From the NCBI RefSeq assembly GCF_026016465.1, contig NZ_CP100390.1, positions 1,774,001 through 1,838,000 on the forward strand: 64,000 nucleotides of DNA. Reading direction: 5' to 3'. The DNA is from Alkalimarinus alittae (GTDB lineage Bacteria; Pseudomonadota; Gammaproteobacteria; Pseudomonadales; Oleiphilaceae). Every line of letters begins with the position of its first letter. Positions within the stretch are counted from its first letter, which is position 1. The notes under the pieces are model-generated. The model worked only from the letters and a program-made list of their open reading frames with translations. It made no database searches and was not told the DNA's origin. Below are positions 1-64,000 of the stretch, in pieces. The translations under genes were made by a program, and so were the position numbers.

Positions 1-1
1 G

Positions 2-229
2 AATGCAATAGATCAGGCGGGGTTGCTTCGATATATTGTATCGTATCGAAATCACCAAGATTTTCACGAGCAGTGTGTTGAGCGAATATTTATCGACATC
101 ATGGCCCGCTGTGCACCTGAGAAGCTAACCGTGTATGCACGTTATACTCGTCGCGGAGGGTTGGATATAAACCCGCTAAGAACGACTGATTCGAGCTTTT
201 CAGGCAATATTAGGTTAAGTCGTCAGTAG
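2..229 (+). CDS. queF: NADPH-dependent 7-cyano-7-deazaguanine reductase QueF, C-terminal fragment
   Basis: The open frame enters from the left edge and ends at a TAG at 227-229, so only the last 75 residues are present. The segment carries the QueF C-terminal signature: HEQCVERIF followed by [14 protein letters not shown]. QueF reduces preQ0 to preQ1 in the cytoplasm during queuosine tRNA-modification synthesis. The catalytic cysteine lies upstream of the window. A TTG at 23 could be mistaken for a start, but the frame and the homology continue upstream of it. The later queuosine genes queA and tgt occur in the same window at 23860-26050. Confidence 0.9.
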
Positions 230-280
230 GCTGAGCTGTTGCATCAAATTAATTTAACACATGCGTGTTCATAAACGACG

Positions 281-306
281 GTCATCCTCGCAAAGGTGAG
301 GATGAC
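281..306. repeat. Intergenic hairpin between queF and the cyclase gene
   Basis: Two 9-nt arms, gtcatcctc at 281-289 and gaggatgac at 298-306, flank an 8-nt loop between two convergent gene ends. No clear T-tract follows on either strand, so it may be a weak bidirectional terminator or a dispersed palindromic repeat. Confidence 0.5.
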
Positions 307-344
307 AAAAAGGTACCGCTTTAGTATTTCAGGGCGGGTACTCA

Positions 345-1760
345 TTACTCAATATCTTCAGAATCTTTAAGCTTTTGTGCGGCTGATTCGAGCGCGCGAA
401 CAATTTGCTCTTTTTCACTTACACCGATTTTCCCTGTATCGAGATACATCGCAAAACCGGTCGTTTCGTGCTCCATAAAGCTTTGGTTTGCACCTATCTC
501 GCGTCTGAAATCAACTACTTCATAAATAGGCACTGAGCGCGAAAAGCCTTTAACGGTAATTTCGCCTTTATCGCGGCACATAACCATATCTTTAACCAGT
601 GAGAATGTTTCGTATGAAACAAGAATCTCACCCGGCTCAGCAAGGCTTTCTAGACGGCTAGCCAAGTTAACTTCTTTACCGATAATGGTATAGTCCATGC
701 GGTTTTCAGCACCGAAGTTACCAACGGTGCAGTAACCCGTGCTAATACCCATTCTGATCTCAAGAGGTGTTCTAATACCTTGGCTCTGCCATTTTTGTCT
801 TAGAATCTTCATGCGTTTACGCATATCTATTCCCATCGCAACACAGGCTAGAGTATCTTCTTTTGCGCCTCGGCTTGTGGGGTCACCAAAAAATATCATG
901 ATGCTATCGCCAACAAATTTATCGATGGTGCCACCATACTTTAGAGCAATTTGTGACATGGCATTAAAGTAGGTGTTCAATAATTCGGTCAGGCTTTCAG
1001 GTTCCATTTCTTCTGACAGTTCAGTAAAACCTTTAATGTCGGAGAAGAATACGGCTAATTTTTTACGCTGTGTTTCGAGTCTTACATCTCGCTCACCGGT
1101 AAAAATAGACTGCCATACCTGAGGTGAAAGATATTTCGCTAGCTTATGAGATAGCGTTATAGATTGCTCTCGTTGATGCTGAATAAGAGATTTTGCATGT
1201 ACCAGTGTACGTGCTTGTTGGTGGGTATAGTATGCCGTTACACATATATAGATACCAACACTAAGGCCAGAGATGATGCTGACAGAAATAGGCGTTGGCG
1301 GCGCGATACTAATACCAAAAAACATAGATGTAAGGCAGATGCTGACGAACCAAGCTAGGTTGCCGTAAAGCCAGCTTTTCATTCCGCCGACAATAATAAA
1401 ACTGAAGTTCAGCATTAAAATAAATAGCAGCGTCGGAACCAAGCTGAAATCAATCAATACGACTATTGGACCTGTTAGAAAGGCATCTAGTAACAACAAA
1501 CGTTGACGAACAATAGGGTTACGTTGCCTGTTAAAATACCGTACGACAAAATAAAGCAAGTGTGGCCAAAGTAGTGACCCTGGAATTATCCAGATAAGAT
1601 TGGGGTCAAAATGGTCGCTTAAGATACCTGCAACAATAATCGCAACACCGGCCAAATAGGCTAAAACGCGGGCGTTGTAGTCCGGCATTGGTGGGATGGC
1701 GACTTGCTTAACGGGTTTAATTTGCCGAGTTGTTTTATTTGTTATAGTCATTGAATTCAT
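345..1760 (-). CDS. cyaB: Class III adenylate cyclase with N-terminal MASE2 membrane domain (CyaB-like)
   Basis: Predicted to make cAMP from ATP. Residues about 25-185 form a multi-helix membrane domain with the MASE2 signatures WPHL (65-68) and LLLDAF. A CyaB-type linker (LSHKLAKYLSPQVWQSIF, about 203-220) follows, then the catalytic domain from about 235. Metal-binding aspartates are visible at D241 (FSDIKGF) and D285 (VGDS). The adenine-selecting pair K281 and D356 and the transition-state residues N365 and R369 are also present, so the enzyme looks active and specific for ATP. The length of 471 aa matches Pseudomonas CyaB. The gene is divergent from the nitroreductase gene; ATGs at 1760 and 1751 are both possible starts. 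Confidence 0.88.
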   Translation of the reverse strand: MNSMTITNKTTRQIKPVKQVAIPPMPDYNARVLAYLAGVAIIVAGILSDHFDPNLIWIIPGSLLWPHLLYFVVRYFNRQRNPIVRQRLLLLDAFLTGPIVVLIDFSLVPTLLFILMLNFSFIIVGGMKSWLYGNLAWFVSICLTSMFFGISIAPPTPISVSIISGLSVGIYICVTAYYTHQQARTLVHAKSLIQHQREQSITLSHKLAKYLSPQVWQSIFTGERDVRLETQRKKLAVFFSDIKGFTELSEEMEPESLTELLNTYFNAMSQIALKYGGTIDKFVGDSIMIFFGDPTSRGAKEDTLACVAMGIDMRKRMKILRQKWQSQGIRTPLEIRMGISTGYCTVGNFGAENRMDYTIIGKEVNLASRLESLAEPGEILVSYETFSLVKDMVMCRDKGEITVKGFSRSVPIYEVVDFRREIGANQSFMEHETTGFAMYLDTGKIGVSEKEQIVRALESAAQKLKDSEDIE

Positions 1761-1789
1761 TATTGTTAAATGGTTTGCAGCCAGGTGCC

Positions 1790-1801
1790 GAATACGTATT
1801 C
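1790..1801. promoter_or_regulatory. 12-bp perfect palindrome in the divergent cyclase/nitroreductase promoter region
   Basis: GAATACGTATTC lies 30 bp upstream of the cyclase start and 80 bp upstream of the nitroreductase start. A dyad in a divergent promoter region suggests a regulator site, but I do not recognise the motif. Confidence 0.3.
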
Positions 1802-1881
1802 AACATTGTTAGTCGTATCTTATTGATATTTGCTACACTTCGCTACAGTTATGATAAAAATTCTCATTAAATAGGTCTCTC

Positions 1882-2448
1882 ATGCCACACCCCGTTACTG
1901 AACTAATGTTACAGCGTAACTCATCAGCTCGACTGTCTTCGCCAGCGCCTGATCGTGCGCTTTTAAATACGCTATTTCAGACAGCTTTTAGAGCCCCTGA
2001 TCATGGTCTGCTTAGACCTTGGCGTTACCTGGTTATAGAAAATGAAGGGCTTGAAAAACTGGGTGAGTTGTTTGCAGCGAGCGCATTAGACGCTGAGCCT
2101 GAGCTGTCCCAAGCTAAATATGATAAATGCCTTAAAATGCCTTGTCGTGCACCGATGGTTATTGTGGCCATAGGGTGCATTAAAGAAGATGTTAAGGTGC
2201 CCGAAGTAGAGCAAATGTTGTCTGCGGGTGTTGGGGTGGGTTATTTATTACTATCATTACAAGCTGAAGGCTTTGGTGGCATGTGGCGAACAGGCCCAAT
2301 GGCTTATAATACAAAGGTTCATGAGGCGCTAGGTTTGTCCGCTTCAGAGCGGATTGTGGGCTTTCTTTATGTGGGTACGCCAGAAGGAAAAGCTAAGACT
2401 ATTCCGACTCATGATGTCGATACATTTGTAAAAAACTGGCCCAATTAA
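1882..2448 (+). CDS. Nitroreductase family protein, YdjA-type
   Basis: A 188-aa FMN-dependent nitroreductase fold. The N-terminus has the conserved RNSSARLSSPAP region and RAPDHGLLRPWRY (about 36-49), which matches the flavin-binding RxS and PDH...RPWR elements of the YdjA subfamily. The segment GVGVGYLLLSLQAEGFGGMWRTG (about 115-137) matches the second half of the FMN site. YdjA-like proteins are small cytoplasmic NAD(P)H-dependent reductases whose natural substrates are poorly defined. The gene stands alone, divergent from the cyclase and followed by the flagellar promoter region. The ydjA name is likely but the function is not certain. Confidence 0.85.
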   Translation: MPHPVTELMLQRNSSARLSSPAPDRALLNTLFQTAFRAPDHGLLRPWRYLVIENEGLEKLGELFAASALDAEPELSQAKYDKCLKMPCRAPMVIVAIGCIKEDVKVPEVEQMLSAGVGVGYLLLSLQAEGFGGMWRTGPMAYNTKVHEALGLSASERIVGFLYVGTPEGKAKTIPTHDVDTFVKNWPN

Positions 2449-2819
2449 AGGTTCAGTAGTCGTTAGTAATAACGTTCGTTTATTACTTCTGTTTATTGAT
2501 TGCGCTAACCTCAGAGTAACGGGGTTGGCGTATTAACGTTAATCCCCCGCTTTTTTAATAATGCGTTTAGATAGCCCTCTAGTTGATGGATTACCGCTAT
2601 TTACTTCTTTTTGCCTATTCTGCGGTAAGTCATTGCCGTAATGCTGCCCGATATAGACCGAATAATTAACATATTCCATAAAAACAATGCTTTATTGCTA
2701 ATTGGCATCGGTATTGCTTTGTTACTTGTAATTAGATTTTGCGGACATTATTAACCGTATTTAATTAAACGTCGTACCGTATTTTCATCGGGTACAGCAT
2801 TTAATTTAGTGGAGTGGCT
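2449..2819 (+). other. Intergenic region carrying the flagellar promoter
   Basis: A 371-bp gap. It holds the sigma-54 promoter at 2703-2718 and a 12-bp palindrome, attaacgttaat, at 2532-2543, followed by cccccgc and six Ts at 2551-2556. The latter may be a weak terminator for the nitroreductase gene. No convincing gene is seen. Confidence 0.5.
2703..2718 (+). promoter_or_regulatory. Sigma-54 promoter for the flgB operon
   Basis: TGGCAT-N5-TTGCT matches the -24/-12 consensus TGGCAC-N5-TTGCA, with the invariant GG and GC in the correct 10-bp register. Transcription would start near 2730, about 90 bp before flgB. This fits the FleQ/FleR (FlrA/FlrC) hierarchy of polar-flagellated gammaproteobacteria, where flgBCDE and related genes are RpoN-dependent. 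Confidence 0.75.
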
Positions 2820-3224
2820 ATGAGCATCTCATTTAACAATGCATTAGGAATTCACGAGCAGGCGCTGAACCTTCGTGTAAAACGTGCCGAAGTATTGGCT
2901 AACAACTTAGCTAACGCAGACACCCCAGGCTTTAAAGCGCGCGATTTAGATTTTAAAGCAGCGCTTAATAACAGTCTTAGTCAATCGGGTAGTGCAGGGT
3001 CAATGGCGATGGCTCAAACTAATTCAAAGCACCTATCAACCAGTAATGATGCTAGTGAGTCGCTGTTGTATCGAAACCCTACACAACCATCGATTGATGG
3101 TAATACAGTAGATACGCAGCAAGAAACAGCCGCTTATATGAAAAATGCGATGGACTACCAAGCGAGCTTCCAGTTTTTAAACAGTAAGTTCAAAGGACTT
3201 ACCAGCGCAATAAGGGGAGATTAA
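2820..3224 (+). CDS. flgB: Flagellar basal-body rod protein FlgB
   Basis: Proximal rod component of the periplasmic flagellar axle. The N-terminal heptad region contains LANNLANADTPGFKARDLDF, the flagellar rod/hook family signature. The 134-aa length is normal. I chose the ATG at 2820 because a GGAG Shine-Dalgarno at 2811-2814 sits 5 bp upstream; a GTG at 2814 overlaps that site. It is the first gene of flgBCDEFGHIJKL, behind the sigma-54 promoter, with flgC starting 2 bp after its stop. Confidence 0.97.
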   Translation: MSISFNNALGIHEQALNLRVKRAEVLANNLANADTPGFKARDLDFKAALNNSLSQSGSAGSMAMAQTNSKHLSTSNDASESLLYRNPTQPSIDGNTVDTQQETAAYMKNAMDYQASFQFLNSKFKGLTSAIRGD

Positions 3225-3226
3225 TT

Positions 3227-3667
3227 ATGTCTCTTAATAGAATTTTTGATATTGCAGGTTCAGCCATGTCTGCTCAATCCATGAGATTAAACACCACGGC
3301 CAGTAACATTGCCAACGCAGATACAGCAAGTAGCAGCACTGATGAGGTTTATAGAGCCAGAAAGCCAGTGTTTGCTTCAATACAGCAGTCAGTGATGGCA
3401 ACAGGTTTCAATACTGCTTTTACGGATATGCCTGAGTCGCAAGGGGTAGAAGTTAAAGGGATTGTGGAAAGTGATGCGCCGCTTAATATGCGCTATCAAC
3501 CTGATCACCCCATGGCGAATGGTGATGGTTATGTCATGTATCCAAATGTGAATGTAGTAGAAGAAATGACAGATATGCTGTCGGCCTCACGTAGCTTTCA
3601 AACGAATGTTGATGTGATGGATGCAGCCAAAACCATGATGCAGCGAATCTTAACGTTAGGCCAATAA
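3227..3667 (+). CDS. flgC: Flagellar basal-body rod protein FlgC
   Basis: Proximal rod protein, 146 aa. It starts with SLNRIFDIAGSAMSAQSMRLNTTASNIANADT, the rod-family N-terminal coiled-coil signature (shown here only as a family mark), and ends in the complementary C-terminal helix VDVMDAAKTMMQRILTLGQ. The GGGGAG ribosome site precedes the ATG, and the gene is tightly coupled to flgB. FlgB, FlgC, FlgF and FlgG together build the rod through the periplasm. Confidence 0.96.
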   Translation: MSLNRIFDIAGSAMSAQSMRLNTTASNIANADTASSSTDEVYRARKPVFASIQQSVMATGFNTAFTDMPESQGVEVKGIVESDAPLNMRYQPDHPMANGDGYVMYPNVNVVEEMTDMLSASRSFQTNVDVMDAAKTMMQRILTLGQ

Positions 3668-3702
3668 TTCAACATGTTTATGAGAAATAGCAGGAGCCAG
3701 TT

Positions 3703-4380
3703 ATGAGCGATTTTAACACTGTTTCGCCAGCCAATGACGTGTTGAGCCAGTATTCTTTTAAGACCGACGGAAACAAAGCATCGGGAGATGATCTGGGCAA
3801 AAATGAGTTCATGGAGCTTATGATTGCTCAACTTAATAATCAGAATCCTCTTGAACCTCAGGGTAATGGAGAATTTATCGCCGATCTTGCTCAGTTCAGT
3901 TCGCTAGAAGAGATGCAGGGGCTAACGGCGACCGTTGAAGGGTTTACGTCAAACTATCAGTCAACTCAAGCGCTTCAAGCTTCCTCAATGGTCGGGCGTT
4001 CAGTATTGGTCAATGCTTCATCTGGGCCTACTTCGATGGGAGGAACTATTGGCGGTGTGGTTGATGTGCCTGCTAGTACTTCTGACTTACGTATCTCAGT
4101 TCTGAACCAATCAGGAGAACTTGTTAACCAATATGAAATGGGGCAACAGTTTGCCGGTCAGGTACCGTTTCTTTGGGATGGAAAAAATACTGTAGGTGAT
4201 CAAATGCCTGCTGGCCAATATTCGATTAAAGCAGAGGCGAGTTATAGTGGAAAAACAGAGCAATTAGGCACCATGCTGAGCGCGAATGTTGACAGTGTTT
4301 CCGTTGGGAAGGGTGGCATAACACTTAATTTGGCGGGTATGGGTGGTGTTCCACTGAGTGAGATTCGTCAAATTAATTAA
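3703..4380 (+). CDS. flgD: Flagellar hook assembly scaffold FlgD
   Basis: Hook-capping protein that directs FlgE polymerisation and is later replaced by FlgK. The 225-aa protein has the conserved N-terminal FMELMIAQLNNQNPLEP motif (about 37-53) and an Ig/FnIII-like C-terminal half ending near SVGKGGITLNLAGMGGVPLSEIRQI. The start follows an AGGAG site. It lies between flgC and flgE in the usual order. Confidence 0.96.
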   Translation: MSDFNTVSPANDVLSQYSFKTDGNKASGDDLGKNEFMELMIAQLNNQNPLEPQGNGEFIADLAQFSSLEEMQGLTATVEGFTSNYQSTQALQASSMVGRSVLVNASSGPTSMGGTIGGVVDVPASTSDLRISVLNQSGELVNQYEMGQQFAGQVPFLWDGKNTVGDQMPAGQYSIKAEASYSGKTEQLGTMLSANVDSVSVGKGGITLNLAGMGGVPLSEIRQIN

Positions 4381-4541
4381 TGATTCAGATTATATACACT
4401 AAATTTGGCGGTCTAAATGTCAGATTTAATAACAACCCCTTTTGTATTGTCTAGCTAATGTAAGTTGACTTAACGATAACAGGGCCTATTTTAACCAAGT
4501 TTGTATAACGTGGTTTTTAACAACAGAGTATGAGGTGACCC

Positions 4542-6551
4542 ATGCCGTTTAACGTTGCACTGAGTGGATTAAGGGCGTCTTCCACTGATTTGGAAGTGAC
4601 CGGTAATAATATTGCCAACGCCAGCACGGTTGGTTTTAAGCAGTCGAGGACTGAGTTTGGAGATATATACTCGAATTCATTTTTGTCTGGTGGAGTTGGA
4701 AGCCCAGGGTCGGGTGTAGAGGTACAAAATGTTAGGCAATTGTTTGATGGTGGTAATATTAGCGGCACAGATCGAAGTCTTGATCTGGCAATTAAAGGGA
4801 GAGGGTTTTACGTATTGAACGACGGCGGCGAGACAAAGTACTCGAGAGCTGGACAGTTTGGTGTCGATAAAGATGGTTTTGTTGTCAATAGCAATGGCAT
4901 GAATCTTCAGGGATTTGTTGCGGATGAAGATGGCAATGTTGGCGGTGTGTTAGCGGATGTAAAGGTTGAGGAAAGTGGTCTTGAACCTAGAAGAACAACG
5001 CTGATTGATCCTAAATTAAATCTTGACTCTTCTGGGCCAGTACTAGAAGAGAGAGGCGTGCAGCTCAATGCAGCAAATGCGGGGACAGCTGCGGGTGTCA
5101 TTACGACTCCCGGGGCTCCAGCAGATCCGCTTGTAAACACCTTCCCAGAGGTTGACTGGACGATCACTTTAGCTGATGGAACGACTGCAGGGGTTTTGAC
5201 AGCGGCGGGGGCTTCAGCTGGCGCAGTAGCGGCTTCTTTATCTGCACTGCCGGGTGTTGATGCTTCAGCCTCCACGAGTGCCACTATAGTGGCATCAACT
5301 TTTTCGCTTGATCCAGGTGACACATTCACAATTAATCAAGTTCCTTTTACTATTGGTGCTGGCCTTTCAAATGATGATCGTTTGGAGCAGTTGGCACAAG
5401 ATATTAACACCTCTTCTCTAGGTGGGGTGTCAGCTGTGCTGACGGGTACGAATGGAGGGACTGGAGCCAGTGAGTTGACTCTAAATATTATTCATAATCA
5501 AGGGGGGGATCTTAAGTTTAATGTTGCTTCGTTGGCAGGGTCAGTTGATGTTGCAGCGAATGAGAATGTTGCGTCTAGTGAAACATTGAATACAGCTAAT
5601 AACCGGGCTGTGGTGGCCGGTATTCTAACCGTGATCACTGATGAGGGGAGTACATTGAGCGCTGAAGATGTCGTCGCTGCTGCGCCGGACCTTTCTATCA
5701 TAGGTGATTTTACAGGCGTACCTTTTCTAAATAATGAGTTTAATCCGTTAGATTCTGGCACTTATAATCACGCTACCTCGACTGAAATTTATGACAGCCT
5801 TGGTAATTCTCATATTCAAACCATGTATTTTGTCAAGAAATCGGCAGGAGGCGCAGCACAGCCTAATACTTGGCAGATGCACGTTCAGATTGATGGTAAA
5901 GATGTGGGGGATCCAGTGGTAGGTGTTGAGCCTACCCGGGCCTCCTTTTGGTTGGTTTTCAATCCAGATGGCTCTATGAACACGAACCTTTCTGATCAAG
6001 TGCTAATTTCAAACTGGAACCCACTCGATGCTCAAGGTAATGCCAATGGTGCTGCCGGGCCTAATAATGTGGTTGATGGAGGCTCATTGCCAATTCCTGA
6101 TCCTGCTTCTAGTTCGAATTTTGAGATCGATATGGGGGGGACCACTCAGTACGGAAGTCCATTTTCGGTTAACGACATGAAACAAAATGGTTATACCACA
6201 GGTAGGCTTGTAGGGTTGGATGTGGATGATTCTGGCATGATGTTTGCTCGTTATACTAATGGTGAGTCACGAGTACTTAATCAAATTGCATTGGCTAATT
6301 TCAATAATGAGGAAGGCTTGTCCCCCTCTGGTGGAACTGCTTGGGTGCAAACGTTTGATTCAGGAAGTCCTATTGTAGGGGCACCTGGGACAGCCTCTCT
6401 TGGGTCAATAAAGTCAAGTTCGGTTGAAGAGTCGAATGTTAATTTGTCTGATCAATTAGTCAACTTAATCATTGCGCAAAGAAACTATCAGGCGAACGCT
6501 AAAACGATAGAAACGGCAGACCAGGTTACGCAAACAATCCTTAATATTTAA
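4542..6551 (+). CDS. flgE: Flagellar hook protein FlgE, extended form
   Basis: Hook subunit. The N-terminus FNVALSGLRASSTDLEVTGN and the C-terminus ending NLIIAQRNYQANAKTIETADQ are the conserved D0/D1 helices. The length is 669 aa, against about 400 in Escherichia coli. The extra material lies in the middle (about residues 170-400) and is rich in Ala, Gly, Ser and Thr, consistent with enlarged surface domains of the hook. The start follows GAGGTGA. A 161-bp gap separates it from flgD, room for an internal promoter, though I see none that is convincing. Confidence 0.96.
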   Translation: MPFNVALSGLRASSTDLEVTGNNIANASTVGFKQSRTEFGDIYSNSFLSGGVGSPGSGVEVQNVRQLFDGGNISGTDRSLDLAIKGRGFYVLNDGGETKYSRAGQFGVDKDGFVVNSNGMNLQGFVADEDGNVGGVLADVKVEESGLEPRRTTLIDPKLNLDSSGPVLEERGVQLNAANAGTAAGVITTPGAPADPLVNTFPEVDWTITLADGTTAGVLTAAGASAGAVAASLSALPGVDASASTSATIVASTFSLDPGDTFTINQVPFTIGAGLSNDDRLEQLAQDINTSSLGGVSAVLTGTNGGTGASELTLNIIHNQGGDLKFNVASLAGSVDVAANENVASSETLNTANNRAVVAGILTVITDEGSTLSAEDVVAAAPDLSIIGDFTGVPFLNNEFNPLDSGTYNHATSTEIYDSLGNSHIQTMYFVKKSAGGAAQPNTWQMHVQIDGKDVGDPVVGVEPTRASFWLVFNPDGSMNTNLSDQVLISNWNPLDAQGNANGAAGPNNVVDGGSLPIPDPASSSNFEIDMGGTTQYGSPFSVNDMKQNGYTTGRLVGLDVDDSGMMFARYTNGESRVLNQIALANFNNEEGLSPSGGTAWVQTFDSGSPIVGAPGTASLGSIKSSSVEESNVNLSDQLVNLIIAQRNYQANAKTIETADQVTQTILNI

Positions 6552-6614
6552 TGATAAGGTGAGGGCGTAAACTGGCCTCACTTTATATTAAGTAAATTTG
6601 AAAAGGGGAAGGGT

Positions 6615-7358
6615 ATGGATAAGGCACTTTATATATCCATGAGTGGCGCGAAGCAGTCAATGCTGGCGCAGCAAGCGCATTCGAATAACCTGGCTAATGT
6701 GAATACCACAGGCTTTAAGAATGATTTTGCGCAAGCCCGAAGTATGCCTGTATATGGTGAGCATCACCCAACCAGAGCGTACGCAATGACTGAAAGGCCA
6801 GGCACTAATTTCCAGCAAGGTCCTTTAAATGAAACAGGTCGCGAGCTGGATGTAGCCATCAAAGGTGAAGGTTGGATAGCGGTACAGGCACCAGACGGGT
6901 CTGAGGCGTATACCCGTGCCGGAGACTTACAAACAGATAGTAATGGTATACTTCGTACAGGCTCAGGTTTGGCTGTGCTGGGGAATGGTGGGCCAGTGGC
7001 TATTCCGCCATCTGCCAAAATGGAAATTGGCGCTGATGGTACTATTTCGGTGATACCGCTGGGTCAGCCTGCAGATGCGATAGCTGAAATAGATAGAATA
7101 AAATTAGTTAACCCTGAGAACGATCAAATTGAAAAGGGGTTAGACGGCCTAGTCAGAGTGAAAGAGGGTAACCCTCCGGCTGACCTAGATGGCACTGTTC
7201 GATTAGAGTCTGGTTTTTTAGAGGCCAGTAACGTAAACGCAGTAGAATCCCTCACTGAAATCCTCTCTCTAGCTCGTCAATACGAGCTTCATGTAAAAGT
7301 AATGAGCACCGCAGACAAAAATTCTGAAGCAGCGGCACGCTTATTGCAAATCTCTTAG
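6615..7358 (+). CDS. flgF: Flagellar basal-body rod protein FlgF
   Basis: Proximal rod protein of 247 aa. MDKALYISMSGAKQSMLAQQ and the LANVNTTGFKNDF motif are typical of FlgF, and the C-terminus has the ESNV-like segment SGFLEASNVNAVESLTEI. The start is preceded by AAAAGGGGAAGG. It is followed by a structured 131-bp gap before flgG. Confidence 0.95.
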   Translation: MDKALYISMSGAKQSMLAQQAHSNNLANVNTTGFKNDFAQARSMPVYGEHHPTRAYAMTERPGTNFQQGPLNETGRELDVAIKGEGWIAVQAPDGSEAYTRAGDLQTDSNGILRTGSGLAVLGNGGPVAIPPSAKMEIGADGTISVIPLGQPADAIAEIDRIKLVNPENDQIEKGLDGLVRVKEGNPPADLDGTVRLESGFLEASNVNAVESLTEILSLARQYELHVKVMSTADKNSEAAARLLQIS

Positions 7359-7390
7359 TAGAGCAACATTAACGGCATAAAACCGTCATT

Positions 7391-7443
7391 TAAGGAAATT
7401 GCTCGCCGCCTTTCAAATCGATAGGCGGCTATTCGTTTCCTTA
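7391..7443 (+). other. Two-helix RNA structure between flgF and flgG
   Basis: An outer 8-bp stem (taaggaaa 7391-7398 with tttcctta 7436-7443) encloses an inner 6-bp stem (gccgcc 7405-7410 with ggcggc 7424-7429). No T-tract follows, so it is not a classical terminator. It may be a processing or mRNA-stability element inside the operon. Confidence 0.45.
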
Positions 7444-7489
7444 GAACGATATAGATAAACGCCGTGTATACGCTAACTAGGAGGTGCTC

Positions 7490-8275
7490 ATGCATCCTGC
7501 ATTATATGTCAGTAAAACAGGGCTTAGTGCTCAAGATACAGCCTTAACCACCACGTCTAACAACTTAGCTAACGTGAATACCACAGGCTTTAAACGCGAG
7601 CGTGCGGTTTTTCAAGATCTGCTGTATCAAATCAAGCGGCAACCTGGTGGACTTAGCTCTCAAGATTCAGAGCTGCCATCAGGTTTACAGGTTGGTACGG
7701 GTGTTCGAGTGGTTGGCACTGCTAAAGAGTTTACTCAAGGCTCTTTGCAAGTTACCGAGCAGCCATTAGACATTGCTGTTGATGGTCGCGGGTTTCTTCA
7801 GGTGTTACTTCCTGACGGCACCATCTCTTATACTCGTGATGGTCAGTTTCAACTTAATTCTAATGGCGACATCGTTACCGCTAATGGCCATCCATTAGAG
7901 CCGGCGATTACCGTGCCTGCAAACACGTCAACCATTACCATTGGCAGTGACGGTACTGTCTCTTCGGTTATAGAGGGTGATACGGCTCCGACAGTTATTG
8001 GCAACATTACGACGGTCGATTTTATTAACCCTCAAGGTCTTGAAGCCATCGGTAATAACTTATTTAGGGAGACAGGATCAAGTGGTGACCCACAAGAAGG
8101 GACTCCAGGGCTCGATGGTTTAGGTACGCTACAACAGGGCATGGTTGAGTCATCAAATGTAGAAGTCGTTGAAGAGTTGGTCAACATGATCACCACTCAA
8201 CGAGCGTATGAAATGAACTCAAAAGTGGTGTCAACTGCAGATCAGATGTTGCAGTACATCAGTCAGAATATTTAA
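7490..8275 (+). CDS. flgG: Flagellar distal rod protein FlgG
   Basis: Distal rod subunit, 261 aa against 260 in E. coli. MHPALYVSKTGLSAQDTALT opens the D0 helix, LANVNTTGFKRERAVFQDLLYQ is the family signature, and the C-terminus contains MVESSNVEVVEELVNMI. The ATG at 7490 is preceded by a GGAGG site at 7480-7484; the GTG at 7484 overlaps that site and is unlikely to be the start. flgH follows closely. Confidence 0.97.
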   Translation: MHPALYVSKTGLSAQDTALTTTSNNLANVNTTGFKRERAVFQDLLYQIKRQPGGLSSQDSELPSGLQVGTGVRVVGTAKEFTQGSLQVTEQPLDIAVDGRGFLQVLLPDGTISYTRDGQFQLNSNGDIVTANGHPLEPAITVPANTSTITIGSDGTVSSVIEGDTAPTVIGNITTVDFINPQGLEAIGNNLFRETGSSGDPQEGTPGLDGLGTLQQGMVESSNVEVVEELVNMITTQRAYEMNSKVVSTADQMLQYISQNI

Positions 8276-8309
8276 TGACGCATTTATGATAAACGTTAGG
8301 GGGTATTCA

Positions 8310-8996
8310 ATGAGCATTGTAAAACTAGCCTGTTCGTTTGGCGTGCTGGCCATTATTAGCGGTTGTAGCACTCTCAACCGGGAAGCACCAGAGCCTGGAG
8401 ATCCAGCTTATGCGCCTATGCCTGCGCAATCTCTAAGATCCCCAGAAGAAGTCAATGGTTCAATATTTCAAGTAAGTCGAAATTTTGGCCTATATGGTGA
8501 TCAGATAGCACTTAATGTTGGCGATATTTTGACGGTCACACTGGCTGAAAAAACTAAATCGTCAAAAAAAGCTGAGACTTCATACGGTAAAGAGAGCGAG
8601 ATTAAAATAGACGAGGGCTCCTTGTTGGGTTCGTCTATCTCAGCAAAAAATCTCAGTATGCTAACCGATTTAAGTCTTTCACGCGATTTCGATGGTGATG
8701 CAGAGAGCGATCAAAGTAATAGTCTTGATGGCAGTATTTCGGTGACAGTATCTGAAGTGCTTCCTAATGGCGTGTTAAGGATTAGAGGCGAGAAATGGCT
8801 CACGCTAAATCAAGGTGATGAATATATTCGCTTAACAGGGTTGGTAAGACCTGAAGATATTAGTACAGCCAACACGATTCCATCGACCAAAGTGGCCGAT
8901 GCCCGGATAGCTTATGGCGGCACGGGGGATTTTGATCAGTCGAATCGCATGGGGTGGGGATCAAGATTCTTTAAGAGTGAATGGTTTCCGTTCTAG
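8310..8996 (+). CDS. flgH: Flagellar L-ring lipoprotein FlgH
   Basis: Outer-membrane ring around the flagellar rod. The signal peptide ends in the lipobox ISGC, giving a lipidated cysteine at residue 19. The mature part shows SIFQVSRNFGLYGDQIALNVGDILTV-type and LPNGVLRIRGEKWLTLNQG-type FlgH motifs, and the protein ends in FKSEWFPF. I chose the ATG at 8310 because AGGGGG stands 6 bp upstream and the resulting 228-aa protein begins directly with the signal peptide; an in-frame ATG at 8286 lacks these. Confidence 0.95.
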   Translation: MSIVKLACSFGVLAIISGCSTLNREAPEPGDPAYAPMPAQSLRSPEEVNGSIFQVSRNFGLYGDQIALNVGDILTVTLAEKTKSSKKAETSYGKESEIKIDEGSLLGSSISAKNLSMLTDLSLSRDFDGDAESDQSNSLDGSISVTVSEVLPNGVLRIRGEKWLTLNQGDEYIRLTGLVRPEDISTANTIPSTKVADARIAYGGTGDFDQSNRMGWGSRFFKSEWFPF

Positions 8997-9006
8997 GTAA
9001 TAGAAA

Positions 9007-9032
9007 TAAGCGGTAATACTAAGCGGTAATAC
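9007..9032 (+). repeat. Two exact 13-bp tandem repeats upstream of flgI
   Basis: TAAGCGGTAATAC occurs at 9007-9019 and again at 9020-9032, in the 56-bp flgH-flgI gap and 20 bp before the flgI start. It may be a slippage duplication or a spacing element; no function is evident. Confidence 0.7.
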
Positions 9033-9052
9033 GTGGGGTTTAAGGGGACGAT

Positions 9053-10168
9053 ATGAATACATTAAATTTATTTTTTTACCAATGGCGAAGCCTGATTGTG
9101 ATGGTTGGCCTATTGGTATCGTTGCCTTTGCAAGCCGATCGCCTTAAAGATTTGGCATCTGTTCAAGGGGTTCGGAGTAACCAGTTGATTGGTTATGGTT
9201 TGGTAGTAGGGCTTGATGGCTCTGGTGATAAAGCGCCGTTTACCGATCAAACCTTTAGAAATCTCATGAACAAGTTTGGTATTACTATTCCGCAAGGCTC
9301 AGACCCCAAGCTTAAAAACGTAGCGGCAGTCACTGTGCATGCAGAGTTACCTGCTTTTGCTAAGCCTGGTCAGACGGTCGACATCACTGTTTCATCTATT
9401 GGCAATGCAAAGAGTCTTAGAGGCGGTAGCTTATTAATGACACCACTAAAAGGGGCAGATGGAAAAGTATATGCCATGGCGCAGGGTAGCTTGGTGGTGG
9501 GAGGTTTTGGTGCTGAAGGCGCTGATGGCTCGTCGATTACAGTTAACGTACCCAGTGTAGGACGAATCCCAAATGGTGCATCGGTAGAGCGCTCAGTGCC
9601 TTCCGGGTTCCACCGTGGTGACACCTTAACGTTTAATATGCACATCGCAGACTTTACAACTGTTAAGCGGGTTGTCGATAAGTTGAATGATTTATTAGGT
9701 CCTCAAACAGCCTATGCCATGGATGGAGGTTCTGTATCAGTCAAAGCACCTCGTGATGCCTCGCAGCGAGTTAGTTTTTTATCGGTACTGGAAAATATCG
9801 AAATAGAGCCAGGTGAAGGGTCTGCAAAAGTCATCATTAACTCCAGAACAGGCACTATCGTAGTAGGACAAAATGTCAAAGTTTTACCTGCAGCGGTCAC
9901 TCACGGTAGTTTGTCTGTCACTATCAGCGAAGGTGCAGATGTGGTCCAACCTGGCGCTTTTGCAGGCGGTGAGACAGCGGTAGTTCCCAGAACAGAAATC
10001 GACATAGAACAAGAGCCCGCACGAATGTTTAAATTTGGACCTGCAATTACGCTGAACGAAATTGTTCAGGCAGTCAATCAGGTTGGAGCAGCACCAGGCG
10101 ATATCATGGCGATATTAGAGGCACTTAAAACAGCCGGCGCGTTAAAAGCCGAGTTGATTGTGATTTAA
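9053..10168 (+). CDS. flgI: Flagellar P-ring protein FlgI
   Basis: Periplasmic ring protein surrounding the rod at the peptidoglycan layer. A cleavable signal peptide covers about residues 1-28, and the mature protein begins near [21 protein letters not shown], the hallmark of the family. The 371-aa length is normal. It ends in [20 protein letters not shown], as FlgI proteins do. AAGGGGACG precedes the ATG, and flgJ starts 10 bp after its stop. Confidence 0.97.
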
Positions 10169-10178
10169 GGAGCGTCGA

Positions 10179-11258
10179 ATGATTAATTCAAACCTTGATA
10201 AAGCACATACCTATACTGACTTTTCTGGCCTGAATGCGCTAAAAAGTCAGGCGCTTCATGATAAAGAAGCGGCGCTGGAAGCTGTTTCAAAACAGTTTGA
10301 ATCTATGTTTATTTCGATGGTTATGAAAAGTATGAGAGAGGCCAATAAAACATTTAGTGAAGGCAACTTTCTACAAAGTAATGAAACTGAGTTCTATCAA
10401 GAGATGTTCGATAGCCAGTTAAGCTTAACCTTGTCAAAAGGACGTGGGCTGGGGGTAGCAGAAGCAATGATGCGTCAGATGTCTAAGCAAATAGAGGGCA
10501 TCTCTAAACCAGGTACGAATAATCCATTGCTGCACAAAAGCATCTCAGATTATCCACGTAACTTACCGGTTGATAAGGCTGCAAAAAAAGCCGTTGAATT
10601 AGCTGATGCTTTGGTTGAAATAGACGCGAAATTAAACGAATCAAGCAAAACAGCAGGGATTGCCGCTAATGCTACTGAGGCTGTTAACGCTTTAGCTGTA
10701 CCCGCTACTTTTGCAACCCCAGGGCAGTTTATAGAGCACTTGTATCCATTTGCTCAAAAAGTTGAACAAGAGACAGGTATTAGCGCCAAAGTAATGTTAG
10801 CTCAGTCGGCCCTTGAAACTGGATGGGGTAAACACATGATTAAGAAGCCTGATGATCAGGCTAGCTTTAACCTCTTTGGCATCAAGGCTGACAGTCGCTG
10901 GGATGGAGATAAAGCCGAAATTGTTACCACAGAGTACCGTGGCGGCGTGGCAATGAAAGAGCGAGCCGATTTTCGTTCGTATGATAACTATGAAGAGAGT
11001 TTTAGAGATTATGCTGAGTTTCTTCAGCAGAACCCACGCTACGAACCGGCTTTACAGTATTTAGATAATCCTCAGAAATTTACTGAACTGTTACAAGATG
11101 CGGGTTATGCAACCGACCCTGCATATAGTCAAAAAATTCAACGCATTCTCAGCGGAGAGGTTTTTAAAGGCGCTTTGAATACGACTGATTTGAACGCAGA
11201 AAATGATGAAGTGCTGGCAGGGTCAGCAGATTCATTTACAACCAAGACTGCACTTTAG
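10179..11258 (+). CDS. flgJ: Bifunctional rod-cap scaffold and peptidoglycan hydrolase FlgJ
   Basis: Opens the cell wall for the rod and caps rod growth. The N-terminal half (about 20-105) is the rod-binding domain (KQFESMFISMVMKSMREA). The C-terminal part (about 180-330) is a glucosaminidase domain of the GH73 type with the catalytic glutamate E213 in QSALETGWGK. The domains are joined by an Ala/Lys-rich linker. The 359-aa length is typical of two-domain gammaproteobacterial FlgJ. An AAGGAG site precedes the ATG. Confidence 0.95.
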   Translation: MINSNLDKAHTYTDFSGLNALKSQALHDKEAALEAVSKQFESMFISMVMKSMREANKTFSEGNFLQSNETEFYQEMFDSQLSLTLSKGRGLGVAEAMMRQMSKQIEGISKPGTNNPLLHKSISDYPRNLPVDKAAKKAVELADALVEIDAKLNESSKTAGIAANATEAVNALAVPATFATPGQFIEHLYPFAQKVEQETGISAKVMLAQSALETGWGKHMIKKPDDQASFNLFGIKADSRWDGDKAEIVTTEYRGGVAMKERADFRSYDNYEESFRDYAEFLQQNPRYEPALQYLDNPQKFTELLQDAGYATDPAYSQKIQRILSGEVFKGALNTTDLNAENDEVLAGSADSFTTKTAL

Positions 11259-11281
11259 AGCGGTATTGGCGGAGATAACTT

Positions 11282-13993
11282 ATGGCTAACTTAATTAACA
11301 TTGGTCTTACGGGGTTAAAGTCTCATCAGAGTGCTTTAGCGACGACGGGTAATAATGTTACTAATACTAATACACCTGGTTACAGTCGTCAGGAGGTTAT
11401 CTTTGAATCTAACGAAAGTCAGCTTACGGGGGCTGGGTATGTTGGTTCAGGGGTGTCTGTATCTAATATCCGCAGACTAAATGAAGAGTTCATCAATACC
11501 CAATTAAGATCGGATACGACAGTTAATAGCGAGCAGGGCGTACTACTTTCGCTTTCTTCTCAAGTAGATAACTTATTGGCAAGCGAGAACACAGGGTTGT
11601 CGAGCTCAATGAGTAATTTTTTTAAAGCATTGCAAGGAGGCGCAGCCGACCCCTCGTCAGTGCCTGAGCGTCAACTTTTGTTAAGTCAGTCTGAATCATT
11701 GGTGGGACGGTTTAACCAGTTATACTCAAGACTTAACCTGCAAGCACAAGGAATAGAACAACAGCTATCAGCCTCAATTTCAGAGGTCAATAGTTTGTCG
11801 AGTGGTATCGCTCGATTAAATGGGGCTATCACCGTAGCGACTGGTGCTGGGCAAGGAAGTGAACCTAACGAGTTGATGGATGAGCGAGATGAGCTTCTAA
11901 GGCAGTTGTCTGAAAAGGTCACTGTGAGTGTTATACCGCAGGGCGATAATCAAGTTAATGTGTTTATTGGTAAGGGGCAGCCTCTGGTTGTTGGTAATAA
12001 CTTTAACCAGCTAGGAACCGTTCAAAGTAATAGCAACCCGACTCAAAACGACATTGTTTATATGAGTGCGAATGGTACTCAGAATATAACAAGCGATATT
12101 ACAGGCGGCGCTATCGGTGGTGCACTTGAATTTAGAGACACCATTCTTAAAGAATCTACCGGTAATATGGGCTTAATAGCCATTGTGCTTGCAGACACGA
12201 TTAACCAGCAACATAAACTGGGTATGGATTTAGAGAACAATTTAGGCGATTCATTTTTTACTGATATTAATGACCCTGCATTAATGCACTCTCGGGTGAT
12301 TGGGCATCAAGATAACCTACCGCCAATGGATCGATCAATCGGGGTAGAAATACTCGACACGTCAAAACTGACGACTGCCAATTACCAGCTACAGTTTAGT
12401 GGTCCCACTGCTATGGATTATCGTGTGGTTAATGATGAAAGCGGTAAGACAGTGGCTCAAGGAACACTGCCGGGGTTTTTACCTGCCAGCATTGATATAG
12501 ATGGCATTTCGATCAATTTAGAGGCAGGGACGTTTCAAGTAGGTGATAGGTTCACTATACAGCCTACTCGATACGGTGCTCGAGATATTTCAATGAATGT
12601 TGACAGGCTTGAGAATATCGCCTTTGCCTCGCCTATACGAACCGATGCTAGTTTAGGTAATACAGGCGATGCGGTCATTAGCCCCGGGGTCATGTTAGAT
12701 GTGACAAACCCCGCTACCAACCAACCTTTAAGCACCTTTGTAATGCCTGGGAAAATAAACCCACCTATGGTGGTAAAGTTTACCAGTGAGACGACTTATG
12801 ATGTGCTTAATGCTGCTGATCCTGCAAAGCTGGAACCTTTAAAGCCGCCTTTAAATAACCAGAAATATATAGCGGGTTTAGATAATAGTTTGTTTTCGGT
12901 TGATCCAGGGCAAACGGTGGCTTCTGCTCAAGGTGCTGCGTTTATTTTGCAAGGGACGGCCATTGGTGCTCCCGCTATGCCTACTGTACCCGCAGTGTTT
13001 CCTGGTAATGGCTATGTTGGGCAAGGTTTAACTGTCTTTACGCAAGACAGTGAAACCGGAGTAGTGACCTCCCAGACTGCAACGATTACTAACAATGCAT
13101 CAGCATCCGATATAGCGGCTACATTAAACAAACTCAAAGGTGTCGAAGCCAATGCTTATACTCAAGTTGAAATTTCAAACCTTGCTGGTGCGGGACTTGA
13201 ATTTAATCTTTATTATACTGAAGGGGGGGTCAATAAAGCGCTTAATGTACTGTCCCCTGATGCCTTAGATCCAGACTTGGTAGCTAGCGCGGTTAACGAA
13301 AGCTCAGCTCTCGGCGCATTAGGTTATCGTGCTGTGAGTGACGGTATCAAAGTGACGCTGACTAATTCAGGTGGTCGCGACATCATTGTAGGGACAGGTT
13401 CAGCTAGTGGTAGTTTTGATATTAATAAAGTAGACCCTTATGGTTCGCCCTTATCGCCACCTTTATCAAGCCAAACAATAAACGCAGGCGAGTTTGTGGC
13501 AGTAGGAGGGTTTATTGATACAACACTGTCAGGTGGTGTCACGTTAACTGCAGATACAGGAACTATATTCGATCAGGCTCCAGTTGCACAGTCGTCATAT
13601 AAAGGGTTTCAAATAGACATAAAAGGTCCCGCTGGTGCGGGCGATGAATTTTCAATTGGATATAACACTGGTGGCTTTTCAGATAACCGAAATGCGCTTG
13701 CGATTGCGGGTTTGGAAACTTCGGGTACGGTATCGGGTGGAGTCAGTAGTTATAATGAAGCTTACTCACAGTTAGTTGAAGAGGTCGGCACATTTACACA
13801 TAAAGCAAGACTTGATAGCGAAGCCAGTAAAACGCTGTTGTCTCAATCAATTTCAAGCTGGAATGAGGCTTCAGGCGTTAACCTTGATGAAGAAGCGGGT
13901 AAATTAATACAGTATCAAGCTGCTTACAACGCCTCTGCACAAGTGATATCGATAGCAAGAGAATTATTCGATACGTTATTAGGCGTCTTCTAA
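11282..13993 (+). CDS. flgK: Flagellar hook-filament junction protein FlgK (HAP1), extended form
   Basis: First junction protein between hook and filament. The N-terminus (INIGLTGLKSHQSALATTGN, NTNTPGYSRQEV) and the C-terminal helix (EEAGKLIQYQAAYNASAQVI) are the conserved D0/D1 parts. At 903 aa it is far longer than the E. coli protein (about 547) and longer than many Pseudomonas versions. The extra sequence is in the central surface-exposed region (about 330-800). A GGAG site precedes the ATG, and flgL follows after 69 bp. Confidence 0.95.
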   Translation: MANLINIGLTGLKSHQSALATTGNNVTNTNTPGYSRQEVIFESNESQLTGAGYVGSGVSVSNIRRLNEEFINTQLRSDTTVNSEQGVLLSLSSQVDNLLASENTGLSSSMSNFFKALQGGAADPSSVPERQLLLSQSESLVGRFNQLYSRLNLQAQGIEQQLSASISEVNSLSSGIARLNGAITVATGAGQGSEPNELMDERDELLRQLSEKVTVSVIPQGDNQVNVFIGKGQPLVVGNNFNQLGTVQSNSNPTQNDIVYMSANGTQNITSDITGGAIGGALEFRDTILKESTGNMGLIAIVLADTINQQHKLGMDLENNLGDSFFTDINDPALMHSRVIGHQDNLPPMDRSIGVEILDTSKLTTANYQLQFSGPTAMDYRVVNDESGKTVAQGTLPGFLPASIDIDGISINLEAGTFQVGDRFTIQPTRYGARDISMNVDRLENIAFASPIRTDASLGNTGDAVISPGVMLDVTNPATNQPLSTFVMPGKINPPMVVKFTSETTYDVLNAADPAKLEPLKPPLNNQKYIAGLDNSLFSVDPGQTVASAQGAAFILQGTAIGAPAMPTVPAVFPGNGYVGQGLTVFTQDSETGVVTSQTATITNNASASDIAATLNKLKGVEANAYTQVEISNLAGAGLEFNLYYTEGGVNKALNVLSPDALDPDLVASAVNESSALGALGYRAVSDGIKVTLTNSGGRDIIVGTGSASGSFDINKVDPYGSPLSPPLSSQTINAGEFVAVGGFIDTTLSGGVTLTADTGTIFDQAPVAQSSYKGFQIDIKGPAGAGDEFSIGYNTGGFSDNRNALAIAGLETSGTVSGGVSSYNEAYSQLVEEVGTFTHKARLDSEASKTLLSQSISSWNEASGVNLDEEAGKLIQYQAAYNASAQVISIARELFDTLLGVF

Positions 13994-14062
13994 CGTGTTC
14001 AGATTAAGGGTAGGCCTCGTCACAGTTTATACGATGGCGAATAATAGGATGAGGAGACTGTC

Positions 14063-15289
14063 ATGAGAGTTTCTACACAACAGTTGTTTGGACGGGGTAT
14101 TGAGTCGATTAATGACGTCAATGCACAGCTACAGAAAACCCAGTTGCAGATGTCTGCGAATAAAAAAGTATTGACGCCCGCCGATGATCCAGTTGCGTCA
14201 ACTCGTATTCTGCAGCTAAATCAAGAGTTAGCGCTTAACGATCAATACCAACGCAATATTAATACGGTTGAGAACAACCTCAAGTTTGAAGATGGTATTT
14301 TGGGCAGTATTAATGACGTTATTCAGCGCGTGCGTGAGTTAACCATTAACGCAGGTAACGGGGCGCTCAATGGCGATGACCTTAAATTTATTTCAGCTGA
14401 AATTAAAGAACGGTTAGGCCAGCTTGCAGGGATGATGAACTCTCAAGATGCCAGTGGTGAGTTTATGTTTGGCGGTTTTCAGGGTAAAGAAGAGCCCTTT
14501 CAGCAGAACATTTCAGGGTCCTATACTTATAAAGGTGATGAGGGGCGCCGCTTCATACAAATTGAGGCCAGCGTCAATATTGCAGCAACCGAAAATGGTA
14601 AATCTGTATTTATGGATTTGCCCGCTGCAAAAAATACGTTTTATACCGAAGTGGGAGCAGCAAACCAAGCATCGCCGCCGGCCATTATCACTACAGGGCA
14701 AGTGATTGATCAAGAAGCCTATGACGCGTTCTATCCTGAAGATATGGTCATTAAGTTCAAAAACAGCCTGACAGGTCTTCAATACGACATTATCGAGTCA
14801 TCAAGCGGTAAAGTTTTATCACCCGATGTCGTGTATGTATCAGGGGCGCCTATTACAGCTGAAGGCGTTCAGTTTGAGATCGTAGGAGAACCACTGGCCG
14901 GCGATTCCTTCTTTGTTCAATCTACAGCAAAGCAGGGCACTTTAACGACAGTAGAAAAATTGATTTACGGTTTAGACCACTTTAACCCCACATCAGAGGG
15001 GCGGGACGTCTTTGATGCGTTATTAGAGGATACACTGACTAATCTCGACAGTGCAGAAACCTCGATTTTAGAAACGCGCAGCCATATAGGTGCAAGGTTA
15101 AACACGGTTGATTCTACCAGAGAGCAGCATTTAGACATTGAAGTGCTGACTAAAGAAGTATTATCAGACCTACAAGATCTCGATTATGCAGAAGCGATTA
15201 GTAACCTTTCAATGCAGCAATTTATTCTAGAGTCGGCTTACTCAACATTCTCAAAGGTCACGAGTTTGTCGCTATTCGATCGGCTATAA
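14063..15289 (+). CDS. flgL: Flagellar hook-filament junction protein FlgL (HAP3)
   Basis: Second junction protein. MRVSTQQLFGRGIESINDVN opens a flagellin-like D0/D1 helix with the KVLTPADDPVASTRILQLNQ motif, and the C-terminus DLQDLDYAEAISNLSMQQF pairs with it. The length of 408 aa exceeds the E. coli 317 aa by a central expansion, as in FlgE and FlgK. The GAGGAG site precedes the ATG. It is the last gene of the cluster; the tRNA-Leu promoter follows 67 bp later, and no obvious terminator is seen in between. Confidence 0.95.
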   Translation: MRVSTQQLFGRGIESINDVNAQLQKTQLQMSANKKVLTPADDPVASTRILQLNQELALNDQYQRNINTVENNLKFEDGILGSINDVIQRVRELTINAGNGALNGDDLKFISAEIKERLGQLAGMMNSQDASGEFMFGGFQGKEEPFQQNISGSYTYKGDEGRRFIQIEASVNIAATENGKSVFMDLPAAKNTFYTEVGAANQASPPAIITTGQVIDQEAYDAFYPEDMVIKFKNSLTGLQYDIIESSSGKVLSPDVVYVSGAPITAEGVQFEIVGEPLAGDSFFVQSTAKQGTLTTVEKLIYGLDHFNPTSEGRDVFDALLEDTLTNLDSAETSILETRSHIGARLNTVDSTREQHLDIEVLTKEVLSDLQDLDYAEAISNLSMQQFILESAYSTFSKVTSLSLFDRL

Positions 15290-15355
15290 ATGAGTGGGCG
15301 ATTACGGGAAAAATGATTTCTTTTGATTTTTTTATCAAATTGAAATCTTATTCTA

Positions 15356-15383
15356 TTGACGTATCAATCTGTTGCCGTATAAT
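15356..15383 (+). promoter_or_regulatory. Sigma-70 promoter of tRNA-Leu
   Basis: TTGACG at 15356-15361 and a perfect TATAAT at 15378-15383 are separated by 16 bp. Transcription would begin near 15390, about 10 bp before the mature tRNA. Confidence 0.8.
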
Positions 15384-15399
15384 TCCGCTCCATTGCAGT

Positions 15400-15484
15400 G
15401 CCGGTGTGGTGAAATTGGTATACACGACGGATTCAAAATCCGTTGCCTTCGGGCGTGGCGGTTCAAGTCCGCCCACCGGTACCA
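15400..15484 (+). tRNA. tRNA-Leu (anticodon CAA)
   Basis: An 85-nt class II tRNA with encoded CCA at 15482-15484. The anticodon stem acgga/tccgt encloses TTCAAAA, giving anticodon CAA (reads UUG). The long variable arm (gccttcgggc) is typical of Leu, and the T-arm is ggcgg-TTCAAGT-ccgcc. The acceptor pairs gccggtg with caccggt, which makes the first pair G1-U72 instead of the usual G-C. It has its own promoter and terminator. Confidence 0.96.
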
Positions 15485-15491
15485 CTTATTT

Positions 15492-15526
15492 AAAAGCCCG
15501 TAATCATTTGGATTACGGGCTTTTTT
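15492..15526 (+). terminator. Intrinsic terminator after tRNA-Leu
   Basis: A 14-bp perfect stem (aaaagcccgtaatc 15492-15505 with gattacgggctttt 15511-15524), a 5-nt loop and a following T-run. The stem is symmetric enough to work for the minus strand as well. Confidence 0.93.
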
Positions 15527-15601
15527 CGTTTTAATTAAGTCAAAACTAAGTAGCGACTTCAATAGCCTGTAGGCATTTTTAGCGTTACTTAGGCTTTATG
15601 C

Positions 15602-16300
15602 TTAATATTCTTCTAGCACTGGCAAGTCAAACCATAGAGCGGTTAGGTCGGTCAGTGCGCTTAGGTTCAAGCATTCTGCCGTTACACCTAGAGCATCATC
15701 GGTTTTTAGTATGTTGCCGTTAATATCGACTGAACCTTCAATAACATGAAGATAGCCAGGTCGCTTTTGGGCATCTAGCTGAAGCGTTTCTCCCGCTTTA
15801 AGCTGAACCCTGTATAGGCTGGCATCTTGCTGCATCGACAACGATCCGTCGCGGCCGTTAGGGGTTACTAGTGGCGTTAAAGACCCCTTCTGTTCGACTG
15901 TTTTTTGTTCGTAGCTTGGGGTGGTCCCTTTTTTGTTTGGCTGAATCCATATCTGCAAAAAACGCAAAGAGTCATTTTTTGAATGATTAAACTCAGAGTG
16001 AGTGACGCCTGTTCCTGCACTCATGCGCTGAATATCACCAGCCGGAACAACATATTGTTTACCCATGCTGTCTTTATGTTCAATAGAGCCTGATAGCACA
16101 TATGAGATAATTTCCATATCTCGATGGCCGTGAGTGTCAAAGCCAGCACCGGGTTTAACGGTGTCGTCATTGATTACTCGTAGCGCCGAGAAGCCCATGT
16201 GTTTAGGGTCATAATAACGGCCAAAAGAGAAAGAATGCTTGCTGTCGAGCCAGCCAAAATTTGCTCTGCCACGTTCATTACCATATCTAAAGTAGTACAT
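15602..16300 (-). CDS. Pirin family protein, YhhW (quercetinase-like)
   Basis: A bicupin of 232 aa, the same size as E. coli YhhW (231 aa), whose known activity is oxidation of quercetin. The N-terminal cupin shows FDTHGHRDMEIISYVLSG with metal-ligand histidines, then HKDS and HSEFNHS further on. I chose the ATG at 16300, with GAGGGG upstream; an in-frame ATG at 16342 adds 14 residues unlike the family. A 17-bp palindrome at 16378-16394, repeated at two other promoters of this island, lies 78 bp upstream. The LysR gene ends 112 bp upstream on the same strand. Confidence 0.88.
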   Translation of the reverse strand: MYYFRYGNERGRANFGWLDSKHSFSFGRYYDPKHMGFSALRVINDDTVKPGAGFDTHGHRDMEIISYVLSGSIEHKDSMGKQYVVPAGDIQRMSAGTGVTHSEFNHSKNDSLRFLQIWIQPNKKGTTPSYEQKTVEQKGSLTPLVTPNGRDGSLSMQQDASLYRVQLKAGETLQLDAQKRPGYLHVIEGSVDINGNILKTDDALGVTAECLNLSALTDLTALWFDLPVLEEY

Positions 16301-16377
16301 ATAGTTCCCCTCGTTAGTTATGGGATGATAATAGCGGAGCATATGTAGATTAAAAATATCAATAAATGGTGCAGTTT

Positions 16378-16394
16378 ATTCTATAAAATAGAAT
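16378..16394. promoter_or_regulatory. LysR-type operator, copy 1 (pirin/YhhW promoter)
   Basis: ATTCT-N7-AGAAT; this copy extends to ATTCTAT-AAA-ATAGAAT, a perfect 7-bp dyad. The same spaced motif occurs at 18197-18213 and 18447-18463. Its TTCT-N7-AGAA core (15 bp) has the size and symmetry of a LysR box. Confidence 0.65.
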
Positions 16395-16412
16395 GAACTT
16401 ATGGCTGTTGGT

Positions 16413-17315
16413 CTAGTGGGTGTCAGATGTGGGCATATCCAGCGTTAATAGACGTAGCTCACCCATAAATTCACGTGCAGCAGGGCCTATACGATCTTTG
16501 TCGAGGTAGTTTAAGTAGAAACTTACACTCCGCTTGCTGCCTTCATTGAGTGCAAGGTGTTTAAGTGTGCCGTTAGTCAGTGAGTCGCTCACGCTGTGAG
16601 AGGGTAGCCAGGCGTAACCTAGGTTTTGCTCTATTAGCTCTATTGAGGCGCGTAAATGGCTAACGGTCCAGCGTTGTTCTGCACCCAACCAGCCTGCATC
16701 TGTTTTATTTTGACTGGCTGAGTCTCTAACTATTATTTGTCGGTAGGATTTCAGATCTTCTTTGCTAACTGAACGACCAAGCAGGTTTAGTGGGTGGTTT
16801 TTATGGGCGACCCCCACGAAATTAATTAGACAAAGCTCTTCGTTAAGGCCGTTTTTCATCGGGATAGGCGATAAGCCAATGTCAGCTTTGCTGTCCATAA
16901 TTAGCTCATTAGTGCCCGAAAGAACGGTATCAATAATATCGACATTAACCTGAGGATAAAGTGCCGAAACTTTTTCTAGTGCTTGAAAAATTATGCATTG
17001 AGGGAAGGCGCCATCAACCGCTATTCTTAACTCTGTCTCAACACCTAAGCTTAGGGAGTCTGCCACGGCTTCAATTCGGCTAACCTCATCAAGCAAATAG
17101 TGGGCTCGGCGCAATAGGACTTTACCGATGTCTGTGATTGATGTTTTTCGCCCTTCTACTACTAGTAATTTAACTCCGAGAGAGTCTTCGAGTTTATTTA
17201 CTGCATGGTGAATACTTGAGGTGCTTTTATGAATTTTACCAGCTGCTTGATTAAAGCCGCCTTCATCGACGACGGCTTTAAACATGCGCCACTGTTCTAG
17301 CGTGGTTTTTTGCAA
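16413..17315 (-). CDS. LysR family transcriptional regulator
   Basis: A 300-aa LysR protein. The N-terminal winged helix-turn-helix covers about residues 3-62 (FKAVVDEGGFNQAAGKIHKS). The substrate-binding domain follows from about 90. Its start is 15 bp after the neighbouring pirin gene, so the two appear cotranscribed, and it probably controls the pirins and the azoreductase through the shared palindrome. The arrangement resembles E. coli yhaJ-yhaK, a LysR regulator beside a pirin. The ligand is unknown; a quinone or other electrophile would fit the neighbours. Confidence 0.9.
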   Translation of the reverse strand: MQKTTLEQWRMFKAVVDEGGFNQAAGKIHKSTSSIHHAVNKLEDSLGVKLLVVEGRKTSITDIGKVLLRRAHYLLDEVSRIEAVADSLSLGVETELRIAVDGAFPQCIIFQALEKVSALYPQVNVDIIDTVLSGTNELIMDSKADIGLSPIPMKNGLNEELCLINFVGVAHKNHPLNLLGRSVSKEDLKSYRQIIVRDSASQNKTDAGWLGAEQRWTVSHLRASIELIEQNLGYAWLPSHSVSDSLTNGTLKHLALNEGSKRSVSFYLNYLDKDRIGPAAREFMGELRLLTLDMPTSDTH

Positions 17316-17330
17316 AATAGATTATTCCTT

Positions 17331-18182
17331 TTAGGGTAGTGGAGTATGTTCGTTGTCATCCCCTGGGATTTTAGGAAAGCGTTGCTCGCGCCAGTCTTCT
17401 TTGGCCTGTTCTATCCGGGCTTTATCAAAGCTAACAAAATTCCACTCAATAAAAGGTACTTCTGGCCAAGTCTCGCCGCCTAGCATGAGCAGTCGGCAAT
17501 GGCTTTTTGACGTCATACACTGTTCATTTTCTAAAATGATGACATCGCCTCCTTGATACGTTTGTCCGCCTAGCTCAATAGAGCCCTCTAACACATAGAC
17601 CATACATTCTTGGCTTGGGTTCGGACGATCAATGTCTTTTTCAGGCTTTGCCAACACATCAAGATAAAACATAGGTGAGTATGTTTTGATGGGGGATGTT
17701 CAGCCGTGAGCTTCACCTGCAATAAGGCGTTTCAATACGCCGTCGTGCATGTAATGGGGCAAGCATGCACATTTAATATGAGTGAAGCTAGGGGTTATTT
17801 CAGCCATCTCTTTGGGTAATGCCATCCAGCATTGCATCCCGTCTAGCTTGTGTTTACCGGCTTTTACTTCGATGGTTTCGCGCTCAGAATGCACAATCCC
17901 TTTACCCGCTGTCATCCAGTTTACGTCACCGGGGAGAATTTCCAAATTATTCCCAAGGCTGTCGCGGTGCAGCAAGCTGCCTTCCATTAAATAGGTAATA
18001 GTAGATAAGCCAATGTGAGGGTGAGGTCGAACATCAATACCTTCTCCTGCGCTGAAGTCTGCTGGCCCCATATGATCGATAAAGATAAAAGGGCCGATCA
18101 TTCTTTTTTTGGCGTTAGGCAATATTCGGCGGACACAAAAGCCGTCGAGATCTTTCTGCTTGGTCGATAATAAATAGGCCAT
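17331..18182 (-). pseudogene. Pirin family protein interrupted by an in-frame TGA
   Basis: Two consecutive open frames together make one full-length pirin of about 283 codons. Residues 1-160 (18182 down to 17703) hold the N-terminal cupin, with the metal-site motif RPHPHIGLSTITY and HSERE. A TGA at 17702-17700 stops the frame after LIAGEAHG. Translation then continues in the same frame with TSPIKTYSPMFYLDVLAKP, the usual pirin sequence at this point, to a stop at 17331. This is a nonsense change, not a frameshift. Either the gene is newly inactivated, or the first half is made alone, or there is stop readthrough or a sequencing error. The gene precedes lysR by 15 bp. Start chosen at 18182 after AAGGAAA. 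Confidence 0.85.
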
Positions 18183-18196
18183 TGATATTTTCCTTG

Positions 18197-18213
18197 ATTC
18201 TATACGTTAGAAT
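18197..18213. promoter_or_regulatory. LysR-type operator, copy 2 (pirin-lysR promoter)
   Basis: ATTCT-ATACGTT-AGAAT lies 14 bp upstream of the interrupted pirin's start codon. The position, within the likely leader, would suit repression or autoregulation of the pirin-lysR transcript. Confidence 0.6.
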
Positions 18214-18446
18214 TAAAGTGGCGATTTTTTATGCTTTCTTTGCTAAGTTGGCTTTTATTCTCAGGCTGTTGCTATTAAAACCTAATTTTTAGCGCAACAC
18301 TTAATAGTCTTTAAAGCTTATCTTTTTTTAACGCGATAACAAGTTAGAACGTAACAAGCTAGCGCGCAGGTACACTAAAATTTTTGTTCGGACTCGATTG
18401 AGGTGACTTGTTTACATCGAATGTTTGTTTGGATGTTAATGAAACT

Positions 18447-18463
18447 ATTCTGTTTTTTAGAAT
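18447..18463. promoter_or_regulatory. LysR-type operator, copy 3 (azoreductase promoter)
   Basis: ATTCT-GTTTTTT-AGAAT, extended by one more pair (T at 18446 with A at 18464). It lies 92 bp upstream of the azoR start, a normal distance for LysR activation. Together with copy 2 it fills the 373-bp divergent region 18183-18555, in which I see no further gene. Confidence 0.62.
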
Positions 18464-18555
18464 AAATAAACCTATTTTATCTAATTTATTTCTAATAATT
18501 AACCTGATTAAATAGCGCCATACTTTAAACAAATAGATTTATTAAGGTGAGTTGT

Positions 18556-19167
18556 ATGAGTAAATTACTTCAAATTAATAGCAGTCTTTCAAACGATCAG
18601 GGCCAGTCGACTCAGTTAGCAGATTTCTTTGTTTCAAAACTTATTGAGAAAAAACCTGATACAGAAGTAAAGACACTCGACTTATCAAAAAACCCATTAC
18701 CCCATTTAGACGGTGAGCGGTTCAAGGCACTGGTTACACCGGCTGACCAACGCTCTGAAGGTGAGGCCGCTATTGTGGCAGAGGCAGATGAGTTGTTAGC
18801 TGACATTCAAAACGCATCAGCCATTGTTTTTGCATTGCCTATGTATAACTTTGGTATTCCATCGGTCTTGAAGTCGTACTTTGATCACTTGGCACGAGCG
18901 GGTGTGTCTTTCAAATATACCGAAAACGGACCTGTAGGTTTATTAGACGATAAGCCTGTTTACATTCTTGCGGCGAGAGGAGGGGTTTATCAAGGAATGC
19001 CTGCAGACACACAAACAGAGTACATGAAGACATTTTTAGCATTTATTGGTTTAAAAAATGTGCAGTTTATTTATGCAGAAGGTTTGAATTTGGGGGAGGC
19101 GTCTAAAGAGAAGTCTTTAGACAACGCTCGCCAACAGGTATTGGAGTTGGTTAGCGCATTAGGCTAA
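18556..19167 (+). CDS. azoR: FMN-dependent NADH:quinone reductase / azoreductase AzoR
   Basis: A 203-aa flavodoxin-like protein, against 201 aa in E. coli AzoR. SKLLQINSSLSNDQGQST binds the FMN phosphate (about 2-19) and PMYNFGIPSVLKSYFDHLARAG (about 95-116) forms the isoalloxazine site, followed by AARGGVY. The family reduces azo compounds and quinones by two electrons using NADH. I chose the ATG at 18556, with AAGGTGA 6 bp upstream; a GTG at 18547 overlaps that site. It is divergent from the pirin-lysR unit, and its promoter carries the same palindrome. Confidence 0.93.
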   Translation: MSKLLQINSSLSNDQGQSTQLADFFVSKLIEKKPDTEVKTLDLSKNPLPHLDGERFKALVTPADQRSEGEAAIVAEADELLADIQNASAIVFALPMYNFGIPSVLKSYFDHLARAGVSFKYTENGPVGLLDDKPVYILAARGGVYQGMPADTQTEYMKTFLAFIGLKNVQFIYAEGLNLGEASKEKSLDNARQQVLELVSALG

Positions 19168-19177
19168 AGGTAGCGGG

Positions 19178-19209
19178 TTTGTAGGTCGGCTGCGAGTCCG
19201 ACCTACAAA
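19178..19209. terminator. 12-bp stem-loop after azoR (possible bidirectional terminator)
   Basis: tttgtaggtcgg (19178-19189) pairs perfectly with ccgacctacaaa (19198-19209) across an 8-nt loop, between two converging genes. There is no T-tract, so termination is not assured; it may be a dispersed palindromic repeat. Confidence 0.5.
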
Positions 19210-19233
19210 CACTAAAGCCTAGGCTTTAGTGTT
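19208..19233. repeat. 26-bp perfect palindrome across the PEP-CTERM stop codon
   Basis: Arms aacactaaagcct (19208-19220) and aggctttagtgtt (19221-19233) abut with no spacer. The palindrome covers the last codons and stop of the PEP-CTERM gene and could act as part of its terminator. Confidence 0.6.
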
Positions 19234-19851
19234 GTTTCGAGTTAACGTTAACCCCATTAAACCAAGGCACATTAGAGCAATTGTAGAAGGCTCTGGAACG
19301 GAAGCAACAACGTTTTTAGCGGTTATGGTCGCTTGTATTGTTTGAGATAATGTACAACCTTTTCCACCGCAAGAATCGCTTACCGCAGAAAACTCAACAC
19401 CAAATATTGAGCCGTCACCTAAGGTGATGTCGCTAGGTTGTCCTGAAAGGTCGAAGGTCAATCCTCCCACACCGCCCCAGCCAAACACCCAAGCCCAAGC
19501 AGCTCCGCCAAGTCCGGTTCCGCTTGCATCAACTGCACCAGGAGAAGAAAAGGCGAGTGTCGCTTCGACTACCCCACCGATGGCACCCCAACCGGACGCA
19601 GGACCATAAAGGTCAGCGTTAAAAAAATCAAAGGTGTAACTATCGCCGGCGGCTAAACTAAATATTTCGCTATCTAAACCAGACGCAAGTGTAAGGTTGG
19701 TTGTACAACCCGAACACAAAGTAATGCCGCTTGAGTCTACAGATGAACCTGCGCCATCAACGTCAAAATCTAGTGTGGGCATTGCAAATGTGCTCGCACT
19801 AAAACTCAAGGCTATTGAAATGAGAGCGCTGCTAATTAATCGATAAATCAT
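19219..19851 (-). CDS. Secreted protein with PEP-CTERM sorting signal
   Basis: A 210-aa exported protein. A Sec signal peptide covers about 1-23 (ending TFAM). The C-terminus has the exosortase recognition motif VPEPSTIALMCLGLMGL followed by a basic tail (TRNNTKA), the classic PEP-CTERM tripartite signal. The middle is Gly/Ser/Ala-rich with CSGC and CGGKGC cysteine pairs, and its function is not recognisable. Such proteins are sorted to the envelope or exopolysaccharide. The start is preceded by AAGGAG, which abuts a GEMM-like riboswitch, so production probably responds to cyclic di-GMP. The exosortase gene is not in this window. Confidence 0.9.
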   Translation of the reverse strand: MIYRLISSALISIALSFSASTFAMPTLDFDVDGAGSSVDSSGITLCSGCTTNLTLASGLDSEIFSLAAGDSYTFDFFNADLYGPASGWGAIGGVVEATLAFSSPGAVDASGTGLGGAAWAWVFGWGGVGGLTFDLSGQPSDITLGDGSIFGVEFSAVSDSCGGKGCTLSQTIQATITAKNVVASVPEPSTIALMCLGLMGLTLTRNNTKA

Positions 19852-20238
19852 AGTTATGCTCCTTCTTGTAACCCGGCTGCCTTTGTTATTATTTAGGCCC
19901 GTGGCTTTCCGTCCCCTTCTTGCGAAAGGTTTGGCGATTAACGTAATTGTGAGATGAATCTCTCGGGCTACTAAAAGGCAATCAATATGCCAGAAAGAAT
20001 AAGGCGTTGATCTATTGTGGTTATTATTTTTTGGCTTTCTATAAGTCGATCACTTGTGTAAGTAATGTCGACATTGAAACCGTTGTATGAATTTTATCGC
20101 GGAGCAGTGTAAGCGATGCATTAAGAAAATTTTTTCGTTTGAAGCTTAAATTTCGTTAACATCCACCGTTTTATTTGTGTGTTGGGTTAAAGTAGCAGTT
20201 ACACTGAAGCTCATTGGTCCTTTGATAAGGTTATAAAG
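19852..20238. other. Divergent intergenic region, PEP-CTERM gene / reductase fusion
   Basis: A 387-bp gap. The left third is the GEMM-like riboswitch read on the minus strand. The remainder (19946-20238) should contain the promoters for both directions; I see no motif there strong enough to mark. Confidence 0.5.
19858..19945 (-). ncRNA. GEMM-I type cyclic-di-GMP riboswitch upstream of the PEP-CTERM gene
   Basis: On the minus strand the leader reads GCCAAACC, then CUUUC-GCAA-GAAGGGG (a hairpin capped by a GNRA tetraloop), then ACGGAAAGCC, then the CGGGCCUAAAUAAU internal segment, then AAGGCAGCCGGGUUAC. This is the order of conserved blocks in GEMM-I aptamers such as Vc2. In Vc2 numbering as I recall it, the ligand-contacting G20 (19935) and C92 (19868) are kept, which favours c-di-GMP over cGAMP. 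The usual G21-C46 pair is replaced by C21 (19934) and G46 (19909), a compensatory swap. The PEP-CTERM gene's AAGGAG lies at the 3' edge, so control of translation is likely. Confidence 0.85.
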
Positions 20239-22392
20239 ATGAAAAAAGGCATAATTCTAGGTTTAATCGCGGTCGTTATTGTTTTATTTTTTAGTTATGA
20301 CCTTCAGAGCCTACTGACATTAGACGGCTTAAAGAATGGCTTGAGTGATTTTGAAGTGTGGCGATCAGAGTCGCCGCTTTTGGTCGCCTTCGGTTTTTTA
20401 ACTGTTTATGTTTTAGTGACCGCGCTTTCATTGCCGGGTGCAGCGGTGATGACATTAGCCGCAGGCGCTTTATTTGGCGTACTCTGGGGTACGGTCATAG
20501 TCTCTTTTGCCAGTTCGATGGGCGCGACGTTAGCCTTTTTAGCGTCACGCTACTTTTTGCAAGAAACGATACAAACCAAATTTGGTGATCGGTTAAAAGC
20601 CATTAATGAAGGCATCGAAAAAGAAGGTGCTTTTTATTTGTTTACGCTTCGTTTAGTGCCTGTTTTCCCTTTCTTTCTGATCAACTTGCTCATGGGGTTA
20701 ACCCCCATTAAAGCGGCTACCTTTTATTGGGTTAGTCAGATTGGTATGTTGGCCGGAACCATTGTTTACGTCAATGCTGGTACTCAGTTAGCGCAAATCG
20801 ATAGCTTGTCGGGGATTTTATCGCCTGCGTTGCTATTCTCTTTTGTTTTGCTCGGTATTTTCCCTTTAATAGCCAAAAAGATTATTGCTATCTTTCAAGC
20901 AAAACGAGTGTATGAAAAATGGACAAAGCCCTCAACGTTCGACCGTAACTTAATTGTGATTGGTGCCGGAGCAGGTGGTTTAGTGTCTTCTTATATTGCG
21001 GCGGCAGTAAAAGCAAAAGTGACCTTAATCGAGGCCCATAAAATGGGGGGCGATTGTTTAAATTACGGTTGTGTCCCGAGTAAAGCCTTAATAAAAAGTG
21101 CCAAGTTAGCCAAGAAAATGCAGAACGCTGAAAACTATGGACTTAGAAATGTTCAGCCTGAATTCTCATTTAAAAAAGTCATGCAGCGAATTCATAACGT
21201 CATTGCTGAAGTAGAGCCACATGATAGCGTAGAGCGTTATACCGGCTTGGGCGTCGAAGTATTACAAGGCTATGCCAAGCTGATTGACCCATGGACTGTT
21301 GAAGTTGCATTAAATGATGGCGGTACCCAACGGTTAACGTCACGCAGTATTGTCATCGCTGCGGGTGCCAGCCCCTTTATTCCACCGTTACCGGGAATTG
21401 AAGCGTCGGGTTATGTGACCAGCGATACCCTATGGGATGAGTTTGCCAAGCGAGATGAGATTCCCAAGCGATTAGTCGTATTAGGTGGCGGCCCAATTGG
21501 ATGTGAGTTATCACAAAGCTTTGCGCGCTTAGGTAGCGAGGTGATTCAAATTGAGCGCGGTGAGCGCATTATGGCCAGAGAAGATCAAGAGGTCTCTGAG
21601 CTGGCCAAAGCGAGTTTAGAACGTGATGGTGTTCGAGTGTTAACAGCACATTCGGCATTGCGCTGTGAGCAAGAGAGTGGTGCAAAGTTTATTGTGGTTG
21701 AGCATCAAGGGGTTGAGCAGCGAATTGAATATGATGATTTACTCTGTGCTGTCGGGCGGGTAGCACGTTTGACCGGCTACGGACTTGAAACATTGGGGAT
21801 CGAAACTAATCGAACGGTCATCACCAATGAATACCTCGAAACCTTGTATCCAAATATTTATGCCGCAGGAGATGTGGCTGGGCCATTCCAATTTACCCAT
21901 ACTGCCGCTCATCAGGCTTGGTATGCCGCGGTAAACGCCTTATTTGGGCAGTTTAAAAAGTTTAAAGCAGATTACAGTGTTATCCCCTGGGCGACATTTG
22001 TTGACCCAGAAGTGGCCCGTGTTGGCTTCAATGAACAAGAAGCCAAAGAGCAGGGTATTGCGTATGAAGTGACGAAATACGGTATCGATGATCTTGATCG
22101 AGCGATTGCTGAAAGTGCTGCGCATGGTTTTGTGAAAGTTTTGACGGTGCCTGGTAAAGATAAAATTTTGGGTGTGACCTTAGTTGGTGAGCATGCAGGC
22201 GATTTGTTGGCCGAGTTTGTGTTTGCTATGCGTCATGGCTTGGGACTTAATAAGATACTTGGCACTATTCATACCTACCCAACGTGGGCAGAAGCAAATA
22301 AGTATGCAGCGGGCGAGTGGAAAAAAGCGCACGCACCAGAAGCGGCCCTTCGTTTCTTAGAGAAATACCATACATGGAGAAGAGGGTCATGA
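20239..22392 (+). CDS. VTT-domain membrane protein fused to a pyridine nucleotide-disulfide oxidoreductase (MerA-like)
   Basis: A two-part protein of 717 aa. Residues 1-220 are a multi-helix VTT (DedA/TVP38) membrane domain with an SLPGAAVMTLAAGALFG stretch (about 64-80). From about 235 a soluble flavoprotein reductase follows: the FAD-binding GAGAGG (242-247), the redox cysteine pair C273/C278 in GGDCLNYGCVPSK, a second nucleotide-binding GGGPIGCE, and the catalytic His-Glu pair H678/E685 near the end. It lacks the N-terminal metal-binding domain and the C-terminal cysteine pair of mercuric reductase, so mercury reduction is unlikely. The reductase domain should face the cytoplasm. The next gene overlaps its stop by 4 bp. 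Confidence 0.88.
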   Translation: MKKGIILGLIAVVIVLFFSYDLQSLLTLDGLKNGLSDFEVWRSESPLLVAFGFLTVYVLVTALSLPGAAVMTLAAGALFGVLWGTVIVSFASSMGATLAFLASRYFLQETIQTKFGDRLKAINEGIEKEGAFYLFTLRLVPVFPFFLINLLMGLTPIKAATFYWVSQIGMLAGTIVYVNAGTQLAQIDSLSGILSPALLFSFVLLGIFPLIAKKIIAIFQAKRVYEKWTKPSTFDRNLIVIGAGAGGLVSSYIAAAVKAKVTLIEAHKMGGDCLNYGCVPSKALIKSAKLAKKMQNAENYGLRNVQPEFSFKKVMQRIHNVIAEVEPHDSVERYTGLGVEVLQGYAKLIDPWTVEVALNDGGTQRLTSRSIVIAAGASPFIPPLPGIEASGYVTSDTLWDEFAKRDEIPKRLVVLGGGPIGCELSQSFARLGSEVIQIERGERIMAREDQEVSELAKASLERDGVRVLTAHSALRCEQESGAKFIVVEHQGVEQRIEYDDLLCAVGRVARLTGYGLETLGIETNRTVITNEYLETLYPNIYAAGDVAGPFQFTHTAAHQAWYAAVNALFGQFKKFKADYSVIPWATFVDPEVARVGFNEQEAKEQGIAYEVTKYGIDDLDRAIAESAAHGFVKVLTVPGKDKILGVTLVGEHAGDLLAEFVFAMRHGLGLNKILGTIHTYPTWAEANKYAAGEWKKAHAPEAALRFLEKYHTWRRGS

Positions 22393-23189
22393 ATAATAAA
22401 TTGAGCTATTTTTTTGTATTGGTTTTTTCGTTGGGGTCGTGTGTACTGGCTGCACAGCCCCTTGATCACCAATTGTGGGATACGTTGTTAAAAAAACATG
22501 TCGTCGTGATAAAAAATGGATCAGTAACACAGGTCGATTACGCAGGTTTTCAAAAAGACCACGTTTTGCTTCAGCGTTATTTAGATAGCTTGGCAGGCAT
22601 CACTCAGCAAGACTTTGATGCTAAAACAGCTAATTCACAATTAGCGATACTTATAAATCTTTATAATGCCGCAACGATCGAATTAATTTTGACAGAATAT
22701 CCGAACTTAGCGTCGATAAAAGAGCTCGGTAGCTTTTTTAGGTCTCCTTGGAAGAAGACGTTTATTTCGGCGTTTAATAAAAATCTGAGTTTAGATGAGG
22801 TTGAACATGACCTAATAAGAGGGTCTGGCCGATATAACGATCCGCGTATTCATTTTGCTGTTAATTGCGCCAGTATTGGTTGTCCGGCATTAAGGGCTGA
22901 GGCTTACACTGCAGAAAAGTTGCAAGCACAATTAGACGAGCAAACGCGTTTATTTCTTGCGGATAATACACGTAATCGATTGTCTGGAGATGAGTTGCAG
23001 GTGTCTTCAATTTTTAAGTGGTATCAAGAAGACTTTGAAAAAGGCTGGAATGGCATTGACGCGCTTGAAGCGTTTTTTGTGCGCTATTCAAACGCCATCC
23101 ATTTGGCGAAGAGTGACGTAGAAAAACTCAAAAGAGGGGATATCTCAATAGCGTATCTTGAGTATGATTGGCGATTAAATAAAAAGTGA
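22389..23189 (+). CDS. DUF547 domain-containing exported protein
   Basis: A 266-aa protein with a signal peptide (about 1-22, ending VLAAQ). The DUF547 core is clear: AILINLYNAATIELIL, then LSLDEVEHDLIRG, then DPRIHFAVNCASIGCP, which contains the conserved C-x5-C. The biochemical function of DUF547 is not known to me. The ATG at 22389 overlaps the upstream stop (ATGA), showing tight translational coupling to the VTT-reductase fusion. A longer upstream frame without export features was not chosen. A TlpA-like thioredoxin follows 36 bp later. Confidence 0.85.
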   Translation: MNNKLSYFFVLVFSLGSCVLAAQPLDHQLWDTLLKKHVVVIKNGSVTQVDYAGFQKDHVLLQRYLDSLAGITQQDFDAKTANSQLAILINLYNAATIELILTEYPNLASIKELGSFFRSPWKKTFISAFNKNLSLDEVEHDLIRGSGRYNDPRIHFAVNCASIGCPALRAEAYTAEKLQAQLDEQTRLFLADNTRNRLSGDELQVSSIFKWYQEDFEKGWNGIDALEAFFVRYSNAIHLAKSDVEKLKRGDISIAYLEYDWRLNKK

Positions 23190-23225
23190 GTTTATCTAAT
23201 TAGGCTGGCTTAGCTAAGGTGTGTT

Positions 23226-23774
23226 ATGAAATTAGGAATAAACACTAAGATGCGATTCATTCAGGTGTTAATCACGCTTACAATAATGGCGTCTACGAGC
23301 CATGCGGTTGAAGGTGATGTAGCGCCTGACTTTTCTTTGCCTAATATGTTTACTAAAGACCTCGTTAAACTTTCTGACCATAAGGGAAAGGTGGTGTTAG
23401 TTGATTTTTGGGCGTCTTGGTGTGGGCCTTGTCGGGCGTCTTTCCCTGCATATGAGAAGCTTAGAACACAGTTACATCAAGAATATAGCGAAGATGCATT
23501 TGAGATTTTCGCGATTAATGTAGATATGGAAAAAGAAGAAGCCTTTAAGTTTTTAACAGAATACCCTGTGAGCTTTCCTGTTCTCGATGAAAATACAGGT
23601 GGAAGGACACAACATAACTATCAGATATTGGCTATGCCTACTTTCTTTATAGTGGGGCCAGATGGGGTTGTTTATGTGCAGCATTCAGGTTTTAGTAATG
23701 CACATATAAAGGTCATTAAAAAAGAAGTGGCCAAGCTGCTAAGGCCAGCGGCCTCAAAGTCACTGCAATATTAG
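23226..23774 (+). CDS. TlpA/ResA-family thiol-disulfide oxidoreductase
   Basis: A 182-aa exported thioredoxin-fold protein. An N-terminal signal or anchor covers about 8-27. The core begins at GDVAPDFSLPNMFTKDLVKLSDHKGK and the active site is WCGPC (C66/C69). The cis-proline MPTFF is near residue 143. Proteins of this family reduce or isomerise disulfides in the periplasm, often for cytochrome maturation. As third gene after the VTT-reductase and DUF547 genes, it could be the periplasmic partner of the reductase. AAGGTG precedes the ATG; an in-frame ATG at 23250 is an alternative. Confidence 0.88.
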   Translation: MKLGINTKMRFIQVLITLTIMASTSHAVEGDVAPDFSLPNMFTKDLVKLSDHKGKVVLVDFWASWCGPCRASFPAYEKLRTQLHQEYSEDAFEIFAINVDMEKEEAFKFLTEYPVSFPVLDENTGGRTQHNYQILAMPTFFIVGPDGVVYVQHSGFSNAHIKVIKKEVAKLLRPAASKSLQY

Positions 23775-23859
23775 CCTTATGATGAACGGCTTGATAGAAA
23801 CCATCAAACATTTCCGTTAAACTGTGCGCCCGTTTTTATATGTTGCAGTGTTATTGTAT

Positions 23860-26050
<2,191 letters not shown>

Positions 26051-26092
26051 TTTTTTTAGTGTTTTTTAATTTAAATGTTGGAGAAAATGTAG

Positions 26093-26458
26093 ATGGGTTT
26101 TAAATTCTCAAAAATAGCCGCTCTTTTAGTTGCGATGTTCCCTGCAATTGCGTTGGCTGAAGCACCTGCACCTGAAGGTATGGGCGCGATTGGCCAGTTA
26201 ATCTTCTTTGCTGGCTTCATATTGATATTCTACTTCTTAATGTGGAGACCTCAGTCTAAGCGAGCAAAAGAGCATCGTGACCTGATCGGTGGCCTAAGTA
26301 AGGGTGATGAGGTTATTATTGGTGGCGGTATCGCAGGTAAAATTAGAGACGTTAAGGATGATTTTGTTGCAATTGAGATTGCTGACAACGTAGAAATTAA
26401 AGTCCAAAAAGCGGCTGTATCTGCAGCATTGCCAAAAGGCACATTAAAAGACATTTAA
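26093..26458 (+). CDS. yajC: Sec translocon accessory subunit YajC
   Basis: Small inner-membrane protein of the SecDF-YajC complex. An N-terminal Ala-rich segment precedes the single helix GQLIFFAGFILIFYFLMWRPQ (about 33-53), and the RPQSKRAKEH boundary and GDEVIIGGGIAGKI domain are characteristic. The length is 121 aa. An intrinsic terminator lies between it and secD, which could reduce secDF relative to yajC. Confidence 0.95.
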   Translation: MGFKFSKIAALLVAMFPAIALAEAPAPEGMGAIGQLIFFAGFILIFYFLMWRPQSKRAKEHRDLIGGLSKGDEVIIGGGIAGKIRDVKDDFVAIEIADNVEIKVQKAAVSAALPKGTLKDI

Positions 26459-26464
26459 TTATAT

Positions 26465-26491
26465 CGCCCCTTTTCTTAGGGGCGTTTTTTT
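26465..26491 (+). terminator. Intrinsic terminator between yajC and secD
   Basis: cgcccc (26465-26470) pairs with ggggcg (26479-26484), followed by seven Ts. It lies inside the yajC-secD-secF gene string, so it probably acts as a partial terminator. Confidence 0.8.
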
Positions 26492-26533
26492 ATTTAATTA
26501 TTCTTACGACAATAAAAAGGAATAGGGCAGACC

Positions 26534-28387
26534 ATGCTCAATAGGTATCCTCTCTGGAAAAACATCCTAATTCTTGTGGCTATTGGTTTGGGTGTCGTTT
26601 ACGCGTTGCCAAACTTATACCCAGATGATTACGCACTACAAATAAGTGGTTCACGTAGCTCAACCATCATAGATGATCAGATAGTTAAGCGTGCTGAGCG
26701 TGCACTCGATAGCGCTGGAATAGCGTATCGAGATGCTGAAGTGGCTGATAAAAATGCCATGTTACGTTTTGACTCTGGCGATGATCAATTAGCAGCTAAG
26801 CCTATTATTCAGGCCGCACTGGGTGATAATTATATTGCTGCACTAAACTTAGCGCCTACAACGCCTGATTGGTTAACCTCAATGGGTGCAGGTCCAATGA
26901 AACTAGGGCTAGACTTGCGTGGCGGTGTTCACTTTTTGCTAGAAGTGGACATGGAAAAAGCATTAACGCAACGTCTTGATGTTTATGCAAGCGAAATTAA
27001 AACCAAGCTTCGCGAAGAAAAGATTCGGTATCGCGGAGTATCTGTTGAAGGCGATCTCTCGTTGTTGCTCAAGTTCAGCAAAGATGAAGAGCGCAGCAAG
27101 GCGACGTCTTTAATCAAGAGTGAGTACCTTGAGTTTCAGAGACGCGATGATGATGAGGGTAATTATTACTATATTTACCTAACGCTAAGTGAAGCTAAGA
27201 TTAAAGAAATTGAAGATTATGCGGTTAAGCAGAATCTTACAACACTGAGAAATCGTGTAAATGAGTTGGGCGTTGCTGAGCCATTAGTGCAGCGTCAGGG
27301 TAGAAACCGAATTGTGGTTGAGTTGCCGGGCGTGCAGGATACTGTTGCCGCTAAGCGAATTTTAGGTGCTACTGCTAACTTAGAATTTAGGTTAGAAGCG
27401 AAACCTGATGCAGGTCGTGCAACCAGTGATGAGTTTGAGTTTAGAAGTAATCCGAGCCGAACTGCGCTACTTGAAAGAGATGTTATTGTTACGGGTAATA
27501 GTGTTTCTAACGCGTCTGCAACGTTCGATGAGAATGGTACGCCGCAGGTTAATATAACACTCGATAGCACGGGTGGTTCAATGATGGGGCGTGTCACACG
27601 TAACTCCATTAAGCGCCGTATGGCCGTTGTGTTTATTGAACAAAAAGGCAAGACCATTAAAAGAATGGTTGATGGTGTAGAAGTTATTGAAAGAAAGAAT
27701 AAAGAAGTTCGCAGTATTATAAGCTTGGCGACCATTCAAAGTGCATTTGGTGCTAGCTTCAGAATTACCGGTCTAGACTCGGTTGCTGAATCATCTGAGT
27801 TAGCGCTGCTACTAAGAGCGGGTTCGCTTGCTGCTCCCATGTACTTTGTAGAAGAGCGAACGGTTGGACCAAGTTTGGGGCAGCAGAACATAGACGCGGG
27901 TGTGTTGTCTGTTCAGCTAGGCTTTGGTTTGGTGTTATTGTTTATGCTGGTCTACTACAGAGTATTTGGCGTCGTTGCGAATATTGCTTTGGCTGTGAAT
28001 ATGGTCTTACTGTTAGCCTTTATGTCGATACTATCCGCAACCCTTACGTTACCGGGTATTGCAGGTATTGTATTAACGGTTGGTATGGCGGTAGATGCCA
28101 ACGTGCTGATTTTTGCACGAATAAGGGAAGAATTGGCTAATGGGCTTCCTGCCCAATCTGCTATTCATGCGGGTTATAGTCGCGCATTCGTTACTATATT
28201 TGATGCGAACATTACCACCTTGTTAGTGGCGCTTATTCTTTTTGCAGTGGGGACTGGGCCGGTTAAAGGCTTTGCGGTTACCTTGTCGATAGGCATATTG
28301 ACATCGATGTTTACTGCTATTGTCGTAACCAGGGCGATTGTTAACCTGATTTACGGTAATCGTAACGTTAAAACACTGTCGATTTGA
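26534..28387 (+). CDS. secD: Protein translocase subunit SecD
   Basis: Proton-driven membrane partner of SecYEG that helps pull exported proteins through. The first membrane helix is near residues 8-25 and LGLDLRGGVHFLLEVDM is the signature after the periplasmic entry (about 122-138). A large periplasmic domain is followed by five helices from about 450 with GMAVDANVLIFARIREEL, the conserved Asp motif. The length is 617 aa, normal for the family. secF follows 20 bp later. Confidence 0.96.
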   Translation: MLNRYPLWKNILILVAIGLGVVYALPNLYPDDYALQISGSRSSTIIDDQIVKRAERALDSAGIAYRDAEVADKNAMLRFDSGDDQLAAKPIIQAALGDNYIAALNLAPTTPDWLTSMGAGPMKLGLDLRGGVHFLLEVDMEKALTQRLDVYASEIKTKLREEKIRYRGVSVEGDLSLLLKFSKDEERSKATSLIKSEYLEFQRRDDDEGNYYYIYLTLSEAKIKEIEDYAVKQNLTTLRNRVNELGVAEPLVQRQGRNRIVVELPGVQDTVAAKRILGATANLEFRLEAKPDAGRATSDEFEFRSNPSRTALLERDVIVTGNSVSNASATFDENGTPQVNITLDSTGGSMMGRVTRNSIKRRMAVVFIEQKGKTIKRMVDGVEVIERKNKEVRSIISLATIQSAFGASFRITGLDSVAESSELALLLRAGSLAAPMYFVEERTVGPSLGQQNIDAGVLSVQLGFGLVLLFMLVYYRVFGVVANIALAVNMVLLLAFMSILSATLTLPGIAGIVLTVGMAVDANVLIFARIREELANGLPAQSAIHAGYSRAFVTIFDANITTLLVALILFAVGTGPVKGFAVTLSIGILTSMFTAIVVTRAIVNLIYGNRNVKTLSI

Positions 28388-28407
28388 TTAGGGAATAGGA
28401 GTTTCGA

Positions 28408-29337
28408 ATGAGTAATGTAAGTAAGCAAATCGACTTTATGGGTAAGCGCAAAATTGCGGCGGCCATTTCAATAATATTTGTGGTGATATCGTTAGGTTCT
28501 TTAGCGTTTAAAGGCCTAGTGTTTGGTCTCGATTTTACCGGTGGTACGCTAGTTGAGGTTGAATACAAAACGGCACCTAACTTAAATGAAGTTCGTGAAC
28601 AGTTAACGTCTGCAGGGTATGAGAAGTTAACCGTTCAGAACTTCGGAGCAGACACTGCAGTGTTAGTGCGACTGGCTCAAGGCTTTAGCGATACAGTAGG
28701 TGAAGAGGTTATTGCTGTATTAAAGGCTGACGGAGTTGATGTACAATTAAAACGTGCTGAGTTCGTTGGTGCGCAGGTTGGTGAAGAATTGCGCGAGCAG
28801 GGTGGCTTAGGCTTGCTGTTTGCGTTAGGTGTGGTCATGGTTTATGTTGCCATGCGCTTTCAACTTAAATTCTCGCTGGGTGCGGTTGTTGCGCTAGCGC
28901 ACGATGTCATTATCACCTTGGGGTTGTTTTCGCTTCTGTCGTGGGATTTTGACCTGACTGTTCTTGCAGCGCTTTTGGCGGTTATCGGTTACTCACTAAA
29001 CGATACTATTGTAGTGGCCGATAGGGTAAGAGAAAACTTTAGGAAGATGCGTAAAGGTACATCTGAAGAAATTATTAACGTCTCTCTTAACCAGACTTTA
29101 TCTAGAACCATCGTAACCTCATTAACGACTGTGTTAGTGTTGATTGCTTTGTATCTATTTGGTGGTGAGATGATTAATGGTTTCTCTAAAGCATTGTTGA
29201 TTGGTGTTTTAGTGGGAACATACTCTTCTATATACGTGGCCGGTAATGTCTTGTTAGCGCTAGGTGTGTCGAGAGAAGATCTCATTGCACCGGTTAAAGA
29301 AGAAGTAGAAGGTGAAGAGTTAGAAGAGCTGCCATAG
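28408..29337 (+). CDS. secF: Protein translocase subunit SecF
   Basis: Partner of SecD, 309 aa with six predicted membrane helices. GLDFTGGTLVEVEYK (about 37-51) and GYSLNDTIVVADRVRENFRKMR (about 195-216) are the family signatures. The C-terminal tail is acidic. A long hairpin terminator follows at 29360-29406. Confidence 0.96.
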   Translation: MSNVSKQIDFMGKRKIAAAISIIFVVISLGSLAFKGLVFGLDFTGGTLVEVEYKTAPNLNEVREQLTSAGYEKLTVQNFGADTAVLVRLAQGFSDTVGEEVIAVLKADGVDVQLKRAEFVGAQVGEELREQGGLGLLFALGVVMVYVAMRFQLKFSLGAVVALAHDVIITLGLFSLLSWDFDLTVLAALLAVIGYSLNDTIVVADRVRENFRKMRKGTSEEIINVSLNQTLSRTIVTSLTTVLVLIALYLFGGEMINGFSKALLIGVLVGTYSSIYVAGNVLLALGVSREDLIAPVKEEVEGEELEELP

Positions 29338-29359
29338 ATCTTAATGTAGATAGATAAGA

Positions 29360-29406
29360 GACAGGCAATAAAAAAGGCGGATATTCCGCCTTTTTTATTG
29401 CCTGTC
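29360..29406. terminator. Bidirectional terminator between secF and suhB
   Basis: A perfect 21-bp stem (29360-29380 with 29386-29406) and a 5-nt loop. The A-run on one arm and T-run on the other make it work for both converging genes. Confidence 0.93.
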
Positions 29407-29453
29407 ATAACTGTAAGCGAATCAGTAATTGATACCGCTTACAATGATGGCGT

Positions 29454-30248
29454 TTAGAATCTAGCGTTATAGTTGTGAACTTTTTGCGTCAACGATTTAA
29501 ACAGCTTTGAATTAGCGGCAATAATTCGCTTAGTACCTGCTGTTGTAGGTGTACCTTTAAAGTCGCCTGTCAGTACGCCGGCTTCTTGGCAGATAAGCAG
29601 TACAGCTGGAAGTTCGCTCATATCAACATCGGTTAATATGGCGGCATCAAGTTGTCCTGCTGCTACATAGGCTAGGTCGGCGGCTTCACAGCCTGTCGCT
29701 CTAATGCTGAAGGTTGCTTGAATAAGATCAGATGTAAGGTCCATCCCGACGTGAGGGTTATCCATCTTACGCGTATTTTCAAGTAAGTTACTTGTGATAA
29801 GTGATTGGCCTAAATTTCTGATGTCGGATGCACGGATTCTTTTACCGTTTAATACGGCTCCGTGACCTCTACTAGCAGAGAACTCGTCATCTGTAATAGG
29901 ATTAATAAAGAGTGCGTGCTCAATCTTTCCTTTTTGCTGACAGGTGATTGAATAGCCAGTAAAAGGTAGGTTTCTTAACATATTTTCAGGGCTGTGGATG
30001 AGCGATATGCTCCAGCTGTTTTCGTGTTCGCTAGATATCGGCTCGCCTGGCTCTCCAATATGGTGGGCAGGGTATGCTTTTTTAAGGGCATCAAAAAATA
30101 CGCGATAAACGGTATTCTCAAGATTGCTGATCTGTTTTGCACAAGCCTCCGGGTCTGAAAAACTCACAGGTTGCTTGTCGAGAGTTTGAAGAATATATTC
30201 GTTTGCTTGACGGGCGGCTCTAAGTGCAATGTTGATTACAGGTTGCAT
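29454..30248 (-). CDS. suhB: SuhB-like inositol monophosphatase-fold protein lacking catalytic residues
   Basis: A 264-aa homologue placed beside trmJ, as suhB commonly is. The start (QPVINIALRAARQANEYIL) and the C-terminal ATGCEAADLAYVAAGQLDA match SuhB well. The metal-binding motif DPLDGT is replaced by SLIHSP (residues 82-87), losing both aspartates, and the later WD motif near residue 205 also lacks its aspartate. Phosphatase activity is therefore unlikely. E. coli SuhB also works with the NusA/NusB antitermination complex in rRNA synthesis without needing catalysis, so that role may be what is kept here. Confidence 0.82.
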   Translation of the reverse strand: MQPVINIALRAARQANEYILQTLDKQPVSFSDPEACAKQISNLENTVYRVFFDALKKAYPAHHIGEPGEPISSEHENSWSISLIHSPENMLRNLPFTGYSITCQQKGKIEHALFINPITDDEFSASRGHGAVLNGKRIRASDIRNLGQSLITSNLLENTRKMDNPHVGMDLTSDLIQATFSIRATGCEAADLAYVAAGQLDAAILTDVDMSELPAVLLICQEAGVLTGDFKGTPTTAGTKRIIAANSKLFKSLTQKVHNYNARF

Positions 30249-30441
30249 GATATGAATTCTGTCTGTCGAGGTGATAAATTAGGGCTGATATAATAGCAAA
30301 TTTTATTCAGTCTCACTATTTAAATTCATCGTTTATCTGCTTTGTTTAAATTAATCTGTAAAAGTGTTTTCTTTCCAGTCGGTTGCAGATGTATTATTTG
30401 TCTTTAAATAAGCTCACATTAACAAAAAATAGGAATGATCA

Positions 30442-31236
30442 ATGTATAGCAATGTCCGCATTGTAATGATGTATACCTCCCACCCAGGGAATATCGGAGC
30501 AGTAGCGCGTGCTATGAAAAATATGGGGTTGGGTGAATTGTGTCTAGTTTCACCTAAGTCATTTCCTGATATTGTGGCCGAAAGACGTGCTGCGGGCGCC
30601 AAAGATATTTTGGCTGACGCGAAAGTTGTTGAAACCTTTGATGAGGCGCTGGAAGGGTGTGTGGCGGTTGTTGGTGCGAGTGCCCGCGGGCGTAAAATAC
30701 CCTGGCCAGTCATGAATCCAAGAGATTGTGCCAAAAAAGTGCGTGAGTTTGCTTTACTGCCAAAGACTGGTAGTGATCAAGAGAACCAAAACAAAGTAGC
30801 CATTGTGTTTGGGCGGGAAGACAGGGGGCTGACCAATGATGAGTTACAGCGTTGTAACTACCATGTACATATACCCACTAACCCTGATTATGGTTCGTTG
30901 AATGTCGCGATGGCATTGCAAGTTGTCGCGTATGAGCTAAGAATGGACTATTTGTTATATTCTGGCTTAGGCGACGCTACTCAAGCGGCACCAACGTTGT
31001 CACCTGAGAATGACGGATGGGATGAAGCGTTGGCAACCTCCGATGAGGTTGAAGGATTAATTGGGCATTTGGAAGCGGTGATGATCAAAACTGAATTCTT
31101 TGACCCTGAAAACCCTCGACAATTAATACCCCGGCTTAGGCGTTTATTTCAGCGAAGTCGAATGGATAAGATTGAAGTGAATATCATGAGGGGTTTCTTA
31201 AATACGGTTTTGAAGGCTATCAAAGATAAGTGTTAG
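30442..31236 (+). CDS. trmJ: tRNA (cytidine/uridine-2'-O-)-methyltransferase TrmJ
   Basis: SpoU/TrmD-fold (SPOUT) methyltransferase that modifies position 32 of tRNA anticodon loops. Motifs seen are TSHPGNIGAVARAMKNMGL (about 12-30), VFGREDRGLTNDEL (about 120-133) and IPTNPDYGSLNVAMALQVV (about 144-162), the SAM-binding knot. The length is 264 aa with the usual helical C-terminal extension. It is divergent from suhB and followed by cysE, as in Pseudomonas. Confidence 0.95.
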   Translation: MYSNVRIVMMYTSHPGNIGAVARAMKNMGLGELCLVSPKSFPDIVAERRAAGAKDILADAKVVETFDEALEGCVAVVGASARGRKIPWPVMNPRDCAKKVREFALLPKTGSDQENQNKVAIVFGREDRGLTNDELQRCNYHVHIPTNPDYGSLNVAMALQVVAYELRMDYLLYSGLGDATQAAPTLSPENDGWDEALATSDEVEGLIGHLEAVMIKTEFFDPENPRQLIPRLRRLFQRSRMDKIEVNIMRGFLNTVLKAIKDKC

Positions 31237-31305
31237 ACTTTTTATTCTCATGTTTTTGTTTGTTGGCAAGCTCTAATTGATTTGAATTTTAAATGGTAGA
31301 TAGTC

Positions 31306-32067
31306 ATGTTTAATGGGATTAAAGAGGATATAAAAAGCGTATTTGAGCGAGATCCTGCTGCGCGTAATACATTTGAGGTACTGACTAATTATCCTGGGCT
31401 TCATGCGCTCTTATTTCATCGTTTAGCGCATGGCCTATGGAATAATGGGTTGTTATGGTTGGCTAGAATTGTATCAACGTTTAGTCGTTGGCTGACAGGG
31501 ATTGAAATTCATCCTGGTGCGCAAATAGGTCGTCGATTTTTTATTGATCACGGCATGGGAGTTGTCATTGGTGAAACCACTATTATTGGTGATGATGTAA
31601 CGCTATATCAAGGTGTTACCTTGGGTGGAACGTCATGGAATAAAGGAAAACGACATCCTACGTTAGGGAATCATGTGGTGGTGGGTGCAGGCGCTAAGGT
31701 GTTGGGCCCATTTACGGTGGGTGATAATGCTAAAATTGGCTCTAATGCTGTCGTGACGAAACAGGTACCAGAAGGTGCCACAGTAGTGGGTATTCCAGGG
31801 CGGATTATCGTTGCCACTCCGAGAGATGAAGACCGTCGCAAGAAGATGGCTGAGAAAATTGGCTTTGATGCTTATGGCGTGAGTGAAGAAATGCCTGATC
31901 CGGTTGCACGCTCTATACGAAGTATTTTAGATCATATGCATGCGGTTGATGAAAAAATGGAAGTTATGTGCAAAACGCTTCAGACTCTTGATTCTAAATA
32001 TCAAAAAGGTGATATGCCCGCTTTAAATGATGAAGATTTTAAAGGTGTAAGGGATGAAGATCAGTAA
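31306..32067 (+). CDS. cysE: Serine O-acetyltransferase CysE
   Basis: Makes O-acetylserine for cysteine synthesis. The hexapeptide-repeat left-handed beta helix runs about 65-165, with [25 protein letters not shown] and [19 protein letters not shown] containing the catalytic His-Asp region. At 253 aa it is the shorter form common in pseudomonads, with a reduced N-terminal helical domain and an extended C-terminal tail. Cysteine supply next to the Fe-S genes iscR-iscS is the conserved arrangement. Confidence 0.95.
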
Positions 32068-32126
32068 TGTTCTTGGGGTGAGGTTTTTGTTTTTGGGGGC
32101 TCACTTATCATTAGCTAAGCGCGCTA

Positions 32127-32159
32127 ATACTTGACTGCTTTACTTGGTTAAAGGATAAT
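32127..32159 (+). promoter_or_regulatory. iscR promoter with overlapping IscR type-1 site
   Basis: ATACTTGACTGC-TTTACTTGGTTAA (32127-32151) closely follows the E. coli iscR type-1 site, with the TTGAC and ACTYGG halves. The same bases provide a -35 box TTGACT (32131-32136), and GATAAT (32154-32159) is 17 bp downstream. Holo-IscR bound here would repress its own operon. Confidence 0.75.
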
Positions 32160-32201
32160 TTTCCTAGGTGGCTAAAATTGTTTTAAATAGTTGGGTATTA
32201 A

Positions 32202-32666
32202 ATGAGATTAACAACGAAAGGACGATATGCTGTAACAGCTATGCTGGATTTGGCACTACATTCTGGTAATGGTCCTGTTAGTCTCTCTGATATTTCAGCG
32301 CGACAAGGTATTTCGTTATCCTATCTTGAGCAGCTATTCGCAAAGCTCCGAAAGTCTGAGTTGGTCAAAAGTGTAAGAGGGCCTGGCGGTGGTTACTGCT
32401 TAGGCGGGCATGAGTCTCAAATTTATATTGCGCAGATTGTTGATGCGGTCAATGAATCAATTGATACCACTAAATGCAAACAAAAGGGTGACTGCCAAAA
32501 CGGTGAGAAGTGCCTCACTCATCACTTGTGGTCCGATTTGAGTCTGCAAATACATGAATTTTTAAGTGGTATTAGCTTAGGCGACTTAATGAAAAAAAGA
32601 GATGTGCAAGCTATCTCTAACCGTCAGAATTTAACGCATGGCAATATTATTCCTACGGGATCATAA
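32202..32666 (+). CDS. iscR: Fe-S cluster-sensing transcriptional regulator IscR
   Basis: Rrf2-family regulator of iron-sulfur biogenesis, 154 aa. It starts [20 protein letters not shown]. The [2Fe-2S] ligands C92, C98, C104 and H107 are intact at the same numbers as in E. coli. A type-1 IscR site overlaps its promoter, so autorepression is expected. The usual downstream set is reduced to iscS alone. Confidence 0.96.
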
Positions 32667-32801
32667 GCGTCTATTTACTTCGTTTTACCTTTAATTTTAA
32701 CCCACTAGCTTTCGTTTTCAAAAATGACCTCTCGTTGTTTCTACGCTAGCAGTGCATTAAAATATCTGTTTTGTTAATTAACTGTTTGGACTTCCCGCTA
32801 T

Positions 32802-33971
32802 ATGAGCTCGCCTATTTACCTCGATTACGCTGCTACAACCCCCGTTGATGTGCGCGTAGCAGAAAAAATGATGAACTGTTTAACGATGGGCGGGGTCTTT
32901 GGTAATCCGGCTTCTCGTTCTCATATTTATGGCTGGCAGGCGGAGTCGGCGGTTGAAAACGCCAGAAAACAAGTGGCTTCGTTGATTAATTGCGACCCTC
33001 GTGAGATTGTTTGGACTTCTGGCGCAACAGAGTCTGATAATTTGGCTATTAAAGGTGTTGCGGAGGCGTATAGAGATCAAGGTAGGCATATTATTACGTC
33101 GTCTATTGAACATAAAGCTGTGCTTGATAGCTGTGCTTATCTAGAAACTGAAGGCTTCGACGTCACCTACTTAAAACCAGGGGTGGACGGACTGATTAGG
33201 CCTGAGCACGTTAAGGCGGCACTTAAAAAAGAGACTGTTCTTGTCACGCTGATGCATGTTAATAACGAAATTGGCGTTATTACTGATATTGAAACGATAG
33301 GTGAGATCACTAAAGAGGCGGGGGTGTTGTTTCATGTGGATGCAGCCCAAAGTGCAGGAAAAATAGGCATTGATTTACAAAAGGTCAACGTTGATTTTAT
33401 GTCTTTTTCTGCGCATAAGCTTTATGGCCCAAAAGGAGTTGGTGCTCTTTTTGTTAGGCGTCAACCCAATGTTAGCTTGCAGTCCCAGATACATGGTGGG
33501 GGGCATGAAAGGGGGATGCGTTCAGGTACTTTGCCTACCCATCAGATTGTGGGTATGGGGGAGGCGTTTCGCATTGCAAAAGAGAGTATGGCTGACGAAT
33601 GCAAGCGAATCAGCTTGCTGCGAGAAAAGTTGTGGTCGGGACTAAAAACACTAGGAGGCGTTAGCGTGAATGGCGATCTAGAGTGTCGAGTATCGAGTAA
33701 TCTCAATGTTGCATTTGAGGGGGTGGATGGAGAGTCTTTGATGTTGGCGTTAAAGGATATTGCGGTATCTTCAGGCTCTGCGTGCGCATCGGCTAGTCTT
33801 GACCCTTCGTATGTATTGAAAGGGATTGGTGTTAGTGATGAATTGGCTCATGCTTCAATCCGAATTTCACTAGGTCGATACACCTCTGAAGAAGATGTTG
33901 ATCGGGCGTTAGACGTTATTGGTGAAAAGGTTCAAAAATTAAGAGAAATTTCAGGTACCTGGAAGGAATGA
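32802..33971 (+). CDS. iscS: Cysteine desulfurase IscS with shortened C-terminus
   Basis: PLP enzyme that takes sulfur from cysteine. It aligns with E. coli IscS from [20 protein letters not shown] onward. The PLP lysine is K205 ([11 protein letters not shown]) and the persulfide cysteine is C327 ([10 protein letters not shown]). The protein stops at 389 aa with [10 protein letters not shown], whereas E. coli IscS (404 aa) continues for about 15 residues in the tail that binds the scaffold IscU. No iscU, iscA, hscB, hscA, fdx or iscX follows; the next gene is ndk. It may supply sulfur to other acceptors, such as tRNA thiolation, or to Fe-S scaffolds encoded elsewhere. Confidence 0.92.
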
Positions 33972-34082
33972 TTTTTTGCGTCGGTAGGTCGGCAGCATGC
34001 ATGGGGAATTGCACTGTGAGTGGGTGGTAATTACTTATGGCTGCGGCGTTCGGAAGCAGTATTATTTTAAGCTCAATGCGCG

Positions 34083-34088
34083 TATAAT
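34083..34088 (+). promoter_or_regulatory. ndk promoter -10 element
   Basis: A perfect TATAAT is set between GCGCG and TCGCGCG, forming a GC-flanked dyad. The GC-rich discriminator downstream resembles growth-rate-controlled promoters. The -35 element is weak. Transcription would begin near 34095, about 77 bp before ndk. Confidence 0.5.
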
Positions 34089-34171
34089 TCGCGCGTTTAT
34101 AGTGAACCCGCCTTAAGTTCTCTTAATGGAGTTGGGTTAAAACTTATTTTAAATTAATTTGGAGAATTTGA

Positions 34172-34600
34172 ATGGCGATCGAACGTACTTTTTCAATTGT
34201 TAAGCCTGATGCTGTTGCTAAAAATGTTATCGGTAAAATCTACAGCCGTTTTGAAGAAGCAGGTTTAAAAATTGTTGCTTCTAAAATGTTGCACCTTTCT
34301 CAAGAAAAAGCAGAAGGCTTTTACGCTGAACATAAAGAGCGTCCTTTCTTTGCTGATCTTGTTGCGTTTATGACGTCTGGTCCTGTTATGGTTCAGGTTC
34401 TAGAAGGCGAAAATGCTGTTCTAGCTAACCGAGATCTTATGGGTGCGACTAACCCTAAAGAAGCAGCTGAAGGCACTATCCGTCGTGACTTCGCAGATTC
34501 AATTGATGCGAATGCAGTTCACGGTTCAGATGCACTAGCGTCTGCAGAGCGTGAAATTGCTTACTTCTTCTCTGATGATGAAATTTGCCCAAGAAGCTAA
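34172..34600 (+). CDS. ndk: Nucleoside diphosphate kinase Ndk
   Basis: Balances NTP and dNTP pools by phosphate transfer through a histidine. The 142-aa protein has [12 protein letters not shown] at its start and the active-site segment [20 protein letters not shown], with the phosphorylated histidine (H117 or close) in HGSD. GGAG precedes the ATG. Its place directly after iscS replaces the normal run of isc genes. Confidence 0.97.
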
Positions 34601-34631
34601 TTTCTCTCTGATTTAGAAAAAGCAGAGCGAG

Positions 34632-34662
34632 AAGCAGGTTGTCCTAATGGATGCCTGCTTTT
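34632..34662 (+). terminator. Intrinsic terminator after ndk
   Basis: aagcagg (34632-34638) pairs with cctgctt (34654-34660), followed by further Ts. The loop is 15 nt. Confidence 0.7.
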
Positions 34663-34681
34663 CTGCGTCATAAAGGCGCAA

Positions 34682-34760
34682 AAATATTATTTCCACTCAG
34701 CAGGTATCTTGACCTTAATCTAGCCACGTTAAAGATGAACGTTGAGTGGAAATAGTATTT
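34682..34760. repeat. 18-bp inverted repeat with 43-nt spacer
   Basis: aaatattatttccactca (34682-34699) and tgagtggaaatagtattt (34743-34760) are complementary at 17 of 18 positions. It could form one long RNA stem or be a small mobile-element remnant. Confidence 0.6.
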
Positions 34761-34908
34761 GAATTAAAGCCTTCTATAGGTAGCTCAATCGAAGTGATGT
34801 GTATTTAGTTCGCTGGGTTATATAGGGGTATTGCAGAAAAACACTAGCGCGGCCAGAGAGAAATTATGGCTGTAGTTAGTATATTTACGCAGGTGTTGGA
34901 AAACTAAG

Positions 34909-36018
34909 ATGAGCACAATCAAAAAAGTAAATTTGCTTGGTCTAACGCGTTCCAAAATGGAACAATTTTTCGCTGATATTGGTGAAAAACCATTTAGAGC
35001 GAAGCAGGTTATGCAATGGATACATCAGTATGGTGTGTCAGATTTTGATCAAATGACCAACATTAGTAAGGTGTTACGTTCCAAATTGGCTGATATTGCA
35101 GAAATAACGGTTCCGAAAGTGACTTATCAAGATATTTCATCTGATGGCACCCGTAAATGGGTGATGGAGATGGAAGGCGGAAGTAGCATCGAGACGGTTC
35201 TTATTCCCGATGGAAATAGAGGCACCTTGTGTGTTTCTTCCCAAATCGGGTGTGCGTTAGATTGCAGTTTTTGCTCTACCGGTAAACAAGGCTTTAACCG
35301 CAATCTTTCTGCGGCTGAAATCATTGGTCAGGTGTGGGTAGCTGTAAAGTCATTTGAAGATATTGATCCTGAAAAAGACCGTCCTGTTACCAACGTGGTA
35401 ATGATGGGGATGGGTGAACCATTGCTTAACTTTGATAATGTTATTGATGCAATGGATATGATGATGGATGATTTCGCTTATAGTATTTCTAAGCGACGAC
35501 TGACATTAAGTACGGCGGGTGTAGTGCCTGCCATTAGAAAACTAACGGGCTTAACAGATGCGTCAATTGCCATCTCGTTACATGCACCTAATGATGAATT
35601 ACGTGATCAACTGGTGCCTATCAACCAGAAGTACCCCATCAGTGAATTACTAGAGGCTGTTCAGGGTTACTTAAACTCATTGTCTGATAAGCGTAAAGCA
35701 ACGATTGAGTATACGCTGATAGAGGGCGTAAATGATCAGCTTGAGTTGGCGCATGAATTGGTTGATTTGTTAAAAGATTTGCCTTGTAAAATAAACCTTA
35801 TACCGTTTAACCCTTTCCCGCAAAGCGATTACACAAAGCCATCAGGGAATGCAGTGCGTAGATTTCAGGATGTGTTGGTTGAAGGTGGCTACGTTACCAC
35901 TGTACGCTCTACTCGTGGGGATGATATAGACGCTGCTTGTGGGCAGTTGGTGGGTAAGGTTGCAGACCGTACTCGAAGAAGTGAAAAGTATATTCCACTT
36001 AAAGAACACTCGGGTTAA
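34909..36018 (+). CDS. rlmN: 23S rRNA and tRNA adenine-C2 methyltransferase RlmN
   Basis: Radical-SAM enzyme that methylates A2503 of 23S rRNA and A37 of some tRNAs. The cluster motif [15 protein letters not shown] (C-x3-C-x2-C) is near residues 116-130. [19 protein letters not shown] and a C-terminal [15 protein letters not shown] containing the methyl-carrying cysteine are present. The length is 369 aa. The Shine-Dalgarno is weak, but the ATG at 34909 matches the family start. Confidence 0.95.
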
Positions 36019-36104
36019 ACTGAGGTTGCTAGTTACGTTAAAATGTAATAAATACAAAAAACTATCGTTATTTTATTAGTGTACTTATCGTTATCTGGGG
36101 ATAT

Positions 36105-36869
36105 ATGAAGTTTTATTTTATTGGTTTTTTAGTGTTTATTCTTTCTGGTTGTGTCACTACAACGGATAGTGCATTTTCACGAAAAGCTGATGAGGGCAAA
36201 GCTGTACAGAATTATATTCAGTTGGGCTTAGCCTATATTCAGAGAGATGATTTCGAAAAAGCCAGAGCAAATATTGGACGAGCACTTGAAATAGACTCCG
36301 ACAGTTCTGAGGCTTATGCCGCACTAGGTTTACTGTATCAGCAGCAAGCAGAAAATGAACTTGCGGAAGAACACTTTAAAAAAGCGATTAAGTTAGACGC
36401 AAAGAATACAAGAGGTCGTACATTTTATGCCTCTTTTTTATATCGAGTAGAAAGGTACAGTGAGGCACTTGAACAGTTTGAGCTTGCGGGTACTGATACA
36501 GATTACCCAAGAAGATCGGTTATTTTCATTAATGTAGCCCAATGTTACCTTAAGTTAGATCAGAGCGATCAAGCCGTAAAGGCGTATGAAAAAGCGCTAT
36601 CACTAGACCGCAACCAAGCTCAAGCGCTGATCGGTATTACGCAATTACTGGTTCAAAAGGGTGAATACCTTAAAGGTCAGCAGTATTACAACCGAATGGT
36701 CAATGTTATTCGGAGTAGCGGCATGACACATTCAGCTAAAAGCTTATGGTTGGGTATTGAGCTTGCGCGTCATTTTAATGATCGCGGCCAAGAATCAAGT
36801 TATGCGTTGTTATTAAAGAAGCTTTATCCTGAATCTCAAGAATACAAACAATATAGAGCTCTGAAATAA
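36105..36869 (+). CDS. pilF: Type IV pilus biogenesis/stability lipoprotein PilF (PilW)
   Basis: Outer-membrane lipoprotein that helps the secretin PilQ assemble. The signal peptide ends in the lipobox LSGC (C16). Six TPR-like repeats follow, for example NYIQLGLAYIQRDDFEKARA and AYAALGLLYQQQAENELAEE. The length of 254 aa is normal. The gene lies between rlmN and rodZ, the conserved pseudomonad location, and rodZ starts one base after its stop. Confidence 0.92.
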   Translation: MKFYFIGFLVFILSGCVTTTDSAFSRKADEGKAVQNYIQLGLAYIQRDDFEKARANIGRALEIDSDSSEAYAALGLLYQQQAENELAEEHFKKAIKLDAKNTRGRTFYASFLYRVERYSEALEQFELAGTDTDYPRRSVIFINVAQCYLKLDQSDQAVKAYEKALSLDRNQAQALIGITQLLVQKGEYLKGQQYYNRMVNVIRSSGMTHSAKSLWLGIELARHFNDRGQESSYALLLKKLYPESQEYKQYRALK

Positions 36870-36870
36870 A

Positions 36871-37950
36871 ATGAGTGAACAAACACAGGAACAGCAACAG
36901 ATGGCTCAGGCCTCTGGTTTAGGTCATTCTCTCAGAAGCGGGAGAGAGGCTAAAGGCTATACAGTCGAGCGTGTTGCGGATGAGCTTCATCTAAGGCCTT
37001 CTATTGTTGTCGCAATGGAAGAAGAGAACTACAAAGTATTGCCCAGTGATATTTTTCTAAAAGGCTATATACGAAGTTATGCCAGACTGGTTAATTTGAG
37101 TGAAGCTGTAGTGATTCAGCAGCTCGAAGCGCACATAGGGCGAAAAGCTGAAATTGAGGCCAACACCAAACAGTCAAATGGCAAAGCAAAGAGAAATAAA
37201 CGCTCTAAATATGTTGTCATATTGCTTCTTCTTATTGCGGCGTCAGGTACGATAGTGTATTTCTTCAGCGATAAAATGATGAGTGATACTGCTATTTCCG
37301 AGACGCCAACATCGGCTACTAATGTCAACGTTCATCGTGACGTTGCATCTGAAGATGTTTCTGACAATGTTATTCAAGAAGTGCCACCTTTGTTAGAAGT
37401 GGACGTTAACGCTATTGAATTGAATAAGACTGCTGAAGTAACTGATGCAGTTGATGATAATAGTAATGAAGCCCCTACAGCTGGAGCGATCGAGTCAGCA
37501 TCTGAAGGGGTCGAGATAGAGTCTGAAACGGTCGAGATAGAGTCTGAAACGGTCGAAAAAGTTTCGCCAGTTAATATACCTAAATCAATCGCAGCGGATG
37601 ATAACGCGCTGGATGCTAGCGAACCAGACGTAATGGTAGAGCCGAATAACATAGAGGTTCTTGAAGTAAATAATAATCAAGAGTCTTCACCTGAGGTCGT
37701 GTTAGATACTGGCACGCTTAATGTGAAATTTACCGGTGATTGCTGGTTCACGCTTAAAAATGGCAACGGTAAGACCGTTATCGCAGACCTCAAAAAAGCT
37801 GGTGAAGAAGTTAACTATACGGGCGGTTTACCGTTTAGTGTGGTCATAGGTGCTGTTAGTGAAGCGACAGTGCTGTTTAATGATAAGGTCATCGATTTTT
37901 CAACCGTTAGGGTTAGAAATAATCGCGCTTCACTTGAATTAACTCATTAA
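36871..37950 (+). CDS. rodZ: Cytoskeleton protein RodZ
   Basis: Bitopic membrane protein linking MreB to the cell-wall machinery. The N-terminal helix-turn-helix (about 16-85: GHSLRSGREAKGYTVERVADELHL) is cytoplasmic. One membrane helix covers about 112-132 (KYVVILLLLIAASGTIVYFF). A long acidic periplasmic linker and a C-terminal DUF4115-type beta domain (about 285-359) follow. The linker contains a duplicated VEIESET unit. The length is 359 aa. Confidence 0.92.
   Translation: MSEQTQEQQQMAQASGLGHSLRSGREAKGYTVERVADELHLRPSIVVAMEEENYKVLPSDIFLKGYIRSYARLVNLSEAVVIQQLEAHIGRKAEIEANTKQSNGKAKRNKRSKYVVILLLLIAASGTIVYFFSDKMMSDTAISETPTSATNVNVHRDVASEDVSDNVIQEVPPLLEVDVNAIELNKTAEVTDAVDDNSNEAPTAGAIESASEGVEIESETVEIESETVEKVSPVNIPKSIAADDNALDASEPDVMVEPNNIEVLEVNNNQESSPEVVLDTGTLNVKFTGDCWFTLKNGNGKTVIADLKKAGEEVNYTGGLPFSVVIGAVSEATVLFNDKVIDFSTVRVRNNRASLELTH
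37510..37551 (+). repeat. 21-bp tandem duplication within rodZ
   Basis: Two exact copies of a 21-bp unit (37510-37530 and 37531-37551) encode VEIESET twice in the acidic linker, with a further partial copy (gtcga) after them. It is in frame and so only lengthens the linker. Confidence 0.9.
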
Positions 37951-37974
37951 AATTAATCTAAAGTCAGTTAGCTT

Positions 37975-39102
37975 ATGAAGTTTGAATCTCCTATAACGCG
38001 CCGCAAGTCAAGGCAGATCTGGGTTGGAAATGTCCCTGTTGGTGGTGATGCGCCTATTGCTGTTCAAAGCATGACAAACACAGATACGCTAGATGTTGCT
38101 GCAACGGTTAAGCAGGTTACACAGTTGCAAGAAGCTGGGGCTGATATTGTACGAGTCTCAGTACCAACCCTAGATGCGGCTGAAACATTTGCGAAAATTC
38201 GCCAAGAAGTGAATGTTCCATTGGTTGCTGATATCCATTTTGATTACAAAATTGCACTTAAAGTGGCAGAGCTAGGTGTTGATTGTTTGAGAATCAACCC
38301 TGGTAATATTGGTCGTGAAGACCGTATTAGAGCTGTTATCAGTGCCGCTCGTGATAGTGGCGTACCAATACGAATCGGTGTTAATGCCGGGTCATTAGAA
38401 AAAGACCTGCAAAAGAAGTATGGTGAACCCACTCCTGATGCGCTTGTTGAATCAGCGATGCGCCATATTGATATCTTGGATCGATATGACTTTCAGGATT
38501 ATAAAATCAGCCTTAAAGCATCTGATGTATTTATGACGGTTGCAGCTTACCGCAAGATTGCCAGCCAAATAGAGCAGCCTTTGCATCTTGGTATAACAGA
38601 GGCAGGTGGTTTTAGGTCGGGGACTGTTAAGTCAGCTGTTGGTTTAGGCATGTTGTTAATGGACGGTATTGGTGACACGATTCGTGTTTCGTTAGCGGCA
38701 GATCCGGTACAAGAAATTAAAGTCGGATTTGATATTCTTAAAAGCCTTAAGCTAAGAGCAAAAGGAATTAACTTTATTGCGTGCCCGAGTTGCTCTAGAC
38801 AAAATTTTGATGTGGTTCAGACTATGAACGACCTTGAAGCTAGGCTTGATGATGTTACAACGCCTTTAGATGTTGCAATTATAGGGTGTATCGTAAATGG
38901 TCCTGGTGAAGCTAAAGAAGTTGATATCGGCCTTACAGGTGGTTCGCCTGCGAACTTACTTTATGTCGATGGTGTTCCTGATCACAAGTTACAAAACGAA
39001 AGCTTAGTTGATAATCTTGAGAGAACGATAAGAGCAAAGATTGCCCTTAAAGAGGCATCAGATGCCACTCAGCAGTCAGATCGAATTATTGTAAAAGGCT
39101 GA
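37975..39102 (+). CDS. ispG: 4-hydroxy-3-methylbut-2-en-1-yl diphosphate synthase IspG (GcpE)
   Basis: [4Fe-4S] enzyme for the penultimate step of the MEP isoprenoid pathway. The TIM-barrel half begins [20 protein letters not shown] and includes [10 protein letters not shown] and LRINPGNIG. The cluster cysteines are in [11 protein letters not shown] and [11 protein letters not shown]. The length is 375 aa, close to E. coli (372). Its need for an Fe-S cluster shows that cluster assembly must occur despite the shortened isc locus. Confidence 0.96.
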
Positions 39103-39158
39103 ACGATTTAGTCATTCAGATTGATATAACATTAGTAGAGATAAACAGGATTAGAACT

Positions 39159-40463
39159 TTGGCTAAGATTCAGGCTATTCGCGGGATGAACGATATCCTG
39201 CCAGAACAAACGCCTAAATGGCAGTATTTGGAAGACACTGTTCGTAGAGTGCTTCAGTCTTACGGCTACAGTGAAATCAGAATGCCGATTGTTGAGCAAA
39301 CTGAGTTGTTCAAACGGTCAATTGGTGAAGTGACTGATATCGTTGAAAAAGAAATGTACACCTTTGAAGATCGTAATGGCGATAGCTTAACCTTACGCCC
39401 TGAAGGTACTGCATGTTGCGTAAGAGCGGCAGAGCAGCACGGTCTTTTGTTTAATCAAACGCAAAAGCTTTGGTACTGTGGGCCGATGTTCAGACATGAG
39501 CGTCCGCAAAAAGGGCGTTATCGCCAGTTTAACCAAATTGGTGTTGAGTGTTTTGGTATGCAAGGCCCCGATATCGATGCTGAAATGATTATTATGACAG
39601 CTCGGTTTTGGAAAGCATTAGGCCTTTTGGATAATGTTACATTGCAGATCAACTCATTGGGTACCAGTGAGGCACGAAAAGCATATAAAGCAGCACTTGT
39701 TGGTTATTTGAGTGGTCATCTCGATGCGTTAGATGATGACAGTAAAAGACGCCTCGAGTCGAATCCGTTGCGTATTCTTGATAGTAAAAATCAAGATACT
39801 CAGCGTGTACTTGATAATGCTCCAGACTTTGCTGATTATATCGATGCCGAATCAAAAGAGCACTTTGAAACCTTATTAAGCTTACTTGATGCTAATGGCG
39901 TATCGTATGAGGTGAATAGTCGATTGGTACGTGGATTAGACTATTACAGTAAAACTGTTTTTGAATGGGTTACCCAAGACTTGGGGGCGCAAGGTACCGT
40001 ATGTGCGGGTGGCCGATATGATGGATTAGTAGAGCAGTTGGGAGGCAAACCAACTCCGGGTGTGGGCTTTGCTATGGGCGTTGAAAGGCTCATACTGATG
40101 CTCGAAAGTTTAGATAAAATACCGGCGGAAGTTAACAATTCAGCTGATGTATTTATCGTTTCAGTGGGAGAGGGAACGCAAGTAGAGGCGTTTAAGTTAG
40201 CTGAAATATTACGCAATGAATTTCAATCGCTAAGAGTAGTCACTCATTGTGGTGGTGGTAGTTTTAAAAGCCAAATGAAAAAAGCGGACAAGAGCGGTGC
40301 ACCTGTAGCGCTTATTATTGGCGAAAATGAAATTAAAAATAAAACAGTTGTTGTAAAACCTTTAAGAGATCTTTCACAAGGGGCTGAAGAGTCAAATAAT
40401 AGACAACAGATCGAAGCACCGATTGTCGATCTTTTAGATATTATTGAAGACTATCTAGTCTAG
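39159..40463 (+). CDS. hisS: Histidyl-tRNA synthetase HisS
   Basis: Class II synthetase, 434 aa. [21 protein letters not shown] opens the protein. Motif 2 ([22 protein letters not shown]) and the histidine-specific [15 protein letters not shown] and [14 protein letters not shown] segments are present, and the anticodon-binding domain occupies the last 90 residues. The start is a TTG at 39159, exactly where E. coli HisS begins; no ATG fits. Confidence 0.95.
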
Positions 40464-40547
40464 TGTTGATTAACAAACAAGCGTGATTAAAAAACAACTA
40501 CGATGTTAACTTTTTGAATTGAATGATAAGGACAAGGGGATATAAGG

Positions 40548-41204
40548 GTGGAGCATAGAACAGAAGAAGAACAGGTTGCAGCACTTAAGCAGTGGTGGAA
40601 AGACAACGGTAACTCGTTAATTATCGGTGTAGGTTTGGCGCTAGCACTTGTTTTTGGTTGGAAGATGTACCAACAAAATGTTGAAAATACTAAAAGTGCT
40701 GCTTCTGCGCTATATCAACAACTGTTAGAAGTTGCTTTAGAACCAACCGCTACAGAAGAGACTGCATCTTCAATTGAATTTATTGCCAGCAAGCTCAAGT
40801 CTGAATATGAAGACACAGAATACGCAACGTTCTCGGCGTTATTTTTAGCAAAGAACGCGGTTGGTAAAAAAGATTTAGAGGGTGCTGAAGTTGAGCTTCG
40901 TTGGATATTGGCCAATAACCCTGACTCTTCTTTAGCGCCTTTGGTTAAAGGTCGATTAGCGAGAGTATTAGATCGTCAAGGTAAGCAAGAAGAGGCGTTT
41001 GCGTTGCTTGATGCTAAAAATGCAGGAACCTACGCAGCGATATACCTCGAAATTAAGGGGGATATCTATCACCGAGCAGGTGACCTAGAAAATGCTAAAG
41101 CATCTTATGTTGAGGCCTATAAGGCGATGAAACAAGCTGGCGTTCAGCGCCCGATGCTAACGCTTAAAATGGCTGACCTTGGACTCACTGAGGAGGGTGC
41201 TTAA
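40548..41204 (+). CDS. yfgM: YfgM-like SecYEG-associated periplasmic chaperone subunit
   Basis: A 218-aa single-span membrane protein. EEEQVAALKQWWKDNGNSLIIG is the family N-terminus, a membrane helix lies at about 19-37, and a periplasmic TPR-like domain follows. E. coli YfgM associates with the translocon and the chaperone PpiD. The start is a GTG at 40548 after AAGGGG. Its stop overlaps the bamB start by one base, as in the usual hisS-yfgM-bamB-der order. Confidence 0.9.
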   Translation: MEHRTEEEQVAALKQWWKDNGNSLIIGVGLALALVFGWKMYQQNVENTKSAASALYQQLLEVALEPTATEETASSIEFIASKLKSEYEDTEYATFSALFLAKNAVGKKDLEGAEVELRWILANNPDSSLAPLVKGRLARVLDRQGKQEEAFALLDAKNAGTYAAIYLEIKGDIYHRAGDLENAKASYVEAYKAMKQAGVQRPMLTLKMADLGLTEEGA

Positions 41205-42364
41205 TGCACGCACCTAATGCGTACAAAAAGTTTCTACTTCTTTTTATTGCGCTATCTTCACTGTTAATTGTTGGTTGTAGCTCTGACGAAATTAAAGAAG
41301 AGCCTATGGAACTTGAAGACTTTGATGAAGAAATTGAAATCATCAAAGTCTGGGATGAGTCTATAGGCAACGGTAATGAAGGCCAATATTTGAAGCTGAC
41401 GCCGATTATCATCGGTGACACTATTTATGCAATAGATCACTCTGGTCTACTGTTAGCATTGAACAAGTCTGACGGTGAAGAGCTTTGGGAAGTCGAGTAC
41501 GAAGAGCCGGTTAGTGGCGCCTTGGGAGGCGATGACAGTCAGCTTTACTTTGCTACTTACCATGGTGAGGTAGTGGCCGTTGATCGTAAAGGTGGCATGG
41601 AGCAATGGCGAGCAACGTTAACCAGTGAGGTGCTATCACCACCTGTAAGCAACGGTCGTCAAGTGGTCATTCAATCAATTGATGGTAAGGTGGTCAGCTT
41701 AAACGCAGAGACCGGAGAGATGATGTGGCGTTACGATAGTAATGCTCCCGTACTTTCCATTCGAGGTACTTCTAGCCCAGTTATTACTGATGAACTTACC
41801 TTGGCAGGGTTTGCCAATGGTGAGCTTGTTGCCTTTAGAAATATTACCGGTTCGCCAGTATGGAATGCTGAGATAGGTATACCTAAAGGTAGAACTGAAC
41901 TAGAAAGGTTGGTTGATATTGATGGACAGCCGATTATTCGAGATGATGCTGTTTATACGGTTTCTTACCAAGGAAAGTTATCGGCCATCCATTTACCTAC
42001 GGGTAAAGAGATTTGGTCAAAACAACAGTCAAGCTATACCGGCGTAGACTTGGGGTTTGGTAATGTTTATGTTTCGACTGCAAGTGGCGTCGTTGTTGCC
42101 TATAATCAGGCCACGCGCACAGAAGTCTGGAGCCAAGAAAACCTTAAATTCAGACAGCTGACTGCACCCAAAGCCTTTGGCAGCACCACCGTTGTTGCAG
42201 ATTTTGAAGGATACGTACATTTTTTGTCACAAATTGATGGTCGCTTTATGGGACGAGTACACCTGGATAGTGATGGTGTAAGAGCGCCTATGTTAATAAG
42301 CGATGACATGCTTTTTATTTATAGTAACAGCGGCGATTTAGCTGCTTACAAAATTGCACTTTAG
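41204..42364 (+). CDS. bamB: Outer membrane protein assembly lipoprotein BamB
   Basis: Lipoprotein of the BAM complex that inserts beta-barrel proteins into the outer membrane. The lipobox is IVGC (C25). The rest is an eight-bladed PQQ-like propeller with repeated units such as LLALNKSDGEELWEVEYEEP and VVSLNAETGEMMWRY. The length is 386 aa. Translation is coupled to yfgM. Confidence 0.94.
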   Translation: MHAPNAYKKFLLLFIALSSLLIVGCSSDEIKEEPMELEDFDEEIEIIKVWDESIGNGNEGQYLKLTPIIIGDTIYAIDHSGLLLALNKSDGEELWEVEYEEPVSGALGGDDSQLYFATYHGEVVAVDRKGGMEQWRATLTSEVLSPPVSNGRQVVIQSIDGKVVSLNAETGEMMWRYDSNAPVLSIRGTSSPVITDELTLAGFANGELVAFRNITGSPVWNAEIGIPKGRTELERLVDIDGQPIIRDDAVYTVSYQGKLSAIHLPTGKEIWSKQQSSYTGVDLGFGNVYVSTASGVVVAYNQATRTEVWSQENLKFRQLTAPKAFGSTTVVADFEGYVHFLSQIDGRFMGRVHLDSDGVRAPMLISDDMLFIYSNSGDLAAYKIAL

Positions 42365-42376
42365 AGGCTTTATTTA

Positions 42377-43816
42377 ATGGTACCCGTTATTGCTTTAGTT
42401 GGGCGACCAAACGTTGGTAAGTCAACAATCTTCAACCGCTTGACTCGATCTAGAGATGCTATTGTTGCAGATTTGCCTGGGCTAACGCGAGATAGAAAAT
42501 ATGGCGAAGGCCAGCTAGAAGATCGTCGCTTTATTGTTATTGATACCGGCGGTATCTCCGGTGATGAAGATGGTATTGATGCGGTAATGGCCGCCCAATC
42601 GATGCTCGCAATTGAAGAAGCAGACATTGTCTTTTTCGTTGTTGATGCACGGGCAGGGTTGACTGGCGCAGATGAAATGATTGCAAAGCATCTGCGTGTA
42701 AAAAACAAAAAGACCTGGCTTGTTATTAATAAGATTGATGGGCTTGACCCAGATGTTGCTACGCTAGACTTTTATTCACTAGGCATGAGTGATATTCGCT
42801 TAACGGCCGCAGCACATAACCGTGGAACTCGCTCATTGATAGAGGAAGTACTTGAAAGTCACCCTATTGACGAGTCTGAGTTAAGTGCAGAACATGCCTC
42901 GAAAGGTGTTCGTATTGGTATTATCGGTCGCCCTAATGTTGGAAAATCAACGTTAGTTAATCGTTTGTTAGGCGAAGAGCGGGTTATTGTATTTGATATG
43001 CCAGGTACAACCCGAGACAGTATTTATATCCCTTATGAGCGAAGAGGGAAGCCCTATACGCTAATAGATACAGCGGGTGTTAGGCGACGAAAGAATATTA
43101 AAGAAACCGTCGAAAAATTCTCAATTATTAAGACGCTTAAGGCGATAGAAGATTCTAATGTTGTCGTTATCGTTATTGATGCGCGAGATGGTATTGTTGA
43201 ACAAGACCTTCACCTTATAGGGTTTGCTATCGACTCTGGTCGTGCGCTTGTGCTTGCTGTTAATAAGTGGGATGGCATGACACAGAGCGAAAGAGACGCA
43301 GTTCGTCGTGAACTTGATAGACGACTCACGTTCTTAAATTATGCCAATACACATATGATCTCTGCACTTCACGGTACCGGTGTGGGTGATCTTTATGACT
43401 CCATTGATGCGGGTTATAGCTCTGCTATGGCTAAGTGGTCAACAAATCAGTTGACCAGTATTCTTGAAGATTGTGTGTCAGAGCATCAGCCTCCTATGGT
43501 GGGCGGAAACCGAATTAAGCTTCGTTATGCGCATCAAGGCGGGTCTAATCCTCCTGTTATTGTTGTTCATGGAAACAAAACAAAATCACTTCTTGCAAGC
43601 TATAAACGCTACCTCGAAAACACCTTTAGACGCGTTTTAAAAGTGTCTGGCACCCCGATTCGTTTTGAGTTTAAGTCTGGCGAAAACCCATTTGCGAGTA
43701 AGAGTGATGTGGGTAATAGAATTGTTTCGAGCAAACAAAAGAATGCTGCCCGTGTAAAAGGTAAGCCTCAGCAAAAAGCTAAGAAGACGTTTAAGAACAA
43801 AGGAAGAACTCAGTAA
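42377..43816 (+). CDS. der: Ribosome-associated GTPase Der (EngA)
   Basis: Two tandem GTPase domains and a C-terminal KH-like domain, needed for 50S subunit maturation. The first P-loop is GRPNVGKST (about 9-17) with DLPG and NKID. The second is GRPNVGKST near residue 184, with DTAG and NKWD. The C-terminal tail is very basic ([17 protein letters not shown]). The length is 479 aa. Confidence 0.97.
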
Positions 43817-43824
43817 TAGGTGTG

Positions 43825-43864
43825 TTTAAGCGCCTTCTTAAATGAAGGCGCTTAAATATCTTTT
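43825..43864. terminator. Bidirectional terminator between der and pta
   Basis: A perfect 13-bp stem (tttaagcgccttc 43825-43837 with gaaggcgcttaaa 43844-43856), a 6-nt loop and a T-rich tail. Confidence 0.88.
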
Positions 43865-43873
43865 GTTTATCGT

Positions 43874-46036
43874 TTACTTTTCAGTTTGTGTTGCCTGCAC
43901 GGCCGTTAAAGCAATTGTAAATACAATATCTTCTACTAAAGCCCCTCTCGAAAGATCATTTACCGGCTTATTCAAGCCTTGAAGCATTGGACCTATACTA
44001 ATCACGTTAGCACTTCGCTGAACTGCCTTATAGGTTGTGTTGCCTGTATTCAAATCTGGAAATATAAATACAGTCGCTTTACCTGCAACCGGACTATCTG
44101 GCGCTTTACTGCGAGCAACACTTTCAATAGCGGCTGCATCATACTGTAAGGGGCCGTCAATAATTAGATCGGGTCGTTGCTCTTTAGCTATTCGAGTGGC
44201 TTCGCGAACCTTATCGACATCATGCCCTGTTCCAGAGCTACCGGTACTATAACTAATCATGGCAACACGAGGTGTTACACCAAATGTTCTGGCAGAGTCA
44301 GCACTTTGAATCGCAATATCTGCGAGTTGCTGAGCATCAGGGTCAGGATTAACAGCGCAATCGCCATACACTAAAACCTGCTCGGGAAGACACATAAAAA
44401 ATACTGATGAAACTACGCGAGCTTGTGGATGAGTTTTAATAAGCTGAAGTGCAGGTCGTATAGTATTAGCCGTGGTATGCACTGCACCAGATACAAGGCC
44501 GTCAACTTCGTCTAACGCGACCATCATTGTTGCTAATACAACATTATCTTCTAGTTGTGCTTGAGCCATGTCGGGTGCTAGCCCTTTATGCTGGCGAAGT
44601 TGAACCATTGGCTGAATATAATTATCTCTAACTTCATCTGGATCGATGATGATAATGTCTGGTGGCAGAATCACACCTTGTGACTCTGCAACTGAGTGAA
44701 CCTCATCAGGGTTACCCACTAAGATACATTGTGCGAGCGATCGTTGGTGACATATAACAGCCGCTTGTATGGTTCTTGGCTCGTTTCCTTCGGGCAGAAT
44801 AATACGCTTGTTTGCTGCTCGGGCTCGTTCAGATAATTGATGGCGGAAAGCTGGAGGTGACAGTCTAGGCTCTCTGATAAGTGTTAACCTAGAGCGTAAC
44901 CAGTCAATATCAAGTGCGTTTGCAACAGCTTCCATGACCCTTTCAATTCGATCAAGGTCATCAACTGGCACTTCACCACTCATTTCTGAGAGCCGGTTAG
45001 CGGCTTCGAATGTATCCGCACGTGTCGAAAGTACTGGCAAGCCAGAATCTAACGCGCGATTGCATAGCTTTAATGTTCTGGGGTCTGGTTGAAAGTTGCC
45101 GGTTAGTACGAGGCCTGCTAGCGGTACACCGTTGGATGCAGCCATACAGGTAGCGATAATGACATCCTCTCTATCGCCGGGTGTTACGATTAAAGCGCCC
45201 GGTAAAAGTTGGTCAACCATATTAGGAATGGTACGAGCGCAAACAGAAATAAACGAAACTCTACGGTTTTCGAGGTCGCCTTTATTAATAAAAATAGCAT
45301 CTAGTTGTTTTGCTATATCACTTGTTCTGGGGGCTAAAAGGTCGTAACGCCAAGGGATAGAGCCGATAAGTTTGAACGTTTGATCAAAAATAGAACAAGC
45401 TTGTTCATACTTGTTGATAGGGTTGTGATCAATGTTATCTTGAAGGCTATGTGTCCGATCGTAATTATATGAGCTTGTACGGTCGGGTGTATCGGGTGCG
45501 TTGACCTTGTTTAGAATGCAGCCAATGACGTCAGGATCACCTGATGCAGCATAAAGGCGAGCAGAAAGCGCTAAGTGCTCATCAAGCTCTGTTGGTGTCA
45601 TATTGTTTGGTGAGGCGACAAGTATGACTTCGGCATCAAGGTTGCGCGCTATTTCAGCATTTAACCGAGCAGTATATGGCTCATTTCGATCAGGGACTAA
45701 CCCTTCAACGATTACTACATCTGAGTCTGCAATGGTTTGTTGGTATAGCCCAATAATTTCTTCCATGAGTCTGCCAGACTTGTTTTGGCTAACTAGGGTT
45801 TGTGCATACTTTAAGCTAATAGGCTGGGGGGGGAGTAAATTTGTTTTTGCTCGGACAAACTGGATCGACTTGTCGACTGTTTCGATATCAATTTTTTCAC
45901 TCGAATGTATTTGAGCGACAGGCTTAAAAAAACTAACCCTGACCCCGACGCTATCAAGCGCCCTTACGAGGCCGAGGCATATTGATGTTAAACCAGAGTT
46001 AAGAGCCGTGGGCGCTATAAAAAATGTTTTTGGCAC
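43874..46036 (-). CDS. pta: Phosphate acetyltransferase Pta (long form)
   Basis: Interconverts acetyl-CoA and acetyl phosphate. The 720-aa protein has three parts: an N-terminal P-loop-like domain (FFIAPTALNSGLTSICLGLV; DVVIVEGLVP), a central DRTGG domain (about 230-340), and a C-terminal catalytic domain from about 395 with ILPEGNEPRTIQAA, YSTGSSGTG and FPDLNTGNTTYKAVQR. The N-terminal P-loop is atypical: the GKT-like motif reads NSGLTS. It lies 81 bp downstream of ackA on the same strand. Confidence 0.95.
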   Translation of the reverse strand: MPKTFFIAPTALNSGLTSICLGLVRALDSVGVRVSFFKPVAQIHSSEKIDIETVDKSIQFVRAKTNLLPPQPISLKYAQTLVSQNKSGRLMEEIIGLYQQTIADSDVVIVEGLVPDRNEPYTARLNAEIARNLDAEVILVASPNNMTPTELDEHLALSARLYAASGDPDVIGCILNKVNAPDTPDRTSSYNYDRTHSLQDNIDHNPINKYEQACSIFDQTFKLIGSIPWRYDLLAPRTSDIAKQLDAIFINKGDLENRRVSFISVCARTIPNMVDQLLPGALIVTPGDREDVIIATCMAASNGVPLAGLVLTGNFQPDPRTLKLCNRALDSGLPVLSTRADTFEAANRLSEMSGEVPVDDLDRIERVMEAVANALDIDWLRSRLTLIREPRLSPPAFRHQLSERARAANKRIILPEGNEPRTIQAAVICHQRSLAQCILVGNPDEVHSVAESQGVILPPDIIIIDPDEVRDNYIQPMVQLRQHKGLAPDMAQAQLEDNVVLATMMVALDEVDGLVSGAVHTTANTIRPALQLIKTHPQARVVSSVFFMCLPEQVLVYGDCAVNPDPDAQQLADIAIQSADSARTFGVTPRVAMISYSTGSSGTGHDVDKVREATRIAKEQRPDLIIDGPLQYDAAAIESVARSKAPDSPVAGKATVFIFPDLNTGNTTYKAVQRSANVISIGPMLQGLNKPVNDLSRGALVEDIVFTIALTAVQATQTEK

Positions 46037-46117
46037 GTGTCACCTTTGGTGTGTATTGCAAATTAATGACTGCTTAGTATGCAGTTACTTTCAATTAACG
46101 ATTAAGCTTAGTTTAAG

Positions 46118-47305
46118 TTATAAGGCGTTTTTTAAAGTATCTCTTGCTATGACTAACTCTTCATTGGTTGGAACCACTAGAGCGAGTGTCCCCTTTGGAT
46201 CAGTGATTCGTCCATCTGATTCAGCGCCATGGCATTCATTTAACTGACTTGATATCTTAAAGCCTAATATGGGCAGTCTTGCAAGTGTCATTGCTCTGAT
46301 TTGGCTCGCGTTTTCGCCTATTCCTCCGGTAAACACAAGAGCATCAATTGAGGGGAGAGATGACGCCATAGCAGCAATGTATTTAGCAAGTTTGAAACAA
46401 AATACTTCAATCGCTAATGCGGCTCTTTCATTACCGTTTTCAGCTAGTTCAAATAAGGTACGCATATCATTGGTTTCACCCGACACACCGATAAGACCGC
46501 TTTCTTTGTTCAGCATTTGGCTGATGCTTTCGCTATTCATACCTATTTTACATAAAAACTCAAAAAGGCCTGGGTCAATGTCGCCGCTACGTGTACCCAT
46601 CATCAAACCTTCAAGGGGTGTTAGCCCCATGCTGGTGTCGACACTAAGTCCATCTTTTATTGCAGTGACACTGCAGCCATTACCTAAGTGAGCCGTAATA
46701 AAATTACATTCGCTTAAGGGCTTTTTAAGTTTACTGGCTGCGATTTCAGCCACATACTTATGGCTAGTCCCATGAAAGCCATATCGCCTTATCCCATGGT
46801 CGGTATATAGGTGATAGGGAATAGGATAAAGGTATGATGCTTTTGGTAATGACTGGTGAAATGCCGTGTCAAAGACAGCTACTTGTGGTGTAGAAGGGTA
46901 AAACTCCGCCATTAGCGTAATGCCAAGGAGGTTTGCGGGGTTATGCAGTGGTGCAAGTGCAGCGCATTTTTCAATTTCAGCAAGCACGGTTTTATCAACC
47001 CTGACAGAGTTACTAAATGACTCCCCGCCATGAACCACTCGATGACCAATACCTATAGGTTCGCGGGTGAGTAATTGCATCTCTTTTAATGAGTTAATAA
47101 CGTGTTTGATAGCGGTACTATGGTCTGAGCATGTTAAGTTTGAGGTTGTTTTATTGTCGCCCTTTTTGATGGTTATGAAGGCGTCTGTGGTGCCAAGTTT
47201 TTCAGCTAGTCCGGAGGCCACACAGTCAAAATCTTTAGCTGTAAAAAGTGCGAACTTAAGGGAAGAGCTGCCACAGTTAATAACAAGAATTGTATCGTTA
47301 TTCAT
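46118..47305 (-). CDS. ackA: Acetate kinase AckA
   Basis: Makes ATP and acetate from acetyl phosphate and ADP. The ASKHA-fold motifs NCGSSSLKFALF at the start, GHRVVHGGESF, FDTAFHQSLP, RRYGFHGTSHKYV and FTGGIGENASQIR are all present. The length is 395 aa. It is the first gene of ackA-pta and a possible source of acetyl phosphate. Confidence 0.97.
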   Translation of the reverse strand: MNNDTILVINCGSSSLKFALFTAKDFDCVASGLAEKLGTTDAFITIKKGDNKTTSNLTCSDHSTAIKHVINSLKEMQLLTREPIGIGHRVVHGGESFSNSVRVDKTVLAEIEKCAALAPLHNPANLLGITLMAEFYPSTPQVAVFDTAFHQSLPKASYLYPIPYHLYTDHGIRRYGFHGTSHKYVAEIAASKLKKPLSECNFITAHLGNGCSVTAIKDGLSVDTSMGLTPLEGLMMGTRSGDIDPGLFEFLCKIGMNSESISQMLNKESGLIGVSGETNDMRTLFELAENGNERAALAIEVFCFKLAKYIAAMASSLPSIDALVFTGGIGENASQIRAMTLARLPILGFKISSQLNECHGAESDGRITDPKGTLALVVPTNEELVIARDTLKNAL

Positions 47306-47490
47306 AGGTTTATTACTGGTTAGAAAAGTAGGGGGCTAAATTTTAGTGGAATAGGGTGTGCGCTCATTGATATTGGTTAACTAACTCGATGAAATATTAT
47401 CAATCATTACCATGCCCGTTCATTTGAAAGGCTATATTAGCAGTGCATTATTGTCACTGCTACCTAATTGGCGTGCTTAAACATGTTTCA

Positions 47491-49902
47491 TTAGGCATTA
47501 TCTTGGATATTTTTCGTGAGCCAGTTGTTAAAGTCTTCAGCAGGCACAGGTCGACTAAAAAAGTAACCTTGAGCGTAATCACAGTTGTGTTGGTTTAGAA
47601 AACCAAGTTGAGGTGCTTCTTCAACTCCTTCTGCAATAACTTTTAAACCAAGGCTATGGGCCATTGTAATGATGGCCGTCACTAACGCTGCATCTTCACT
47701 CGACTCAATAACGTCTTGTACAAATGACTTGTCTATCTTAAGTGTGTCAAAAGGGTAACTTTTTAAGTACCCCAGTGCTGAGTAGCCTGTTCCAAAGTCA
47801 TCAATTGAAAGCTTAATACCTTTTTCGTCGAGGTGCTTAAATATTCCAGATGTTTCGATCGACTTGTCAAGAATAAGTCTTTCTGTGATTTCAAGTTCTA
47901 GAAACTGAGGGTCTAACTGAGTCTCAGACAGTACTTGGTTAACGGTTTCAATAAAACCACCGTCTCTAAATTGTCTGGGTGATACGTTCACGGCAATCGT
48001 AAGGTTCATTCCTGTCGTTTGCTGCCAGTGTTTAATATCTTTACAGGCTGTATTGAGTACCCAGTCGCCGATGGGAACTATAAGGCCTGTTTCTTCTGCT
48101 AGCGGTATAAACTTATCAGGCGATATAATGCCTAGTGTGGGGTTGTTCCAGCGTATTAGTGCTTCAGCACCTATTATTTTACCTGTCGATGCCTGTACTA
48201 TCGGTTGATAGTACAGTTCTAGCTCTTCAAGTTCTAATGCTCTTCTTAGCCGGGTTTCAATTTGGAGTCTTTCGTGCGAGTCCTGATTCATTTCAGGTGA
48301 AAAGCGTTGGAATGAACTCTTTCCTTTGTCTTTTGCTTGATACATTGCAGCATCTGCATGTTGCAGAAGGGTGGAGCTTGTGTCGCTATCTGTTGGGTAA
48401 ATAGCAATACCAATACTGGTACTTATAAACACTTCTTGATTGGTTAGAATAAAGGGAGGGGTGAATGTTTGAAGTATTCTTTCCGCAACCTGTTCTGCCG
48501 CTGCATCGTCATCGAGAGAGGGTAAAATAACGAGGAACTCGTCACCACCAAGCCGTGCAACTGTGCTGGTGCCTCTTAAGCAAGATGAAATACGACGAGA
48601 GGCTTCAATCAATAGACTGTCACCATTATCGTGCCCCATTGTGTCGTTTATATGCTTAAAATTATCTAAATCGAGAAACATTAAGCCTACTTTGTGGTCG
48701 TCCCTTCTTGCCTGAGCGAGGGCAAGCTTTAAGCGGTCAAGTGCTAACATTCTATTGGGTAAACCTGTGAGAATGTCGTAATTGGCTTGTCTAAGTAATT
48801 GCTGTTCGTAACGCTTACGAATACTGATGTCTTCCCCAAGAATTAGATAGTGGTTTGGCCTCCCTTCGTTATCCTTTATGGGGGTAATAATAGACTGCTC
48901 CCAAAAGCGTTCTCCGCCTTTGCGAGTATTGTGGATTTCACCTTGCCACACACCTACGCGTTCAACTTGTAATTGAATGTTGTCCCAAAGTTGAGCGTGT
49001 TGAGTCGAAACGTCACCATTAATATCTCGCGGGTGCTGGGAAATTACATCGTTTAGCTCGAATCCAGTCAGTTGAGAAAATTTAGTATTAATATATTCGA
49101 TTTTCCAACTGCGATCACAAATGAGCACTGAAGAAGGGCTTTGCTCAAGGGCTAACGAGAGTTTTCGAATTTCATTTTCGCTTTCATACTGCTTTTGTAA
49201 ATCATCAATGAGCGTTAGCCGCATGCTATTAATGGCATTAGTCACTTGAGATAATTCGTCAGACTCATTAAATTTTGTATTTTCTCGGTCGAGAACGAGT
49301 GGTTTATCGAGGTGCTTGATGTTTAGGCTTTGCGCATATTCAGCCATTCTTCCAAGATGTCGAGTTACAAGGTATTGGAATATCCAAAGTATTAGAATTG
49401 AGATAAAAAAGGTTTTGAACGCTTGAGTGGTCAGAATTACAAACACCTTTCGTTTAAGGTTCTCATAAATTCCTTCCATACTCGCAACAATTGTCAGCTC
49501 CCCTAGGGTGTAGATTTCTTCACTATTATGAATAAGGGGGAACGTGTGGGAAACGGTGGAAATGTTTGAATCTAACTCACCTAGCACTATTTCTGAATCA
49601 GGGTAAACATTTAACCTAAGCTGTATGATATCGGGAAGGTTAAGAATTCCTTGCATTTGAACATTGAGTAATTTTTGATCTAGAGACCATAAGCTTCTCG
49701 ACAAGCTGCTCATATAGCTTGTTTCGATGACAGACATTCTTTCATCTACTTTCGAAATATCTTCACTGTAATCAGAATAAATTTGCACGCCCGCTGTGAT
49801 CAGCGTAAACATTGAGCTACAAATAAGAATGTAAGTGAGCATCTTATACGAAAGCGGTGAGCTTGATTTAAAGTGCTTTATGCGCTGTAAAAGGTTAGGC
49901 AT
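47491..49902 (-). CDS. PAS-GGDEF-EAL cyclic-di-GMP signalling protein
   Basis: A membrane receptor of 803 aa. Helices at about 18-40 and 155-178 flank a periplasmic sensor segment. A HAMP-like linker, a PAS domain (about 245-365), GGDEF (about 370-530) and EAL (about 545-795) follow. The synthase site GGDEF is intact, while the allosteric RxxD site reads RGTS, so product inhibition is probably lost. The hydrolase has AEALIRW and DDFGTGYS, so it should be active. Net activity cannot be predicted. It probably affects motility and may feed the riboswitch at 19858-19945. Confidence 0.93.
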   Translation of the reverse strand: MPNLLQRIKHFKSSSPLSYKMLTYILICSSMFTLITAGVQIYSDYSEDISKVDERMSVIETSYMSSLSRSLWSLDQKLLNVQMQGILNLPDIIQLRLNVYPDSEIVLGELDSNISTVSHTFPLIHNSEEIYTLGELTIVASMEGIYENLKRKVFVILTTQAFKTFFISILILWIFQYLVTRHLGRMAEYAQSLNIKHLDKPLVLDRENTKFNESDELSQVTNAINSMRLTLIDDLQKQYESENEIRKLSLALEQSPSSVLICDRSWKIEYINTKFSQLTGFELNDVISQHPRDINGDVSTQHAQLWDNIQLQVERVGVWQGEIHNTRKGGERFWEQSIITPIKDNEGRPNHYLILGEDISIRKRYEQQLLRQANYDILTGLPNRMLALDRLKLALAQARRDDHKVGLMFLDLDNFKHINDTMGHDNGDSLLIEASRRISSCLRGTSTVARLGGDEFLVILPSLDDDAAAEQVAERILQTFTPPFILTNQEVFISTSIGIAIYPTDSDTSSTLLQHADAAMYQAKDKGKSSFQRFSPEMNQDSHERLQIETRLRRALELEELELYYQPIVQASTGKIIGAEALIRWNNPTLGIISPDKFIPLAEETGLIVPIGDWVLNTACKDIKHWQQTTGMNLTIAVNVSPRQFRDGGFIETVNQVLSETQLDPQFLELEITERLILDKSIETSGIFKHLDEKGIKLSIDDFGTGYSALGYLKSYPFDTLKIDKSFVQDVIESSEDAALVTAIITMAHSLGLKVIAEGVEEAPQLGFLNQHNCDYAQGYFFSRPVPAEDFNNWLTKNIQDNA

Positions 49903-50160
49903 GTCGAATGAACGGATTCTCTTGTATGCTAATTATAAGGTCTTTTGGGTTAACCGAGATCTTAGTATGTCTGGTTAAAGCGAACCCTAAGGCTATTAAG
50001 TCTACTTAGCTAAGTTACATTAGAATAATAGACTAGCATTTTGCAACCTGCTGAAAAATCGATACCTTTTTATGTAATTATTTATTAATAACGGCTGAAA
50101 TAGATATGTTCTTATTTTTTACTTAGGTAATGATGAAAAACAAGTGCGGCTGTGTCTAAT

Positions 50161-50174
50161 TTGATCAATATCAA
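50161..50174 (+). promoter_or_regulatory. Anr/FNR box
   Basis: TTGATCAATATCAA is a perfect TTGAT-N4-ATCAA FNR-family site. A -10-like TATATG starts at 50195, about 27 bp from the site centre, the spacing of a class II activated promoter. This predicts induction of the downstream micro-gene at low oxygen. Confidence 0.82.
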
Positions 50175-50203
50175 TAACTATACCTCTATATGAGTATATG
50201 GTT

Positions 50204-50221
50204 TGATTATGATTATCAATA
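50204..50221 (+). promoter_or_regulatory. Possible Fur box overlapping the transcription start
   Basis: GATTATGATTATCAATAA matches the 19-bp Fur consensus at about 14 of 18 positions and would overlap +1 of the Anr-type promoter. The match is moderate and the region is AT-rich. Confidence 0.3.
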
Positions 50222-50260
50222 AATAAGCCTTGATGATTGGGGCTAGCAAAGGGGTGTCAC

Positions 50261-50386
50261 ATGTATACAGATATTGTTGTTTTAGCTGGCATAGGTACCG
50301 TAGGCCTGATGGTGGCGTTTATGGTCGGGTTTGCTTATTTTTTTGCTAAAGATGGAAAAAAGAGAAGTAAGTTAAACTATAAATGA
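50261..50386 (+). CDS. ccoM: CcoM-like small subunit of cbb3 cytochrome oxidase
   Basis: A 41-aa membrane peptide, read by eye: MYTDIVVLAGIGTVGLMVAF, then MVGFAYFFAKDGKKRSKLNYK. It has a short acidic N-terminus, one membrane helix with the TVGLMVAF-x-x-GF pattern, and a basic tail. This strongly resembles CcoM, the tiny subunit first seen in the Pseudomonas stutzeri cbb3 oxidase structure, where it stabilises the complex. A strong AAGGGGTG ribosome site is 7 bp upstream, and a perfect Anr/FNR box precedes it. Both support a real, low-oxygen-induced gene. The main cco genes are not in the window. Confidence 0.75.
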   Translation: MYTDIVVLAGIGTVGLMVAFMVGFAYFFAKDGKKRSKLNYK

Positions 50387-50388
50387 AG

Positions 50389-50417
50389 TTGAGAGCCTTA
50401 TATGTAGGCTCTCAATT
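50389..50417. terminator. Bidirectional terminator between ccoM and the EAL-HDOD gene
   Basis: A 10-bp stem (ttgagagcct 50389-50398 with aggctctcaa 50406-50415), a 7-nt loop and a T-rich 3' side. It lies just after the ccoM-like stop and touches the end of the converging gene. Confidence 0.75.
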
Positions 50418-51627
50418 ACTCTTCTGTATGCTTACCGGCCCAAGTAACGCTTTCAATATACATTCTATTTAAATCAATTTTTGAAATCCCGAATCGTTCT
50501 AGTAAATTCCAGTGGATTGCCTGCCACTTTGATTGTTCGTAATGCTTTGCTGTATGAATTGCTAGTCCTGCCTTTCCACGGTAATGGATAAGTGCATCGG
50601 ATATCGTTGCTTCTAACGGTAAGGATAATAGTAGTTCTTTCAGAGGTGTATCGAAGTAGATATCTAGGCTCGAAAGTAAGCCTGTTGTAAAGTATAAATC
50701 AGGCTGATCGGGTGATAGTTTTTGAGACAGAAGTTCGCACAGTCTTGCTCTTGCTAGCGATATTTGTCTTAGCGATACTGGCTTGTCATCCATTTTGCTA
50801 AGTGCAAGCAGGCTAGACCAGCTCTTAATCTTGCTGATGCCTATCATCATTACAGCCATGTGTATCGAGTCTATAGTGACGGCTCTTCTATAAGCGGCTG
50901 AGTTTACCAGTTTAAGTAGCTTGAAACTTAGCGTTGGATCTTTCGATATAATGGCGTTAAGTTCAGTTACATTGACGGCAGGGTTTTGTAATTCGCTAAT
51001 TAGTTGAAGTACTGCTAGCTTATTTTGCGGTAGTTTTTGTCCTTTAATTATCTCAGGTTTACTTAAAAAATAGCCTTGAAAAAGGTCGCAACCTAAACCT
51101 TTACATAGGTTGTAGTCTTTTATTGTTTCTATTTTTTCGGCTAGAAGCGTGTTAGAAAATTGTCTTAAATGGTTGATTGCACTTTTTAATTCATCGGCAT
51201 TCATGGCGGGAAGTTCAAGCTTTATGATATCAGCCAGAGGTAGCAGGGGTTTGTAACGCTCATCCATCACAAAATCGTCTAGGGCGATGCGGTATCCCTT
51301 ATGTTTGAGATTTTTTATTGCATCTACAACATCTGTATCAATAATGATGTCTTCGAGCACTTCAACAACAATGAGTTCGGGGTTGAAGGGAGGGGGGGCT
51401 AGTAAAAGTTCTTTTGTAAAGTTAACAAACGCAGGTTTATTGCCGGTTACTTTTTCTATGTCGCCTTCCGTAAAGGCGTTAAGTAATACTCTGGACGTAG
51501 CAATATTGCCATCAAAATTTGGCATATCGCATTTATCTTCTGGCCTGAACAGAAGTTCATAGGCTACTAATTCTTGTTGAGTATCATAAATAGGCTGTCG
51601 CGCTAACAATACATTTTGTTCGGTCAT
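50416..51627 (-). CDS. EAL-HDOD signal protein with degenerate EAL domain
   Basis: A 403-aa protein of the YuxH/CdgJ type: an N-terminal EAL-like domain (about 1-205) and an HDOD domain (about 210-395). The EAL motif is ELL (VAYELLFRP), and the loop-6 motif DDFGTG reads DDFVMD, so phosphodiesterase activity is unlikely. Vibrio cholerae CdgJ, with the same architecture, affects motility. HDOD domains act as protein-interaction platforms. It is transcribed toward the ccoM-like gene. Confidence 0.88.
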   Translation of the reverse strand: MTEQNVLLARQPIYDTQQELVAYELLFRPEDKCDMPNFDGNIATSRVLLNAFTEGDIEKVTGNKPAFVNFTKELLLAPPPFNPELIVVEVLEDIIIDTDVVDAIKNLKHKGYRIALDDFVMDERYKPLLPLADIIKLELPAMNADELKSAINHLRQFSNTLLAEKIETIKDYNLCKGLGCDLFQGYFLSKPEIIKGQKLPQNKLAVLQLISELQNPAVNVTELNAIISKDPTLSFKLLKLVNSAAYRRAVTIDSIHMAVMMIGISKIKSWSSLLALSKMDDKPVSLRQISLARARLCELLSQKLSPDQPDLYFTTGLLSSLDIYFDTPLKELLLSLPLEATISDALIHYRGKAGLAIHTAKHYEQSKWQAIHWNLLERFGISKIDLNRMYIESVTWAGKHTEE

Positions 51628-51750
51628 TAGTGCTCTCGAGATAGGGTTCTTCTTCTTTGCTGAAGCTTTCTTTGGATGATTTATTTAAGTGTAGAATAAA
51701 AATAAAAAAGAGGGAGGCGTTTACTGGATTGATTGTTAATAAACCTAAAA

Positions 51751-51788
51751 CGAAAAAAGCCCGTGCAATAAGATTGCACGGGCTTTTA
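51751..51788 (-). terminator. Intrinsic terminator of tRNA-Glu
   Basis: A perfect 14-bp stem (51755-51768 with 51774-51787) and, read on the minus strand, a run of six Ts. It begins 8 bp after the tRNA. Confidence 0.93.
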
Positions 51789-51795
51789 GAATAAG

Positions 51796-51871
51796 TGGCG
51801 TCCCCAAGGGGAGTCGAACCCCTGTTACCGCCGTGAAAGGGCGGTGTCCTAGGCCTCTAGACGATGGGGAC
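51796..51871 (-). tRNA. tRNA-Glu (anticodon TTC)
   Basis: A 76-nt cloverleaf on the minus strand: acceptor GTCCCCA, anticodon stem ccgcc/ggcgg around CTTTCAC giving TTC, T-arm AGGGG-TTCGACT-CCCCT, and encoded CCA. It stands alone, not in an rRNA spacer. Confidence 0.96.
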
Positions 51872-51901
51872 GCAATGCTTTACCTCGTCAAGGTGGCGCG
51901 T

Positions 51902-51930
51902 ATTCTATGGTGGAGGTGTAACTATGTCAA
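51902..51930 (-). promoter_or_regulatory. Sigma-70 promoter of tRNA-Glu
   Basis: On the minus strand, TTGACA (51930-51925), a 17-bp spacer and TAGAAT (51907-51902), followed by a GC-rich discriminator (ACGCGCC), the feature of stringently controlled stable-RNA promoters. The tRNA begins 30 bp downstream. Confidence 0.85.
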
Positions 51931-51987
51931 TAACTAAGTATTAAAAAATATTGTCTTTTATTAACTTGGTTTGGAAGGCGTTACTGG

Positions 51988-52581
51988 TTAGTTCGAGCCA
52001 ATTTGATTAATGCAATACTTTAAGCTGCTAGCCATAAGATCAAAAACGGCTTCTAAACCTTCAGCTTCAGCTAGATCAAAGTAATGGATTGCAATATTAC
52101 GTCTTGATTTTGGAATTTGTGGGATAACGTTTTCTTTCGTTTGCTTGAGAAAGATGGCAAGTATAATTTCGTATCTTAGCTTGTTTTCACCGGCGCAAAA
52201 ATAGTAGCCGTACTCAGGAGAGTTGAAGGACGGCTTTCCTTGATCAGTATGTACTTGCTTTGCACACTTGGCATAATCTGAATTGATAGCTGAGTACGCT
52301 GATAGTAAATCAGACTCTTCTATTAGTTTATAAGTGGACCTTACTTTTTTTTCGCCTTGAGAGGAAAGGTTGGGCAAGCTCTCAATGAGTTCATTCAGAG
52401 GAATTCCACGGTTATAAAATTGAGCCGTTGTTAGCATTTCGGTAGTAATAATGGTACATGATTGATAGCTGTGTTTAATATTCTCTTTTGCAGATAGGTT
52501 AGTGATAGATAGAAGTAGTAGTAGAACAACTGCGCAGAAGTGCTTACCGGTAGTCTTGTAGCGTGTTGATGTATAATTCAT
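51988..52581 (-). CDS. Exported protein of unknown function
   Basis: I do not recognise a family. The product has a signal peptide (about 14-31: FCAVVLLLLLSITNLSAKE) and a mature part of about 165 aa with four cysteines, including SCTIITTEM and YFCAGENKLRYEIILAIFLK, possibly two disulfides. I chose the ATG at 52581, 2 bp after the stop of the solute-binding gene; an in-frame ATG at 52617 inside that gene would extend the N-terminus. Cotranscription with the solute-binding protein is likely. Confidence 0.65.
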   Translation of the reverse strand: MNYTSTRYKTTGKHFCAVVLLLLLSITNLSAKENIKHSYQSCTIITTEMLTTAQFYNRGIPLNELIESLPNLSSQGEKKVRSTYKLIEESDLLSAYSAINSDYAKCAKQVHTDQGKPSFNSPEYGYYFCAGENKLRYEIILAIFLKQTKENVIPQIPKSRRNIAIHYFDLAEAEGLEAVFDLMASSLKYCINQIGSN

Positions 52582-52585
52582 TGTT

Positions 52586-53371
52586 TTAGTGGCTGGTGTT
52601 AGGTGTGATGGTTCCATTAGTGATCAGTTGATGATATGACTGATCAAGCTTTTTAATTAATTCTTCCGCATGGCTATATTTTTTTGACACTATAAAGGAT
52701 GAGTTGCGTTTATTTAAAACGCTGTGCTGAAGATCATCTACAGGGTTATTTCTTAAGTAAGCGTTGATAGGCTCATTGTAGTCTAGAAAATATTCACCTC
52801 TTTGTAGTTGGAGCATTTTTAGGCCAGATTTGTGCGTGGGTGTGAATAGCGCGATCATGCCAAAATCTTCGTGGGTTATCTTATCAATCAGGCCTGCGTA
52901 AGTATAACCATTGATTAATATAGTATGCGTGCCTGAAAGCTCTTTTATGTGTGATATTGGTGGTGTTCCTTTTAGATACCATGCAGATAGCGTGATGTTG
53001 CTAGGTACAGACTTACTTTCTAAGACATGACCTTGAAGTGAAGGGATGCCAGATAAGCCCGGCCACATGTCTATATTGCCTTCTTTAAGGTATAAATAAG
53101 CTCTAGCAATAGGCAGAAATACAAATTCGTATTCTATTTCTGCATTGTTTAATACTGCTTTTGTTATCTCGATGAATGAGCCAGCGGGTTGGTTGTTTTC
53201 ATCTTTGTACTCGATCGGCGGAAATTCAACATAAGCCACTTTTAGTTTTTCAACTGTTTGAGTGTTACCTGTTGTCGCTAAGCTAAAAAGCAATAGGGTG
53301 ATGATACCAAGCCTTGAGGGTGTTAGTAATTTGAGTGTGATAATGTTAAACCCTTTAGTTATACGCAACAC
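52586..53371 (-). CDS. Periplasmic solute-binding protein, family 3 type
   Basis: A 261-aa protein with a signal peptide ending near TGNTQT. The SBP_bac_3 fold is visible: KLKVAYVEFPPIEYKDENNQPAGSFIEITK (about 43-72) and EYEFVFLPIARAYLYLKEGNIDMWPG. Similar stand-alone binding proteins near motility genes in marine gammaproteobacteria are annotated as transporter substrate-binding or sensor proteins. No permease or ATPase is adjacent, so it may act as a receptor or serve another transporter. The start is a GTG. Confidence 0.78.
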   Translation of the reverse strand: MLRITKGFNIITLKLLTPSRLGIITLLLFSLATTGNTQTVEKLKVAYVEFPPIEYKDENNQPAGSFIEITKAVLNNAEIEYEFVFLPIARAYLYLKEGNIDMWPGLSGIPSLQGHVLESKSVPSNITLSAWYLKGTPPISHIKELSGTHTILINGYTYAGLIDKITHEDFGMIALFTPTHKSGLKMLQLQRGEYFLDYNEPINAYLRNNPVDDLQHSVLNKRNSSFIVSKKYSHAEELIKKLDQSYHQLITNGTITPNTSH

Positions 53372-53705
53372 GTGTTACCTGTTAATTAATGTTTAAGGCT
53401 GTAACGATATAAATTTATTTAAACGGAACCATGTGAGTTGTTTTCATAATGGTGGCTGTATAGAAAATGGTGTGTTTTCAAATAGTTTAATGACAAATGA
53501 CCGTTACAGCGTGCATGGTCTTAGTATAGCGGCAGGAAGTGATTAATATCAAAGCGGCTTTGAAAAAAAACAATGAAATGAGAATAGGTCAATATTGCGT
53601 TTCGTATTAATTTGATAGAATGTTTAAAATTTAGTTATCCTGCAAACAATAAAAATAAAAAATACAGCTGGATTTTTAGTCAACCAGGTAAGTTGGATGT
53701 AAGTG
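53372..53705. other. Divergent intergenic region
   Basis: 334 bp between the solute-binding and TetR-type genes. It is AT-rich and should contain both promoters. I see no clear operator, RNA or small gene. Confidence 0.4.
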
Positions 53706-54413
53706 ATGAATGCTGAAAATGTCGCAACGACAAAAGAGTTTGAGTCATTAAAAAGCTCTATTCAATATCAGGGGCGCAAAGCGGCCAGAGCCAAAAGCGA
53801 GCATCGACGTCGAGAAATTCTTGAGGCTGCCTTAAGGATCGTTTCTCGTGAAGGTATTCGGGGTGTCAAACACCGTGCTGTCGCTAAAGAAGCTAGCGTT
53901 CCTTTGGCTTCTACTACTTACTACTTCAAAGATATAGAAGAGCTTATCAGTGATGCATTTATGCTGTTTGCTGAAAAGAGCTTACAGGTTTTGGATTTGT
54001 TTTATGGCGAGCTTAATAAGCTTGTAGAGACTTATGACGTTAAGCAGATTCATAACAACGCTGAAACAAAAGAGAAGTTTTCTGAAGACTTAATTAGTAT
54101 GGGTGTAGCCTATATTAAGGCGCAAGTGAAATTTAGACGAGAAGATCTACTCGCTGAAATGGCATTTTTGCTTGAGGCAGTTCGTGATGAGCGCTTGAAG
54201 CCATTAGCAAGAGATTACCGGGCTATTTGGTATAGTCGCTTGATTGACTTCCTAACGATCGCCAATGCACCTGCTCCAAAAGAAGACGCCATGTTTATTA
54301 TCAGTTCTGTGCAGGGCTTGTTATACGAAGGGATTGTTAGTGAGGGTGAGATCGATGAGGTTAAAACCCGAGCTATTTTAAAGCGCGCAATTCATTTATT
54401 GATGCAGCCTTAA
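53706..54413 (+). CDS. TetR family transcriptional regulator
   Basis: A 235-aa regulator. After a 38-residue leader, the helix-turn-helix domain is clear: EHRRREILEAALRIVSREGIRGVKHRAVAKEASVP followed by STTYYFKDIEELISDAF (the YYF signature). The C-terminal ligand domain runs about 95-230 and its ligand is unknown. The ATG at 53706 is preferred to the adjoining GTG at 53703. The gene is divergent from the solute-binding protein and upstream of tRNA-Gly. Confidence 0.88.
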   Translation: MNAENVATTKEFESLKSSIQYQGRKAARAKSEHRRREILEAALRIVSREGIRGVKHRAVAKEASVPLASTTYYFKDIEELISDAFMLFAEKSLQVLDLFYGELNKLVETYDVKQIHNNAETKEKFSEDLISMGVAYIKAQVKFRREDLLAEMAFLLEAVRDERLKPLARDYRAIWYSRLIDFLTIANAPAPKEDAMFIISSVQGLLYEGIVSEGEIDEVKTRAILKRAIHLLMQP

Positions 54414-54434
54414 CTAAAAAATTAAACTTAGTGC

Positions 54435-54463
54435 TTGCAACATAAAAAACAGCCCCCTATAAT
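54435..54463 (+). promoter_or_regulatory. Probable tRNA-Gly promoter
   Basis: TTGCAA (54435-54440), a 17-bp spacer and a perfect TATAAT (54458-54463). Transcription would begin about 100 nt before the mature tRNA. Confidence 0.55.
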
Positions 54464-54570
54464 AAGCACCACTTCCAAGGCACTGGTTCAAAAACATATA
54501 AGCCATTGATTGTATGGGGGTTGATTTAGTAGTTTAATTTATAGTTGAATTAAAACTACACCTTTCTTAA

Positions 54571-54646
54571 GCGGGAATAGCTCAGTTGGTAGAGCACAAC
54601 CTTGCCAAGGTTGGGGTCGCGAGTTCGAATCTCGTTTCCCGCTCCA
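54571..54646 (+). tRNA. tRNA-Gly (anticodon GCC)
   Basis: A 76-nt cloverleaf: acceptor GCGGGAA with TTCCCGC, anticodon stem caacc/ggttg around TTGCCAA (GCC), T-arm GCGAG-TTCGAAT-CTCGT, and encoded CCA. Confidence 0.96.
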
Positions 54647-54897
54647 AATTATTTTAAATACTCAGTCTTTTCAAGGTTTACAGGGTGTTTGAAATATCAA
54701 GATTATTTACATTTCAAGATTAACTCAATTATCTAATATTTATCAATAATACATTTATAGCGTTTAAAATGTAGTTTTCCTCCCGTCGTTTAATTTATAA
54801 TTTTCAGTCTACTTCTACTCAAGCTTTCTTGATCTACACTTAAAGATAATTAATTATCTGATAGACATTTTTTGCTTAATTTTTAATGGAGGTTTTC

Positions 54898-55827
54898 ATG
54901 GCTGGGGTTATGGATTCAGTGAATCAGCGAACTCAGTTAGTCGGTGAGAACCGTCTAGAGTTGTTGATGTTTAATTTAAATGGCCGCCAAACCTTCGCTA
55001 TTAATGTGTTTAAAATACAAGAAGTGTTGAAGTTGTCTGGGTTAACTAAAATGCCTCATGAGCATCCTGCTGTTTGCGGGGTAACGAACCTTCGGGGAAA
55101 AACCGTCCCTATTATTAATTTGAGTATGGCTATCAAGATGCCGCCTATAACACCGACGAGTGACTCGACGATTATAGTGACTGAGTATAATCGATCTGTT
55201 CAGGGGTTTTTAATTGGTGGAGTGGATAGAATTGTGAACATGAATTGGGGGGATATTTCGGCACCGCCTAAGGGGGCAGGAAGAAATCACTACCTCACCG
55301 CAATCACTCGATATGAAGGCACGTTGGTAGAGATTATAGATGTTGAAAAAGTGTTGGCTGAGATTGTACCGTACAATACCGATATATCTGATGATATCCT
55401 AGACCAAAATATTCTTTCGCAAGGGGAGGGGAGGCGAGTGCTGATTGTGGATGATTCCCCAGTTGCTATGGGGCAGGCGAGCAGTACCGTTAAAAAATTA
55501 GGATTAGACGTTGTTTGTGCAACTAATGGGCTTGAAGCGTTTAATATATTAAAAGGGTGGGCTGAACAGGGCATTGAAGAAATTGATAAATTGCTCATGA
55601 TCATTACTGATGCAGAAATGCCAGAAATGGATGGCTATATGTTGACTACAGCCATTAGGCAAGACGATAGACTTAAGCATCTATTTATTGTGCTGCACAC
55701 ATCTCTTAGCGGTAACTTTAACAAGGCGATGGTAAAAAAAGTAGGCTGTGACGGGTTTTTATCTAAATTTCAACCTGATGAGTTAGCTGAGGTTGTTCAG
55801 AGTAGACTTAAAAGTGTTATCCGTTAG
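54898..55827 (+). CDS. cheV: Chemotaxis coupling protein CheV
   Basis: A CheW-like coupling domain (about 18-165: RLELLMFNLNGRQTFAINVFK) joined to a response-regulator receiver (about 180-305: VLIVDDSPVA; phospho-acceptor Asp in IITDAEMPEMDGY; conserved Lys in LSKFQPDE). It links chemoreceptors to CheA and tunes adaptation. I chose the ATG at 54898 because GGAGG stands 5 bp upstream; the ATG at 54886 overlaps that site. It gives 309 aa. Confidence 0.94.
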   Translation: MAGVMDSVNQRTQLVGENRLELLMFNLNGRQTFAINVFKIQEVLKLSGLTKMPHEHPAVCGVTNLRGKTVPIINLSMAIKMPPITPTSDSTIIVTEYNRSVQGFLIGGVDRIVNMNWGDISAPPKGAGRNHYLTAITRYEGTLVEIIDVEKVLAEIVPYNTDISDDILDQNILSQGEGRRVLIVDDSPVAMGQASSTVKKLGLDVVCATNGLEAFNILKGWAEQGIEEIDKLLMIITDAEMPEMDGYMLTTAIRQDDRLKHLFIVLHTSLSGNFNKAMVKKVGCDGFLSKFQPDELAEVVQSRLKSVIR

Positions 55828-55892
55828 TCGGTAGTTTTCGCTACTTAAATGCAGTCACTTTGCATGCCCAAGGTGTGCTATATGAGGAAGAA

Positions 55893-56687
55893 ATGCAGTT
55901 AGCATCAATCAATAAATATCCTGTAAAATCATTAAAAGGCGTACCTTTAGCGAGCACGATTGTTGACGATTTTGGCATTCAAAATGATCGTCGGTGGATG
56001 CTGATTGATGATAAAGGGGTCTTCATTACTCAGCGAAAATACCCGCTTTTGGGTACGATAAGTGTAGAAGATCAAGGTGTCGCGTTAAGGTTTTGCGCTT
56101 CTGGTGGGGCGGAGTTGAAGGTGTCTGCAGCGCGTTTTTCAGAGCATGTAGATACGGTTGTATGGGGGGATGCGGTTGGTGCGCTTAAAGCAGAGCCTTC
56201 GGTGAGTGACTGGTTTTCAAGTTTATTGGGTGTGCGCGTTAACCTAGTGTATATGCCAAATTCATCATTTAGGCAGGTTGATCGGCAGTATGCTGATTAT
56301 AAGCAGCGTGTTAGTTTTGCAGACGGCTATCCTTTTTTGTTAACCACAGAGGCGTCGCTTTTGGAGTTAAATGAAAGGCTAGACTCCCCAGTTATGATGT
56401 CTAGGTTTAGGCCAAACTTAGTGGTGTCAGGTTGTGATGCTTACGAAGAAGATCGCTGGAAACGTATTAGAGTAGGTGAGATTGAATTTGAAATAGTAAA
56501 GCCTTGCTCAAGATGTATTATGACGACGATTGATGAATCAACCTTAAAATATGGTAAGGAGCCGTTAAAAACCTTAGCGGGCTACCGAAGAAATGAGTAT
56601 GGCGTTTGCTTTGGTCAAAATTTGGTACATAAAAATCTGGGCACCTTAGACGTTGGAGCTAAAGTTGAAATTCTCGAGTGGCTCTAG
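55893..56687 (+). CDS. MOSC domain protein, YcbX-type N-terminal and MOSC modules
   Basis: A 264-aa protein with the MOSC N-terminal beta-barrel (QLASINKYPVKSLKGVPL, about 2-19; DRRWMLIDDKGVFITQR) and the MOSC domain with FRPNLVVSG and the molybdenum-cofactor-binding cysteine in KPCSRCIMTTID. E. coli YcbX has the same two modules plus a ferredoxin domain, which is absent here. YcbX detoxifies N-hydroxylated bases using Moco. I chose the ATG at 55893, preceded by GAGGA, which matches the family start better than 55860. Confidence 0.88.
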   Translation: MQLASINKYPVKSLKGVPLASTIVDDFGIQNDRRWMLIDDKGVFITQRKYPLLGTISVEDQGVALRFCASGGAELKVSAARFSEHVDTVVWGDAVGALKAEPSVSDWFSSLLGVRVNLVYMPNSSFRQVDRQYADYKQRVSFADGYPFLLTTEASLLELNERLDSPVMMSRFRPNLVVSGCDAYEEDRWKRIRVGEIEFEIVKPCSRCIMTTIDESTLKYGKEPLKTLAGYRRNEYGVCFGQNLVHKNLGTLDVGAKVEILEWL

Positions 56688-56749
56688 GTTGGGCAGAACT
56701 ATCATTTAGTTGTCGTAATTAAGGTTTTCAGTGCAAGTGTGACCTGACT

Positions 56750-57325
56750 TTAAAAAAGCTCTATATCGCTCTCTGTTTCTGTTTTCTTATCAAAGTGATG
56801 TCTGTAAATTTCGAGTGCCTGTTCAATGGTGGCGCCTTTTAATATGTGCTCGAACATTATACGTTCGGCTTCAACTGAATGATTGGAGGTGATTTCGGTT
56901 TGTAGTTTTTTCCAGGCGGCAGGGTTGTAAAGCTGCTCTGGTGTACTGATAACGCCACTTAGGCTTAAAAGGTTGCGCTTTACGTGTTCGAGTCGTTGAC
57001 TTAAACGATCATAAAATTGGAATGCCACAATTGCGCTCGATACCTCTGTGTTGATATCGTTTGATTCATCTTTAATTGTGCTTATGACGCTTGCTTGCTC
57101 TTCGGCGTTGATATCATTAAGTGATTTTCCGCTTTCAGCTAGGTTATTTAACTTTGAGGCAACGCGCGTGAATGTTTCGGTTAAACTAGAGACGGCGTCT
57201 TCGCTTTCTTTCATGGAGCTTTCGATCTGGGCGACGGCTAAGGTAAGCATATTGATGGTTTCTCTTACTTGGCTCCAGTCAAGATCGGGGTTATGGGCGT
57301 TAGAGCTCTGCATTTGGTCACTCAA
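56750..57325 (-). CDS. CheZ-like hypothetical protein
   Basis: A mostly helical protein of about 191 aa. The segment SSAIVAFQFYDRLSQRLEHVKRNLLSL (about 100-126) resembles the CheZ family core DFQDLTGQ-x-I, and the rest is coiled-coil-like. It lacks the full CheZ C-terminus, so this is a resemblance only. Its position near cheV fits a chemotaxis or motility role. The most likely start is a TTG at 57325, with GGAG 6 bp upstream; the ATG at 57331 would sit directly on the ribosome site. Confidence 0.6.
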   Translation of the reverse strand: MSDQMQSSNAHNPDLDWSQVRETINMLTLAVAQIESSMKESEDAVSSLTETFTRVASKLNNLAESGKSLNDINAEEQASVISTIKDESNDINTEVSSAIVAFQFYDRLSQRLEHVKRNLLSLSGVISTPEQLYNPAAWKKLQTEITSNHSVEAERIMFEHILKGATIEQALEIYRHHFDKKTETESDIELF

Positions 57326-57592
57326 AATCATCTCCTGACAATATGTGTGCGATAAAATTAGTGTGAGGTATGAAGGTGCCTCAAAGTTTGTAAATAAAGG
57401 TTATACTGGCTAACGTGTAGAAAAATATGCGGCTTCCTCTGTATTAATTATATTGTTCGTTACCGATATTTTTGAATGCGTAATGGCTTAACAACCCTTT
57501 GAATGCTAAGTCATTTAAAGGATAGACAACATTAGATATTTGGCGAATAACAATTGCTAATTGTTTACTAATAATTGAGTTGGAGTTTTGTG

Positions 57593-59518
57593 ATGTCAAA
57601 CGTTAGGTTTGATGACGTAAGTCTCGCATTTGGGTTAAAGCCTTTGCTAGATGGGGTTAACTTTTCTGTAGATGCTGGTGAGCGTGTTTGTTTGGTTGGA
57701 CGTAATGGCGAGGGTAAGTCTTCGTTGTTGAAAATTGTCTCGGGCGATGTGGTGCCTGATTCAGGCTTTGTTCGCTTTCAGGATGGTGTCACTGTTGGTA
57801 CGCTCCCACAAGATATTCCTGATGCGACTGACAAAACCGTCTTTGAGGTTGTAGCTGAAGGCTTAGATGAAGTCGGGGGATGGATAGCGAGGTATCATGA
57901 GTTAATTCAACATGCAGATTCTGGTTCAAGCCTCGTCGAATTAGAACGTGTGCAGGCCAAAATAGAAGCTAGCGATGGTTGGTCATTAAACAATAAAGTT
58001 GATCACCTTATTAAACGCTTTAACCTAGACCCTGATAAAAAAATGAACTCTCTTTCTGGTGGTTGGCGTCGCCGCGTGTTGCTGGCAAAGGCATTGGTCA
58101 ATGATCCAGATGTTCTGATATTAGATGAGCCGACTAACCATCTTGATATTCCTGCAATTTCATGGCTTGAAAAACAGCTCATTGAGTTTAGGGGGGCTTT
58201 ATTATTCGTCAGTCACGATCGCTCGTTCATTAAGCGGTTGGCGACAAGAATTGTTGAGTTAGATCGAGGCAACTTAACGTCCTGGCCGGGCAATTATGAG
58301 CGCTATCTTGAAGGTAAGGGTAAGTTGCTAGAAGATGAAGCGCGTCAAAATGCCCTATTTGATAAAAAACTCTCTGAAGAAGAGGTGTGGATAAGGCAGG
58401 GGATTAAGGCTCGACGAACTAGAAACGAAGGTCGAGTGCGAAATCTCGAAGGTTTAAGAAAGGTCAGGCAGGAGCGAAGAGAAAAACAGGGTCGTGCGAA
58501 AATATCCCTAGATGATGCATCACTATCAGGTAAGTTAGTAGCGGAAGCTAGCAATATCAGCTTTTCGTACCCTGGTGGTGAAACACTCATTAAGAATCTA
58601 TCTTTAGCCGTAATGAGGGGAGATAGAATCGGGCTTATCGGTGAAAATGGAACGGGTAAAACGACTCTTCTTAAATTGTTGCTGGGGAGTTTAGAGCCTA
58701 CCGAAGGTACTGTTCGAACAGGAACGAAGCTTGATATTGCCTACTTTGATCAATTGAGAAGTGCGTTAGACCCTGAAAAAACGGTCATTGATAGTGTGTC
58801 AGAGGGGCGGGAGTTTCTTTCTATTGGAGGCAAAGACAGGCATATAATCAGCTATTTAAACGACTTTTTATTTACTGCTGCACGCTCAAGGTCGCCCGTT
58901 AAAGCACTTTCTGGCGGTGAAACAAATAGACTGTTGCTTGCAAAGCTGTTTAGTAAACCTGCCAATATCCTTGTAATGGATGAACCGACAAACGACTTAG
59001 ATGTTGATACGCTTGAGCTATTAGAAGAGCTTCTCACTGCTTTTAAAGGTACCCTCTTAATTACCAGTCATGATCGATACTTTCTTGATAATGTTGTAAC
59101 AAGTACTTTGGTCTTTGAAAAAGAAGGAAAGGTTCAGGAGTATATTGGGGGGTATTCTGATTGGGTAGCTTATACTGGCGGCTTTGACGAATTAGGCAAA
59201 GAGAAAAGCTCAGAGAAATCTAATGTGGTCTCTGAGCCAAGTCCAGCACCTAAAATAACTCAGGAAAAGCAAAAAGCAGAGACTGCAAAAGGTAAAAAGC
59301 TAAGTTATAAGCATAAATTAGAGCTTGAAAAGTTACCTGCACAAATTGAGTCACTTGAAACCTTGTTGGAGCAGTTGCAAGAAGCGGTAGGGTCAGCCGA
59401 GTTTTATAATCAAGATCATGAATTGGTTAGTGAAAAGCTGGCAGAACTGGAGTCTATAGAGTTGCAATTAAACGAAGCAATGGATCGATGGGTTGAGCTT
59501 GAGAGTATGGCGGGCTAG
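57593..59518 (+). CDS. uup: ABC-F family ATPase Uup
   Basis: A soluble two-domain ABC-F protein that acts on ribosomes or DNA structures, not a transporter. The first ATPase has GRNGEGKSS (Walker A), LSGGWRRRVLLAKAL and DVLILDEPTNHLD. The second has GENGTGKTT, LSGGETNRLLLAKL and NILVMDEPTNDLD. A C-terminal coiled coil (about 560-640), rich in Lys, Glu and Leu, is the Uup hallmark. The ATG at 57593 follows GGAG by 7 bp. The length is 641 aa. Confidence 0.95.
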   Translation: MSNVRFDDVSLAFGLKPLLDGVNFSVDAGERVCLVGRNGEGKSSLLKIVSGDVVPDSGFVRFQDGVTVGTLPQDIPDATDKTVFEVVAEGLDEVGGWIARYHELIQHADSGSSLVELERVQAKIEASDGWSLNNKVDHLIKRFNLDPDKKMNSLSGGWRRRVLLAKALVNDPDVLILDEPTNHLDIPAISWLEKQLIEFRGALLFVSHDRSFIKRLATRIVELDRGNLTSWPGNYERYLEGKGKLLEDEARQNALFDKKLSEEEVWIRQGIKARRTRNEGRVRNLEGLRKVRQERREKQGRAKISLDDASLSGKLVAEASNISFSYPGGETLIKNLSLAVMRGDRIGLIGENGTGKTTLLKLLLGSLEPTEGTVRTGTKLDIAYFDQLRSALDPEKTVIDSVSEGREFLSIGGKDRHIISYLNDFLFTAARSRSPVKALSGGETNRLLLAKLFSKPANILVMDEPTNDLDVDTLELLEELLTAFKGTLLITSHDRYFLDNVVTSTLVFEKEGKVQEYIGGYSDWVAYTGGFDELGKEKSSEKSNVVSEPSPAPKITQEKQKAETAKGKKLSYKHKLELEKLPAQIESLETLLEQLQEAVGSAEFYNQDHELVSEKLAELESIELQLNEAMDRWVELESMAG

Positions 59519-59705
59519 CAGTATGGCTGAGTATGCTTAAAAAACGGTTTCGAAAAATAAAATAATTGTAAAATAAATCAACTAGATGGATGTGTTTATC
59601 TTAAACATGAGCTATAAATAAATCATAGAGATTAAATGCATGCATCTATTATTTAAATAGTGTTTTTTGATTTTATAGAATCGTTATAAATGGTGTTGTT
59701 AGCGA

Positions 59706-60386
59706 ATGAAAATTGACTATGTTTTTGAGTTCAGTGATAGCAAGCAACTTGCGTATCAAGTTGATGTTGAGCGCCCCGAGGTTACAGATGAGTGGGCTGA
59801 TGAGAATGCTGAAGAGTGGGCTAGATTAGAGCATTGCCAGTGCACTAACTGTCCATTAGGAAAAAGTCAGAAATATTGTCCAGCGGCGCTTGATATACAG
59901 CGCTTAGTTGCTGATTTTAAAACCCAACCAGCGTTTCAGAAGGTGGATGTTCGGGTTACTACGCCTGAGCGAACCTATTCGAAACATACCGGGTTAGAAG
60001 AGGGTTTAAGGTCTTTGATGGGGTTGGTGCTAGCGACCAGCAAATGTCCTATCTTGTCTGAACTAAAACCGATGGCGCAACATCACATGCCTTTTGCTTC
60101 GAATGATGAGTTTATACTTCGAAATGTGTCTATCTATCTTGTTCAGCAGCATTTTGAGATGCGTGGAGGGGGGGACCCCGATTGGGATATGGTTGGGTTG
60201 GTTGATAGGAATAAGCGATTGCAGCTTGTTAATCAGGCGTTATGGCAGAGAATTCATACCGTCTGCGAAGGAGATTCTAATTTGAAGGCGCTATTAAGTT
60301 TCTTTTCAATGGCTTCAAGTGTTAGCTTCTCTTTGGAAAGTCAGATGCAGAAGCTAAAAGCTGTTTTAGATGGTGGGTTAGGGTAA
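59706..60386 (+). CDS. Cysteine-cluster protein, possibly DUF6901 family
   Basis: A 226-aa cytoplasmic protein. The N-terminal part (about 1-40) is acidic, and a compact cysteine cluster follows: HCQCTNCPLGKSQKYCPAA (about 43-61), which could bind a metal or an Fe-S cluster. The rest is helical, with TTPERTYSKHTGLEEGLRSLMGL. I recall this layout from proteins annotated DUF6901, but the assignment is from memory. No function is known to me. It stands alone. Confidence 0.7.
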   Translation: MKIDYVFEFSDSKQLAYQVDVERPEVTDEWADENAEEWARLEHCQCTNCPLGKSQKYCPAALDIQRLVADFKTQPAFQKVDVRVTTPERTYSKHTGLEEGLRSLMGLVLATSKCPILSELKPMAQHHMPFASNDEFILRNVSIYLVQQHFEMRGGGDPDWDMVGLVDRNKRLQLVNQALWQRIHTVCEGDSNLKALLSFFSMASSVSFSLESQMQKLKAVLDGGLG

Positions 60387-60397
60387 TACTTGTAGTC

Positions 60398-60426
60398 AAC
60401 GATTAGGCGCTTAGCACCTAATCGTT
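60398..60426. terminator. Bidirectional hairpin between the cysteine-cluster gene and uspA
   Basis: A 10-bp stem (aacgattagg 60398-60407 with cctaatcgtt 60417-60426) between converging genes. The T-tract is delayed on the plus strand (agttttta, 60431 on). Confidence 0.7.
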
Positions 60427-60441
60427 ATTCTGAGTTTTTAT

Positions 60442-60873
60442 TTACTGTATTCTAACGGCCAACACATCGCACTTTGCGCCATGTAAAATGCCGTTTGCGG
60501 TCGAACCTAATAAAAGTTTTATGCCATGTCTGCCGTGACTTCCAACCACAACTAAGTCAAAATCACACTCTTCTGAAAGGCGGTGAATCTCTGTTTCAGG
60601 CCTGCCAATGATGACATGCTGTTGACTGTTATCTACTTGGTATTGGCTCCCTGCTTTTGCAAGAAACTCTTTGGCGTGATCTTCTAATTGTCTCTGGATT
60701 TCAGTCAGATCCATAGGTATATCACCGCCGTAGGCATAACCAAGAGGTTCTATGATGTGCACGATTTCGAGTGTGCAGTTATATCGGTTAGCTAAATCTC
60801 TTGCTCTATCGAGAACTTGGGCGGATTCTTCTGTAAGATCTATCGCGGCTAATATTTTATTGTATTCCGTCAT
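60442..60873 (-). CDS. Universal stress protein A family
   Basis: A 143-aa single UspA domain. It starts NKILAAIDLTEESAQVLDRA and ends with the ATP-binding signature GSHGRHGIKLLLGSTANGIL (about 113-132), the G-2x-G-9x-G(S/T) pattern. Such proteins accumulate under starvation and other stresses. It is a single gene facing the cysteine-cluster protein. Confidence 0.93.
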   Translation of the reverse strand: MTEYNKILAAIDLTEESAQVLDRARDLANRYNCTLEIVHIIEPLGYAYGGDIPMDLTEIQRQLEDHAKEFLAKAGSQYQVDNSQQHVIIGRPETEIHRLSEECDFDLVVVGSHGRHGIKLLLGSTANGILHGAKCDVLAVRIQ

Positions 60874-60999
60874 GTCTTATCCCTTATTTCGATTAACTAG
60901 GCTACTAGATTTAACTTTAATGAGGTGTAAGAAGAATGCAATCTTCTTTTAGCTTATTATTGTTCGTCATCAACTATTTGTAAAATCAAAGGTAATGCT

Positions 61000-61491
61000 G
61001 TGGGTTCGTGGATTGTTATATTAATTGTGTTGTCTTTAATGGGCTCTGTTTTTTGGGTTATGCCTAGCACTAGAGATAGAGAAAGAATGAAAGTGCGTCA
61101 ATGGGCTATGGGTAAGGGGTTAAAGGTTAGAATGCCCAATAAGACTCTTAAAGAACGTTTAGTCAGGTATGAAGATTTTATTTTGGGAGCCTATATTTAT
61201 GAATGCTTAAATTTCTCTAGCCAGACTGTAAAGTTCTCGGGTGGTCTATATGTTATAAAGGATAAAGAAGGTGTGTGGTCATTCGTTGAGGCGTCTTTGC
61301 CTCAGGGTATTGATAAAGCAGCTGTGTTACAGGCTGCCAACTCGCTGCCTAGTGCTTGTCATCTTTTGATGCTGTCATCGAGCGGTGCTTTGGTTTTTTG
61401 GGATGAGCGAGGTGAAGAGAAGGATGTGAATGATATTTATGTGGCATTGAATGCTATTAATGAATCAATGATTGTGCCCAAAACAGCTTAA
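61000..61491 (+). CDS. Membrane-anchored protein of unknown function
   Basis: A 163-aa protein with one N-terminal helix (about 3-20: SWIVILIVLSLMGSVFWVM) and then a basic segment (STRDRERMKVRQWAMGKGLKVRMP). The remaining soluble part, about 120 aa, has no motif I can name. The start is a GTG at 61000 after AAAGGTAA. An excellent terminator follows, so it is probably a single-gene unit. Confidence 0.75.
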   Translation: MGSWIVILIVLSLMGSVFWVMPSTRDRERMKVRQWAMGKGLKVRMPNKTLKERLVRYEDFILGAYIYECLNFSSQTVKFSGGLYVIKDKEGVWSFVEASLPQGIDKAAVLQAANSLPSACHLLMLSSSGALVFWDERGEEKDVNDIYVALNAINESMIVPKTA

Positions 61492-61529
61492 GTGTTAAGT
61501 GGCTTTGAGTGTATTAGCGTTGATGTAAG

Positions 61530-61562
61530 TATATAGAAGGCGCCTGCCTTCTATATATTTTT
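61530..61562 (+). terminator. Intrinsic terminator
   Basis: A perfect 12-bp stem (tatatagaaggc 61530-61541 with gccttctatata 61546-61557), a 4-nt loop and five Ts (61558-61562). Confidence 0.93.
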
Positions 61563-61570
61563 GCGTGGGC

Positions 61571-62398
61571 TTAAAGTCCTGATGTGGCTTCTAGAGAATC
61601 AATGATTCGTTTTGAGTAAAGATTAACGACGTAATTAACGTTCTTCTCGTTGTAGTTTATATATGAACCTTTAATAAAGTCCCACTTGGTTAATACGGAG
61701 TTTATGGTTTTCTTTTGTTCACCAGAACTGTTTGATAATAGTGTATTTAATTTTTTGTCTAGGTCGTTCGCGAGCACGTCAATAGTCTTCTCGGTTGCGC
61801 TACCTTGAAATATCTGGCTTACATTTGATGTGGTGCGTGCTGAATACTTAGTCATCATCGCTGCCATCATGATCGCTGATTGACGGCTTTGCTCTGCAAT
61901 TGCTTCTGGTTTGAAGCCTGATTCGCTTTCCACCTTTGCGTAGCTGGTAGAGAGTTGGTCGGTAAATTCTTGGTTTTGAAGTGCAAGATCTGACATGAGT
62001 CGTAAGTCTGCATAGCCCTGATCGAGAATGTCATTGATGATGGTGTTAAGGGTCGTTTTATATGACTGCCATTTTTCAGCTGCTGCTGTTATGTCAGGCT
62101 TTATATATTCAACCGAATTAAACGATTCAAGCGTGTTCAGTACGGTGTTTACTTCATTAATGGCTTCGTTGACATCGCCTAGCAGTGCTTTGTCACCATC
62201 GTTTGCGCTAAAGTTATAAAATGCGTTGATGGTAAAGTAAGATTGTATCTGAGCCTGGTGGAGGGCTTTTAGAAGGTTATCTGCTTCTTCGTTTTCTTGC
62301 GCGTTTGCTGAAATGGCAACTGAAAAGAGAATAACTGAAAGCAGGGTTTTGGCTAGGTGCCGATAAGTCGTCGTAAAGTATTCGGCGAATAGCTTCAT
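61571..62398 (-). CDS. Exported helical protein, PilJ-type sensor domain-like
   Basis: A 275-aa protein with a signal peptide ending ISANAQ (about 34). The mature part is almost all helix, with QIQSYFTINAFYNFSAN and QSRQSAIMMAAMMTKYSARTTSN, which resembles the paired-helix sensor domain found at the N-terminus of PilJ (type IV pilus chemoreceptors). No transmembrane or signalling domain follows, so it would be a free periplasmic protein. A GGAG site lies 7 bp before the ATG. Confidence 0.65.
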   Translation of the reverse strand: MKLFAEYFTTTYRHLAKTLLSVILFSVAISANAQENEEADNLLKALHQAQIQSYFTINAFYNFSANDGDKALLGDVNEAINEVNTVLNTLESFNSVEYIKPDITAAAEKWQSYKTTLNTIINDILDQGYADLRLMSDLALQNQEFTDQLSTSYAKVESESGFKPEAIAEQSRQSAIMMAAMMTKYSARTTSNVSQIFQGSATEKTIDVLANDLDKKLNTLLSNSSGEQKKTINSVLTKWDFIKGSYINYNEKNVNYVVNLYSKRIIDSLEATSGL

Positions 62399-62508
62399 TG
62401 ACAGTCTCCGTCTTATTATTTTGTGTGCTGGGTAGAGAAACCTGATCCGGAAATGCCATTAAATAGGCTTAAGGTAAACGCTACTCATCTGGTTTATGTA
62501 AAATAGGA

Positions 62509-62524
62509 CTGACATTTATGTCAG
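62509..62524. promoter_or_regulatory. 16-bp palindrome upstream of the exported helical protein
   Basis: CTGACAT-TT-ATGTCAG is a perfect 7-bp dyad 110 bp before the minus-strand start. It looks like a dimeric regulator site; the regulator is unknown. Confidence 0.4.
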
Positions 62525-62828
62525 GAATATTTTTTATTATAGTATTTTATTTAGTGCATACAAATACTTAATGGCTGAGGCTAAAGCAAGCGTTAGAGCC
62601 TTGCAAGATTTTTTTGTTAATTAATGTTCCAATTAAAAATTAATAAATATCCAAGTTAGAAGATAAAGTTCATAAATCAAATTATTAATATTTTTTAACT
62701 TATTGAATTTATTAAACTAAAATATATTCTCTTTAAGGTTATCATTTGAGTTGAATTGCAACTAAAATGTATAAATCTGTAGAAACGATTGACAAATGGT
62801 CGATTTTTTTTCATGGTGTGCGCTCTAG

Positions 62829-62848
62829 ATTCAAACGAGCGTATGAAT
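62829..62848. promoter_or_regulatory. PsrA/fatty-acid-type operator candidate
   Basis: ATTCAAAC-GAGC-GTATGAAT is a dyad with one mismatch pair and fits the pseudomonad PsrA pattern CAAAC-N4-GTTTG at 9 of 10 positions. The position, 220 bp before fadB, fits control of beta-oxidation. Confidence 0.45.
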
Positions 62849-63022
62849 TTTGAATATAGCGCCTAGTTTTAGTGGCGGATATTAACCTTGTATTGTTACA
62901 CGTTGGTGTACTTTGCTGGCAATCTTGTAACGTTATTTTTGGTTAGTTTCGTATTGCTAAGACGGCCCGTTTTAATCCAATGCTGGTTAAATTACAGACT
63001 TTAACTTCTCAAAAGGAAGTAA

Positions 63023-63085
63023 ATGAATGTAGGTTGCCAGTGCTTACTAATAGCTTGGAGAACAGTTGATGATTTACGAAGGTAA
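63023..63085 (+). CDS. Possible 20-aa leader peptide overlapping the fadB start
   Basis: A short frame, [20 protein letters not shown], begins at 63023 behind a strong AAGGAAG ribosome site and ends at 63085, 17 bp inside fadB in another frame. It has no homologue I know. It might couple or limit fadB translation, or be chance. Confidence 0.25.
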
Positions 63086-64000
63086 AGCCATCACGGTTAA
63101 AGAGATCGAAGGCAGCATTGCTCAGCTAAACTTTGATTTAGACGGTGAGTCGGTTAACAAATTTAATAGACTTACTATCGAAGAACTGCGTGCGGCAACT
63201 GATAAGCTTAAAAGTGCTAAAGGTATAAAAGGTCTTGTAGTTACAAGTTCTAAAGACTGTTTTATCGTTGGTGCTGATATAACCGAATTTACAGATTTGT
63301 TTGCTGGCCCTGAAGAAGAGCTGATTGCTAGCAACTTGGCTGCAAATAGCATATTTAGCGATATTGAAGACCTTCCTTTTCCTTCTGTCACCGCAATCAA
63401 TGGTGTTGCACTAGGTGGTGGTTTTGAAATGTGTCTTTCAACTGACTATCGCGTAATGTCAACAGAAGCAAAAGTTGGGTTACCAGAAGTTAAGTTGGGT
63501 ATCTTCCCAGGATTCGGTGGTACTGTTCGTTTATCTCGCCTAATTGGTGCAGATAACGCGATCGAGTGGATCTGTGGTACTAAAGAATACAAGCCTGAAG
63601 ATGCGCTTAAGTTTGGTGCTGTAGATGCTGTAGTTGGACCAGACACGCTTTTAGAGGCTGCTGTTGATTTAGTTAAGCAAGCGATCAATGGTAAGGTTGA
63701 CTACAAGGCTCGTCGTGAAGAAAAAACCAGCAAGCTTAAGTTGAATCCATTAGAAAGCATGATGGTATTTGAAACGGCTAAAGGTTTTGTTGCTGGACAG
63801 GCTGGACCACATTATCCAGCACCTGTTGAAGCAATCAAAGTGATGCAGAAGCATGCAGGCATGTCTCGTGATAAAGCGATTGAAGTAGAAGCAAAAGGCT
63901 TCGCTAAAATGGCTAAAACGTCTGTATCTGCTTCATTGATCGGTTTGTTCTTAAATGATCAAGAGTTAAAGAAAAAAGCTAAAGATCTAGAGCCATTAGC
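63069..64000 (+). CDS. fadB: Fatty acid oxidation complex subunit alpha FadB, N-terminal part
   Basis: Starts [20 protein letters not shown], very like Pseudomonas FadB, and runs off the right edge after about 310 codons. The visible part is the enoyl-CoA hydratase domain: [10 protein letters not shown] (about 72-81), [19 protein letters not shown] with the oxyanion-hole glycines, and [18 protein letters not shown] with the catalytic glutamate. The full protein also contains a 3-hydroxyacyl-CoA dehydrogenase. It works with FadA in beta-oxidation. GGAG at 63056-63060 precedes the ATG. Confidence 0.95.

Follow-up and report, generated by a model that had tools for sequence, protein, structure and literature searches.

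A predicted c-di-GMP-I riboswitch between a sigma-54-like promoter and a PEP-CTERM gene in Alkalimarinus alittae

Introduction

Which signals switch on the surface display of PEP-CTERM proteins, and may c-di-GMP be one of them? The question is raised by a locus of Alkalimarinus alittae in which the leader of a PEP-CTERM gene resembles a GEMM-I RNA. In the PEP-CTERM/exosortase system described by Haft et al. in 2006 the stimulus of PrsK was called obscure (PMC1569441). The locus lies in a contiguous stretch of 64 kb, the whole of which is referred to here as the window. What the DNA itself establishes is a PrsR-box-like motif, a sigma-54-like promoter, an aptamer with intact ligand-contact positions, a ribosome site and a PEP-CTERM ORF, in an order that recurs among relatives.

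Organization of the locus

The protein encoded downstream of the leader carries a C-terminal PEP-CTERM signal recognized by PF07589 (27.3 bits, cut-off 20.7) and TIGR02595 (25.0 bits, cut-off 16), and its hydrophobic N-terminus reads by eye as a signal peptide. On the minus strand, the GEMM-I blocks appear in the order GCCAAACC, a GCAA-capped hairpin, GGGGACGGAAAGCC, CGGGCCUAA and CCGGGUUAC, followed by AAGGAG and the ATG of the gene (Table 1). The original prediction had described the same order of blocks, ending at the AAGGAG of a PEP-CTERM gene, and both the blocks and the gene are found as described; the association of such a leader with PEP-CTERM genes recurs in 45 of 48 leaders of one subtype, characterized below. 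It had also called the window rich in flagellar and GGDEF/EAL genes, which is true of the flagellar cluster and too strong for the second group, with one GGDEF and two EAL proteins among the 28 of 55 ORFs scanned.

Adjoining the flagellar cluster, positions 345-1760 (minus strand) code for a protein with MASE2 and adenylate/guanylate cyclase domains. Farther along the window, a PhrS-like RNA (RF01673, 61.7 bits, cut-off 37) occupies positions 50222-50422 of the plus strand, its end overlapping the ORF of an HDOD/EAL protein (50416-51627, minus strand).

Table 1. Features of the PEP-CTERM locus, in window coordinates
Feature	Position	Strand	Basis or remark
PrsR-box-like motif TGTCGACATTACTTACA (motif 1 of Haft 2006)	20057..20073	-	63 nt upstream of the sigma-54 element
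Sigma-54 (-24/-12) promoter-like element TGGCATATTGATTGCC	19977..19992	-	score 0.93 of 1; 0 of 100 shuffles as good
Predicted transcription start	about 19963-19966	-	from the usual distance to the sigma-54 element
c-di-GMP-I (GEMM-I) aptamer, C21-G46 subtype, without P1 helix	19863..19945	-	Rfam, relatives, covariation
Aptamer hairpin 1, GCAA (GNRA) loop at 19920-19923	19914..19929	-	sequence, fold, covariation
Aptamer hairpin 2	19870..19906	-	sequence, fold, covariation
G20 equivalent (ligand contact)	19935	-	alignment; contacts named for Vc2 in PMC4744006
A47 equivalent	19908	-	alignment
C92 equivalent	19868	-	alignment
AAGGAG Shine-Dalgarno, three bases after C92	19859..19864	-	read from the sequence, 19864-19859
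PEP-CTERM protein, 210 aa, C-terminal VPEPST sorting signal	19219..19851	-	PF07589, TIGR02595; ATG starts at 19851

Identity and subtype of the aptamer

The Rfam models match the leader across their whole length. Searched over the genome, RF01051 reaches 66.7 bits at the aptamer (cut-off 35, E 1.2e-12), and one other match has an E value of 0.001 or lower, while the same searches of 14 control genomes gave no matches to RF01051 or RF03167. The other GEMM-I RNA of the genome (L003 1501-1583; C1:2954058-2954140, plus strand, 70.9 bits with RF01051) is of the G21-C46 type, has a poor sigma-54 score of 0.57 and precedes a long ORF. The covariance model thus bears out the proposed GEMM-I identity; the order of blocks alone does not settle the subtype, since the family printed by cmscan for the window is RF03167, the c-di-GMP-I-GGC variant (62.1 bits, cut-off 59, E 2.9e-12), one lower-scoring clan member being omitted beside it.

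That the RNA belongs to this variant and senses another signalling molecule would agree with the family printed by cmscan and with the slightly better E value of RF03167 in the genome search (4.5e-14 vs 1.2e-12); on 211 bases of the leader RF03167 reaches E 9.5e-15. Nevertheless, it is RF01051 that scores more bits, far over its cut-off. Moreover, position 37 of the RF03167 model is a strongly conserved G, and both the window and all 48 family sequences of the subtype carry A there. When aligned to this model the window shows G at position 10 and retains the C92 equivalent. The name GGC we take, in line with the model consensus, to stand for G20, G47 and C92, with A47G as the mark of the variant. 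The window aptamer keeps the equivalents of G20, A47 and C92, the ligand contacts in Vc2 (PMC4744006). Judged by these contacts it is a predicted c-di-GMP-I aptamer, to which the GGC variant fits less well, and the sensing of another molecule by such a variant appears quite improbable.

A preference for c-AMP-GMP would have a different signature. A at position 20 marks c-AMP-GMP sensing (GEMM-Ib), and it is seen in 9 of the 99 class matches of 45 bits or more, while G stands there in the window and in 48/48 family sequences of the subtype. GEMM-I RNAs of this specificity do exist (review PMC7266159), and the G20 position has been called a selectivity factor and no hard filter (PMC9262584); given the invariant G, a GEMM-Ib-like preference is highly improbable here.

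The window differs from the common GEMM-I form in that C21-G46 replaces G21-C46, and this flip appears to be ordinary covariation. Scanned with the exact pattern, named genomes yielded C21-G46 in at least 115 stretches, before many kinds of gene, the matches listed including Deltaproteobacteria, Campylobacterota, methanotrophs and Vibrio. C21-G46 as the mark of a special ligand was rejected, as it is widespread in the scan and often stands before other genes.

The unconstrained minimum-energy fold of the leader contains the GEMM-I hairpins, at an unexceptional energy (z -1.8, 8 of 200 shuffles as good). In the two alignment columns that we take to hold the interhelical C-G pair, C is invariant among the 48 family sequences and G reaches at least 90%.

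Recurrence in the family

Across 163 genomes of the host family RF01051 has 60 matches in 50 genomes, two of which are below the cut-off (31.0 and 32.2 bits), both belonging to the C21-G46 subtype and preceding PEP-CTERM ORFs. The subtype accounts for 48 of the 60 matches. It stands before an intact PEP-CTERM ORF in 45 cases, in 43 genomes, before broken ones in two (G095 and G034, left out of the 45) and before another gene in one; none of the 12 other GEMM-I RNAs of the family precedes a PEP-CTERM gene. The downstream ORFs were chosen by a simple rule; 43 of the 45 met the first pattern used for PEP-CTERM proteins and two end in AEPST. The 48 downstream proteins form 11 blastp clusters (29, 7, 3 and 2 members and seven singletons), ten of them PEP-CTERM, so it is the sorting signal that is shared and not the passenger; with 29 of the 48 proteins in one cluster, the family sets are not independent of each other.

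The G20, A47 and C92 equivalents are invariant in all 48 sequences, at a mean column identity of 67%. In the alignment of these sequences, the window included, 95.2% of the cells are paired and changes on both sides occur in 15 of 20 pairs; none of 500 shuffles reaches as high, a control that does not remove relatedness. Invariant ligand bases together with covarying helices make the pocket look conserved by selection. The GEMM-I identity is hence supported by the covariance models, by the covariation and by the three predicted ligand-contact bases.

The sigma-54-like promoter and the PrsR-box-like motif

In its layout the leader agrees with the one defined by Haft et al., i.e. motif 1, a spacer (63 in the window, within the range of 32-92 nt) and a -24/-12 element. 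Their motif 1 is 17 nt long and ends in TTTACA, where the window has CTTACA, the spacer to the sigma-54 motif 2 is 62.8 (s.d. 10.6), and both motifs were found before 99 of 167 proteobacterial PEP-CTERM genes (PMC1569441). pepA of Aquincola, whose transcription start was mapped, is RpoN-dependent (PMC9850573). A sigma-70 promoter was sought at the window locus and none was found.

The sigma-54 score used here comes from a hand-made weight matrix built on a general consensus, and was tested against mononucleotide shuffles. A promoter-like element scoring 0.80 or more is present in 45 of the 48 subtype leaders (44 at 0.84 or more), the predicted start lying at a median of 27 nt before G20; in the 12 other GEMM-I leaders of the family the score is at most 0.74, so that none reaches 0.80. 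The three subtype leaders devoid of such an element are those of G002, G155 and G157:C12, the last being the case with no PEP-CTERM gene. YTTACA, the core of the PrsR box, lies upstream in 42 of the 45 leaders with a promoter (3.4 expected), and the longer form YGTCRN6YTTACA in 39.

In the genome carrying the window the genes for PrsT, PrsR and PrsK are consecutive and, together with XrtA, fit into about 12.5 kb; all four exceed their NCBIfam cut-offs. The exosortase scores 189.2 bits with PF09721 and 228.2 bits with the XrtA model TIGR03109 (cut-off 208). A sigma-54-like promoter (scoring at least 0.82, with p at most 0.02) precedes nine of the 13 PEP-CTERM genes in this genome, and only one of the 13, the window gene, has the aptamer. 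The PrsR-box-like motif and the sigma-54-like promoter before this gene would constitute a second layer of control, one absent from the original prediction. Two layers probably meet on genes of this kind, because dozens of related marine bacteria show this order too.

Homologues devoid of the aptamer

Homologues of the window protein were sought in 61 sampled family genomes at E 1e-8 or better and include those of G001 (61% identity), G002 (40%), G004 (49% over 50 residues) and G019 (34%); none was found in G003 at this threshold. In G001 and G004, which belong to the same genus, the PrsR-box-like motif is kept (spacer 64) together with a sigma-54-like promoter (0.87 and 0.85), and the leaders give no match to the aptamer model; the distance from the -12 C to the ATG is 57 nt in G001 and 52 nt in G004 vs 126 nt in the window. 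The G002 leader contains both aptamer and box; its promoter scores lower (0.75). Since G001 and G004 have box and promoter and no aptamer, the latter resembles a module that was inserted into, or lost from, a sigma-54 unit already in place, and these homologues offer a natural experiment, with the same promoter and the aptamer absent. It is worth adding that the G001 homologue (L194, 1486-2130), which kept its promoter and PrsR-box-like motif, has an in-frame TAA stop.

The missing P1 helix

The flanks of the window aptamer do not pair as P1, the helix by which Vc2 switches, their duplex energy being +0.8 kcal/mol. P1 pairing is weak in the family subtype as a whole (z -2.1), compared with -10.9 for the class matches and -6.5 for C21-G46 aptamers elsewhere; it reaches -4 kcal/mol or lower in 10 of 48 subtype sequences vs 55 of 99 class matches, and A18 is present in 27 of 48 vs 94 of 99 (P1 was scored on the 99 of 111 class matches that reach 45 bits). 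With P1 taken as typical of the c-di-GMP-I class and not strictly defining it, its absence places the window aptamer as a variant within the class. Vc2 loses binding without P1, and Cd1 binds without a detectable P1, an extra nucleotide tightening this from 1.9 to 0.25 micromolar (PMC9262584); binding of the ligand by the window aptamer is, on this analogy, plausible and not assured.

Many Marinobacter-type leaders (L055, L025) contain a hairpin of the type GAUCGGG..CCCGGUC that ends 4 nt before GCCAAACC, at the place of the P1 5' strand; its mean z over 48 leaders is -1.1.

A leader that lost P1 could be a decayed or P1-less relic, kept as a folded RNA for leader stability and no longer a ligand switch. 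The missing helix in the window and its weakness in the subtype would fit such a history, as would the failure of folding to predict switching (see below) and the fact that the G001 and G004 homologues manage with no aptamer at all. A relic would hardly be expected to keep its ligand-contact bases in 48/48 sequences at 67% mean column identity, with helices that covary, and this explanation is regarded as unlikely.

Proposed mode of switching

Taken together, these features most probably represent a translational c-di-GMP-I riboswitch that occupies the 5' leader of an exosortase substrate gene dependent on sigma-54. PrsK-PrsR and RpoN would activate transcription, and the transcribed leader would then fold into the aptamer and bind c-di-GMP. 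Control would act on initiation of translation, as suggested by the absence of a terminator between aptamer and ORF (no terminator-like site was found on the minus strand within 19100-20300) and by the ribosome site touching the aptamer. With either layer closed the PEP-CTERM protein would not be made; once made, it would be exported and sorted by the exosortase XrtA. In such a scheme c-di-GMP would control the display of a PEP-CTERM protein on the surface, as originally predicted. As to direction, we lean slightly towards ON at high c-di-GMP, an argument from biology and not from folding, as PEP-CTERM proteins are part of sessile life within a matrix.

Folding gives no prediction of ON or OFF for the window and the other leaders, and several switch models fail for the window. 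When its aptamer is forced, accessibility of the ribosome site goes from 0.68 to 0.55 or from 0.17 to 0.15, depending on the 3' end, and opening the start region likewise becomes cheaper, by 0.1-0.8 kcal/mol. Among 46 leaders treated in the same way, accessibility rises by over 0.1 in four and falls in nine; with no consistent direction across leaders, opening of the ribosome site by the formed aptamer was dropped as a model.

Three further pairings were considered and rejected. Anti-Shine-Dalgarno pairing with the aptamer has no general support (-10.1 for own duplexes vs -9.6 for cross pairs), and 30 of 47 foreign aptamers outdo the window's own. Pairing of the 5' flank with the ribosome site beats permuted pairs at p 0.009 in 48 leaders and, with whole flanks, at p 0.0002 in 41 leaders; once the 23 CAACCGG leaders are collapsed to one, p is 0.07, so the signal is perhaps mostly shared ancestry. 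An 8-base match between the G20 strand and codons 4-6 is reached by 150 of 2000 shuffles and is absent from the G002 fold.

A competitor strand can be drawn as well. CCUUUUAGUAGCCCG (19977-19963), upstream of the aptamer, can form about 14 base pairs with the 3' strand of the aptamer and the ribosome site, and its displacement by the ligand would give an ON switch. A fold started at 19990 (3' end 19825) contains this helix, with 6.4 kcal/mol between the free and aptamer-forced states, and forcing the aptamer then raises ribosome-site accessibility from 0.29 to 0.49. The effect is gone when folding begins at the predicted start near 19963-19966. With a sigma-54 start there, most of the strand would lie outside the RNA, i.e. 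be untranscribed; moreover, it is partly kept in G001, which has no aptamer. For these reasons the competitor model was set aside as very unlikely, and the translational riboswitch under a sigma-54-like promoter is retained.

More tentatively, and with somewhat less than even confidence, this GEMM-I subtype may be seen as a module of PrsR/sigma-54 leaders that has largely given up P1 and, placed usually before one PEP-CTERM gene per genome, might form a two-input gate (the PrsK signal and c-di-GMP), switching without P1, unlike Vc2.

Occurrence beyond the family

Among the matches listed in the C21-G46 pattern scan, 124 of 125 were examined, some of which are chance matches to the pattern, and 7 of the 124 precede true PEP-CTERM genes in our own reading. 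Three of the seven are in Marinobacter; the other four pass Rfam clan cut-offs, L102 and L110 as RF01051 and L065 and L113 as RF03167. GG and GC are both present in the sigma-54-like sites of L065 (0.90) and L110 (0.87), from Desulfobacula, and of L102 (0.86), from Glaciecola; L113, at 0.81 without the -24 GG, was not counted as having a promoter. The similar order in two Desulfobacula-type genomes and one Glaciecola suggests that the arrangement is old or has arisen more than once. Among the matches listed, none of seven VPLPA-like cases reaches a sigma-54 score of 0.84.

In the class search 111 rows were used, two of the A. alittae genome itself and four under the cut-off having been dropped, and 110 were examined for promoters. 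A PEP- or VPLPA-like tail is encoded downstream of 10 of 110 class matches in our own reading, or of 6 of 111 by a stricter filter, and none of the ten reaches 0.84, the best scoring 0.835. The PEP-CTERM link is weaker outside the family than within its C21-G46 subtype.

Non-CTERM GEMM-I RNAs with a score of 0.84 or more and p of 0.02 or less number 5 of 107 among the pattern matches listed and 7 of 96 among the class matches. L085, L140 and L177, and class matches G244 and G473, have sigma-54-like sites of 0.95-1.0 and no PEP-like tail downstream, so that the pairing of promoter and riboswitch is not confined to exosortase substrates. In Geobacter sulfurreducens the GEMM-I-controlled gsu1945 and gsu1948 have numbers close to those of the PEP-motif genes GSU1943 and GSU1944 (PMC10599522).

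Relation to known systems

The pairing of a c-di-GMP riboswitch with PEP-CTERM genes is already in print at least once (PMC12530212). In the open-licence literature searched we did not find the composite with sigma-54 or its recurrence, a link between sigma-54 and a c-di-GMP riboswitch, or PrsR together with a riboswitch. New is the sigma-54-like promoter that separates the subtype from the other GEMM-I leaders of the family (45/48 vs 0/12), with the PrsR-box core in 42 of 45. The finding as a whole names c-di-GMP as a likely second signal, acting as a rule on a single substrate gene of each genome, for 43 family genomes, and thereby offers a candidate, beside the PrsK stimulus, for what switches on PEP-CTERM/exosortase surface display. 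The subtype also supplies GEMM-I aptamers with the pocket kept and P1 mostly lost, which bear on the extent to which binding and control depend on P1.

The window shares the class of riboswitch and the kind of gene with Methylophaga nitratireducenticrescens GP59, in which four of seven c-di-GMP riboswitches precede PEP/VPLPA-CTERM genes and for which a role in the choice between biofilm and planktonic life was suggested in a reactor study of this one strain; RpoN, sigma, PrsR and exosortase do not occur in the text of that report (PMC12530212). With the PrsK-PrsR sigma-54 regulon of the PEP-CTERM/exosortase system (PMC1569441, PMC9850573) it shares motif 1, the spacer, the -24/-12 element and the PEP-CTERM ORF, and its genome has PrsK, PrsR, PrsT and XrtA in common with the regulon of Haft et al. 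Unlike in that regulon, a riboswitch sits between promoter and ORF; the main text of PMC1569441 has no occurrence of the word riboswitch. With c-di-GMP-I-GGC (RF03167) the window has in common a score above the family cut-off, but A and not G at position 37. The closest likeness of the RNA itself is to RF01051 and to Vc1 (gbpA) and Vc2 of Vibrio cholerae, in the two-hairpin core, the GNRA loop, the interhelical C-G pair and G20/A47/C92; it is unlike Vc1 and Vc2 in having C21-G46, no P1 and a sigma-54-like promoter in front. Vc1, too, stands before the gene of a secreted surface-binding protein, and it acts as an ON switch (PMC4744006).
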